From: Chlorobiota bacterium
Lineage (GTDB): Bacteria > Bacteroidota > Ignavibacteria > Kapaibacteriales > NICIL-2
Length of the DNA: 48,895 nt
Direction: 5' to 3'
Assembly: GCA_026416585.1 (NCBI GenBank)
Contig: JAOAEV010000054.1
Span: forward strand, 1-48,895
Shown here: piece by piece, positions 1 to 48,895 of the stretch
Layout: every line of letters starts with the position of its first letter
How positions within the stretch are numbered: the first letter of the stretch is position 1
Notes under the pieces: generated by a model
Database searches by the model: none
Told to the model about the DNA's origin: nothing
The model's input: only the letters and a program-made list of their open reading frames with translations
Program-made: the position numbers and the translations under genes

Positions 1-2
1 GC

Positions 3-137
3 TATCGCCTACAGCCGCCCGGCGGTGGGTTTGTCTTTCGACTTGCGCTAACACCGTTTATCGGTATCGGTACGAGTGGAACCAAAACCGTCATCGCTCC
101 ACTCTATGGCGGCGTAGCAATCGGGTGGGCATGGTAA
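3..137 (+). CDS. C-terminal fragment of a probable outer-membrane beta-barrel protein
   Basis: An open frame runs in from the left edge and stops at TAA 135-137, giving 44 residues that end in GGVAIGWAW. Alternating polar and hydrophobic residues, glycine richness and an aromatic last residue are typical of the final strands of a small outer-membrane barrel, like several other proteins in this window. The start lies outside the window, so neither length nor signal peptide can be seen. Calling it a barrel is an inference from composition and the terminal Trp. Confidence 0.5.
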   Translation, partial: YRLQPPGGGFVFRLALTPFIGIGTSGTKTVIAPLYGGVAIGWAW

Positions 138-168
138 CGACAACCGGCGAACTTATCCGGGTATCACG

Positions 169-643
169 ATGGACTCCACGAAAATTCTTGCATGGTTTGA
201 TAGCACTCTCGCACGCGCTACTGCCATCTCCATACCGGCGGAGACTTTCGACTAATTAACACCAGAGATCGCACGACTTGTCGCACAGCGTCCCGCGCAT
301 ACGGCTTGATATACCTGCCAGAATACAAACGGCAATTTTTCGAATGGCTCCGCACAACAGAACCGACTGTATGGAAAGACCTTTGGGAAAGTGATAGTGA
401 ACTATACGTTGTTTCGATCTCGTTTTTTGAAGTATTCCTCAACCGCCGACGCGGCTTCTCTTTACGACCGAACAATTGCTCGTGTTGGACATTGACCTTG
501 GCGGTGCGACCGACATTTGGCATTTTGCCTATCACCACAATATCCTGCTCGACCAAGTGAAAGAAGCTGTCCGAGCATTGAATAATGACAAAATATTGAT
601 CCACTTTCGTACCGCAGATCAACTGGCACCGTTTGTGCGATAA
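169..643 (+). pseudogene. Broken hypothetical gene (one stop, two apparent frameshifts)
   Basis: Three protein-like stretches lie in consecutive order in three frames. Frame one starts at ATG 169 (MDSTKILAWFDSTLARA), meets TAA at 253, and stays protein-like (LTPEIARLVAQRPAHTA) to TGA 307. The next frame gives YLPEYKRQFFEWLR through ELYVVSISFFEVF, about 310-438. A third gives TTEQLLVLDIDLGGATDIWH through ADQLAPFVR and ends at TAA 641-643. Both shifts are of the same sense, as single-base deletions would give. I do not recognise the family. It is convergent with gmd, 21 bases away. Sequencing error is an alternative explanation, although neighbouring genes are intact. Confidence 0.45.
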
Positions 644-664
644 CAACCGCGTCGGCTGTGGCAA

Positions 665-1903
665 TCACAGCTGCTGTTCAGCTTCTGCCAACAATTCGAC
701 AACCGTGCGTACCAATCGCTGCTCTGCTTTGATTGGTAGGCGTTGATAGGAATCCAACCCGCCAGTGACATTGTACGGAGGCTGCTGAATCCACTGATAG
801 CCAAGTTGGCGCTCGATCTCAATGCCTTCGCCGGGAGGAGTCAGTCCCTCGAAGAGCATGTCGTAATCCACCATGATGCGTACAAGATCGTGATAGAGCA
901 CGCGCGGCTCCCAGCCAAGCTGCATGCGCGCTTTGGAAATATCGGCACGAAGGATATCCACTTCTGTTGGGCGAAAATATTTTGGCAGCACCTGTACCAC
1001 AGTATCACCTGGGCGGAGAACATGATTCCAGCGGCGCTCGACACTGCGGACAATTCCCTGCTCGTTTTGGCGGTCTCCGCGCCACTCAAGCTCGACACCA
1101 GCATAGCTAAATGCATCCTCGACGAACTGCCGAACACTGTGGGTTTCTCCCGTGCCGACGACGTAATCATCGGGTTGATCCTGCTGAAGCATTAGCCACA
1201 TCATTTGCACATATTCGGGCGCATATCCCCAGTCCCGATGCGCGTCGAGATTGCCCAAATAGACAGTTCGCTGCTTGCCACTAAGGATAAACGCAAGTGC
1301 ACGCGTGACCTTACGCGTCAAGAATGTTTCTCCCCGACGCGGTGATTCGTGGTTGAATAAGATGCCGTTGCATGCGAACAATCCATACGCATCGCGGTAG
1401 TTACACGCAACCCAGTACGCATATAGCTTCGCTGCTGCATACGGACTCTGCGGCATAAATGGCGTGGTTTCGTTTTGTGGCGGTGGTGCCGAACCGAACA
1501 TCTCGCTCGATGATGCTTGATAAAATCGCGGCCGAATGCCGCTGCGGCGAATTGCTTCAAGCAACCGTATCGTGCTGAGTGCTGTAATGTTGCCAGTATA
1601 TTCAGGCATATCAAACGACACTCGGACGTGGCTTTGCGCCCCAAGATGGTACACTTCGTCAGGGCGAATGTTGTAAATCAACTCAGTGAGCAGACCTGGA
1701 TCACTCAAGTCACCATAGTGAAGAAACAACTGCGCCTGGCCATTGACTGCGTTGGGGTCTTTGTACACATGGTCAATGCGGTTGGTATTAAACACGCTCG
1801 AGCGCCGAATAATCCCATGCACGGTGTACCCCTGCGCCAGAAGATACTCCGCCAAATAGGAACCATCTTGCCCGGTGATTCCGGTAATGAGCGCAACATT
1901 CAT
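665..1903 (-). CDS. gmd: GDP-mannose 4,6-dehydratase with C-terminal extension
   Basis: This short-chain dehydrogenase/reductase-fold enzyme converts GDP-D-mannose to GDP-4-dehydro-6-deoxy-D-mannose, the precursor of fucose, rhamnose or perosamine units of surface polysaccharides. The NAD(P)-binding GxxGxxG is at residues 8-14, the active-site SSSEMFG begins near 131, and the catalytic YxxxK pair is Y155/K159. [11 protein letters not shown] and [10 protein letters not shown] are family signatures. At 412 residues it is about 60 longer than the usual 345-370, with an extra tail after the IMVDYD stretch. The start ATG at 1903 has AGGAGG nine bases upstream. No fcl or rmd partner is present in the window. 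Confidence 0.95.
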
Positions 1904-1965
1904 CCTTTATGCCTCCTGCAAGTGTTGGACCAATAAGGTGCGCTGCCACCGGTGCGCTCGGGGAT

Positions 1966-2760
1966 TTAGTCCGGCATTGGCAGGCAAAATGTTTCGATCG
2001 CACAGGCACAACCGCTTGGCAGTTGGGCTTCGACAACAGCACCACTGATACGCCAATCGCCGTGAGCCAGTTCGTACTTGTGCGCTGTCTGGTAGAGAAA
2101 GCGTCGAAGTGCCACTTCAGTTGCCATGCCAATGACCGAATCGAACGCACCGCTCATGCCAACATCCGTTACAAATGCTGTGCCATTGGGCAGAATTCGC
2201 GCATCGTTGGTCTGGACGTGCGTGTGAGTGCCAAGCACCGCTGTAACGCTCCCGTCAAGATACCGCGCTAAGGCGATTTTTTCAGCAGTCGCTTCAGCAT
2301 GCATATCAACGATAATCACCGGCGTGTGCTCCCGAAGCTGCTCGAGAGCACGTTTCGCTGTGCGGAAGGGGCAGTCTATTGGTGGCATGTACACACGCCC
2401 CTGCACCTGTAGGACGCCAAGGAGTCCTCTCGGCGTTTTGACAACAGCAACACCGCCACCAGGATTACCTGGGGGATAATTGTGCGGACGAAGTACGCGG
2501 GGATCGTTCGACAGCAGCGGACGCGATTTCCAATTTTCCCAGACGTGGTTTCCAGTGGTGATAACATCGACACCGGCAGCAAAGAGTAACTCAGCTTCTC
2601 GTTTGCCAGGGCCCTTCCCTTCCCATGCATTTTCAGCATTGGCAATCACAGCATCGGCTCGATACCGTTGCCGCAGTTGGCCGATCATCTGTACGACCCG
2701 TTCGAGAGCAGGCGTCCCGACGATGTCACCAATGAACAGCACTCGGATAGCGGATTCCAT
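1966..2760 (-). CDS. YmdB-like metallophosphoesterase (TIGR00282 family)
   Basis: It is a 264-residue cytoplasmic calcineurin-like phosphoesterase of the YmdB type. Members hydrolyse cyclic nucleotides such as 2',3'-cAMP, and in Bacillus subtilis one affects biofilm and motility decisions. Metal-site motifs are visible: GDIVG at 11-15, NAEN at 41-44, GNHVWEN at 70-76, a DMHAEAT block near 152, and GTHTHVQT further on. The length equals that of the family. It lies 62 bases upstream of gmd on the same strand, and a short direct repeat (GGTGCGCT twice) sits in that gap. The substrate in this organism cannot be read from sequence. Confidence 0.88.
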   Translation of the reverse strand: MESAIRVLFIGDIVGTPALERVVQMIGQLRQRYRADAVIANAENAWEGKGPGKREAELLFAAGVDVITTGNHVWENWKSRPLLSNDPRVLRPHNYPPGNPGGGVAVVKTPRGLLGVLQVQGRVYMPPIDCPFRTAKRALEQLREHTPVIIVDMHAEATAEKIALARYLDGSVTAVLGTHTHVQTNDARILPNGTAFVTDVGMSGAFDSVIGMATEVALRRFLYQTAHKYELAHGDWRISGAVVEAQLPSGCACAIETFCLPMPD

Positions 2761-2850
2761 TCTTGCTGCGTTGGATGGAGGAACAATGCTGCAGTGCTAA
2801 GATAGGGAACCTCTATCGGCATAGAGCATACATCCACCAGTGGAACGATT

Positions 2851-2885
2851 TTTGCACGTGCTGTTACCGTTGCACGATAGATTTA
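2851..2885 (+). promoter_or_regulatory. Possible Bacteroidota-type promoter for the DUF1800 gene
   Basis: TTTG at 2851-2854 is followed after 23 bases by TAGATTTA at 2878-2885, one mismatch from the TAnnTTTG -7 element. It would start transcription about 75 bases before the DUF1800 ATG. The spacing is at the edge of the known range. The rest of the 206-base divergent gap shows nothing else clear. Confidence 0.3.
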
Positions 2886-2966
2886 TTATTGCAGCCGAGT
2901 GCCACAGGTATTATTGAGCACGGCGTAACGATAGTGCACTTTCTTTCACGACTGCCAGAGTGAGCA

Positions 2967-4514
2967 ATGAATCGTCGAGCGTTTTTGGCATTGGCTCGTA
3001 CAGGTCCTGCCCGCACGGCAGTACCAACAGCATCGATTGCTCCCTATCAGCAACCGCTGACCAGAGACGATGCTCTCCATCTTCTCCGTCGCACAACGTT
3101 CGGTCCAACGCTCGAGTTGGTCGAGCAACTGGTCGGTAAATCCGCGGAAGAGGCTGTTGCACTTCTTCTTGGTAATTCAGCAAGTGAGCCACCTGTTCCG
3201 TCGCCCGGGCAATGGGTCAATCAGGCACAGGAAGACCCCCGCGGAGTGGACATCGTCACCAGGGGACAAATCGAAGCAACATGGCAATCGAACTTCCGAA
3301 ACCTCCAGCAGTGGTGGATCGATCTGATGCGTACCGAGAAGTTTCCAGCCCGAGAGAAACTCACCCTGTTTTGGAGCGGACATTTTACAACCGAGTTTAC
3401 CTACGATCTTGGATACATTCCACCGCAAGTCCTCTACCGACAGAATCTCATGCTCCGACGGATGCGGCTGAGCAATTTTCGCTCGTTCTTGGAAGAGGTC
3501 ACGCTCGACTGTGCCATGCTCGAGTACTTGGGCGGTACGCTCAACGTCGCCGGCAAACCCAATGAAAATTACGCCCGTGAAATGATGGAGCTGTACTCGA
3601 CCGGCATCGGTTGGTACACCGAAGGTGATGTCAAGGAAGCAGCCCGTGTCCTGACTGGATGGAAAGCATCACTCTATAGTGACGCTCCCGCTCCAAACGG
3701 GCTGTTCAACACGTGGTTTAAGCCCAGTGATCACGATATCGGCGCCAAACAGTTCCTTGGACTTTCGATTCCTGCGCGAGATCAAGATACTAACACCGAA
3801 TATCTGGTTCGCACCGGTGAAGTGCGGCGCATGATCGAAATTCTTTTCGGACAACGTGCCGAAGCAATTGCTCGATTCATGGTCGGCAAGCTCTATCGCT
3901 ATTTCGTGTACAGCAATCCCGAGGCAAGTGATGCCGAGGTGCTGGCAGCGCTGATGGATATATTCGTCGCCAACGACTTCGAGCTACGACCGCTCCTGAC
4001 AACGCTTTTGAGTAGCGAGCACTTTTTCGATCCAGCCAACCGCGGCGTTCAGATCAAATCTCCCGCCGACTACGTCGTAGGGCTAGCACGCCAGATGGGA
4101 GTCTCCTTGCCGGGTGCCGCGGACGCATTGGCACGAATGGAACAAGACCTTATTGATCCACCGGACGTTTCCGGCTGGCGCGAATACCGAACGTGGATCA
4201 GCACAAAAACGCTACCACAGCGCGTGCAATACGTCCAACAACTGATCGCATCACTCGCCGACACTCAGGCTCAGGAATTTGTTCGGTCATTCGATAGGTG
4301 GCAGTCCGTTGATTCGTTCGTAGCAGAGCTGACGCGCTTTTTATTACCACGACCAGTTGGTACCAATCGCCTCTCGTACTACACAAGTGTGTTGCTTGCC
4401 GGCGCACCGAACTACGAATGGCCCGCTATCGTCAACAATGCCCAAGCTGTAGGTACACGGCTTCGTGCCCTCTTGCGAACAATCGTCAAAGCGCCTGACT
4501 ATCATTTATGCTAA
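2967..4514 (+). CDS. DUF1800 family exported protein
   Basis: A 515-residue protein of the DUF1800 family, whose biochemical role is unknown. It opens with MNRRAFLALARTG, a twin-arginine-like export signal with a short hydrophobic stretch. Typical DUF1800 segments follow: DALHLLRRTTFGPT near residue 34, FWSGHFTTEF near 136, YLGGTLNVAGKPNENYAREM near 187, and DVSGW near 399. DUF1800 genes are commonly paired with DUF1501 genes, as here: the DUF1501 ATG follows the stop by 19 bases, so the two form an operon. The products probably act together outside the cytoplasm, which is an inference from pairing and signals. Confidence 0.88.
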   Translation: MNRRAFLALARTGPARTAVPTASIAPYQQPLTRDDALHLLRRTTFGPTLELVEQLVGKSAEEAVALLLGNSASEPPVPSPGQWVNQAQEDPRGVDIVTRGQIEATWQSNFRNLQQWWIDLMRTEKFPAREKLTLFWSGHFTTEFTYDLGYIPPQVLYRQNLMLRRMRLSNFRSFLEEVTLDCAMLEYLGGTLNVAGKPNENYAREMMELYSTGIGWYTEGDVKEAARVLTGWKASLYSDAPAPNGLFNTWFKPSDHDIGAKQFLGLSIPARDQDTNTEYLVRTGEVRRMIEILFGQRAEAIARFMVGKLYRYFVYSNPEASDAEVLAALMDIFVANDFELRPLLTTLLSSEHFFDPANRGVQIKSPADYVVGLARQMGVSLPGAADALARMEQDLIDPPDVSGWREYRTWISTKTLPQRVQYVQQLIASLADTQAQEFVRSFDRWQSVDSFVAELTRFLLPRPVGTNRLSYYTSVLLAGAPNYEWPAIVNNAQAVGTRLRALLRTIVKAPDYHLC

Positions 4515-4533
4515 CACTGCTCTGGAGTACTCT

Positions 4534-6123
4534 ATGCGCCGACGCGATTTTCTCCGTACTGCCGCTGCACTGACAACTACTGCTGCAGCAACGCAGATAG
4601 CCGGATTGCCGGTTCGAGCAAGCTCGCCGCTGCTATCGCTTCCACCACAGGTGATGGAAAGCGACAATGTGCTGGTCATCATCCAGCTATTCGGCGGCAA
4701 TGATGCCCTCAACACAGTAATCCCTGCCGAGGACGATGAGTACTACCGAATCCGTCCAACGCTGGCGATCCCGAAATCACGTGCCTGGCGATGGCTTTCG
4801 ACCGATTTGTACCTTCATCCTTCGCTGGCTGGTAATGGTTTGTTCGGTGGTGGCTTTGGTGGTCTGATGGATCAAGGGCGATTGGCGATCGTCCAGGACG
4901 TCGGCTACGACAATCCAAATCTATCGCATTTTCGATCGACCGATATTTGGCTATCCGGCATCAATTCATCCGATCCGTTTGTACGACTCAACGAAGGATG
5001 GATCGGACGTTACTTTGCACGGGTACTTCCAGACTTCCCGACTGTGCTACCATCACATCCACTCTGTGTGCAAATCGGGGGAACACTGTCGTTGCTGTTT
5101 CAATCGGCAAAAGGCGACGTCGGGATCGCACTGTCGGACCCACAAAAATTCTTTGAACTTGGGCGCGGTTCGACACCGGACGAAGAACCGCTCCCCGAAA
5201 CCGATGCGTTCGCGCGCGAGTTCAACTACGTCCGATCAGTCGCCGCACAAGCCGATCAATATGCGCAAGCAGTGCTCGACGCCTACAATCGCGGGCGAAC
5301 CACTGTGGACTACGGCTCGCGTGGTCTGCCCGCTCAACTCGGCATGATCGCACGGCTGATTTCCGGCGGACTTCGCACGAAAGTTTACCTGTGCTATCTT
5401 GGCGGCTTCGACACTCACGTCCAGCAGCAGGATGCCGATGAGATCACCAACGGCGTACACCCATCACTGCTGGCACAGCTGGCGAACGGTGTAGCGCTTT
5501 TTATGCAGGATGCGCTCCAGCAGGGCTTTGCCCAGCGGGTTGTCGGGATCACCATTTCTGAGTTCGGGCGCCGGCCGTATGAAAATGGCTCGCGAGGCAC
5601 TGACCATGGTGCAGCAGGGGTGCAGTTTGTTTTTGGCGACGGTAACAGTATCCGTTCTTCTCGCTTCGGTACCGCCCCGAACCTCCACGAACTTGACTCC
5701 AATGGCGATTTAATTTATCAGCACGACTACCGTCGCCTGTACGCTGATATTTTGCTCAACTGGTTCGATGCAACGCCAGAAGACACCGCAGCTATTCTCG
5801 GCGATCGCATTGCGCCACTGAACGTCATCAAACGTCGGACGGTAACGAGCACACCACCACTCGAACCAACCGACTCATCGCTGATGATCGTGCCAAATCC
5901 GGTCGGAACAACAGGCGAGCTGCACGTGCATCTCAAACGTTTGGCACCGGTGTCGATAGACGTGTATAATCTCCGCGGTCAATTTGTGGGAGAGGTTTTT
6001 CATGGTATTCTTCCTGAAGGATATTCCCGCTTACCTCTTCCTCCACTACGCGTTGGAAGCTACCTGCTCCAGCTTCAGAGCGGTGATTGCATGCTCCATA
6101 CACGTTTTGTCGTCGGGCAGTAA
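4534..6123 (+). CDS. DUF1501 family protein with Tat signal and probable T9SS sorting domain
   Basis: A 529-residue DUF1501 protein, belonging to the alkaline phosphatase/sulfatase-like superfamily. The ATG at 4534 is preferred over upstream options because it gives MRRRDFLRTAAAL, a good twin-arginine signal followed by an Ala/Thr-rich hydrophobic core. DUF1501 hallmarks include VLVIIQLFGGNDALNTVIP, DQGRLAIVQDVGY, GGFDTH and TISEFGRRPYENGSRGTDHG. The last 80 or so residues (from about IVPNPVGTTGELHVHL, with VDVYNLRGQ-like and GSYLLQL segments) resemble the type A C-terminal domain that directs proteins to type IX secretion. The likely destination is the cell surface. Substrate and activity are unknown. 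Family call is firm; sorting-domain call is by pattern. Confidence 0.9.
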   Translation: MRRRDFLRTAAALTTTAAATQIAGLPVRASSPLLSLPPQVMESDNVLVIIQLFGGNDALNTVIPAEDDEYYRIRPTLAIPKSRAWRWLSTDLYLHPSLAGNGLFGGGFGGLMDQGRLAIVQDVGYDNPNLSHFRSTDIWLSGINSSDPFVRLNEGWIGRYFARVLPDFPTVLPSHPLCVQIGGTLSLLFQSAKGDVGIALSDPQKFFELGRGSTPDEEPLPETDAFAREFNYVRSVAAQADQYAQAVLDAYNRGRTTVDYGSRGLPAQLGMIARLISGGLRTKVYLCYLGGFDTHVQQQDADEITNGVHPSLLAQLANGVALFMQDALQQGFAQRVVGITISEFGRRPYENGSRGTDHGAAGVQFVFGDGNSIRSSRFGTAPNLHELDSNGDLIYQHDYRRLYADILLNWFDATPEDTAAILGDRIAPLNVIKRRTVTSTPPLEPTDSSLMIVPNPVGTTGELHVHLKRLAPVSIDVYNLRGQFVGEVFHGILPEGYSRLPLPPLRVGSYLLQLQSGDCMLHTRFVVGQ

Positions 6124-6579
6124 GGTTTTTCGGGAGCTTTTCGTAGATGCTCCACCAGCATTGCCGGTAGAGGCCCCTGTGTACACATTCAGCCAGCATC
6201 TCTTTGTTTCTGAGAAATCTCTTCAGGCACATCGCTTTGGGTATTGGCCTGTCTTCGTTCTTGGGAATTGCCTCGAATTATGAAATGTGTGTGCCATAAA
6301 ACGCTGCATCACTATTTCGGTGACAGGTATGCTGATATTGGTCCCAGCGACTACCTACTAACTCGACACACAATGGATCGATACATTTGGGCAACCTACG
6401 TCGGGACAACTGAGCATTGATCGTCTCAGTTCTATGTACAATCGCAGCGTCTGATTTGTTAGTAGTCGTCTTGCTTTTCACAGTCGCAAGGTAATCCACA
6501 CGCACAGCCATCCATGCAAACAGCACAAGTCGGTTCGGGTACTGCACGAGTGCACAGCAGCGCAGCACGTCCATTGTAA
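6124..6579. other. 456-base region without a convincing gene
   Basis: This lies between the convergent DUF1501 and FkbM-like genes. No frame gives a convincing protein of gene length, and no tRNA-like fold was seen. A 7-bp inverted repeat (AACTGAG at 6408-6414 and CTCAGTT at 6425-6431, 10-base loop) could be a weak terminator. A short cysteine-rich frame on the minus strand (6459-6629) is listed separately. Confidence 0.5.
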
Positions 6580-6629
6580 CTATGGCAACCGAACTGCAAG
6601 GATATAGGCAGCATGATCGGCATGCTCAT
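6459..6629 (-). CDS. Possible small cysteine-rich protein (uncertain)
   Basis: An open frame of 56 codons begins at ATG 6629 (MSMPIMLP), overlaps the end of the FkbM-like gene by 50 bases, and ends at TAA 6459. Its last 22 residues are CAVCMDGCACGLPCDCEKQDDY split as six cysteines in C-x2-C-x3-C-x-C-x4-C-x-C spacing, followed by an acidic tail. The spacing would suit a metal-binding peptide. There is no clear ribosome-binding site. It could also be a chance frame or the shifted end of the upstream gene. I recognise no family. Confidence 0.2.
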   Translation of the reverse strand: MSMPIMLPISLQFGCHSYNGRAALLCTRAVPEPTCAVCMDGCACGLPCDCEKQDDY

Positions 6630-7233
6630 CGGGATCGTGACGCGAATTGACCGAAATAACATCCCAACCACTGTTGCGCAAGACGTGAAGCATTCGCTCG
6701 ACAGAAATAGTATTACTGTCGGCAGCACTGATCAAACACACCGTATTGAGCACTCTGACCTGTTTGCAGCTAACGATATCATCGAGCAGAACTCCGTCCT
6801 CTGGGTTGCTGAGCCAGACGGCAAGAACCTCGTCTTCTTCGCAGAATACATCTATTGCTGATGCTAACCGTGTGCCCACAATCGGCACACGATCTACTGT
6901 TGTAAGCTCGACGTCATCGGAAAGTCGTATCGCTGACCGTGATAATAGCCATTCGTCATCGGTCATGCTGCAGTAGTGAAGCTGTTCCCAGTATCGCTCG
7001 CGCGGCTCGAATGAAACAATGCGTCCTCGATATCCACATTGACGAAGCAGAATCCCAGTAGCACAGCTATGTGGATGTATATCGAAGACTGTTTCGACCG
7101 CTGCACTGTGAAGGACATCGCCCACCAGCGTATCGTGTACCTGTGGTTCAGGAATTACCCCTGCACGTCCGCGGTGCATACGGAATCGTCGTGCGATGGG
7201 TGATAGGCGATAGTTTGTCGGGATACGTGACAT
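6580..7233 (-). CDS. Diverged FkbM-like methyltransferase
   Basis: A protein of 217 residues from ATG 7233. The segment ETVFDIHPHSCATGILLRQ followed by GYRGRIVSFEPRERYWEQL matches the SAM-binding part of FkbM-family methyltransferases, normally VFDIGAN.G and IVSFEP. Here the glycine-rich loop is altered (DIHPHSCATG in place of DIGANxGxxx), so activity may be reduced or changed. The C-terminal half keeps an ENVL/VLN-CLISAADSN pattern with a VLRNSGWDVISVNS strand-helix unit. FkbM proteins often modify glycans or lipids, which suits the surrounding polysaccharide genes. It is divergent from the response regulator, with a 129-base gap. Confidence 0.6.
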   Translation of the reverse strand: MSRIPTNYRLSPIARRFRMHRGRAGVIPEPQVHDTLVGDVLHSAAVETVFDIHPHSCATGILLRQCGYRGRIVSFEPRERYWEQLHYCSMTDDEWLLSRSAIRLSDDVELTTVDRVPIVGTRLASAIDVFCEEDEVLAVWLSNPEDGVLLDDIVSCKQVRVLNTVCLISAADSNTISVERMLHVLRNSGWDVISVNSRHDPDEHADHAAYILAVRLP

Positions 7234-7362
7234 TGACAATCGTTTTCGTAGTCATCGGTAGTGTACCTCTACCGACGCAATCACTATGCCAAGAGCAATT
7301 GGCTCAATTTCTCGAGCCATGCATCGTCCTAAGCAACTGCGGTATTATACTCGGGCACTCTA

Positions 7363-8004
7363 ATGATTCGTGCGCTGATCGCCGACGATCACCCCATCAT
7401 GCGGGAAGGTTTGAAACTGTTTTTGATTTGCAATCTCGACATCGAAGTCGAAGAGGTCGCCAGCGGACCCGAAGCAATCGAATACATTCGTACACACGAC
7501 GATCTCGACATAGTGATTTTGGATATCTCCATGCCGGGGATGGATGGACTTGAAACGCTCCGGATCGTCAAGGAAATTGCACCGACGCTACCGGTGCTGA
7601 TTTTGAGCGCATATTCGGAGGATCAGTATGCTCTCCGCGCACTCCGTGCTGGTGCCAATGGCTATCTGATGAAAACCTCGGCAACCGAAGAACTCGTCGA
7701 AGCTGTCCAGTGTATCGTCGAGGGTGACACGTACCTGAGCCCCGGAATTGCATCTCGGCTTGCTGGTCAGCTGCAACGGGGCAATGACTTGCCGCCGCAT
7801 CATATTCTCTCTGATCGCGAATTCGAAGTAATGCGCAAAATCGCCTCAGGCAAAACGCTCACACAAATCAGCCAAGAGCTCAAGCTCAGTATCAAAACGG
7901 TGAGCACATACCGCAGCCGCATCCTGGAAAAGATGAAATTTCGCGACAATGCCGATATCACTCAGTATGCTATCCGTCACGGGCTACTCAGCGACGCAAT
8001 TTGA
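7363..8004 (+). CDS. NarL/FixJ-type response regulator
   Basis: A 213-residue two-component response regulator. The receiver domain spans 1-120, with the acidic pocket D8/D9, phospho-acceptor D54 (VILDISMPGMDG), S82 and K104 in place. A LuxR-type helix-turn-helix covers roughly 148-205 (LSDREFEVMRKIASG, ISQELKLSIKTVSTYRSRI). Phosphorylation by a sensor kinase, not present in this window, should promote dimerisation and DNA binding. The target is unknown. The 3' end overlaps the convergent glycosyltransferase by 28 bases. A small hairpin (TGGCTC at 7300, GAGCCA at 7314) lies upstream. Confidence 0.95.
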   Translation: MIRALIADDHPIMREGLKLFLICNLDIEVEEVASGPEAIEYIRTHDDLDIVILDISMPGMDGLETLRIVKEIAPTLPVLILSAYSEDQYALRALRAGANGYLMKTSATEELVEAVQCIVEGDTYLSPGIASRLAGQLQRGNDLPPHHILSDREFEVMRKIASGKTLTQISQELKLSIKTVSTYRSRILEKMKFRDNADITQYAIRHGLLSDAI

Positions 8005-9149
8005 GCACGCATTGTGCTCGCTTCCCTTCGCTCGTGTAATAATTGGCGATACTCACCAAACAGCTCCGAACAAATAGAGCTCCACTGATAGCTCTCAGCA
8101 TCCACCCGCGCACGCATCCGCCACAGTAGCTTTCGCTCACGCGACATCGCCGCCAGCGTTTCGATTGCATCAGCGAATGCGATGCTGTCGCGTGCTTCGA
8201 TGCGAAACCCCGTCGCACCATGCCGAACAAGTTCTGCTGAACCAGGAGCATCAGCGACAACACACGGCAGACCCGACGCCAATGCTTCGAGCGTTACATT
8301 GCCGAACGTCTCAGTATCAGATGGGAACACAAATACATCGCTGGAAGCGTAAGCTGTTGCTAGTTCGATACCACTACGATAACCGAGAAATAACGCATCA
8401 GGCATCAACCGCCTCAGGCGCGATTGAATTGGTCCAGTCCCAACAACGACCATCGCATATCGCCGCCGATCAAGCCGTCCCCACACATCCACAAGTACTC
8501 GAAGGTTCTTTTCCCACACCAGTCTCCCGACATAGAGCAATACTGTGCGTTCTGGTGAGATCCCAAGCCGTTGTCGCCACTGCAGAGACGCACGCTGCGG
8601 ATTGAACATCGCGATATCGGTGCCATGAGGAAGATAGCGTGCCGAGCCGACACCGAGATTGCTGAGCCAATCGCACAGCATGCGCGAGGGTACCAGCACA
8701 CGATCGCACCGGCGATAGAACTCCGCCAGTGCACGCTCCAAAAATGGACGTACAACACCAATGCGGTGATGACGCATATAGCTGGGAAAGTGCGTATGAT
8801 AAGTGGCAATCGCTGGAATACCGCGACGCTCGACATACCGCAGTGCAGCGCGTCCCAGTGGACACGGCGTGTGGATGTGGATCACATCCGGCTCGATACC
8901 GTACTGGTCCAGTGTCTGCTCGAATGCAGTTGCAGTGCCGGTGTAGAGTTTATAGTCACGATACAATGGCAAGCGTATCGCGGACATTTCAATCATGGGA
9001 AAGTGTTCCCGCTCGTGCGCATCGGCTACAGCAGTGATAACAAGTGGCTCGAGCCCAGCTACCCGGTGTCGCTCTAAATACTCGTAAAGCACCCGCGTAA
9101 CGCCGTCTTGCCCGCGTTGAGCTGTTCCGGCAACGTGACAAACCAGCAT
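7977..9149 (-). CDS. GT4-family glycosyltransferase
   Basis: A 390-residue retaining glycosyltransferase with the GT-B fold. The N-terminal domain has GVTRVLYEYLERHRVAG and an acceptor-side segment TYHTHFPSYMRHHRIG that recalls the MgtA/SQD2-like diacylglycerol and mannosyl transferases. The donor side has RTVLLYVGRLVWEKNLRVLV, and the E-x7-E motif occurs in SDTETFGNVTLEALASG. It probably transfers a hexose from a nucleotide sugar to a lipid or polysaccharide acceptor at the inner face of the cytoplasmic membrane. Donor and acceptor cannot be fixed. It stands alone on its strand, with the response regulator convergent and the amidohydrolase divergent. Confidence 0.9.
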   Translation of the reverse strand: MLVCHVAGTAQRGQDGVTRVLYEYLERHRVAGLEPLVITAVADAHEREHFPMIEMSAIRLPLYRDYKLYTGTATAFEQTLDQYGIEPDVIHIHTPCPLGRAALRYVERRGIPAIATYHTHFPSYMRHHRIGVVRPFLERALAEFYRRCDRVLVPSRMLCDWLSNLGVGSARYLPHGTDIAMFNPQRASLQWRQRLGISPERTVLLYVGRLVWEKNLRVLVDVWGRLDRRRYAMVVVGTGPIQSRLRRLMPDALFLGYRSGIELATAYASSDVFVFPSDTETFGNVTLEALASGLPCVVADAPGSAELVRHGATGFRIEARDSIAFADAIETLAAMSRERKLLWRMRARVDAESYQWSSICSELFGEYRQLLHERREASTMRAQIASLSSP

Positions 9150-9288
9150 GTGTACTCTGAGTTAGTGGACGCGGACACAAAATTTCTTGATAAGCGTTAG
9201 GCTACATTGGTGTAACTGTTGCCGTTTTGTTGCGACAGATTAGCTGAGCGTAAATTGAGCATATGGTTGAACAGCTTCAGGTGTCACA

Positions 9289-10617
9289 ATGATCACACGT
9301 GTAGTACTCTTATGTTCAGTTGTCTCATGCGGGTGGTGCCAAACCGTCGAATCACTCGTCGAGCGCCAGCTCGGTAGTATTCTCACGCTGTATCGCCACG
9401 TACATGCAAATCCGGAGCTATCGTATCACGAAGAACAAACAGCACGGCTCATAGCTGAGGAGCTTCGGAAAGCCGGCTACAGTGTCACCGAACACGTGGG
9501 TCAGTATAGTAATTCGACGCAGATATGCTACGGTGTTGTCGGCGTGCTGCGCAACGGCAGCGGACCGACCGTGCTTGTACGTGCTGACATGGATGCACTT
9601 CCCGTTGAAGAAAAAACTGGGCTTCCCTACTCGAGCACACGTACATATCGATCCGAACGCGGTGAAACTGTGCCTATCATGCATGCCTGTGGGCATGATG
9701 TACACGTGGCGACCCTTATCGGCGTTGGACGTCTCATGGCACAGATCCGCGATCAGTGGCGGGGAACGCTCATGTTGATTGGTCAGCCTGCAGAAGAACG
9801 CGGTGCTGGTGCCCGTGCAATGCTGTCCGATAGCCTCTATCAACGGTTCGGGCGACCGGACGTTGTGCTCGGTCTGCACACCGATGCTGAACACCCTGCT
9901 GGCACGGTCGGCGTTGCCCCTGGACCAACGACCGCGAGTGTGGACATGATAGACGTGACCATACGTGGCATCGGTGGTCACGGTGCATACCCACACACTG
10001 CCAAAGATCCAATCGTAATGGCGGCAGAATTTGTCATGGCGCTGCAGACAATCGTATCACGCCAAGTTCCACCCCGTGAGCCAGCAGTTGTCACCGTCGG
10101 TTCCATCTGTGGAGGAACAAAACACAACATCATCCCTGATGAAGTGCAGCTCCAACTGACCGTCCGCACCTACAACGATCGTATTCGCGAGCAGATTCTT
10201 GCAGCCATCAAGGCAAAAGCATACGGCATCGCGCGTGCTGCTGATGTACCGACTGATCACATGCCAGTTGTGTATGTCCGCCCTGATGAGCATACACCAC
10301 CTCAACATAACGATACAGCGCTGGCACAGCGACTGGAACATATCTTCCAACGCGTTTTTGGGAAAGAGAACGTGTACCGCACCGAACCGACGATGGGAGG
10401 AGAAGACTTTGCTTATTACCGGCTCGGTGGTGCCATCCCATCCTGCTTTTTCCGAGTCGGTGGCGTCAATCCAGCAGTGTATGCACAGGCACAGACATCA
10501 GGGGAACAGCTTCCCTCACTCCACTCGGCACGGTTTGCGCCAGATGCAGAACAAACGCTCCGCACCGCGATGCGAGCAATGATTCATGCACTTCTCGACG
10601 TGTTTAGCAGTCGGTAA
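9289..10617 (+). CDS. Secreted M20-family amidohydrolase (hippurate/IAA-amino acid hydrolase type)
   Basis: A metallopeptidase-like amidase of 442 residues that cleaves N-acyl or N-carbamoyl amino acids. MITRVVLLCSVVSCGWCQ looks like a Sec signal peptide, and the cysteine at 17 might be a lipidation site, so it is probably periplasmic or membrane-anchored. Typical residues are RADMDALP near 98-105, the metal ligands in HACGHDVHVA (C134, H136), GQPAEE at 165-170, H197, and GGEDFAYY near 390. The small dimerisation domain lies in the middle (VDVTIRGIGGHGAYPH-like). It is a single gene, with a hairpin downstream shared with the convergent groEL. Confidence 0.92.
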   Translation: MITRVVLLCSVVSCGWCQTVESLVERQLGSILTLYRHVHANPELSYHEEQTARLIAEELRKAGYSVTEHVGQYSNSTQICYGVVGVLRNGSGPTVLVRADMDALPVEEKTGLPYSSTRTYRSERGETVPIMHACGHDVHVATLIGVGRLMAQIRDQWRGTLMLIGQPAEERGAGARAMLSDSLYQRFGRPDVVLGLHTDAEHPAGTVGVAPGPTTASVDMIDVTIRGIGGHGAYPHTAKDPIVMAAEFVMALQTIVSRQVPPREPAVVTVGSICGGTKHNIIPDEVQLQLTVRTYNDRIREQILAAIKAKAYGIARAADVPTDHMPVVYVRPDEHTPPQHNDTALAQRLEHIFQRVFGKENVYRTEPTMGGEDFAYYRLGGAIPSCFFRVGGVNPAVYAQAQTSGEQLPSLHSARFAPDAEQTLRTAMRAMIHALLDVFSSR

Positions 10618-10624
10618 TAACACA

Positions 10625-10656
10625 GCGCCCTCGCCGCAGCAGTGCGACGAGGGCGC
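10625..10656 (-). terminator. Rho-independent-like terminator of groESL
   Basis: GCGCCCTCG at 10625-10633 pairs with CGAGGGCGC at 10648-10656. Read on the minus strand, a G-U wobble lets the stem extend to 13 pairs with a six-base loop; on the plus strand that position is a C-A mismatch. It is therefore better suited to ending groEL transcripts, 26 bases past the stop, and is followed by TGTTATT. It may also serve the convergent amidohydrolase. Confidence 0.7.
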
Positions 10657-10681
10657 TTCGACGATCCGTGCAGAGACGGGC

Positions 10682-12626
<1,945 letters not shown>

Positions 12627-12660
12627 TGCAGTACCCATGCGATTGGTGGAACATATTGAT

Positions 12661-12668
12661 CAAAATTA
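12661..12668 (-). promoter_or_regulatory. Bacteroidota-type -7 element of the groESL promoter
   Basis: On the minus strand the octamer is TAATTTTG, an exact match to TAnnTTTG. TTAG lies 20 bases upstream as a weak -33 element, inside the far arm of the CIRCE repeat. The element overlaps three bases of the CIRCE inner-strand end, so repressor binding would block RNA polymerase. Confidence 0.6.
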
Positions 12669-12692
12669 GCAGTCGCCATTGACGAGTGCTAA
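12666..12692 (-). promoter_or_regulatory. CIRCE operator (HrcA-binding site)
   Basis: Read on the minus strand it is TTAGCACTC, nine bases, GACTGCTAA. The consensus is TTAGCACTC-N9-GAGTGCTAA, so only one of 18 arm positions differs. It lies 28 bases before the upstream groES ATG. Such sites bind the heat-shock repressor HrcA, whose gene is not in this window. Confidence 0.93.
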
Positions 12693-12769
12693 CGCACCTT
12701 ATTGTATGCCAACAGTACAATGGTTTTCTGGTGGGCGTATTTTCGCGCCGTTTTACCGATCGGTACCCA

Positions 12770-13291
12770 ATGATTACCATTTGGCAGCGCATCGTAGTCG
12801 CAACACTTGGGTTGGCATCGCTCAGCTGGTTCGGTGCGACACTGGGACGTATGTTCGTGGTGTATGACCTATTTACCCCAGGCACTCTCGGATGGCGTAA
12901 CATACCGATCGGACAGCGGCTCGATCAATTACGGCTGGCAGAAAATATCGCTACTCTTGCGTGGAGCAGTTATCTCGTCGCCATCATTGCCATGGCAGCT
13001 ACGCTGATCGTCTGGCGCCGGCAACTTCGTCAGCACGGGTATCTTGCAATAGCAAGTGTTATCCTGACGGCAAGTCTTATCTGGCAAGGATGGATCAGCC
13101 CGATTGAGCTAAAATTGCTGCATCAATTTTCCAGCCGGTGGCAACCGCCCCCAGTGGAACACTACGAAATGATCTCCCCGCTGATATTCGAGCGTTTTTT
13201 CCGCCGCTCTCCTGCTGACTTCCTCAGCTTACTGACATCAGCGACAATCGTAACACTACTCATCGTCCAACCTCGACGGCTCGACTCGTGA
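12770..13291 (+). CDS. Hypothetical multi-pass membrane protein
   Basis: A protein of 173 residues from ATG 12770 (MITIWQRIVVATLG). Hydrophobic stretches near residues 7-25, 65-85, 95-113 and 150-168 suggest four membrane helices. The segment between the first two (LFTPGTLGWRNIPIGQRLDQ) would be outside or periplasmic. I do not recognise the family. The stop overlaps the next gene's GTG start by four bases (GTGA), so the pair are translationally coupled. It is divergent from groES; a one-mismatch -7 element, TATTTTCG, is at 12738-12745, without a clear -33 box. Confidence 0.65.
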   Translation: MITIWQRIVVATLGLASLSWFGATLGRMFVVYDLFTPGTLGWRNIPIGQRLDQLRLAENIATLAWSSYLVAIIAMAATLIVWRRQLRQHGYLAIASVILTASLIWQGWISPIELKLLHQFSSRWQPPPVEHYEMISPLIFERFFRRSPADFLSLLTSATIVTLLIVQPRRLDS

Positions 13292-13656
13292 GCAGATCTT
13301 CTTCCTTGCGAAAGCTGATCGAAGAAGCAACTACAGTGCTGCATACACATGGGATCGCTGTTCGACGTGACCGGTCAGTACGGTACGGTGGCAGCTGTAT
13401 GCTCGACAACGTGCGGTATGTCGTGCTCGGCTCCAACCTGCCACCAGAAACAACGTTGGAGACTCTTCTGGAGGCAATCATCACCTTCAATTGCTCGGCA
13501 GAGGACTGCTCGGCTGCATTGGCTACACTGCTGGCTCGCCGCTCGCGAAATAGTTCTGCTGCAGCAACCGCTCAGCAATTACCACACCAGCATAAAGCAT
13601 CGCAAGGTACAGAAAACCACTCCGGAGCACAAAAGCATTTGTCGTCCAATCCATAA
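13288..13656 (+). CDS. Small hypothetical protein coupled to the preceding membrane protein
   Basis: A protein of 122 residues starting at GTG 13288, four bases inside the previous gene. Residues 1-75 look structured: a helix LRKLIEEATTVLHTHGI, a basic strand VRRDRSVRYGGSCML, then YVVLGSNLPPETTLETLLEAI. This arrangement recalls small uncharacterised proteins of Bacteroidota and Chlorobiota, from memory only. The last 44 residues are Ser/Gln/His-rich and lie antisense to the end of the O-antigen ligase gene (134-base overlap), so the tail may be unstructured or the true stop may have been lost. Confidence 0.55.
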   Translation: MSRSSSLRKLIEEATTVLHTHGIAVRRDRSVRYGGSCMLDNVRYVVLGSNLPPETTLETLLEAIITFNCSAEDCSAALATLLARRSRNSSAAATAQQLPHQHKASQGTENHSGAQKHLSSNP

Positions 13657-14920
13657 CGGTCGAACCGAGCAACGACAGCGTAAAGGGGAGAACGTACGGT
13701 TCCCACTGTGTCCGACGGCTACGCAGGTAACAGCGGAGGCTTTTGACAAGCATCATCAGATGGAACAAATAGAGCAACCCACCGATTGGTATACCAAACT
13801 TGATCAGTAATGCTAAGACACCACTGTGCACAAAGTGCGAACGAACTGTTTTCCCAAAGGAAGAATCGTAAAACACAAATTTGGTGCCTGGCCCAATTCC
13901 AGCAAGGGCAATCTGAGGGATAGTAAGCATGCGCAGAAGATGTTGTGTTTCATCCCGACGTTCAGCAACAGAGATTTGTTTGGTGGGATTGATAATCGTC
14001 GCCGCACGATGCCCGAGAATTTTTCCGACCAAAGGTAGTGTTGGTCCAAGCACAATCCATCCAATCACGACCGAGAGTGTACCGGCAACTGATAGAGCGA
14101 CTGCCAAGCGAATCCGCTGAAGTGCTGGTAGCAGAACCAGCATCGTAACAATCGCGACTGCTGCCCCGGCCCACACCGTGCGTGTGTACGAAATGACAAT
14201 ACCACTGCCAATGACACCTGCACTGAGAAACCATAGCAACCGTTCCCACCATCGCTCACGATAAAGCAACAGCGAGATGCTTAGGAGGAAGCCGATCAAG
14301 TATACAGCATTGACGCCTTTGACACCACGAATTTGATAGGCGTAGAGTGCTTCGAAAATTTGCTGGCGGAAGGTGAGCAGTCCTGTTACCGATAGTCCCA
14401 GCGTCATCAGTACCAGTAACACGGTGAAAAAGCGGAAATCATCGGCAGTCGCAAACGCCGAACGGAAAACGAAGTAATATGCCGCCATTGCCACCAGCGC
14501 CCACTCACGTGCCCAGTCAAACAGACGCCCGCCTTGCATTGTTGCGGACAATCCGCTCAGCAGCGTTGCAATAAGTGCGATCCACAAGAACACATCTTTT
14601 CGCTCCCACACGAGCTGATAACGACGCACCGTGATCGCCCAAACAAACCAACCAGTGAGCAGTGTCGCCAAATAGGCTGCCATCCCGGCATCGAAGATCG
14701 TCACGTCAGCATCGTTTTGCCGGAAGTACACCGGCAAGATTGCAAAAAATGCCAGCCAGTGCAAACGCGGCACCTTCACCATGAAAACCACTGCGACTAA
14801 GCCGGCAATAATCCCCGCAAGAACATACCACACCCCCGTAGCTGCAGCTCCGGCAAGGACAATAGCCGCTACAATCGCAATCGCTCCTTCGACAGCAATA
14901 TGTGAAAAATTATCCCGCAT
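13523..14920 (-). CDS. O-antigen ligase/polymerase family membrane protein
   Basis: A 465-residue polytopic membrane protein of the Wzy/WaaL (PF04932) type, with about eleven hydrophobic segments. A long periplasmic loop (residues about 295-355, LGHRAATIINPTKQISVAERRDE and GIGPGTKFVFYDSSFGKTVRSHFVHSG in part) contains the R and H residues typical of the family. It should polymerise or ligate undecaprenyl-linked glycan units at the outer face of the inner membrane. The 5' end overlaps the Wzz-like gene by 11 bases, which supports a shared polysaccharide assembly role. Polymerase and ligase cannot be told apart by sequence alone. Confidence 0.85.
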   Translation of the reverse strand: MRDNFSHIAVEGAIAIVAAIVLAGAAATGVWYVLAGIIAGLVAVVFMVKVPRLHWLAFFAILPVYFRQNDADVTIFDAGMAAYLATLLTGWFVWAITVRRYQLVWERKDVFLWIALIATLLSGLSATMQGGRLFDWAREWALVAMAAYYFVFRSAFATADDFRFFTVLLVLMTLGLSVTGLLTFRQQIFEALYAYQIRGVKGVNAVYLIGFLLSISLLLYRERWWERLLWFLSAGVIGSGIVISYTRTVWAGAAVAIVTMLVLLPALQRIRLAVALSVAGTLSVVIGWIVLGPTLPLVGKILGHRAATIINPTKQISVAERRDETQHLLRMLTIPQIALAGIGPGTKFVFYDSSFGKTVRSHFVHSGVLALLIKFGIPIGGLLYLFHLMMLVKSLRCYLRSRRTQWEPYVLPFTLSLLGSTVMDWTTNAFVLRSGFLYLAMLYAGVVIAERLLQQNYFASGEPAV

Positions 14921-16127
14921 GAGGAGTACCTAAGCGCGCACTAATCCGTTTCCATTGATCCAGCATCGCTCCAGCAACGATTGCTGTCAATAAGCTACCG
15001 ACCAACGCCCCCGCAACGATTAACGACCGGCGCGGACGATCTTTCTTGTAGGCTGGCACAGCAGGATCAACGACATACAACGCTGGCGATGAGCGCGTCA
15101 GGCTACTTTGCAGGTCTTCCAATAGGGGCAGCATCGCGGCTTTGAGCTTCATCATTGTTTCCAGCTCAGTGTAATACCGCATGTAATCATAGGCAACTTT
15201 CGGTGCATCGTTGAGCGAGAAATTCCCAACGAAACCCGGTCGTTGCTCGATGTCATGGACCTTCTGACGGAGTGATTCGACGACACGCCGTTGCTGTTCG
15301 GTGGCAGGATCATTGGAGCCGTATCGTTCCTCTAGCACACCGAGCACAATTTCTTGACTCATGAGCTGTGCTTTTGCTTCAGCAATCGCTGATGCGGCAG
15401 CATGCGCTTGCTCAAGCGGTGCATACATCAGCGTTTTTTTGCTGACCGCAGCAAGCGAATCGGCAACCGCGTTCATTCGCACCAGTGCTGCATCGAGTCG
15501 CTGTTGAATACCGCTTAAGACAACCTCATTTTCGCGCCGTTCCAAATCGCGTGCAATTTGGTTGGCGATCGTCACCACTGCATTCGCCATAGCGGCGGCA
15601 CGGTACCGATCGCGGTCAACAATAGTGATGCGATAATTACCCGCCCCGTCAAGCTCGAGTTCGTATCGGTCGAGCAATTCCTCGCGTGCCAGATGCATTG
15701 CTGAATCGAGCGATTTTGCATCAGTAATGTCGTATGCTCGAATCAAGTCAAAATGCACGATGAGGGAATCAAGCAGCGCGCGGCTTTGCAACACAACCAT
15801 GAAGTCGTATCCCATCGCAGGTGTTCGCGTTCCTGCAATGCGTGTTAAGCCGATGTCACGCAGCGCGCTTGAAATGCCTCCAAACATCGTTTCGATTCCC
15901 GACTGGGGACGTTTTGGCGGCACGGCATTGACTGTGCTCGCATACTCGTTCGGCAAAAAGAATGCAACTACCGCTGCTGCAACAGTGCCAATGCTAGTTA
16001 CCAATGCAATCAGTCGCCGGTACCGCCGTAGCAGTACAACAAATCGAACCATTTCCGCTTCGCTAAGCGGGGTAGCAACACCATCGGCTGTAGAGCTGCT
16101 TTCGGCAGTCGTCTGCTCAAGTTTCAT
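14910..16127 (-). CDS. Wzz-type polysaccharide chain-length determinant
   Basis: A 405-residue polysaccharide co-polymerase from ATG 16127 (MKLEQTTAESSS). An N-terminal membrane helix (LIALVTSIGTVAAAVVAFFL) and a C-terminal one (SLIVAGALVGSLLTAIVAGA) flank a periplasmic region with Ala/Glu-rich coiled coils (residues about 190-300). The proline-rich VVDPAVPAYKKDRPRR before the second helix is the Wzz signature. No Walker-type kinase domain follows, so it is the Wzz rather than the Wzc form. Its gene overlaps the O-antigen ligase/polymerase gene, consistent with setting the glycan chain length. Confidence 0.87.
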   Translation of the reverse strand: MKLEQTTAESSSTADGVATPLSEAEMVRFVVLLRRYRRLIALVTSIGTVAAAVVAFFLPNEYASTVNAVPPKRPQSGIETMFGGISSALRDIGLTRIAGTRTPAMGYDFMVVLQSRALLDSLIVHFDLIRAYDITDAKSLDSAMHLAREELLDRYELELDGAGNYRITIVDRDRYRAAAMANAVVTIANQIARDLERRENEVVLSGIQQRLDAALVRMNAVADSLAAVSKKTLMYAPLEQAHAAASAIAEAKAQLMSQEIVLGVLEERYGSNDPATEQQRRVVESLRQKVHDIEQRPGFVGNFSLNDAPKVAYDYMRYYTELETMMKLKAAMLPLLEDLQSSLTRSSPALYVVDPAVPAYKKDRPRRSLIVAGALVGSLLTAIVAGAMLDQWKRISARLGTPHAG

Positions 16128-16163
16128 CAGGAGGAGACACGGAAGTAATAACACTGCACAAAA

Positions 16164-16676
16164 CTACCGATTGGTTTCGGTGTTCGGAGACGGCAGGGGA
16201 TTTTTCGCGCGGGATTGCTCGGCAATTTCCATTTTGTAAGCGAGCAATTGCTGGCGGACAGCCGGATCAAATGTAGCGATGATTTCTGCGGCGAGGATAC
16301 CAGCATTGCGCCCTCCACCAATGGCAACGGTGGCAACGGGGACTCCTGCAGGCATTTGCACAATGGAATAGAGCGAATCGAGACCACCCAAATGCTGGGT
16401 CGGGATAGGAACTCCGATGACCGGCACAATCGTGTGCGCTGCAACCATACCTGGTAAGTGTGCTGCACCACCAGCACCGGCAATGATAACTCTCAATCCA
16501 CGCTCGAGAGCAGTCTGCCCGTATTGAGCCATGTCCAACGGTGTCCGATGCGCAGAAACTACACGCATCTCGTAGGGGATCCCGAAACGGTCGAGCATTT
16601 CTGCAGCTTGGCACATCGTCGGATAGTCCGAGTCGCTACCCATCACAATACCGACAAGTGGCTGAAGAGCGTTCAT
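16164..16676 (-). CDS. purE: N5-carboxyaminoimidazole ribonucleotide mutase PurE
   Basis: Class I PurE, 170 residues, which moves the carboxyl group of N5-CAIR to form CAIR in purine synthesis. The start ATG 16676 overlaps the engB stop (ATGA). [13 protein letters not shown] holds the nucleotide-binding loop, VVSAHRTP has the active-site histidine, and [15 protein letters not shown] with VIGVP is conserved. A purK partner, needed for the N5-CAIR route, is not in this window. Residues after about 158 ([17 protein letters not shown]) are a polar tail. Confidence 0.97.
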
Positions 16677-17287
16677 GCGCGGTCGGTGATTGGTTTGCAC
16701 TGCTGTACGGCTTTCTGTATGATTGCCCATAACTGCGTGCGCCCAGCACCAGTATGAGCAGATGTAAGCACAACGCCCATACAATGGTTACACTGCCTGA
16801 GGAGCCCTTGAATTTGCTCGAGACGCTCTTGCGCATGTGCATGCACAAGAGTGTCGGCTTTGGTCAACACAACTGCGTATGGACGATAATGTAGTTCAAG
16901 TTCTTCCAAAAGCGAGAGGTCGCCAGCGGTGGGCTCGTGACGGCTATCGAGCAGAATGCACGCAAGCGCCATCTGCCGCCGATGCAATAAGTATCCCAAA
17001 ATCAGATCGCGAAACCGTTGCCGCTCCTGTTTGGAGACGCGCGCAAAACCATATCCCGGCAAATCCACAAGCATCCAGGCACCGTTAACCGGGTAGAAAT
17101 TGATGCTTCGCGTTCGTCCGGGCGCTGCGCTTACATGTGCCAACCGTCGTTGCAGGACAAGCGCATTGAGCAAGGACGATTTCCCCACATTCGATCGTCC
17201 AGCGAATGCGACTTCGGGAAATGGGTAGTCCGGCACTTGTTCAAGCCAGTCGTAGCTGGCTAAGAAGCCGACCTTCGGTGCATTCAT
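16673..17287 (-). CDS. engB: Ribosome biogenesis GTPase EngB (YsxC/YihA)
   Basis: A GTPase of 204 residues, needed for late assembly of the large ribosomal subunit. G1 is GRSNVGKSS (residues 30-38), G2 lies in the GRTRSINFY segment, G3 is DLPGYG near 74-79, G4 is TKAD near 142, and G5 is the TSAHTG region. Downstream of rplQ and overlapping purE by four bases, it may be co-transcribed with the ribosomal cluster, matching its role. Confidence 0.97.
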
Positions 17288-17345
17288 ACAATTTCAGCGA
17301 GAGCCGTCGCCGCAGTAATTACAGACTGGGCATCCTTACGCCAAC

Positions 17346-17999
17346 TCAAGAGGGCTGCTGCTGATCCGATGCGCGCGACTCAGCGTTTCCTGTTTGCTCT
17401 GGTGCAGAAGTGGTATCATCGGACACAGCGAGCTGGTCGGACGGTTCTGCTGCTGGAGCTTCAACCGAGACTGACTGCTCGGTTGCCTGCTGTGGAGCTT
17501 CTGCCGCTGCAGTTTCAGTAGCAGCTCCGCGCGCGTGCCGCTTTACTTGAGTGCGGCGCTTCCGTTGGAGTGATGTTGCACCATCCTGTGGTGCTGCCCA
17601 ATCGACCAGCTGAATGATTGCTTCTTGTGCCCCATCGCCACGACGGAAACCGAGCTTGACGATACGAGTATAGCCACCGTTCCGCTCAGCGACAACAGGC
17701 GCAACGACATCAAAAAGCTCTTGCAGGACTGCTTCGTGCGGAATCTCACGTGCGACCAGCCGACGATAGTGCAAATCAGTCGTCCCGTATGGGCTTTGTC
17801 CACTACGCTCACGAAGGTATGCTCGGCGTGCTTTTGTAATAAGCCGTTCGACGTACGGACGCAGCTCTTTTGCTTTGGCTAACGTAGTTCGGATTGCTTT
17901 TTGGTCACTCCGAATAAGCGAAGATGCCAAATTCCGCAGCAGTGCTTTGCGGTGGCTTTCTGTGCGTTTGAGTTTGCGACCACGCTTGACATGACGCAT
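17346..17999 (-). CDS. rplQ: 50S ribosomal protein L17 (bL17) with long low-complexity tail
   Basis: The L17 core occupies residues 1-135 (MRHVKRGRKLKRTESHRKAL, ending VAERNGGYTRIVKLGFRRGD and IIQLVDWA). About 82 further residues, rich in Ala, Gln, Glu and Ser, follow a basic patch (QRKRRTQVKRHARG). Typical bacterial L17 is 115-130 residues; extended tails occur in some Bacteroidota, though 217 is long. Last gene of the ribosomal cluster, 28 bases after rpoA. Confidence 0.97.
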   Translation of the reverse strand: MRHVKRGRKLKRTESHRKALLRNLASSLIRSDQKAIRTTLAKAKELRPYVERLITKARRAYLRERSGQSPYGTTDLHYRRLVAREIPHEAVLQELFDVVAPVVAERNGGYTRIVKLGFRRGDGAQEAIIQLVDWAAPQDGATSLQRKRRTQVKRHARGAATETAAAEAPQQATEQSVSVEAPAAEPSDQLAVSDDTTSAPEQTGNAESRASDQQQPS

Positions 18000-18027
18000 G
18001 GGACTTGCTCACTTAGTGCGACTTGTG

Positions 18028-19059
18028 CTATGCTTCGATTGAACGTACAGGAAGGTCGTGGAGATAATGCTCCACGTCCATCCCAAATTGTAAGTTGAAA
18101 CTTTGGACCACTGCAGTCACTTCCGCCAGTGTTTTGCGACCAAAGTTGCGGAAGCGAAGCAATTCTTGCTCACGATGCCGGACCAGGTCGCCAATCGTCT
18201 TGATATTCGCGGCACGGAGACAATTGTGTGCACGAACCGATAGTTCCAGTTCCTCGATCGGTTTGAGCAACAGCTGCCGAATCTCGTTGAAGCGCGGATC
18301 CTTTGCATTATCATCGTTAGCAAGCGTAGTACCTGCCTCGATTGGTTGCTCATGCGCGGACAGACCGTCCATTGCCACGCTGGTGAATAGCCGCGCATGC
18401 TCTATAAGCAGCTTTGCTGCATGCTCGATAGCATCCTGCGGCGAGATAGTACCGTCGGTCAACACATCGAGAACAAGTCGTTCATAGTCGGTTTTTTGCC
18501 CGACACGGTGTGGCTCGACTTTGTACACGACGTTTTTGATCGGGGTAAAGATAGCGTCAATCGGAATCATACCGACGGGAAAATCACTATTTACATGCTC
18601 GTCGGCAGGAACATACCCGCGACCGAACCCAATGCGAAGTTCGACGTCAAGCTCTGCATCGTCGGACAATGTGGCGATGAGATGATCGGGATTGAGCACG
18701 CGTACCAACGAACTATGTTCTTCAATGGTGCGTGCGCTCCAGATACCGGGTCCTGAAATTTTGAACGCCACACGCGTCAATTTAGGATCTTCGACTTTCA
18801 GCCGTACCTCTTTGAGGTTGAGGACGATTTGACTGAGATCTTCGACAACACCCTTGATGGTCTGAAATTCGTGGAGGACTCCTCCGATTTTGACACCAAT
18901 AATAGCTGCACTGGGAATAGATGATAGTAACACGCGGCGGAGTGAGTTGCCGACGGTTACGCCATACCCTTCTTCCAGCGGTTGGAGAGTAAAACGCCCG
19001 TGCATTGGCGAAAGAGATTCGACATGAACGCGCTCGGGCATTTGAAATGTGGTGGTCAT
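18028..19059 (-). CDS. rpoA: RNA polymerase subunit alpha
   Basis: A 343-residue alpha subunit. The N-terminal dimerisation domain includes FTLQPLEEGYGVTVGNSLRR and LLSSIPSAAIIGVKI. After a linker rich in charged residues (about 235-265), the C-terminal domain has LSVRAHNCLRAANIKTIGDL and the R-x-FGRKTLAEV segment that contacts UP elements and activators. It follows rpsK by only 46 bases, and rpsD, usually between them, is absent. Confidence 0.98.
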   Translation of the reverse strand: MTTTFQMPERVHVESLSPMHGRFTLQPLEEGYGVTVGNSLRRVLLSSIPSAAIIGVKIGGVLHEFQTIKGVVEDLSQIVLNLKEVRLKVEDPKLTRVAFKISGPGIWSARTIEEHSSLVRVLNPDHLIATLSDDAELDVELRIGFGRGYVPADEHVNSDFPVGMIPIDAIFTPIKNVVYKVEPHRVGQKTDYERLVLDVLTDGTISPQDAIEHAAKLLIEHARLFTSVAMDGLSAHEQPIEAGTTLANDDNAKDPRFNEIRQLLLKPIEELELSVRAHNCLRAANIKTIGDLVRHREQELLRFRNFGRKTLAEVTAVVQSFNLQFGMDVEHYLHDLPVRSIEA

Positions 19060-19105
19060 GGGTACTTCAGTCCGAGTGATGAAAAACTGTCGTTGTCAAC
19101 GTCGG

Positions 19106-19492
19106 TTAGACGCGGCGCCGCTTCGGAGGGCGGCAGCCGTTGTGCGGGATTGGGGTGCGGTCAACAATAGACAGCACTTCCAATCCAGCTTGTGCGATAG
19201 CACGGATAGCTGCTTCACGTCCGGAACCGGGCCCTTTGACGATAATGTCCACCTTTCGCAAACCCATGTCGTAGGCTTCCTTGCCGGCTTTCTCTGCAGC
19301 AACTTGCGCTGCATAGGGAGTGTTTTTCTTCGAGCCGCGGAAGCCGTTGCGCCCTGCCGAGGACCAGCAGAGCGTATTGCCGTAGGAGTCGGTAACGGTA
19401 ACGATGACGTTGTTGAACGTCGCTTGAATGTACACCTTGCCGTGAATGTCGGCAACAGTTTTGCGTTTGACTTTGCGCTTGGGAGAAGCCAT
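19106..19492 (-). CDS. rpsK: 30S ribosomal protein S11 (uS11)
   Basis: 128 residues, of usual length, with the typical [30 protein letters not shown] and the basic C-terminus [15 protein letters not shown]11 forms part of the platform and the E-site mRNA path. It is 21 bases downstream of rpsM. Confidence 0.98.
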
Positions 19493-19513
19493 CGAGCTCC
19501 AGTGACAATGATG

Positions 19514-19894
19514 TTACTTTTTGGCAACAGCTTTTTTCTTACCCGCAACCGTCTTTCGACGTCCCTTGCGGGTACGTGCGTTGGTTCGCGTGCGCTGCCC
19601 ACGCACCGGCAGTCCGCGCCGATGACGCAAACCGCGGTAGCAACCGATATCCATCAGCCGCTTGATGTTGAGCTGCACTTCACTGCGCAGCTCTCCTTCG
19701 ACTTTGTACTCGCTGATAACTTGACGAATACGGGCGATTTCTTCGTCTGTCCATTGGGCGACACGTTTATTGCCATCAACGCCAGCTTTTACTAGAACTT
19801 CTTCTGCCAGCGTCGGACCAATACCATAAATGTATCGCAAACTGATCACGCCGCGCTTGTTCCGCGGCAAGTCCACACCTGCGATCCGTGCCAT
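19514..19894 (-). CDS. rpsM: 30S ribosomal protein S13 (uS13)
   Basis: 126 residues: [19 protein letters not shown] at the start, [13 protein letters not shown], and the [20 protein letters not shown] block that contacts the P-site tRNA and 16S rRNA. It bridges the subunits in the 30S head. It follows rpmJ by four bases. Confidence 0.98.
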
Positions 19895-19898
19895 AGAT

Positions 19899-20015
19899 TT
19901 AACCTTGCCGTTGTTTCATTCGTGGATTTTTCTTGTTGATGACGTACACGCGCCCTTTGCGACGAACAATCTTGTCGTCAGGACTACGCTTTTTGACTGA
20001 TGCTTGAACTTTCAT
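19899..20015 (-). CDS. rpmJ: 50S ribosomal protein L36 (bL36), cysteine-free form
   Basis: A 38-residue protein, [20 protein letters not shown] at the start and [12 protein letters not shown] at the end. The zinc-binding form has three cysteines and a histidine; all the cysteines are missing here, with Asp/Pro in their places. It is therefore the zinc-independent type. It sits between infA and rpsM as in most bacteria. Confidence 0.95.
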
Positions 20016-20049
20016 GACTGGCTCAGCCTATGGTGGCAGAACGATTCGG

Positions 20050-20268
20050 TTATTTGTACCGATACGTAATACGACCTCGCGTTAGGTCATAGGGCGACAA
20101 TTCAACAGTTACTTTATCGCCCACCAAAATTTTGATGAAATTCATCCGCATCTTGCCGCTTATGTGTGCCAACACCTTGTGTCCATTATCTAAGCGGACA
20201 ATGAACTGCGTATTGGGCAGCACTTCTTCGATGACACCGTCAACTTTTATCGTGTCCTGTTTCGGCAT
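20050..20268 (-). CDS. infA: Translation initiation factor IF-1
   Basis: 72 residues with the S1-like OB fold: [62 protein letters not shown]-1 occupies the A site during initiation. The start lies 29 bases inside the end of map, suggesting translational coupling. Confidence 0.98.
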
Positions 20269-21106
20269 ACTGCGGTTGTGGTAATGAATGAACTGTCAGA
20301 ACTTCTGCAGTATCGGTGCCGACGAGGACAGTGTGTTCAAAATGCGCAGCTGGCTTACCATCGGTCGTTCGCACTGTCCATCCATCGCGCGCGGTGTACA
20401 CCGTAAAGACACCAGCAGTGACCATCGGCTCGATCGCTAACGTCATTCCTTCACACAGCACCGCCTGCCGATACCGATTGCGATGGAGTAATCCCGGTAC
20501 GAAATTTGGTACTGCCGGTTCTTCGTGCAAGCTGGTACCAACACCATGTCCGACTAATTCGCGTACGCACGAAAAACCGTGCGATTCGACATGCTGCTGA
20601 ATTGAGCGCGCAATGTCATACGTTGTATTCCCAGCGCGCGCTTGCGCGACACCGCGATAGAGCGCTTGGCATGTGACAGCCAGCAGCCGCTGTTTTTCTG
20701 GCGATACCGAACCGACTGCGAAGCTCCAGGCACCATCACCATAGCCTCCGTCGTACCGAACGCCACAGTCAATCGACACAATTTGTCCTTCTTCCAAACG
20801 CCGTCGTGACGGAATGCCATGAACAACCTCGTCGTCGATCGACACACACAGCGTCGCCGGAAACGGTGCCATATTTCCGCCACCACTACCATATCCTTTG
20901 AACGCCGGTTGTCCTCCGTGCTTGCGGATGAATTGTTCAGCCAAATAATCCAGATACTGCGTCTCGACACCTGGCTGGATATGCTCTGCCAGCATTTCGA
21001 GCGTCGCACCAACTAACCGCGCTGCTTCGGCTATCGCTGCACGCTCCTGCGGAGTGTGTTCAACTGTGCGTGCAGACGATGCCATGACAGCTGCCTCTTT
21101 TTCCAT
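20240..21106 (-). CDS. map: Methionine aminopeptidase, type I
   Basis: 288 residues from ATG 21106, directly next to the secY stop; ATG 21085 (seven codons later) is an alternative. It removes initiator methionine co-translationally. The two-metal ligands can be located: D in [19 protein letters not shown] in [14 protein letters not shown], and the two Glu in the [10 protein letters not shown] segment and the final HFEHTVLVG stretch. It lies in the usual secY-map-infA order, with adk absent between secY and map. Confidence 0.97.
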
Positions 21107-22468
21107 TTAGTAGCGCGATCCAGTCATTGCCATTCCGCGCCCACGGAGCCGTCCGCTCTTCATAAATCCGTCGTAGTGGCGCATCAGCAAGTATGATTCG
21201 ACCTGCTGGAGTGTATCAAGTGCCACACCGACAATGATGAGCAAACTAGTACCGCCAAAAAACTGTGCAAACGAGTACGGCACATTCAATACGTTAGTCA
21301 CAAAAACCGGCAGCAATGCCACGACCGCCAAGAACACTGCACCTGGTAGCGTGATACGTGTCAGAATCGCATCGAGATACTCAGCCGTCGGCGCACCAGG
21401 GCGCACACCGGGAATGAATCCTTGCGCTCGCTTGAGATCATCAGCCACCTGACGCGGATTGAACGCAATCGCCGTGTAGAAATACGTGAAAAAAATGATC
21501 AGGGCTGCGTACAACACCGCGTGTAGAACGGAGCGATCGCTGAACAGATGTGCAATATTGATCAGCGTTTGATTTTCTGGGAAGAAGCTCAAGATCGTGT
21601 TGGGAATGAACAAAATTGCCGACGCGAAGATGATCGGCATCACACCGGCGGTATTGACTCGGAGCGGAATATACGTCGTGTGCCCGCCGTACTGCTTGCG
21701 TCCCTCGATCCGCTTGGCGTATTGAATCGGTATGCGTCGTGCACCTTGGGTGACAAGAACAACCAACGCCACAACAACACCAAGGAATGCCACTAAAATC
21801 AAATCCACAACCCAGTTTCGCGCACCGGCGCTGATCAGTTGAATCTCATTTTGGATCGCAACAGGCAGCCGGGAAATAATCCCAATGAAGATGATGAGGG
21901 AAATTCCGTTGCCAATGCCACGTTCAGTAATTTGCTCACCGACCCACATGAGAAAAATTGTCCCGGCGGTCATAGTAGCAACCGCTGTCAGCGTAAACAT
22001 CAGCCCTGGCTCAATGACGATCGAAGCACCTCCAGCGCCAGATGTTGTTGCTGTCATTTTGATACTCAGGCCGATTGCCTGCATTGCAGCAACAAATACC
22101 GTCAGATAGCGTGTCCACTGATTAATTTTTCGCCGTCCTTCTTCACCCTCGCGCTGAAGTTTCATCAGTTCGGGAACAAAGACACCCGCAAGCTGCAAAA
22201 TAATCGATGCTGAAATGTATGGCATGATTCCCATGGCAAAAATCGCAGCGTTGCTGAATGCACCGCCGACGAATAGATCATAGAGACCGAACAGATTGTT
22301 AGGATCGCTGGTGGCTGCCGACGCTTTGAGTGCCTCGACGTCAATACCTGGGATGGTAATATGCGCACCAATGCGAACCACAATGAGCATCAACGCAGTG
22401 AAGATGATGCGCTGCCGTAACTCATCAATTCGAAAGATATTTCGAATAGTCTCGACAACTGTTGCCAT
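21107..22468 (-). CDS. secY: Protein translocase subunit SecY
   Basis: 453 residues with ten predicted membrane helices, forming the Sec channel of the inner membrane. The ITIPGIDVEALKA segment, the plug region near FVGGAFSNAAIFAMGIMPYI, the cytosolic loop ARRIPIQYAKR and the RVNTAGVMPIIFASAI block are all conserved. It follows rplO by 62 bases. Confidence 0.98.
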   Translation of the reverse strand: MATVVETIRNIFRIDELRQRIIFTALMLIVVRIGAHITIPGIDVEALKASAATSDPNNLFGLYDLFVGGAFSNAAIFAMGIMPYISASIILQLAGVFVPELMKLQREGEEGRRKINQWTRYLTVFVAAMQAIGLSIKMTATTSGAGGASIVIEPGLMFTLTAVATMTAGTIFLMWVGEQITERGIGNGISLIIFIGIISRLPVAIQNEIQLISAGARNWVVDLILVAFLGVVVALVVLVTQGARRIPIQYAKRIEGRKQYGGHTTYIPLRVNTAGVMPIIFASAILFIPNTILSFFPENQTLINIAHLFSDRSVLHAVLYAALIIFFTYFYTAIAFNPRQVADDLKRAQGFIPGVRPGAPTAEYLDAILTRITLPGAVFLAVVALLPVFVTNVLNVPYSFAQFFGGTSLLIIVGVALDTLQQVESYLLMRHYDGFMKSGRLRGRGMAMTGSRY

Positions 22469-22530
22469 GAATTACACGTGCGAGTATCTATTTCCAAACG
22501 CTTTTCGCCAGCACGGTAGCTGCAGCACCA

Positions 22531-22992
22531 TCACGCTTCGAGTATCGTGCAATGACCACCAGCGGCTGTAATTTTTTCTTGAGCAGCCGACGAAAATCGG
22601 TGCGCGCTCACCTGGAGTGCGACTGTTAGTTCGCCATCGCCCAAAATTTTAATTGGGACATTTAGCTTTGAGACCGCACCAGCGCGATAGAGCACGTCTG
22701 GCGTAATCTCTGTGCCAATACGGCCATTCCGGACAAGCTCATCGAGCTGTCCAACATTGACAATTTGACACTCGGTGCGGAACGGATTGACAAAGCCAAA
22801 TTTCGGGATTCGACGCGATAGCGGCATTTGTCCACCTTCGAAATTTCGCTTGTAGCGAAAATTGCCTCGCGACTGGTGTCCTTTGTGCCCACGCGTAGCA
22901 GTACCACCGTGTCCCGATCCTTCACCGCGCCCGATACGCTTGCGATTTTTTCGGGAGCCTGGCGCGTATGTCAAATTACCGATGTGCTTCAT
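22531..22992 (-). CDS. rplO: 50S ribosomal protein L15 (uL15)
   Basis: 153 residues. The N-terminal extension APGSRKNRKRIGRGEGSGHG and GGQMPLSRRIPKFGF are diagnostic. The start ATG 22992 overlaps the end of rpmD by four bases. Length is typical. Confidence 0.97.
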   Translation of the reverse strand: MKHIGNLTYAPGSRKNRKRIGRGEGSGHGGTATRGHKGHQSRGNFRYKRNFEGGQMPLSRRIPKFGFVNPFRTECQIVNVGQLDELVRNGRIGTEITPDVLYRAGAVSKLNVPIKILGDGELTVALQVSAHRFSSAAQEKITAAGGHCTILEA

Positions 22993-23183
22993 TTGCTGTC
23001 ATTAGGAAGTTCTTCCACACGTACCAAGTGCGCCACTTTCGTCACCATCCCCAAGATTGGAGGAGTGGCATCATGGACGACCGTATAATTGGGGCGTCCG
23101 AGTCCGAGTGCTTCAATGATGCGTTTGTGCTGTTTTTTGGCATCAATGACACTTCGCACCTGTGTGATACGAATCTTTGCCAT
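22989..23183 (-). CDS. rpmD: 50S ribosomal protein L30 (uL30)
   Basis: 64 residues from ATG 23183 (MAKIRITQVRSVIDAKKQHK); an ATG at 23198 would overlap rpsE by eight bases. Homologous features are the ALGLGRPNYTVVHDATPPILGM loop, here conserved in its order, and a short acidic end. Confidence 0.95.
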   Translation of the reverse strand: MAKIRITQVRSVIDAKKQHKRIIEALGLGRPNYTVVHDATPPILGMVTKVAHLVRVEELPNDSK

Positions 23184-23190
23184 CGTTATT

Positions 23191-23694
23191 TCAGCCATTG
23201 ATCACTTTTTCAACAGAAATACCACGCCGCGCAGCGACGGAGGCTGCATCTTCCAATTGTGCCAACGCTTCAATCGTCGCCTTGACCACATTGTGCGGGT
23301 TGGAGGATCCCAGCGACTTGGTTAGCACATCGTGGACACCGACCATTTCGAGAACTGCACGAACACCACCAGCTGCGATAAGACCAGTTCCTGGAGCTGC
23401 CGGCCGCAGGAGCACCTGCGCAGCACCGTACTTAGCCATCACTTCGTGCGGGATTGTCGAGCCATGCAACTGCACATGGATAACATTTTTCTTAGCTGCT
23501 TCAGTCGCTTTTTGAACCGCATCAACTACTTCACCGGCTTTACCCAACCCATACCCAACATGCCCTTGACCGTCGCCAACGACAACTAACGCCGAAAAGC
23601 TAAAGCGGCGGCCACCTTTGACTACCTTTGCTGTCCGCGAGACGCTGACAAGTTTATCGTTGAGATTGAGTTGGGGAATCTTCGCTCGTGCCAT
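23191..23694 (-). CDS. rpsE: 30S ribosomal protein S5 (uS5)
   Basis: 167 residues. The double-stranded-RNA-binding-like segment ([39 protein letters not shown]) and the C-terminal [20 protein letters not shown]-like region are present, the latter reading [21 protein letters not shown]5 acts in mRNA helicase function and accuracy. Confidence 0.97.
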
Positions 23695-23720
23695 CGTTGT
23701 ATTGCCGAGTCATGTTGGAA

Positions 23721-24083
23721 CTAAAACTGCAGACCGCCGTCACGGGCACCTTCAGCCAGAGCCTGGACGCGTCCGTGGTAAAGAAAACCATTACGATCGA
23801 ACGCAACGGTACTAATACCGGCTGCCAACGCGCGCTGCGCCACTAACCGCCCGACAGCGCGGCTGACGTCCACTTTCCGCTGCCCGGGTTCGATTGGTAG
23901 CTCTTTGTCCAGCGTTGAAGCACTGACAAGCGTCCGTCCTGTCGTGTCGTCAATCACCTGCACATAAATATGTTTGAGCGACCGATAGATACTTAGTCGT
24001 GGACGTTGCGGTGTACCGCGAATCTTCTTCCGTATTCCACGGCGCCGTCGCTGGCGACGTTCGAGTTTTGTATTGATAATCAT
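23721..24083 (-). CDS. rplR: 50S ribosomal protein L18 (uL18)
   Basis: 120 residues, 5S rRNA-binding. [40 protein letters not shown] and the end [20 protein letters not shown] are family features. 15 bases separate it from rplF. Confidence 0.97.
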
Positions 24084-24098
24084 TGTCGTTCAAGAGCG

Positions 24099-24638
24099 TT
24101 ATTTACCTGCTGCCTTACCTGCCTTACGGCGGACGTATTCGCCAGTATAGCGAATGCCCTTACCTTTATACGGCTCTGGCGGACGAATAGCGCGAATGAC
24201 TGCTGCTACTTGTCCGACCACCTGCCGGTCAATGCCTTTGACGCTAAACTGAGTCGGGCTGGCGACTGTAATGGCGATACCATCCGGTGGAATGACCACA
24301 ACCGGATGCGAATAACCGAGCGAAAGCACTAAGTTCTTTCCTCGTAATTCTGCCCGATAGCCAACGCCCTGCAGCTCAAGCTGCTTTTCAAAGCCTTTCG
24401 AGACACCTATGACCAAATTTGCTGCCAGCGCACGCGTCGTTCCGTGCAGTGCACGGACATGTTTTTCGTCGCTAGCACGCTCAAAAATCAATTGATTACC
24501 TTCCTGACGGCACGTAATACCATCGGGGATGGTGATATTGCGTTCACCCAGCGGACCTTTAGCACGCAGGGTTGAGCCCTCGATGGCAATGGTAACGCCT
24601 GATGGAATTTCGACAGGTTTACGTCCGACACGTGACAC
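24099..24638 (-). CDS. rplF: 50S ribosomal protein L6 (uL6)
   Basis: 179 residues from GTG 24638, which yields (M)SRVGRKPVEIPSGV, the family's normal N-terminus; upstream ATGs would run into rpsH. The C-terminal block RPPEPYKGKGIRYTGEYVRR is the rRNA-binding signature. The GTG lies 20 bases after the rpsH stop. Confidence 0.96.
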   Translation of the reverse strand: MSRVGRKPVEIPSGVTIAIEGSTLRAKGPLGERNITIPDGITCRQEGNQLIFERASDEKHVRALHGTTRALAANLVIGVSKGFEKQLELQGVGYRAELRGKNLVLSLGYSHPVVVIPPDGIAITVASPTQFSVKGIDRQVVGQVAAVIRAIRPPEPYKGKGIRYTGEYVRRKAGKAAGK

Positions 24639-24657
24639 AGCTTTGCTCAGCAGTTGT

Positions 24658-25059
24658 TTACCACACCGTACAAATGATTTCGCCGCCGACATTCTGCCGC
24701 CGTGCATCCTTGTCGGTCATAACGCCTTTCGACGTCGAGACGATCGCGATTCCCAGTCCGTTGTACACGCGGGGCAGCTCATCAACTGCCGCATATCGCC
24801 GGATACCCGGCTTGCTGACGCGCCTAATTTCTCGGATAACGGGCTTACCTTGGTAGTACTTCAGGTGCAATCGCAATGTTGGCTGCACAGCACCATTTTC
24901 CGAGAGGAGCTCATATCCCGCAATGTATCCTTGGTCTTTGAGAATGTCGGCGATGGCGATCTTCAGCTTCGATGCTGGGGCATCCACTGTCCTGTGGTGC
25001 GCCCGTTGTGCATTGCGAAGGCGGGTGAGAAAGTCACCAATTGCGTCGGTCACAGGCAT
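24658..25059 (-). CDS. rpsH: 30S ribosomal protein S8 (uS8)
   Basis: 133 residues from ATG 25059 (MPVTDAIGDFLTRLRNAQRA). The end, SKGVMTDKDARRQNVGGEII, is diagnostic, as is RVSKPGIRRYAAVDELPRVY. In Escherichia coli S8 is the repressor of the spc operon. An unusual 174-base leader precedes this gene and may be its target. Confidence 0.97.
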   Translation of the reverse strand: MPVTDAIGDFLTRLRNAQRAHHRTVDAPASKLKIAIADILKDQGYIAGYELLSENGAVQPTLRLHLKYYQGKPVIREIRRVSKPGIRRYAAVDELPRVYNGLGIAIVSTSKGVMTDKDARRQNVGGEIICTVW

Positions 25060-25233
25060 GAAATGCACGCGAACATTAGTCGAACATCGTGGACTTGGTC
25101 CGAAACCGGTACTCACCGGTACCGATACCAACCATTTCGAGGTGCCACGCTAACCTCGATGCGTTGGCATCACCTCTGCAAATGCAGAGAAACGTTGTCA
25201 AAGGATTGCAAAAATACGATGCTGATACACAAG
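25060..25233 (-). promoter_or_regulatory. Structured 174-base leader before rpsH with a consensus -7 element
   Basis: Most gaps in the ribosomal cluster are under 65 bases. Here TATTTTTG (minus strand; 25209-25216) matches TAnnTTTG exactly and equals the rpsL -7 element, but no good -33 box lies 17-23 bases upstream. Downstream of it are a hairpin (CTCTGC/GCAGAG, 25174-25189, AAAT-type loop) and two copies of ACCGGTAC (25105-25112, 25115-25122) that are each partly self-complementary. It could be an internal promoter with an autoregulatory leader. Confidence 0.4.
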
Positions 25234-25503
25234 TTACCAGCTTGCTTTTCGCAAACCAGGAATTTTACCTTCTAATGCCAGTTGCCGCAACATATTACGG
25301 CACAGCATGAAATGCCGATACACCCCACGACCGCGCCCTGTTACCGAACAGCGATTCCGCACACGGACAGGATTACTGTTCCGCGGTAGTTTTTGGAGTG
25401 ACTCGTAGTCGCCGGCCTTCTTGAGCGCAGATCGTTTGGCAGCATACTTTTCTGCCAAGCGCCGGCGTTTTCGATTGCGGGCCATGACTGCATCAGTTGC
25501 CAT
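25234..25503 (-). CDS. rpsN: 30S ribosomal protein S14 (uS14), zinc-free long form
   Basis: 89 residues from ATG 25503, chosen because the full 89-residue form aligns with family starts (short leader then [17 protein letters not shown]). It has [20 protein letters not shown] and the end [11 protein letters not shown]. The two CxxC pairs of the zinc form are absent; only C52 and C68 are present. Confidence 0.96.
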
Positions 25504-25527
25504 AGCTTCTGGTGAGTACGTAGTTAG

Positions 25528-26154
25528 TTACTCTTTTTTGCGAAATGGAAATCCGAATGCCTCCAGCAGCGCATACGCTTCGTCGTCAGCCTGGACACTG
25601 GTGACAAACGTAATGTCAAGTCCACGAATTCGATCAACTTTATCTACGTCGATTTCGGGAAAGATGATCTGTTCTTTGACACCGACAGTATAATTACCGC
25701 GCCCGTCGAAGGATTTGTCAGGGAACCCGCGGAAGTCGCGAATACGCGGCGCTGCGATATTGATGAAGCGATCGAGAAACTCATACATTCGCGCACGGCG
25801 AAGCGTTACGTGCACGCCAATGGGCTGCCCCTGCCGCAACTTGAAATTGGCGATAGAACGCTTGGCACGTGCCACTGCTGGACGTTGACCAGCGATCAGT
25901 TCCAGCTCATTGAGTGCGTTCTGGATTTGCTTGGCATCCTGCGCACCTTCGCCGACGCCCATGTTGAGTGAGATTTTCACCAAGCGCGGCACCTGCATGA
26001 TTGACTTGTAGCCGAATCGGCTCATCAGATTCGGTACAATTGTTTCCCGATAGTACGCCTGTAAACGTGGCAGTGGGATATCCGCAATAGCGATATCGTC
26101 CAGCCGCGGACCTTCGTATTTGAATTCGAGCTTTTTTAGTTGTTGCTTCGCCAT
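25528..26154 (-). CDS. rplE: 50S ribosomal protein L5 (uL5) with N-terminal extension
   Basis: 208 residues, about 25 longer than the usual 180, because of an extra N-terminal stretch ([20 protein letters not shown]). The rest is typical: [46 protein letters not shown]-like and the [20 protein letters not shown] end. It binds 5S rRNA and the P-site tRNA. There are 52 bases between it and rplX. Confidence 0.97.
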
Positions 26155-26206
26155 GGAGCTTTACGTAGTGGTTCGACTGGTGTGTACGTCGTTGTGCACA
26201 CACATG

Positions 26207-26494
26207 TTACGAGGCAGCCGATGGCCGCTTGCGCGTCGGCTTTCCGTCCGGACCGACGAGCATCACATTCGAGTAGTGGATAGGCATTTCTTTCGAAATA
26301 ACACCACCTTGCGGATATGCTGGTGAAGGACGCATGTGTTTTTTTCGCACATTGACACCTTCGACCAACACACGCATTTTCTTGGGATAGACGGCTATCA
26401 CCCGCCCCGTTTTTCCTTTGTCATTACCGGCGATGACAATAACGGTATCGCCTTTTTTGATCTTGAGCTTCGTCATTGTACTGTCGAGCAACAT
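26207..26494 (-). CDS. rplX: 50S ribosomal protein L24 (uL24)
   Basis: 95 residues from ATG 26494, next to the rplN stop; GGAGG nine bases upstream favours it over ATG 26476. The KOW segment [20 protein letters not shown] and [20 protein letters not shown] are conserved. L24 starts large-subunit assembly. Confidence 0.96.
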
Positions 26495-26863
26495 TTAGAC
26501 AACCTCCGGCGCCAAGGAGACAATTTTCATGAAATTCTTCTCCCGGAGCTCGCGAGCAACCGGACCAAAAATCCGGGTTCCGCGTGGCTCAAGCTGATTG
26601 TTGAGCAAAACCGCTGCATTCTCGTCGAAGCGGACATACGAGCCATCACGCCGACGGATCTCTTTTTTGGTTCGCACAACGACTGCTTTGACAACATCAC
26701 CTTTTTTGACAGCACCGTTGGGCAACGCGGCTTTGACCGAAACGACAATCAAATCGCCAACAGTCGCATATCGTTTGTCGTGGCCACCGAGCACACGAAT
26801 GCATCGGACGCGCTTGGCACCGGAATTATCGGCTACGACAAGGTTCGTTTCTTCTTGAATCAT
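26495..26863 (-). CDS. rplN: 50S ribosomal protein L14 (uL14)
   Basis: 122 residues, the standard length. [40 protein letters not shown] and the end [20 protein letters not shown] are near-invariant. It forms an intersubunit bridge. Confidence 0.98.
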
Positions 26864-26891
26864 CGCTTATGACCAAAGGTTGTTGGACAAA

Positions 26892-27206
26892 TCACTGTGC
26901 ACGTTGGACAATTTCGAGCAAAGCCCACCGCTTGCGACGACTCAAGGGACGCGATTCAGCGATGCGGACGACATCACCGACATTGCACTGATTGTGTTCG
27001 TCATGCGCCATGTATTTTTTCGTCCGCTTGTAATAGCGCTTATACAGCGGATGCATCACCTGCCGCTCAACGGCAACAACGATCGTTTTATCCATCTTGT
27101 TCGAGATGACCACGCCTTGACGAATTTTCCGCCCCTGGCGGGGTTGTTCGTTCGTCGAGGTTGAGTCAGTGTACTCGAACGATGCAGTGCTCTGATGCAT
27201 GTCCAT
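26892..27206 (-). CDS. rpsQ: 30S ribosomal protein S17 (uS17) with N-terminal extension
   Basis: 104 residues from ATG 27206 (or 102 from 27200). The first 25 residues are a Ser/Thr-rich extension not found in most S17. The core [39 protein letters not shown] and [19 protein letters not shown] is standard. It lies four bases from rpmC. Confidence 0.96.
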
Positions 27207-27210
27207 CGCT

Positions 27211-27414
27211 TTATACTCGGATGTTGCGTTCGTGGAGAATAGTCTTCATACGTGCGATATCCTTCCGGAGGATACGCAGGTACGCAGTATCGTGGAGCTG
27301 CTTGAGTGCATGCTGGAAACGCTGCTTTGCCAGCGTTTCTTCCGCTTCACGGAGTGCCGCTAAAAGGTCTTGATCATTGAGTTCTCGCAAGTCGCGTGCT
27401 TTACGTGGCTTCAT
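27211..27414 (-). CDS. rpmC: 50S ribosomal protein L29 (uL29)
   Basis: 67 residues forming the usual long helical hairpin: [40 protein letters not shown]. The start overlaps the rplP stop by four bases (ATGA). Confidence 0.95.
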
Positions 27415-27833
27415 GCTTCGACCAAATCGAGACGTGCGACAATTTTCGTTTTGATCGGCAGCTTATGGGACGCCAACCGGAGTGCTTCCAGGGCAGCTTC
27501 TTTCGAGACGCCATCAACTTCGAAAAGAATACGGCCTGGCTTGACAACAGCAACCCATCCTTCCGGATTACCTTTACCTGAACCCATCCGCACTTCGAGC
27601 GGCTTTTTCGTAAATGGCTTATCGGGAAAAATGCGGATCCACACCTTCCCGTCGCGTTTGAGGTGGCGATTGATTGCAATACGTGCAGCTTCGATTTGCC
27701 GATTGGTGATCCACGCTGCTTCAAGAGCTTTGAGCCCCCAGGACCCGAAGACAACCTGCGACCCGCGATAGGCTTTGCCTTTGCGACGACCGCGCTGAAC
27801 TTTCCGATGCTTGACGCGCTTTGGTAACAACAT
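27411..27833 (-). CDS. rplP: 50S ribosomal protein L16 (uL16)
   Basis: 140 residues: [60 protein letters not shown]. It helps organise the A site. It sits between rpsC and rpmC in standard S10-operon order. Confidence 0.98.
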
Positions 27834-27854
27834 AGCCGAACGTGCCGTTGGTGA

Positions 27855-28499
27855 TTATCGCTCCGATTGCTTACCGATGATTTCGCCTTTACAGACCCAC
27901 ACCTTGACGCCGATTGCACCATAGACGGTCTGAGCCGTCGCCGTTGCGTAATCAATGTCTGCCCGCAAGGTATGGAGGGGTACCCGACCCTCTTTGTATT
28001 GCTCGGTCCGCGACATTTCCGCACCACCGAGCCGACCAGAACACATAACGCGCACACCCTCAGCACCCATCCGCATCGCGGCAGACACCGCTTGCTTCAT
28101 TGCGCGACGAAACGCAATCCGTCCTTCGAGCTGCTGCGCTATCGTATCAGCAACGATCTGCGCATCGAGCTCTGGGCGCTTGATTTCGTGTATCGTAATC
28201 GAAACATCGCTTGCCGTGAGCTTACTGAGCTCACTTTCAAGCTGTTCAACATCCTTGCCAGAACGACCAATGACTACACCTGGACGCGAGGTGTGAATCG
28301 TAACGACAATTCGCTTCCGTGTACGATCAATGACTATCCGTGATACATTTGCTTTTTTGAGGCGGTTACGCAGATACGTCCGCAGCATGATGTCTTCGCT
28401 CAGCTTCGCAGCAAAATCATCGCCGCGCTCAAACCAATTCGAATCCCAGCCGCGAATAATCCCAACACGAAAGCCTATTGGATTTGTCTTCTGACCCAC
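27855..28499 (-). CDS. rpsC: 30S ribosomal protein S3 (uS3), GTG start
   Basis: 214 residues from GTG 28499 (reads [13 protein letters not shown]). The KH domain has [20 protein letters not shown], and the C-terminal part has [20 protein letters not shown] and ARTVYG-like [20 protein letters not shown]. It forms part of the mRNA entry channel. Confidence 0.98.
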
Positions 28500-28501
28500 G
28501 A

Positions 28502-28846
28502 TTATTCCTTCGTTGCTACAACAATTGTCAAGTGATGCGAGCGTTTCCGGACTCGGTATGCCCGTCCCATCGGCGCTGGTTGAATGCGCTTGAGCATGGG
28601 ACCATTATCAACATATATCTTGGCAACGACGATGCTCTCTGGGCTCAGGTACGGATTGTCCGCCTTTGCCTGAAGATTAGCAATCGCCGAGCGGAGCGCC
28701 ATTTCTGCTGTTTTCGACGCTCGCTTATTGGTCAAGCGCAGAAGGGTTAGCGCTTCAGCTGCGCTTTTACCGCGAATCAAATCAACCACCAGCCGCATCT
28801 TTCGCGGCGAAGAACGAACGTACCGTGCGATTGCTCGTGCTTCCAT
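28502..28846 (-). CDS. rplV: 50S ribosomal protein L22 (uL22)
   Basis: 114 residues from ATG 28846 ([20 protein letters not shown]). The [20 protein letters not shown] helix and the tunnel-loop [20 protein letters not shown] are typical. It lines the peptide exit tunnel. Confidence 0.97.
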
Positions 28847-28864
28847 CGATCCAGTGTACAAAGG

Positions 28865-29149
28865 TTACTTTTTGGCTTTATCTTCTTTCCGGTGCCCAGC
28901 GTGTCCACGAAAGGTACGTGTCGGTGCAAACTCGCCGAGCTTGTGTCCGACCATGTTTTCGGTCACGTACACAGGAATGAACTTATTGCCGTTGTGCACA
29001 GCAAACGTATGTCCCACAAATTCCGGAATGATTGTCGAAGCACGACTCCAGGTTTTGACAACCTGTTTTTTTCCCGTCGCATTGAGTTGCTCGACTTTCT
29101 TACGGAGTTTGTAGTAAACGAAAACGCCTTTTTTAAGCGACCGTGCCAT
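28865..29149 (-). CDS. rpsS: 30S ribosomal protein S19 (uS19)
   Basis: 94 residues: [60 protein letters not shown]. The short basic tail is normal. It binds the 16S head with S13. Confidence 0.98.
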
Positions 29150-29161
29150 GGGCTACTTCTA

Positions 29162-30001
29162 TCAGTTCTTGGTTCGACGTCGAATGATAAGCCGATCGGA
29201 TGTCTTATGTTTTTTGCGCGTTTTCAGGCCTTTCGCCAACTGACCCCACGGAGAACGAGGGTGCTGGCGACCGCCACCTGATTTTGAACGTCCCTCGCCA
29301 CCACCATTGGGGTGATCGATTGGGTTCATCGCCATACCACGTGTCTGCGGGCGAATGCCAAGCCACCGCGCACGACCTGCTTTTCCAAGCATGATATTTT
29401 CATGGTCAGGATTGCTGAGGACCCCGATTGTTGCTCGGCACTGTGCCAGCACCATACGGATTTCGCCTGACGGCAGCTTCAATTGGGCATACTTTCCATC
29501 GAATCCCAATAGCTGCGCACCCAGTCCCGCACTACGCACCAACTGACCGCCTTTGGCCGGTTTGAGTTCGATGTTGTGCACAAAAAGCCCTGGGGGAATC
29601 TTTGCCAGCGGCAAGGTATTACCAACGTTATACTCGGCATTTTCACTTGACACAATACGATCACCAACCTTGAGACCTTGCGGCGCTAAGATGTAACGCC
29701 GCTCGCCATCGTCATACCGAACAAGCGCAATTCGACAGGAACGATTCGGATCGTACTCAATCGTCTCGACCGTGGCAAAAATGTCTGTTTTATCGCGCTT
29801 GAAATCAATGACTCGATAAAGCCGCTTATGTCGACCACCACGATGGCGCGAGGTGATGCGCCCGGTGTTGTTCCGCCCACCTGTCGAGGGTAGTGGCTCG
29901 CACAGTGGCTTATGCGGACGATCAGTGGTCAGATCGCTAAAGTCGCTGACCGAATAGAATCGTGTGCCAGGCGTAATTGGTTTGAGTTGACGCAGTGCCA
30001 T
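29162..30001 (-). CDS. rplB: 50S ribosomal protein L2 (uL2)
   Basis: 279 residues. The peptidyl-transferase-region histidine lies in the segment [40 protein letters not shown] and [20 protein letters not shown]-type central domain are present, with the basic end [14 protein letters not shown]. Confidence 0.98.
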
Positions 30002-30011
30002 TGTTCATTGC

Positions 30012-30320
30012 TCAGTCGTTCGTTTCACCTTCACCGCTGACGACGTCGATCGCATACCCCGGTTTGAGCCGGACATATGCCTTCTTCCACGTGCGCGTGC
30101 GACCTTCCTGAATACCACGGCGTGTATAACGCACACGCCGCTTTCCGTGCACAGTAACCGTGCGGACTTTTTCGACTTTCACGCCGAACATCGCTTCGAC
30201 CGCTTGCTTGATCTCGATTTTATTAGCACTGCGGTCGACTTCGAATACATAGTGACTATGGATGCCTTTGACCTTCTCAGATTTTTCAGTCAAGATCGGA
30301 CGTTTGATAATCTGAATCAT
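30012..30320 (-). CDS. rplW: 50S ribosomal protein L23 (uL23)
   Basis: 102 residues: IIKRPILTEKSEKVKGIHSH, FEVDRSANKIEIKQAVEAMF, and VKVEKVRTVTVHGKRRVR. It forms the docking site for trigger factor and SRP at the tunnel exit. The start overlaps the rplD stop by four bases. Confidence 0.97.
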   Translation of the reverse strand: MIQIIKRPILTEKSEKVKGIHSHYVFEVDRSANKIEIKQAVEAMFGVKVEKVRTVTVHGKRRVRYTRRGIQEGRTRTWKKAYVRLKPGYAIDVVSGEGETND

Positions 30321-30970
30321 GCCACTACCTCCTCGGTTGTAGAACGTGGCGAAAGAATCCGTGTCAGCATTTCGATAGCACCGGGAAGCAGCAGAAGCTT
30401 CCGGTGGCTCAAGATGTGGTACGCTGAAACTTTATCGGCAAGCACCATGTCGAGCATAGGCAAATTCCGCCCCGCACGCAGTACATCCGAATCAAAATGA
30501 TCGACAAGCATCAGCGTTTTAGTTCCCTCAAGACCGAGTGATTTCAGGACGGCGGCCATCAACTTGGTTTTCGGCTGCTCGAGTGTTATACCTTCGACCA
30601 CAACAATATTGCCCTCGCGGACCCGGCACGACAGAGCCGAGCGACGTGCTAACTGACTGACCTTTTTCGGAATCCTGATGGCATACTTGTGCGGCTGCGG
30701 ACCGAACACCGTCCCACCACCGACCCACAGCGGCGACCGGATTGAGCCAGCACGCGCGGTACCACGACCCTTTTGGCGCCACGGCTTACGACCACCACCG
30801 GAAACTTCCTGCCGCGTTTTGGTCTTGTGAGTACCTTGCCGTTGATGAGCTAGATACGCACGAACAGCCAAATACATGGCGTGTTCATGCGGCTCGATAT
30901 TGAATATAGCGTCGGGCAACTCAATGGTGCCGCTCTGTTCGCCGGTCTGAGTGAACACAGGTACCTTCAT
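30317..30970 (-). CDS. rplD: 50S ribosomal protein L4 (uL4)
   Basis: 217 residues from ATG 30970 (MKVPVFTQTGEQSGTIELPD). The tunnel loop (TKTRQEVSGGGRKPWRQKGR, then GTARAGSIRSPLWVGGGTVFG) is intact. An upstream in-frame ATG at 31027 would overlap rplC and is not needed. Confidence 0.97.
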   Translation of the reverse strand: MKVPVFTQTGEQSGTIELPDAIFNIEPHEHAMYLAVRAYLAHQRQGTHKTKTRQEVSGGGRKPWRQKGRGTARAGSIRSPLWVGGGTVFGPQPHKYAIRIPKKVSQLARRSALSCRVREGNIVVVEGITLEQPKTKLMAAVLKSLGLEGTKTLMLVDHFDSDVLRAGRNLPMLDMVLADKVSAYHILSHRKLLLLPGAIEMLTRILSPRSTTEEVVA

Positions 30971-30992
30971 TGTTCTGCTGAGAGCGTGTGAC

Positions 30993-31613
30993 TCATGAGG
31001 AAACCTTAACGATTTCAACCAGTGCATTTGGTGCCCCGGGGATACTACCTTTGACTATCAACAAGTTTTCTTCCGGGATCACCTGAAGCACTTCGAGATT
31101 ACGGACCGTCGTGCGACGACCGCCCATCCGACCCGCCATGCGCATGCCGGGAAACACCCGCGAAGGGAACGACGAGGCACCGATCGACCCGGGCGCTCGC
31201 GTGCGATCACTCTGCCCGTGCGTTGCCATCCCGACACCACCGAAATGGTGTCGCTTGACAACACCTTGGAAGCCACGTCCAATGCTTGTCGCCGACACCT
31301 TGACGCGATCGCCCGGTGTAAACTGCTCGACAGTGAGCACATCACCGACATTTACGTTGATACCGCGGAACTCTCGCAGATAGCGCTGCGGGTCAACGCC
31401 TGCTTTTGCATAGTGCCCTGCCAGAGGACGATTGATCTTCCGTTCCGGAATCGGATCGAAACCGATTTGCACCGCTTCATATCCATCACGCTCGAGAGTG
31501 CGACGTAGCACAACCGGACATGGTCCAGCCTCGATAACGGTGCACGGGACGTATTCACCATTTTCGGTGATATACGATGTCATACCGATTTTTCGACCGA
31601 GCAATGCTGCCAT
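30993..31613 (-). CDS. rplC: 50S ribosomal protein L3 (uL3)
   Basis: 206 residues: [20 protein letters not shown], then [20 protein letters not shown], the conserved loop that reaches the peptidyl-transferase centre, and [15 protein letters not shown]. It lies 20 bases after rpsJ. Confidence 0.98.
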
Positions 31614-31633
31614 CGTCGTTTCTTTCGATTAGC

Positions 31634-31945
31634 TCACAATTTGATTTCGACGTCTACACCTGCTGGAATATCCAGCTTGGTTAGTTCATCTATGGTTTTC
31701 TGCGTCGAGCTAAAGATATCTATGAGTCGCTTGTGGACACGCGTTTCAAATTGCTCGCGCGACTTTTTATCCACGTGCGGCGAACGGTTGACCGTAATAA
31801 CAGTCCGTTCCGTCGGCAGCGGAATCGGTCCAGAGACCGTCGCACCGGTTTGCTTGACAGTGTGCACAATTCGCTCCGCCGATTTATCGATCAAATTGTG
31901 ATCGTAGGAGCGGAGTTTAATGCGTATGCGTTGATGTGTTGCCAC
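31634..31945 (-). CDS. rpsJ: 30S ribosomal protein S10 (uS10), GTG start
   Basis: 103 residues from GTG 31945, giving (M)[20 protein letters not shown], the family N-terminus. [20 protein letters not shown] and the end [13 protein letters not shown] are diagnostic. In Escherichia coli S10 also joins transcription antitermination as NusE. It follows tuf by 25 bases. Confidence 0.97.
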
Positions 31946-31970
31946 GACGCTTTCAACCACAGAGTGAACA

Positions 31971-33179
<1,209 letters not shown>

Positions 33180-33219
33180 AAAGCCTCCGAACTGGAAGAG
33201 TGGAACAATAAAACAAATG

Positions 33220-35292
33220 TTAGACGTACGATTGCGCTGTTGGAACTATTGCTGGCTCATAGTGCGAAAATGCCATCGTATACACTGCTCGTCCTTGCGT
33301 GAGCGAACGCAATTGCGTGACGTATCCAAACATTGCTGCCAGCGGCACCGTTGCATGAACAAGCGTTACTGTTCCGCGCTGCTCGACATTCTCGATGCGA
33401 CCGCGACGGCTGTTGATATCAGCAATAACGTCTCCGACAAATTCGCCCGGTGTTGTTACTTCCAGCGACATAATCGGCTCCATCAACACCGGAACTGCAT
33501 CACGGTACGCCTCGCGCAACGCGATCGTCGTTGCCACGCGGAAAGCGATTTCATTGGGCTCTGTCTCGCCAATAGACGCAGCCACCAGTCTCACAGTAAT
33601 ATCAATGAGCGGATAGCCCATAATAGGTCCGGCAATGAGCGTCTCGCGTGCAGCATCTTCGATCGCACGAAGGCATTCAACCGGCAACAACTGCTGGCTG
33701 ATTACCGGACGATCATCAACGAATACGAAACCACTACCGTTGGGCGACGGACTCACTTCGAGCTCAACGTCGGCAACAAACGTTTTTGCACCCTGCACAC
33801 GCTCGAAATGTCCACGCTTGCGAACAGTTTGCGTAATCGTCTCGCGATAGGCAACTTGCGGCTTTCCGACACGCACAGGTACACCGAATTCGCGAGCCAG
33901 ACGATCAACGACTATTTCCAGGTGCAACTCTCCGACTCCGCTGATCACTAACTGTCCCGATTCAGGATCGGTCGAATAACGGAACGTCGGGTCCTCATCG
34001 GCAAGCGCAGCAAGTGCAGCGGCAAGCTTCTCTTGATCAGCTGTTGTCTTCGCCTCGATGGCTTGAACGATGACTGGCTCGGTGAAACTGATACGCTCGA
34101 AGAGTATCGGGTGTTTTTGTTCGGCAATCGTTTCGCCTGTTCGCGCCCGCAGGCCAGGTATTGCCACGATATCGCCAGCGTATGCTTCGGGAATTTCCTC
34201 GCGACGATCTGCTTGCATATGCAGAATTTTTTGTACGCGCTCGCGCTTACCCGTCGAAACATTAAGCACCGTCTGGCCTGGTCGAAGCACGCCAGAGTAT
34301 AACCGTATAAACACCAACCGACCTGCATGGCGATCAGCAACAACCTTGAATGCCAGCGCCGACAGGGGCTCATCGTCGAGCGGCTGACGCTGAAGCAGTC
34401 GTGACGAATCACTGGGATCGTACCCACTTGCCGCTCCAACATCGAGCGGCGACGGCAAGTACTCAACAACTGCATCAAGTAACTGCTGAACACCTTTATT
34501 ACGGTACGACGACCCACACAACACCGGCACTGCACGCAGTCGGAGCGTCCCTGTTCGAAGCGCTGCTTTCAATTGCTCGGCAGCAGGTTCAATCCCATCA
34601 AGGTATTGCTCCATAAGGTGGTCGTCAAGCTCGACGATTTTCTCAATCATTGCAGCACGTGCTTTCTCGGCACGCTCGCGATGTGCATCGGGTATTTCGA
34701 TGGTGGTGTAGCGAGCACCAAGCGATGCATCGTCGAAAACAACTGCATGCATCTCGATGAGGTCTATGATCCCGGCAAAGGTTTCCTCAGCACCTATGGG
34801 TATCTGAACCTGAATTGGATTAGCGCCGAGTTTAGTGCGAATAGACTCAACTGCAGCATCAAAATCAGCGCCGACACGGTCCATTTTATTGATGTATGCG
34901 ATACGCGGAACCCGATACTGGTCAGCTTGATGCCAGACAGTCTCCGACTGCGGTTCGACACCTTCGACCGCCGAGAATAGCGCAACCACACCATCGAGCA
35001 CACGGAGTGAACGTTGCACTTCGGCAGTAAAATCCACATGTCCTGGCGTATCGATAATCGTAATGCGATAGTCACGCCAGGTGCACGATACCGCAGCCGA
35101 GGTGATGGTAATTCCTCGCTCGCGTTCCTGCGCCATGTAGTCGGTGATTGTCGTGCCCTCGTGCACTTCGCCAAGCCGATGTGCAACACCGGTGTAGAAC
35201 AAGATGCGCTCGGTGGTCGTTGTTTTACCGGCGTCAATGTGCGCCATGATACCGATGTTGCGCACACGCCGAATATCGAACCGCCGGACCAT
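33220..35292 (-). CDS. fusA: Elongation factor G
   Basis: 690 residues from ATG 35292 ([20 protein letters not shown]); a GTG four codons earlier is less likely, as GGTG lies about nine bases before the ATG. The GTPase motifs are [47 protein letters not shown] and [20 protein letters not shown] in domain V is present. It drives translocation. Confidence 0.98.
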
Positions 35293-35352
35293 CGCGCCAG
35301 TCACCTATGTATTATCGTACGTCAAAGAACCATACCCACCAATGGTGACTTC

Positions 35353-35820
35353 TCACCATTTGAAGTGGGCAAATGCTTTATTTGCTTCTGCCATCGCGTG
35401 CATGGTATCGCGCCGTTTGATCGCCCCGCCTTCACCATTGGCAGCAGCAATGATTTCGTTCGCCAATCGAATCGCCATCGTTTTATCGCGGCGCTCGCTT
35501 GCATAGTCGCGAAGCCAACGGAGCGCAAGTGATAGCCGTCGTTCTTCCCGCACTTCCATCGGCACCTGATAGGTCGCGCCACCGACCCGCCGCGGACGCA
35601 CCTCCAAAACCGGTGCCACATTCGCTACTGCACCGCGAAATACCTCGAGCGGATCCCGCTTGGTTTTTTGTCCGACGAGCGTGAACGCTTCGTACACAAT
35701 TTTGCGGGCTATGGTCTTTTTACCGTCCTGCATGATGCAGTTGATGAGCTTGGCGACCATTACATCGTTGTAGAGCGGATCCGGCTCGATATAGCGTTTT
35801 GGTGCTCGTTTCTTTCTCAT
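35353..35820 (-). CDS. rpsG: 30S ribosomal protein S7 (uS7)
   Basis: 155 residues, the usual length. [39 protein letters not shown], and [20 protein letters not shown] are typical. It initiates 30S head assembly. About 60 bases separate it from fusA. Confidence 0.98.
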
Positions 35821-35838
35821 AGCGACTTGGCGCAGTAA

Positions 35839-36228
35839 TTACTTCTTAGCAGCTGCTTGCTTTGGACGCTTCGCTCCGTACTTGGAGCGCCCTTGCATCC
35901 GTCCATTTACGCCTTGCGTATCGAGTGCACCGCGAACAATGTGGTAGCGTACACCCGGCAAATCTTTGACCCGCCCACCCCGGACCAACACGATACTGTG
36001 CTCCTGGAGATTATGCCCTTCACCCGGGATGTATGCGGTTATTTCGATGCCATTAGTCAAGCGTACACGCGCGACTTTCCGGAGCGCAGAGTTCGGCTTT
36101 TTCGGTGTAGTCGTGTACACCCGCGTACAAACACCGCGCCGTTGCGGACAACTCATCAGCGCCGGTGACTTCGATTTCTTGAAGGGATTTTGCCGACCCT
36201 TCCGAATCAATTGTGCGATTGTAGGCAT
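35839..36228 (-). CDS. rpsL: 30S ribosomal protein S12 (uS12)
   Basis: 129 residues from ATG 36228 ([20 protein letters not shown]). K43 in [14 protein letters not shown] and K88 in [14 protein letters not shown] are the wild-type, streptomycin-sensitive residues. [11 protein letters not shown] and the basic tail are normal. First gene of the ribosomal cluster. Confidence 0.98.
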
Positions 36229-36294
36229 GCGCGTTGAACCGACTTCGACAGTGACACTACTGTAAAACGCACGAGGCGTTCCAGAATTAGCCCG

Positions 36295-36327
36295 CAAAAA
36301 TACAGCGCACCCCCTCGATTTTGCAAA
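36295..36327 (-). promoter_or_regulatory. Bacteroidota-type promoter of the str-S10-spc-alpha cluster
   Basis: On the minus strand TTTG (36324-36327) is followed by 21 bases and TATTTTTG (36295-36302). This matches the -33 TTTG and -7 TAnnTTTG consensus of Bacteroidota housekeeping sigma factors. Transcription would begin near 36288, with a leader of about 60 bases before rpsL. Confidence 0.8.
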
Positions 36328-36335
36328 TAGCAGAT

Positions 36336-37694
36336 TTAATGACCATCACCAAGGAGCACAATATTGCTGCGCCGGCGTACTGTTCGGAGAGCATTGCGTG
36401 TGTCAACAACTACACGGCTGGCGCGTGCCACCATGCGATAATCTACACAGGAATGATCTGTCGTGACACACACAACGTGGTACCGACGCAGCAGTGCCTC
36501 TGTCAAACGCGGTTTAGAATGAAGCACCGTCGCAGTGGGAGTATCATCGAACAAGGTCACCGTTGGAATGTAGGGGTCGTAATAGTCCACGGTGCCAACA
36601 CCCTCACCAAGAAGCAACTCGGCAACTTTCAGCGCCGGCGAATGCCGCAAGTCGTCCACATCACGTTTGAAAGCCATTCCCAACAGTAACACTCGCGCAC
36701 GACGAAGCTCAACCGGCTGTCGGGCAATTTCCCGAACGATCATGTCGCGCACGTAATACGGCATCGACTCGTTGACTTCGGCTGCAAGCTCAATAAAATT
36801 CGTCGTAAAATCGTAGCGTCGTGCCATCCACGACAGGTAATACGGATCAATCAAAATACAGTGCCCTCCGATACCAGGGCCTGGATAAAACGGCATAAAA
36901 CCAAACGGCTTGGTTGCAGCCGCTTCAACAACTTCCCAAACATTGATCCCGATACGGTCGCACAACTGCGCAAGTTCGTTGACCAAAGCAATATTGACGC
37001 TGCGAAAGATGTTTTCCAACAGTTTTTCCATTTCGGCAACCTCAGGTGACGAGACTGGAATCACGGTCTCGATCGCCAAGGCAGTTACCGCGCATGCCAA
37101 GTCGGTACATCGAGGGGTAATACCACCAACGACAATCGGTGTATTCCCTGTATGCCACACTTTGTTACCAGGGTCCACACGTTCCGGTGAAAACGCCAAA
37201 AAGTATTCCTCACCGCAGCGAAATTGCTGCTGTTCGAGCAGTGGTTGCATGTAATTGCGCGTAGTGCCTGGGAACGTCGTACTCTTCAGAACGTACAGCT
37301 GTCCTGCTCGCTTATGAGCAGCAATTGTACGCGTCGCCGACAGAATGAACGAAATGTCGGGATCCTTGTTCGCCGTAAACGGTGTTGGGACACAAACGAA
37401 AATCACATCGCATTCGCCCAAGCGTGCAGCATCATTGGTTACTTCCAGAACACCATTAGCGACGCACTCAGCAATAACGCGGTCGTCGAGGTCGCGAATG
37501 TAGTTGGTACCGTGTTGCAACGCAGCAATTTTTTCAGTGCTAACATCGTAGCCAATCGTGCGGATACCCTTTCGAGCGTATTCGACCGCTAATGGTAACC
37601 CAACATAACCGAGCCCGACGACACCCACGACAAGCGTTTGATTTTCGATGCGTTCGCGAAGCTGTTGTTCCCAACGGTTTGAACGTTCATTCAT
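36336..37694 (-). CDS. UDP-sugar (HexNAc-type) dehydrogenase
   Basis: A 452-residue nucleotide-sugar dehydrogenase of the WecC/TuaD/WbpA group, which oxidises C6 of a UDP-sugar to a uronic acid with NAD. The Rossmann motif is [26 protein letters not shown] and SPERVDPGN follow, and the catalytic cysteine is in [25 protein letters not shown]-like [14 protein letters not shown] is characteristic of the family. The GHCIPVDP variant and overall pattern suggest a UDP-N-acetylhexosamine substrate. The start ATG 37694 lies two bases from the end of the deacetylase gene. It ends just before the rpsL promoter. Confidence 0.93.
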
Positions 37695-37696
37695 AA

Positions 37697-38581
37697 TTAT
37701 GGGCGCGCATAGTGTGGAAGGTGTGTGCCAAGCGTGGCCTGGAGCTGTGCGAATACGTGCTCGACGCGCTGGCGAGCATCTGCTGTCTGCGGCGACAGGA
37801 GCCAGTAAAACTCGCGCGCAGCGACAGGGCTGAGCGGCATCAATCCTTGTGAGCGATGCACTGCTGCTACCCAGCGGACAACTGCCGTCCAATTGAGTCG
37901 CTGGTTGAAACCAAACTCAGTGGTACGATCGAAGACCAATGGCGACGACTGCGCTGCACCAGCAGAAAATGACTCCAATACGACCGTTGGCAACGTATCG
38001 CTAGCAGCAACACCAAGCACCGGCATTTGCGGTGCAGCAATCGCCACAGCACGGAGCAAAAGGTACGTTGCTGCTTTGTGTCCGCCGTGTGTTGTATGGG
38101 TCGGTAGCAGACCTATCGCGAGGTCGTAGCGGCCCTCGGTAATGATCCGCTCCAAACGCCGGCGCACAGCAGCAGTATCCCACACTCCGAGCGTTTCGTC
38201 GAGGTTCTGATTGTACGCATGGTCGCGTTCGTCGAGAAAGAAGACCGTCCGCACACCGAGAAGTTCAGCCGATTGAAGCATCTCCTGCTTACGAATGCGT
38301 GGTAAGTGCGCACGAGCAACTGAGTCCGTCGTTAACGGTAATCGGTAGAGCTGCTCGGCAAGTGTCGAGTAGCGATAGCCAGCCTCCCCATTGGTTACAA
38401 CACAGATGTCCACAACGGCATGCTGGTAGCGAGCCAGCGCAAAAAGAAATGCTGCACACCCGGTTTCATCGTCGGGATGCGCCTGCACGACAAGAATGCG
38501 TGGTTGCCCACTGGCAACCACGCACACCATCGCCAGTCTCAACGCCCACCATAGCAAACAGTACTGCTTCATGGGCAGCAA
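37697..38581 (-). CDS. Exported PIG-L family deacetylase
   Basis: A 294-residue zinc-dependent GlcNAc de-N-acetylase-like protein. The metal motif VVQAHPDDETGCAAF is at about residues 31-45 and HTTHGGHK supplies the third ligand. The N-terminus (KQYCLLWWALRLAMVCVVASG) is a signal peptide, unlike the cytosolic BshB1/LmbE members, so it likely acts on an external GlcNAc-containing glycan. It is followed after two bases by the UDP-sugar dehydrogenase and preceded by lipoprotein genes, so a cell-envelope polysaccharide role is inferred. Confidence 0.88.
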   Translation of the reverse strand: MLPMKQYCLLWWALRLAMVCVVASGQPRILVVQAHPDDETGCAAFLFALARYQHAVVDICVVTNGEAGYRYSTLAEQLYRLPLTTDSVARAHLPRIRKQEMLQSAELLGVRTVFFLDERDHAYNQNLDETLGVWDTAAVRRRLERIITEGRYDLAIGLLPTHTTHGGHKAATYLLLRAVAIAAPQMPVLGVAASDTLPTVVLESFSAGAAQSSPLVFDRTTEFGFNQRLNWTAVVRWVAAVHRSQGLMPLSPVAAREFYWLLSPQTADARQRVEHVFAQLQATLGTHLPHYARP

Positions 38582-38599
38582 AATTAGCAGCGCTGTTGT

Positions 38600-39178
38600 T
38601 CAGAATTTTTGCTTTTCCAGAAAGATTCCCTTGTCCACTTTTACAAAAAATTGCTGATAAACATCCGGGTCCACCACGGGATACGATTCGATGACAGCCC
38701 CTTCGTTGTCGAGAATGCGTGCAACCAAGCTAACTCGCACACGCGTTTGCCGCGCGCCGAACGCGGACACATTGACTGTTGCCTCGATTTGTTGGATGTT
38801 GCGGTACCGTGATGGCTGTTGTGCTGTTGTCGATTGCACGCGCCCGCGCGAGATTGCTGCCGCAAAGATCTCTGCCCATGTTTGTTCCGGCGACGAACTC
38901 CGCCCCGCGCGCGCCCGATCAGCGAGCATGATTTCCTTGATCGCGCTGATAAGTCCCAGCTCCACTACTGCATTGCGCACGGTGAAGCCATCATCCTGTA
39001 GCGTATTAAGCACCGCTTTCATGACGAGCTTAACGTCGTTGGTATCAAAGTCTCGTTGCTGGTATTGACGCCGCTCCAATTGTGTCTGGTCTTGCTGTGG
39101 TGGCTGTGTACGATTGATAATCGTGCATCCACTCACCAGCAGAGCAGCAAGTGCAACAATCAACAGCGGTGTTTTCAT
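38600..39178 (-). CDS. Hypothetical lipoprotein (192 aa)
   Basis: A signal peptide, MKTPLLIVALAALLVSGC, ends in a lipobox with C18 as the lipidation site. The mature part starts with a Gln-rich linker (PPQQDQTQLERRQYQQR) followed by a folded region: LVMKAVLNTLQDDGFTVRNA, LGLISAIKE, and strands NIQQIEATVNVSAFGARQT and VRVSLVARILD. The LNTLQDDGF-type helix recalls uncharacterised envelope lipoproteins of other phyla; from memory only. It is encoded 12 bases after the BamE-like lipoprotein and 18 bases before the deacetylase. Confidence 0.8.
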   Translation of the reverse strand: MKTPLLIVALAALLVSGCTIINRTQPPQQDQTQLERRQYQQRDFDTNDVKLVMKAVLNTLQDDGFTVRNAVVELGLISAIKEIMLADRARAGRSSSPEQTWAEIFAAAISRGRVQSTTAQQPSRYRNIQQIEATVNVSAFGARQTRVRVSLVARILDNEGAVIESYPVVDPDVYQQFFVKVDKGIFLEKQKF

Positions 39179-39190
39179 GGCAGATGTTGG

Positions 39191-39607
39191 CTAAAATTTT
39201 GATGCATGGTAGGTGAACGAATCAACGCGACCTCTATCATCAAACTTGATGACAACCGTCAATGTTTTTTGAGTACGGAGCACTGCCCCCGATTGGCTGG
39301 CTGTGCCTGCCAAAATCAGAAAGAGCGCATTTTGGCTGTCGGAGTACGTTACCTCTGTTGCAATCCGGTCGTAAACCCAGGTTTCCCGACCGTCAGCATC
39401 TTTGGTAACAATGTTCGGCGAACCGAGTGCTTCCGCAACTTCAGCACCGCTCATCCCACGCCGTATTTCGCGCTGTACTTTGCCGACAGTCAGATCTTCT
39501 CGACGCGACGCACCGACATCGGAACGATGATCAGCAGCACTTTTACATCCTTCCCAAAGTGGAAGCATCAAGACTGCTGCGACCAACACACGAACGAGAG
39601 TTTTCAT
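39191..39607 (-). CDS. Small lipoprotein with BamE/SmpA-like fold
   Basis: 138 residues from ATG 39607. The signal peptide is MKTLVRVLVAAVLMLPLWEG with C21 as a possible lipid site. The mature part has VGKVQREIRRGMSGAEVAEA, LGSPNIVTKDADGRETWVYD, a helix-helix-strand pattern matching the BamE/SmpA family (GM-x5-v-x2-lG-P). Two more strands follow near the end (LTVVIKFDDRGRVDSFTYH). BamE-like proteins take part in outer-membrane protein assembly. The role here is unproven. Confidence 0.75.
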   Translation of the reverse strand: MKTLVRVLVAAVLMLPLWEGCKSAADHRSDVGASRREDLTVGKVQREIRRGMSGAEVAEALGSPNIVTKDADGRETWVYDRIATEVTYSDSQNALFLILAGTASQSGAVLRTQKTLTVVIKFDDRGRVDSFTYHASKF

Positions 39608-39635
39608 CACATGCTCATAAATATGGTACGACAAT

Positions 39636-40436
39636 CTAAAACGCTGCTTGAATACCAAAAGAAATAACGTACAAATCGGTTCTCGATGAGCCGGTAGCGG
39701 TCTCGACACCTTTACTGCCATCAGAGGCAAACCGCCAGAACGTGTACTTTGAAAAGTCACCATAGATGTAACGCAATCCAAGATGGATGTAGTATGCTTG
39801 CCGCGAGACTGGAATATTGAACACATCAACAACTTTGACGTTGATTCCCGTTCCAATGGAATACTGGAACGGTACATGCGAACGGGAGTCGTCCTGCTCG
39901 CCGCCTAAGTTCGACTTGAGTGAATAGGTCGAGCTGATAATGGTCACCCCCCCACCTGCTTCGACGTACGGTTGTAGCCATCCAACATCCGGAGCGATGC
40001 GTGCAACAATAGTAATTGGAATGAACGCGATCGAGGTATTGACTGTGTCGTACACCATCCGCGGGACACCGTTGATGACAAGCGGCGTTTGATACGTTCT
40101 CTCTTGAGAACCATAAAACAACACATCGAGCATTGCCCCAACAGCAACCGGCACCTGACGAAATTTATAGCCGCCGTTGAAACCGAATCCTAAACCCCAC
40201 CCATTATTGATACTGTCAAGAAAGTGCTTGAAATTGCCGCGCGGTTGAGAATATGCAAAGTAGAAACTGCCGAACCACTCAAGGGGCTGCTGCCGGAGAC
40301 GTTCGATCTCTCGCTGATCATCGAAAGTATCTTGCCCAGCACCGGCGATTGGGGGTTGAGTATCTTGTGCAACCAGTGATAACGCTGCAACAAGCACACA
40401 CGCAACGCCCACAACCATTATTCGTACTGTCATCAT
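39636..40436 (-). CDS. Outer-membrane beta-barrel protein (266 aa)
   Basis: A signal peptide (MVVGVACVLVAALSLVAQ) precedes a 240-residue region with alternating strands and many aromatic/glycine residues (FGSFYFAYSQPRGNFKHFLD, GWGLGFGFNGGYKF, YYIHLGLRYIYGDFSKYTFW), ending SFGIQAAF with a C-terminal phenylalanine. This is the OmpA-like or OMP_b-brl pattern of Bacteroidota. First gene of a five-gene minus-strand set. It is divergent from aat, 73 bases away. Confidence 0.8.
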   Translation of the reverse strand: MMTVRIMVVGVACVLVAALSLVAQDTQPPIAGAGQDTFDDQREIERLRQQPLEWFGSFYFAYSQPRGNFKHFLDSINNGWGLGFGFNGGYKFRQVPVAVGAMLDVLFYGSQERTYQTPLVINGVPRMVYDTVNTSIAFIPITIVARIAPDVGWLQPYVEAGGGVTIISSTYSLKSNLGGEQDDSRSHVPFQYSIGTGINVKVVDVFNIPVSRQAYYIHLGLRYIYGDFSKYTFWRFASDGSKGVETATGSSRTDLYVISFGIQAAF

Positions 40437-40509
40437 CGTTCAGCGAACAGTGGAACAAACTGAACTATGCGAAATTTGCTATTGGTCGAGTCTATCGCAC
40501 ACGCAAGCG

Positions 40510-41115
40510 ATGACCGCATTTTTTCATCTGATGCCGCAACCGAGCAAGCTCATCAGTGTCGAGCAGTTGTTGCAGGCGTATCGCATCGGTTTTTTTCCGA
40601 TGGCTGAAACCGAGCACGTCGTGCTTTGGCATTCGCCTGATCCGCGGGCAATCATTCCGCTCGATCGGGTACATATTGCTCGCTCAGTACGTACACTTGT
40701 CAAGAAAGGCATCTTCACAGTGCGTAGAAACGGTGATTTTGCCAGTGTGATTCATGCCTGTGCCGATCGCCCGCACACGTGGATTTCGCGAGACCTCATT
40801 CGCCTCTACTGTCGTTTGTACGAGTTGGGATACGCGCATTCAGTCGAAGCGTGGCACGAGGGCCGCCTTGTTGGCGGACTCTATGGCATCGCAATTGGCG
40901 GTGCATTTTTCGGCGAGTCAATGTTCTCGCGTGTCAGTAACGCATCGAAAGTGTGGTTTGCCTATCTGGTTGAGCATCTTCGCCAGCAGGGATTTGTGCT
41001 GCTTGATTCGCAGTACGCCAATCCGTTCACTATTTCGCTCGGTGCCATCGAGATCCCGCGCCGGCAATACCTTGTCAAACTTACGGAGGCGCTCGCACTG
41101 CCATGTACATTTTGA
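40510..41115 (+). CDS. aat: Leucyl/phenylalanyl-tRNA-protein transferase
   Basis: 201 residues from ATG 40510. It adds Leu or Phe to the N-termini of proteins that start with Arg or Lys, feeding the bacterial N-degron route through ClpS/ClpAP. Family blocks are QLLQAYRIGFFPMAE, LWHSPDPRAIIPLD, HTWISRDLIRLYCRLYELG, HSVEAWHEGRLVGGLYGIAI, GGAFFGESMFSRVSNASKVW and LLDSQYANPFTISLGA. The end overlaps the next gene by 13 bases. Confidence 0.97.
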   Translation: MTAFFHLMPQPSKLISVEQLLQAYRIGFFPMAETEHVVLWHSPDPRAIIPLDRVHIARSVRTLVKKGIFTVRRNGDFASVIHACADRPHTWISRDLIRLYCRLYELGYAHSVEAWHEGRLVGGLYGIAIGGAFFGESMFSRVSNASKVWFAYLVEHLRQQGFVLLDSQYANPFTISLGAIEIPRRQYLVKLTEALALPCTF

Positions 41116-42779
41116 TTGTTTGTGCTGTGTGCCTGTTCGTCAGTGGCTGCCGTGACATTGCATTGCAGCAAACCCCACCAGTTCGGCTGCTTGACTGTCC
41201 GCCATCACCTGTACCCGAATGCCATCCGAGCCGCTGGGAAGGCGATTCGCTTGATACTACCACCGTTCCACCACACCGCGACCAGCAACACTGGTGGCGC
41301 ATCCGCACTGTACGCGGAGCAAATGGACCCACCCAAGAATATGCGCTGTGCTTTTTCGACTCACGCCGCGGTTGGCTCACACATGGCACTACGGCGGTAC
41401 AACATGCGACGCCGATCCTGATGGCTGCCACCGACTCGCTAATCATCACCGGCAAGGACATCCTGCTGGACGGATTCCGGAGCATTGGCACTTTTACCAC
41501 CGACGGCCGCACGATCCTTGCCGGTGGGCTCCCTGACGGCTCACGTCGTGCTCGTGTGGTGCTCCTTCATGGCATACGCACTGATTCCGTACATGCTCGC
41601 GGAACATCGCTGCTAATTGGGCAGAACGAGTGGACATCCCACCCCGCACTTTCCAGCGATGGAACGCTATTGATCGTCGCATCCAACCGCGATGGTGGCT
41701 ATGGTGGGCTCGACCTATGGTACTCGATTCGTCGCAGCGATGGCACGTGGGATTCGCTCCGCAATCTTGGTCCCACACTCAACACCCCGTGCGACGAACT
41801 GTCGCCGTTCATTGCGTCCGATGGCACGCTGCTGTTTGCATCAAATGGCCACGCCAGCATGGGTGGATACGACCTATTTGCTGCTCGTCTTGTGCGTAGT
41901 AACTCGGCTGTGATTCCTGGGGCCGTCGAAAACCTTCGTCCGCCTATCAATACGAGTGCCGATGAGATTTTTCCTTCGACGTCGGGCGATTGGAGGCGGC
42001 TGCTCTATTGGAGTTCAAATCGTCGCGATCGGAACTTTGATCTCTACGTTGCCGAACGACTCGAGCGACCGAAGGCGCCACCACCTGCAATTACTAGCGA
42101 AGAAAAAACCGACGAGGTCACACCCCGTGCACGAATTCGCGGAAGAGTACGCACCGCTGACAAACATCCCGTCAGGAACGCCGACATCAGTGTGCACGAC
42201 ATCGAACGCCGCAGAACAGTTGCCCAAACCCAGACTGATACTATCGGCACATTTGAGGTAATCGTACCCACAGAACGCGAGTTAGAAATCACTGCCCAAA
42301 GCGAATCAGGGTTTTATGACACCCGCCGCATCCGCATTCGGCGTGAAGATACTGCAGTGACAATTGCCGAAGACTTTACCATCCCTGCAGTGCTGACGCT
42401 CCGAATTAATTTTCCCCATGACCAAGCACGTGTGCCATACGAATTCGTGCTCGACTCCAACGGGATGCAAACCGACCATCGCTGGTCCGATGAACTCGAC
42501 CGCGTTGCAGAAAACATCTTGCGCTACCGCGACCGAATCAAGCGCATTGTCCTGGTTGGACATACTGACCCTAATGGTACCGACGCATACAACCTGGATT
42601 TAGGACGCCGCCGCGTCGAGTTCGTCATCGAAGAGCTCGTCAAACGTGGCGTGCCGCAGTCACTGCTCGAAGGAACTTCCGCCGGCGAGCGTCAGCTCTT
42701 GCCGCGCCGAGCAGGTGAGCCGACCAATCAATACTACCGCCGCAATCGCCGGGTGGAATTATCGAAGGTGCTCCAGTAG
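41103..42779 (+). CDS. PorE-like lipoprotein (PD40 propeller, carboxypeptidase-regulatory-like, OmpA domains)
   Basis: 558 residues. The lipobox LFVSGC puts the lipidation at C16. Propeller repeats run over about 140-320, with WTSHPALSSDGTLLIVASNR, DELSPFIASDGTLLFASNGH and DEIFPSTSGDWRRLLYWSSN as WD40/PD40 units. A beta-sandwich (RGRVRTADKHPVRNADISVH) follows, then a peptidoglycan-binding OmpA domain with LVGHTDPNGTDAYNLDLGRR. This order matches PorE of the type IX secretion system of Porphyromonas gingivalis, except that the N-terminal TPR part is missing. Peptidoglycan anchoring is likely; a T9SS link is an inference. Confidence 0.83.
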   Translation: MYILIVCAVCLFVSGCRDIALQQTPPVRLLDCPPSPVPECHPSRWEGDSLDTTTVPPHRDQQHWWRIRTVRGANGPTQEYALCFFDSRRGWLTHGTTAVQHATPILMAATDSLIITGKDILLDGFRSIGTFTTDGRTILAGGLPDGSRRARVVLLHGIRTDSVHARGTSLLIGQNEWTSHPALSSDGTLLIVASNRDGGYGGLDLWYSIRRSDGTWDSLRNLGPTLNTPCDELSPFIASDGTLLFASNGHASMGGYDLFAARLVRSNSAVIPGAVENLRPPINTSADEIFPSTSGDWRRLLYWSSNRRDRNFDLYVAERLERPKAPPPAITSEEKTDEVTPRARIRGRVRTADKHPVRNADISVHDIERRRTVAQTQTDTIGTFEVIVPTERELEITAQSESGFYDTRRIRIRREDTAVTIAEDFTIPAVLTLRINFPHDQARVPYEFVLDSNGMQTDHRWSDELDRVAENILRYRDRIKRIVLVGHTDPNGTDAYNLDLGRRRVEFVIEELVKRGVPQSLLEGTSAGERQLLPRRAGEPTNQYYRRNRRVELSKVLQ

Positions 42780-42780
42780 T

Positions 42781-43734
42781 ATGATGCACCGAATTGTAGC
42801 AATCGGGATTATCTGCTGCGCAGCTATCACAGCGCAACAACGTGGTGCATCTACGGACACCATCACGGGCAGCGATTTTCTCCAGTACGTGTCCACAGGT
42901 TGGTTCCCACGTCCATATAACGCCGTTGGCACATACATCGGGTCAGCTCTGAACGTTTACCAACACAGCAGCGCCGGGAACATTCATACACGTGGCACAC
43001 GACCCATTGCAGGAACATGGAGTACCGACCATCCCTTCCGCAGCAGGGAGGAAGATATCAAAAAACCATGGTCCGACGACAACGCCGACGTTGATTTCCC
43101 CGATCTTGGCTATAGCGCTCCAGTAATGGCACGCGTGGAGTGGAATGTACCACTGCTCCATTGCATCGTTCGCCTTGATGCTATGTACGAGATATCGCGT
43201 GAGCGGCTGTACTACCTGGACACATCGCGGAAATACCTATCGCTTAGCGGTATGCCAACTCCATTTCGCGAGGTAAGCATCCTGTTCAACAATGAGCATT
43301 TTCTCGGCACCCGTCTCGGCGTAATGGTACCGATCTACGGTGCATTCGTTACCAGCGAGCCACTCCAGTTTGATTCGACCTCTCGTTTTACAATCGACCG
43401 ACTTAGTTCGTTCTACTACGTCAGTGCTGGTATTCACGGTGCAGCACTCATCCTCAGCGAAGCAACACAGTACGTGCAAATCGCCGATGCAAAATCCGCC
43501 CTTCGATATGCCAACGGACAAGACACCGTCACACTGCTGCACAAGGCGCGACTATCAACAGCGGCTCCTGTGCGCTGGCATGCTGATGTGTCGATCGGCT
43601 GGCAAGCATCGTTTGGCATTTTCTCATTTTCCGTCGAAGCATATGCGTCGTTTCCGCTATCGAGTGTGCTGAATGACGCACAGTGGATGCTCTACCGCTA
43701 CGGTCTGCGGACGGCAATTGGGTGGGAACGGTGA
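42781..43734 (+). CDS. Probable outer-membrane protein (317 aa)
   Basis: The first residues, MMHRIVAIGIICCAAITAQQ, form a signal peptide, and ATG 42781 lies one base after the preceding stop. The mature region is rich in alternating strands, for example LHCIVRLDAMYEISRERLYY and FYYVSAGIHGAALILSEATQ, and ends near FSVEAYASFPLSSVLNDAQW and GLRTAIGWER. It is likely a barrel or surface protein. I do not recognise a family. Close packing with the PorE-like gene hints at shared expression. Confidence 0.6.
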   Translation: MMHRIVAIGIICCAAITAQQRGASTDTITGSDFLQYVSTGWFPRPYNAVGTYIGSALNVYQHSSAGNIHTRGTRPIAGTWSTDHPFRSREEDIKKPWSDDNADVDFPDLGYSAPVMARVEWNVPLLHCIVRLDAMYEISRERLYYLDTSRKYLSLSGMPTPFREVSILFNNEHFLGTRLGVMVPIYGAFVTSEPLQFDSTSRFTIDRLSSFYYVSAGIHGAALILSEATQYVQIADAKSALRYANGQDTVTLLHKARLSTAAPVRWHADVSIGWQASFGIFSFSVEAYASFPLSSVLNDAQWMLYRYGLRTAIGWER

Positions 43735-43735
43735 T

Positions 43736-43763
43736 TTTTGCAGAAGTGTCCACTTCTGCAAAA
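43736..43763 (+). repeat. Perfect 13-bp inverted repeat between genes
   Basis: TTTTGCAGAAGTG (43736-43748), two bases TC, then CACTTCTGCAAAA (43751-43763). It begins two bases after the stop of the barrel gene and ends three bases before the GGAG ribosome-binding site of the GT2 gene. The T-run is before and the A-run after it on both strands, so it lacks the U-tract of a standard terminator. Confidence 0.9.
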
Positions 43764-43772
43764 TCGGAGCAT

Positions 43773-44723
43773 ATGTCTGGACCTCCTTATGCTGACAGCG
43801 GGATTAGTGTCGTCGTGCCATTTCTTGACGAGCGCGACTCGCTCGGCGAATTGATTGAGCGCCTCGAGCGCGTGCTTGCTTCGCTGGCGGGAGATGCGTA
43901 CGAAATCATCTTCGTGGACGACGGCTCACGCGATGGTTCGTTCGAGGTTGTGCGCAGTGCACACGAGCGTAACCAGCGAATTCATGCGATTCGCTTCCGG
44001 CGCAACTACGGTAAGTCTGCAGCGCTTGCCGTTGGTTTCGAACATGTGCACTACCGCATTGTCGTCACACTTGATGCTGACTTGCAAGACGATCCTGATG
44101 AAATCCCTAAGCTGCTGGCAAAGCTCGATGAGGGATACGATGTCGTCTCTGGCTGGAAACAAATACGGCACGATCCGCTCGAAAAGACATTGCCTTCGAA
44201 GCTCTTCAATGCTGTTACATCGCTGGTCAGTGGCATTCGTCTGCATGATTTCAATTGCGGGCTCAAAGCATACCGCGAGGAAGTTGTTCGGACGCTCACG
44301 CTTTATGGGGAGATGCACCGATACATCCCCGCCCTTGCGCACTGGGAAGGATTTCGCGTTGTTGAAGTGCCAGTGCGCCATCATCGGCGCAAATACGGAC
44401 GTTCTAAGTTCGGTGCCAGCCGCTACGTCAAAGGTTTCTTGGATCTGCTGACAGTCGTGCTCACAACACGCTATCTGAAACGTCCGCTTCACCTTTTCGG
44501 CTCAATCGGTACACTGCTACTTGTCGCCGGATTCACGATCGCACTTGCATTGACGATCGAATGGGCAGTGGGTGGAACGTATCTGACCAATCGTCCACTA
44601 CTGCTGATGGCAGTAGCGTTCATGATTGTGGGCATGCAACTGATTTCCATCGGATTGGTTGGTGAACTCGTCGTGCGTCAATCGCAAAGCACACGCGAAT
44701 ACCATGTGCGTGAGCGGCTCTGA
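43773..44723 (+). CDS. GT2-family glycosyltransferase (DPM1/GtrB-like) with two C-terminal membrane helices
   Basis: 316 residues from ATG 43773, GGAG four bases upstream. The GT-A catalytic half has ISVVVPFLDERDSLGELIER, IIFVDDGSRDGS, the D-x-D equivalent TLDADLQDDPDE, and the acceptor motif RRKYGRSKFG. Two hydrophobic helices follow (LFGSIGTLLLVAGFTIALAL, LLLMAVAFMIVGMQLISIGL). Such enzymes pass a hexose from UDP- or GDP-sugar to undecaprenyl phosphate. It fits the polysaccharide genes around. The acceptor is an inference. Confidence 0.93.
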   Translation: MSGPPYADSGISVVVPFLDERDSLGELIERLERVLASLAGDAYEIIFVDDGSRDGSFEVVRSAHERNQRIHAIRFRRNYGKSAALAVGFEHVHYRIVVTLDADLQDDPDEIPKLLAKLDEGYDVVSGWKQIRHDPLEKTLPSKLFNAVTSLVSGIRLHDFNCGLKAYREEVVRTLTLYGEMHRYIPALAHWEGFRVVEVPVRHHRRKYGRSKFGASRYVKGFLDLLTVVLTTRYLKRPLHLFGSIGTLLLVAGFTIALALTIEWAVGGTYLTNRPLLLMAVAFMIVGMQLISIGLVGELVVRQSQSTREYHVRERL

Positions 44724-44729
44724 GCATCA

Positions 44730-44759
44730 TTGTTTGCGTCAAAGGCGGTCGTATATTCG
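44730..44759 (+). promoter_or_regulatory. Possible promoter for the 44792 barrel gene
   Basis: TTG (44730-44732), 19 bases, then TATATTCG (44752-44759), one mismatch from TAnnTTTG. The expected start lies about 25 bases before the ATG. The 68-base gap has no other feature. Confidence 0.4.
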
Positions 44760-44791
44760 CCCGCAGTCTTGTATCTCACCCGATCGTCTCA

Positions 44792-45556
44792 ATGATTCGT
44801 TCTTGCGCGGCAGTGGTCATTGGTATCGTGCTTACTATCAGAGCTGTAGCACAGGTACATCCTACGACCGCATCTTTCGGCTACACGGCAACATTTCTGG
44901 TCAACAGTCCCGCGACAAACTTGATTTTCACACCGTCGAACAACGATTCAGGATTTGTGTACGTCACTGGTTCGCGCTTTGTCGGCGCGCAATCGGGGAT
45001 CACGCTGCGGCTCACCCACGCACTCGATGAACAGACGCGATGGTTTGTGCCAGCCAGCATCGAAGCAGTTTTCTTTCGCGGTAAGCAGCGACTGGAAAGC
45101 CAACTGTTCATTGGTCGTGGAGAAGTCGCAGCCGAAATGTACACGCTTTCCAGCGGCATTCAATACCGTGTACTTGACCTACCACTGGCACAAGCGTTCA
45201 TCTATGCGTCCGCCGAGCCACGTGTTTCGTATCTGAGCGGCGTTCGTTTTTCCTATCAGGTCAGCGATAAAGCAACCGGTCATCTCGTTCCGGACTACTC
45301 GCTTGATACCACGCTCAAGCAGTCGGTGGTGCGCGCCGGCGGCACTCTTCGCGTGGGCGCACAAGGTGTTCTCGACGAGCGCCTGATGATCAATCTGAGT
45401 ATTGCATGGGGAGCGTTCAACCTCATCGGTCGCGATAGTCGCACAACTGATCCACAGCGGCGCGGCTACCTACTGACCCCGACACGCATTTCGGAAACCA
45501 ATGAGGCAATCGAACAATTCATGCAATTTTCGCTCTGGATTCAGTACCCATTCTGA
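44792..45556 (+). CDS. Outer-membrane beta-barrel protein (254 aa)
   Basis: Signal peptide MIRSCAAVVIGIVLTIRAVA, then strand-rich sequence (TASFGYTATFLVNSPATNLI, GVRFSYQVSDKATGHLVPDY, RVGAQGVLDERLMINLSIAW) ending MQFSLWIQYPF with a terminal aromatic. This matches an outer-membrane barrel of 10-12 strands. I recognise no named family. A promoter-like motif lies upstream and kmo follows after 16 bases. Confidence 0.7.
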   Translation: MIRSCAAVVIGIVLTIRAVAQVHPTTASFGYTATFLVNSPATNLIFTPSNNDSGFVYVTGSRFVGAQSGITLRLTHALDEQTRWFVPASIEAVFFRGKQRLESQLFIGRGEVAAEMYTLSSGIQYRVLDLPLAQAFIYASAEPRVSYLSGVRFSYQVSDKATGHLVPDYSLDTTLKQSVVRAGGTLRVGAQGVLDERLMINLSIAWGAFNLIGRDSRTTDPQRRGYLLTPTRISETNEAIEQFMQFSLWIQYPF

Positions 45557-45572
45557 CAAGTTTTCTTGTTCT

Positions 45573-46934
45573 ATGCGCGTTGTCATTGTTGGTGGCGGTT
45601 TGGTTGGGGCGCTATTGACGATACTTCTCGGTCGGCGCGGCTACGATGTTCATCTTCTCGAGCGCCGTGCGGATATGCGCGTGCACGGCTACAGCGGCGG
45701 GCGTTCAATCAACCTGGCGCTAAGCGACCGTGGCATCCGTGCCTTGGAGCGTGCAGGCATCGCCGACCGCATTTTGCCGCTAACCATTCCGATGTACGGG
45801 CGCATGATCCACCATGAGGATTCATCGCTCGATTTCCAACCCTACGGCATTGCGGGACAAGCCATTCGTTCGCTGTCGCGTTCGCTTCTCAATGCCACGC
45901 TACTCGATGTCGCCGAGGAACTGCCATCGGTTACACTGGAGTTCGAATGGCGCTGCATCGGCGTCGAGCCAGAGCATCCTGCAGCATGCTTTGCTCACAC
46001 CGCCACGGGAGAACAACGCCGCGTCGAATGCGACGTACTCATCGGCGCTGATGGCGCATTCTCGGCTGTCCGCGATGCGCTTCATTACTGCGACCGCTTT
46101 GACTATTGCCAGGAATACCTCGACTACGGCTACAAGGAACTCAGCATTCCTGCTGCTGACGGTGGTGGCTTTCGTATCGAGCCAAATGCGCTCCATATCT
46201 GGCCCCGTCACAATTTCATGATGATTGCCCTCCCGAACACCGAAGGAACCTTCACATGCACGCTGTTCTTGCCGTTTGAGGGGAAAGTGTCCTTCGACCG
46301 GCTCCAATCGCGCGACGATGTGCGTGCGTTCTTCGAGCACCATTTCCCCGACGCTGTCACTTTGATGCCGACGTTGCTCGAAGACTTCGAGAATAACCCG
46401 ACGTCGTCGCTCGTGACAATACGCTGCTACCCATGGGTTGTCGGACGAACAGCGCTCATCGGTGATGCTGCGCATGCCATCGTACCATTCTACGGGCAGG
46501 GAATGAACGCTGGCTTCGAAGATTGCCGTATCCTCGACGAGTTGCTCGAGCAATACAACGATAAGTGGGACGAAGCATTAGCTGCGTATCAACAGATTCG
46601 CAAACCTGCCGGTGATGCTGTCGCTCGTTTAGCACTAGACAACTTCGTCGAAATGCGCGACAAAGTTGCTGATCATCTGTTCGTGCTTCGTAAAAAAATT
46701 GAGGTGCTGCTCTTGGAGCACTTCCCCGAGCTTTACACGCCGCTCTACACACTGGTGACATTTACACCAGAGGTTCCCTACGAGGAAGCCTATCGCCGCG
46801 GGCAGGCAAATGAACGTGTTATCGCTGAGATCATGGCATTGCCGGATATCGCGGAACGCTGGAACGATCCGGCAATGCTACCAACGTATCGCCGCATGTT
46901 GGAGCGACACTTCTCGACAGCCGATGGTACGTAG
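45573..46934 (+). CDS. kmo: Kynurenine 3-monooxygenase
   Basis: 453 residues from ATG 45573. This FAD enzyme hydroxylates L-kynurenine to 3-hydroxykynurenine with NADPH and oxygen. The FAD motif is VVIVGGGLVGALLTILLGRRGYDV, the substrate-pocket segment is HGYSGGRSINLALSDRGIRA, and the second FAD site is LIGDAAHAIVPFYGQGMNAG (near residues 300). The C-terminal helix region EVPYEEAYRRGQ is family-typical. Its end overlaps nadC by 11 bases. The co-genes kynU and haaO are not in the window. Confidence 0.93.
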   Translation: MRVVIVGGGLVGALLTILLGRRGYDVHLLERRADMRVHGYSGGRSINLALSDRGIRALERAGIADRILPLTIPMYGRMIHHEDSSLDFQPYGIAGQAIRSLSRSLLNATLLDVAEELPSVTLEFEWRCIGVEPEHPAACFAHTATGEQRRVECDVLIGADGAFSAVRDALHYCDRFDYCQEYLDYGYKELSIPAADGGGFRIEPNALHIWPRHNFMMIALPNTEGTFTCTLFLPFEGKVSFDRLQSRDDVRAFFEHHFPDAVTLMPTLLEDFENNPTSSLVTIRCYPWVVGRTALIGDAAHAIVPFYGQGMNAGFEDCRILDELLEQYNDKWDEALAAYQQIRKPAGDAVARLALDNFVEMRDKVADHLFVLRKKIEVLLLEHFPELYTPLYTLVTFTPEVPYEEAYRRGQANERVIAEIMALPDIAERWNDPAMLPTYRRMLERHFSTADGT

Positions 46935-47787
46935 TGTGATTCATGACGCATCGGTTCTACGGCTGGTGCAAATCGCGCTTGCAGAGGACATCGGCAGCGG
47001 CGATATCACCAGTGAAGCGATTATCGAACCAACCTGGCGGGCACGTGCAACGCTGGTGGCAAAATCATCGGGCATTGTGTGCGGACTACCGATCGCAGCA
47101 CTCGTGTTTCGTGCGGTTGATGCCGACACTGCGTGGGAGCAACTGGTCGAAGAAGGGCAATCTATCGAGCCACAAACACCGATTGCACACGTCTATGGCA
47201 CTGCGCGCTCATTACTGGCAGCAGAACGTACAGCCTTGAATTTTTTGCAACGCATGAGCGGCGTTGCTACCCTCACCCGCCGCTACGTCGAAGCAATCGC
47301 GGGAACCTCGGCACGCATTCTTGACACGCGCAAAACTATCCCAGCCTGGCGATTGCTTGATAAGTACGCCTGCATCATTGGTGGGGCAGAGAACCATCGT
47401 ATGGGGCTTTACGACATGGTGCTGGTCAAGGATAACCACATCGCTGCAGCTGGTAGCATCGAGGCAGCACTGGCAGCAGTTGCACCACTGCGCTACAGTG
47501 GGCAGTACCTGATCGAGGTCGAAGTGCAATCGCTCGACCAATTAGAACGTGCGTTGGCAGCGGGAGGATTCGATCGCATTATGCTCGACAACTTTTCGAT
47601 TGAGCAACTCCGCATCGCCGTCAAACGCATCGCCGGACGTTACCAGGTTGAAGCATCTGGAGGCGTAACACTCGATACAGTCCGTGCCATTGCCGAAACG
47701 GGGGTAAATTTTATCTCCGTTGGAGCACTGACACATTCGGCACCTGCACTCGACATCTCAATGGATATTGCCATCGCCAGAACATGA
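46924..47787 (+). CDS. nadC: Nicotinate-nucleotide pyrophosphorylase (carboxylating), quinolinate phosphoribosyltransferase
   Basis: 287 residues from ATG 46924, within the end of kmo. It converts quinolinate and PRPP to nicotinate mononucleotide. Typical parts are AEDIGSGDITSEAI, RTALNFLQRMSGVATLTRRY, ILDTRKTIPAWRLLDKYACI, GGAENHRMGLYDMVLVKDNH, and EVEVQSLDQLERAL with DRIMLDNFS. It is translationally coupled to kmo, so the quinolinate probably comes from tryptophan by the kynurenine path rather than only from aspartate. Confidence 0.97.
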   Translation: MVRSVIHDASVLRLVQIALAEDIGSGDITSEAIIEPTWRARATLVAKSSGIVCGLPIAALVFRAVDADTAWEQLVEEGQSIEPQTPIAHVYGTARSLLAAERTALNFLQRMSGVATLTRRYVEAIAGTSARILDTRKTIPAWRLLDKYACIIGGAENHRMGLYDMVLVKDNHIAAAGSIEAALAAVAPLRYSGQYLIEVEVQSLDQLERALAAGGFDRIMLDNFSIEQLRIAVKRIAGRYQVEASGGVTLDTVRAIAETGVNFISVGALTHSAPALDISMDIAIART

Positions 47788-47838
47788 AATGGTAACTGCC
47801 ACTACACTGCAACAACAACACAGGCGCTGAAGAATCGC

Positions 47839-48747
47839 ATGACACTGCAACGACTGACGGTGCTCCTTCTACTGCAAACAGTTTTCGTGTGGGCACAATC
47901 AAGCACAACCAGCGTTGACGATGACTCCCTCGAGACAGGAGTGCAGATCGGCCGCGGCACTGTCGGTATGCGATTGAGCGTATCCCTACCGACGAGTCTG
48001 CAACTGTTACGCATAACGGGTGGGTATTCGATCCCAGTGGTCAACGCTGCCCCAAGGTTTTCGCCAGCACTGATCACAGAGCTGGATTTCGGCAATCTTA
48101 CTGCACACCGGCTCCGCCGCGATACGAGCGTTGCTGCCCTCGATGGGTCGAATATCACGGTGGGAGCGCTGGTGCCATCAGCAGCAGTCAGTGATTCTTC
48201 ACGTGTTGCAGTCGAAGGATGGCGTATTGGCTTTCGGTTCGCCAGTGGTCATCGTCTTTCTAACGATGGTCATAGCGGTTTCCATCTGCTCCACTCCGGC
48301 GGTTGGACATGGTCGTTCGTCCGTCCGGGCACGTTGCCATCTGGCGGAGACAGTATCGCCAATGCATCAGCACATGGCACCGCAGACGCCTATCGCAGTT
48401 CACATTTTGGCGCTAACACGAGTGCAACGATTGGTTACACCATCGGAGGCATAGTTGCCATCGAAGCGAGCTACCAGCGCGTGTTGCTCTACAAGAATCA
48501 TGTTTTCTTCCCCTGGCTCGGCAGTCTTATGCTGGAAGGACTTGCACAGACAATATTGAAAACAGCACTCAGTCATCGCATGAAACAGAATCCACGCGCC
48601 ACAGCGATTGCCACGTTCGTCCTTCAATCGGCGCTCTCATGGGGAATTTACCAGCTCCGCAGCACCAGTGGTCAGCACTTTCCTTTTGCCGGTAACACAC
48701 CACTGTCGTGGAACGAATTCCGCATGAGCATCGGCATTCAGTTTTAG
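47839..48747 (+). CDS. Outer-membrane beta-barrel protein (302 aa)
   Basis: Signal peptide MTLQRLTVLLLLQTVFVWAQ, then strand-type repeats (GTVGMRLSVSLPTSLQLLRI, GWRIGFRFASGHRLSNDG, ATIGYTIGGIVAIEASYQRV) and a final strand ending FRMSIGIQF. Like the other barrels it ends in phenylalanine. It sits 51 bases after nadC and may be in the same operon. The stop overlaps the stop of the convergent gene by two bases. Confidence 0.75.
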   Translation: MTLQRLTVLLLLQTVFVWAQSSTTSVDDDSLETGVQIGRGTVGMRLSVSLPTSLQLLRITGGYSIPVVNAAPRFSPALITELDFGNLTAHRLRRDTSVAALDGSNITVGALVPSAAVSDSSRVAVEGWRIGFRFASGHRLSNDGHSGFHLLHSGGWTWSFVRPGTLPSGGDSIANASAHGTADAYRSSHFGANTSATIGYTIGGIVAIEASYQRVLLYKNHVFFPWLGSLMLEGLAQTILKTALSHRMKQNPRATAIATFVLQSALSWGIYQLRSTSGQHFPFAGNTPLSWNEFRMSIGIQF

Positions 48748-48893
48748 CGGCGTTGCCATCGTGTCGGTAGAGCCCATGGTTGCGATTTGACGACCATGCT
48801 TTCGTCCTCGCCGTCGTACTGCCATGTGCACTGCAGAAACAACGAGTATTTGCCCGGTAGGAGATGAGGGACATCGTCGGAGAGAGGACGCCA
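48744..48893 (-). CDS. C-terminal end of a gene entering from the right edge
   Basis: Reading from the right edge, 49 residues (WRPLSDDVPHLLPGKYSLFL, later QCTWQYDGEDESMVVKSQPW, ending LPTRWQRR) run to a TAA at 48744. The amino-acid make-up and the clean stop next to the convergent gene make this a real C-terminus, probably of a beta-rich domain. Family unknown. Confidence 0.5.
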   Translation of the reverse strand, partial: WRPLSDDVPHLLPGKYSLFLQCTWQYDGEDESMVVKSQPWALPTRWQRR

Positions 48894-48895
48894 GA

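Follow-up and report, generated by a model that had tools for sequence, protein, structure and literature searches.

Can a cargo protein of the type IX machinery (T9SS) cross the inner membrane through the twin-arginine (Tat) translocase? The question is raised by one gene in the window, by which we mean the whole analysed stretch of 48,895 nucleotides (contig JAOAEV010000054.1 of the Chlorobiota bacterium assembly GCA_026416585.1). According to passages of PMC10202324 and PMC12618676, all T9SS effectors carry Sec-dependent signals; the cargo is likewise described as Sec-exported in passages of PMC5445135, PMC9251779 and PMC11285876, and excerpts of reviews state that it exits the cytoplasm unfolded, by a route other than Tat. 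The initial annotation of this DNA had noted that T9SS cargo is usually thought to be Sec-exported, in agreement with the passages of PMC10202324 and PMC12618676, and had proposed that a Tat-then-T9SS route would deliver a folded, possibly cofactor-loaded enzyme to the surface. Neither a Tat-dependent T9SS cargo nor a DUF1501 protein with a C-terminal sorting domain (CTD) was found named in the excerpts of open-access literature searched, a scope outside which most subscription journals lie. The reading we favour, to which we give a probability of about three in four, is that the DUF1501 protein would be a two-signal surface enzyme using Tat and then the T9SS. The features concerned are the following.

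4534..6123, + strand: DUF1501 protein, 529 aa, ATG start, with a Tat-type signal, an alkaline-phosphatase-like body and a T9SS type A CTD
4534..4620, + strand: predicted signal peptide of the Tat type (residues 1-29, MRRRDFLR...LPVRA), with its cleavage placed by eye
4642..5841, + strand: alkaline-phosphatase-superfamily body, about residues 37-436, assigned from fold and conserved residues
5878..6120, + strand: CTD, residues 449-529, seven predicted strands, TIGR04183 at residues 452-527
2967..4514, + strand: DUF1800 protein, 515 aa, presumed partner; RRxFL at the start, hydrophobic core and CTD both lacking

The protein encoded at 4534..6123 was matched by the Pfam profile PF07394 (DUF1501) at 61.4 bits against a gathering score of 27, which places it in the family; with its RRxFLR start and a TIGR04183 score of 24.7 bits over the whole protein, it has the three parts that the initial annotation had read in it, a DUF1501 protein with a Tat signal and a type A sorting domain. 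Its structure as predicted by AlphaFold from 75 sequences had a mean pLDDT of 88.4 and a pTM of 0.79, with pLDDT below 50 at residues 10-36. Structure comparison of the model gave the body (about residues 37-436) an alkaline-phosphatase-like fold, the best match reaching Z 17.7 over 249 residues at 3.5 Å. Both NPP 7mw8 (Z 17.7) and PafA 5too (Z 17.3) of the alkaline-phosphatase superfamily share this fold at 11-12% identity, and the spacing of Asp and His residues in the superfamily presumably differs from that in the DUF1501 body. Six residues (D57, S131, D293, H295, D357 and H358) were invariant both in an alignment of 51 proteins of the order and in a wider alignment of 75 proteins; by fold and order they lie roughly where, as we take it, the superfamily keeps its metal ligands and nucleophile, and on the model they would be candidate active-site residues. 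We infer that the enzyme holds a metal or cofactor and is catalytically active. Many metalloenzymes of the alkaline-phosphatase fold leave by Sec and acquire their metal beyond the cytoplasm, so the presence of a metal would not by itself account for the use of Tat. A sequence search for solved structures gave no trustworthy match to the DUF1501 body, the best of seven at E ≤ 1 being a stathmin-like chain at 0.028; 8glk_D was found with the CTD portion at E 0.23.

For the C-terminus, the initial annotation had named a missing match to the sorting-domain profile as one outcome that would refute it. TIGR04183 (T9SS type A) did match, at 29.6 bits on the tail alone and 29.0 bits in the genome search against a cut-off of 23, while the Pfam CTD profile PF18962 scored 16.4 bits on the whole protein and 21.3 bits on the tail, under its gathering score of 27. 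In the model, seven strands at residues 449-527 of 529, with high pLDDT, formed a C-terminal beta-sandwich. Among the tail's Foldseek matches, 8glk_D (the tail of the substrate NucA within a T9SS complex) stood at rank 24 with probability 1.00, a TM score on target of 0.64 and 20% identity; unrelated Ig-like domains, 4g5a_A and 2p9r_B, ranked above it, so the match supports the fold and does not by itself support a sorting role. G482, which sits between strands 471-479 and 484-493 of the CTD model, was invariant in the 51 homologues of the order and is plausibly the counterpart of the conserved glycine in the motif L-beta3-beta4 described in a passage of PMC11285876.

Machinery for both export steps was found in the source genome (2.06 Mb, a draft of 131 contigs, 97.6% complete). 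TatC was matched at 216.9 bits and TatA/B twice, at 64.2 and 46.5 bits; SprA reached 900.2 bits joined and PorU 755.7 bits. The Tat translocase is present, and so are the T9SS translocon and sortase, together with 46 TIGR04183 matches at E ≤ 0.001. The DUF1501 protein resembles type A cargo such as NucA (8glk_D) in its seven-strand C-terminal Ig-like domain, its proline and glycine landmarks and a host with SprA and PorU, whereas such cargo is Sec-exported as described in passages of PMC10202324 and PMC12618676 and the DUF1501 N-terminus looks Tat-type.

A protein that is exported by Tat and then stays in the periplasm, its tail an Ig-like domain that has lost its sorting role, would fit the PF18962 score under the gathering threshold, the similar quality of the tail's matches to 8glk_D and to unrelated Ig-like domains, and the CTD-less DUF1501 proteins of SprA-bearing genomes (see below), which make a periplasmic DUF1501 viable. 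We nevertheless regard it as very unlikely, given the TIGR04183 score over the cut-off, the invariant G482, the conservation of P454, P456, G496 and G508 of the CTD in at least 90% of the 51 order homologues, and a source genome in which those 46 CTD matches accompany SprA and PorU.

The N-terminus (MRRRDFLRTAAALTTTAAATQIAGLPVRA) carries an RRxFLR motif followed by a weakly hydrophobic core, with a best 12-residue Kyte-Doolittle mean of 1.07 behind the motif. A basic residue stands just ahead of a plausible V-R-A cleavage site, as judged by eye. The protein itself shows the hallmark of a Tat substrate, an RRxFLK-like motif with a weakly hydrophobic core behind it. The Tat profile TIGR01409 scored 18.5 bits in the genome-wide search and 13.8 bits in the whole-protein scan (cut-off 16.7), and the Pfam profile PF10518 scored 13.1 bits, under its gathering score of 22.7. 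Four TIGR01409 matches were found in the source genome at E ≤ 1, the DUF1501 protein being the best and another CTD-bearing DUF1501 protein the second. A third DUF1501 protein (C116) starts with MKRRDFL and has a CTD-like tail that lies outside the TIGR04183 list at E ≤ 0.001.

The signal was set against those of the other CTD proteins of the same genome, a list of 46, of which five were cut and 41 had complete N-termini. Best-start hydrophobicity was 1.38 and 1.48 for the two DUF1501 proteins and averaged 2.65 for the other 39, with a minimum of 1.81. An arginine pair with a hydrophobic pair near a plausible start occurred in 5 of the 41: the two DUF1501 proteins, with weak cores of 1.07 and 1.48; two others with strong, Sec-like cores (2.97 and 2.51); and a borderline case, MCAIRRIFWLM, with a core of 1.76. 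As a separate observation, a CTD protein that by eye resembles PhoD-type phosphatases (C97:203-430, - strand, L103) has a Sec-like signal; PhoD of Bacillus subtilis is reportedly a Tat substrate. The core comparisons bear on the possibility that the DUF1501 protein is ordinary T9SS cargo exported by Sec, its arginine pair being a basic n-region left from a Tat ancestor. The two proteins that join the pair to Sec-like cores show that the pair also occurs on such signals, and T9SS cargo is described as Sec-dependent in excerpts of reviews and papers (PMC10202324, PMC12618676); against this, the DUF1501 core is weaker than that of any of the 39 other CTD proteins.

Conservation within the order bears on the same point. 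Of 61 genomes, 58 gave a match in the protein search, counting the source genome, and RRx[FL] followed the start in all 52 proteins read, again with the source protein among them (30 best matches and 22 chosen by hand). For the order alignment one of these (L046, cut at a contig end, with the arginine pair) was left out. R3 and R4 were invariant in the remaining 51 at identities to the source protein down to 37%, and elsewhere in the signal only M1 and F6 reached 90%, which argues against a mere remnant. The signal cores of these homologues were weak (mean 1.47, SD 0.29). In whole-protein scans at E ≤ 1, TIGR04183 matched 48/51 and TIGR01409 matched 20/51. Read from these alignments, the pairing of the arginine motif with the CTD in DUF1501 is more than chance. 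The same architecture was found in two single-contig genomes of the genus (G004 and G005) and in named isolates. It is these occurrences, with the 51 aligned proteins, that leave next to no room for an assembly artefact, in which a chimaeric ORF would fuse two unrelated pieces, a Tat protein and a CTD, despite the 131-contig draft state of the source genome.

Beyond the order, the 51-protein alignment was used as the query of a wider scan, from which the best 80 of 581 relatives were kept. These included records named Kapaibacterium, Ignavibacteria, Rhodothermia, Cytophagales, Chitinophaga, Saprospiraceae, Flavobacterium, Aquimarina and Marinimicrobia. Named records among the best 80 gave 79 readable N-termini; 71 keep the arginine pair, and the other 8 (L134, L136, L137, L140, L142, L148, L151 and L174) have K, H, A, S or Q in place of the second arginine. 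Chitinophaga filiformis is one of the bacteria with a CTD-bearing DUF1501 gene that keeps the pair. On a tree built from the protein parts behind the signal, these eight fell into two clades with two changes, against a shuffled mean of 7.8 and with none of 500 shuffles as low; signals with R-K and R-H occur in the Spirosoma clade. The wider alignment comprised 74 of the best 80 relatives and the source protein. Left out were L128, L130, L132, L146 and L199, which are cut or masked, and L176, which is complete at 431 aa and has the arginine pair and no CTD; the row of L131 starts four residues late and so lacks the pair in the alignment. At the loose threshold of E ≤ 1, 74 of these 75 proteins matched TIGR04183 and 72 matched PF18962; TIGR01409 matched 18/75 at the same E value in whole-protein scans.

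TatC was found in 48 and SprA in 49 of the 50 genomes holding these relatives (50 of the best 80 loci). Two proteins with the arginine pair came from genomes without a TatC match: G077, which has SprA, and G098, in which SprA is also absent. The idea that the pair is lost where Tat is lost was rejected, because TatC was present in 8/8 genomes in which the second arginine is gone. Either an atypical motif works in these proteins or Sec took over, and Tat is then perhaps not strictly needed; the eight homologues are the further point in favour of Sec export. Two records in this set were unusual. L175 (CP034120.1) is named Glaciecola amylolytica, its genome has SprA (2383 bits) and its DUF1501 protein nests among those of Bacteroidota, and the record name may be wrong. 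L132, from a Desulfobulbaceae MAG contig, is 41% identical to the source protein and is possibly a binning error.

Relatives without a CTD show which of the two signals belongs to the family. A plasmid search returned DUF1501 matches in 25 records, of which eight were read (seven from outside Bacteroidota and one from Persicobacter). All eight had the arginine pair and ended at the end of the body with no CTD, the pair of the Novosphingobium protein lying upstream of the annotated start. Likewise, the pair was present and the CTD absent in 18/18 short Bacteroidota loci, which were picked because they were short among those listed by a search over 148 genomes of the phylum. The tally of 118/148 in that search includes CTD-only matches of other proteins and is not a count of DUF1501. 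In the long Bacteroidota loci a strict pattern of the arginine pair was kept in 25 of 30, three others having RK (L239, L240 and L243) and two an unassigned start (L221 and L246). CTD-less DUF1501 was also considered as a marker of T9SS-free genomes and rejected, as SprA was found in 47 of 48 genomes picked from the phylum listing; among the genomes with short loci, SprA was present in 17 of 18, G112 being the only exception.

Because the CTD-less proteins keep the pair and end at about the end of the body, the Tat signal looks like the older part and the CTD like a later addition: the former would go with the DUF1501 family, and the latter would come and go. DUF1501 would then have been a Tat substrate before it met the T9SS, and T9SS-bearing bacteria would have added the CTD to it. 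The arginine pair in 26/26 CTD-less relatives read, beside its invariance in the order and the weak cores, leads us to consider Sec export of the DUF1501 protein with a leftover basic n-region unlikely. The co-occurrence of the pair and the CTD is real and conserved, and it is probably functional.

Under the two-signal reading that we prefer, the DUF1501 protein would fold in the cytoplasm, its twin-arginine signal would direct it in this state to the Tat translocase for passage over the inner membrane, and the signal peptide would be removed after the crossing, at the putative cleavage site. The T9SS, with SprA as the pore, would recognise the Ig-like type A CTD and move the still-folded protein to the surface, and the CTD would presumably be taken off by PorU. 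The Tat-then-T9SS route of the initial annotation thus stands as the best reading of two signals that recur across the order and beyond, while the cofactor loading attached to it is, for DUF1501, something we infer from the protein. The proposed route is like that of Tat-then-T2SS substrates, in which folded cargo passes Tat at the inner membrane and a second machine at the outer membrane (the T2SS accepts Sec or Tat cargo, according to a passage of PMC9127263), but the second machine differs, being for DUF1501 the T9SS with its CTD signal. If the reading is true, the rule of Sec export and periplasmic folding for all T9SS effectors needs a widely recurring exception in Bacteroidota and relatives, the T9SS could display redox proteins whose cofactors enter solely in the cytoplasm, and the common DUF1800-DUF1501 pair of unassigned function is linked to the cell surface.

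The DUF1800 gene (2967-4514) precedes the DUF1501 gene with 19 bases between them, and a DUF1800 ORF was found at 103 of 110 loci searched. The best hydrophobic stretch averaged 0.42 over 78 complete DUF1800 N-termini versus 1.56 for DUF1501 (74/75 aligned rows). A few DUF1800 proteins have a hydrophobic start (L154, 2.55; L200, 1.68; L144, 1.52), and a loose RR/RK-type motif was seen near the start in 36 of the 78 complete homologues, mostly without a hydrophobic core behind it. All 107 DUF1800 matches stop at the common end of the family with no CTD. The DUF1800 model was confident and mostly helical (pLDDT 93.2, pTM 0.92); its search against the PDB gave no relative at E ≤ 0.001 (best 0.89) and a best second-look Z of 3.7, which is no proof of a new fold.

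Both the twin-arginine motif of DUF1501 and its adjacency to DUF1800 are already published, as a passage of PMC5122149 states. Outside T9SS bacteria, the same neighbour pair with a twin-arginine start on DUF1501 is found both in that paper and among the plasmid proteins read, and DUF1501 lacks the CTD there. By eye, the DUF1800 starts were Sec- or lipoprotein-like in Vibrio, Novosphingobium, Phyllobacterium and Sphingomonas and not in Miltoncostaea, four of the five records with both genes read, in contrast to the DUF1800 of the source genome, which has no hydrophobic core. If DUF1800 is extracellular in Bacteroidota too, it may, as a hypothesis, have to ride out with DUF1501, which would give a second reason for Tat.

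Such carriage would be one case of a general Tat-to-T9SS relay in Bacteroidota and relatives, in which proteins needing a cofactor or partner while still in the cytoplasm (a Rieske protein, a multicopper oxidase, DUF1501 perhaps carrying the signal-less DUF1800) would be folded and loaded, exported by Tat and then displayed at the surface by the T9SS. We put this forward tentatively and with some doubt. A Tat-profile search over 21 genomes of the order returned 62 rows at E ≤ 0.05, and DUF1501 proteins already counted made up 22 of these. From 39 of the other 40 rows and one weaker match of the source genome (C40), 39 proteins were read, one sequence yielding no protein and one (L329) being cut at a contig end. 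A custom CTD profile of 239 nodes, heavily gapped, gave no match on 40 Tat sequences and missed two CTDs seen by NCBIfam, so its negative result carries no weight. Among the matches listed, at least two of the 39 had a CTD-like end.

The first of these, a Rieske protein (L297:187-930, + strand) with the motifs CTHAGC...CPCHGS, scored 23.0 bits with the Tat profile; its tail was matched by TIGR04183 under the cut-off (16.8 bits whole, 19.6 bits tail) and by PF18962 at E 3.8e-4. When it was used as a query against plasmids, 68 records were returned and none covered 80% of the query. The second, a CueO-like multicopper oxidase (L315:227-1945, - strand), scored 18.7 bits with the Tat profile in the genome search and 13.7 bits as a whole protein, and with TIGR04183 23.8 bits whole, just over the cut-off, and 20.5 bits on the tail; the tail of a related oxidase (L316) had no CTD match. 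Judged by these profiles, the two carry the same pair of signals as DUF1501, more weakly. Such iron-sulfur and copper enzymes are well-known substrates of Tat, and for that reason the two, which come from two genomes of the order, offer better support for cofactor-loaded cargo, although each case is a single protein.
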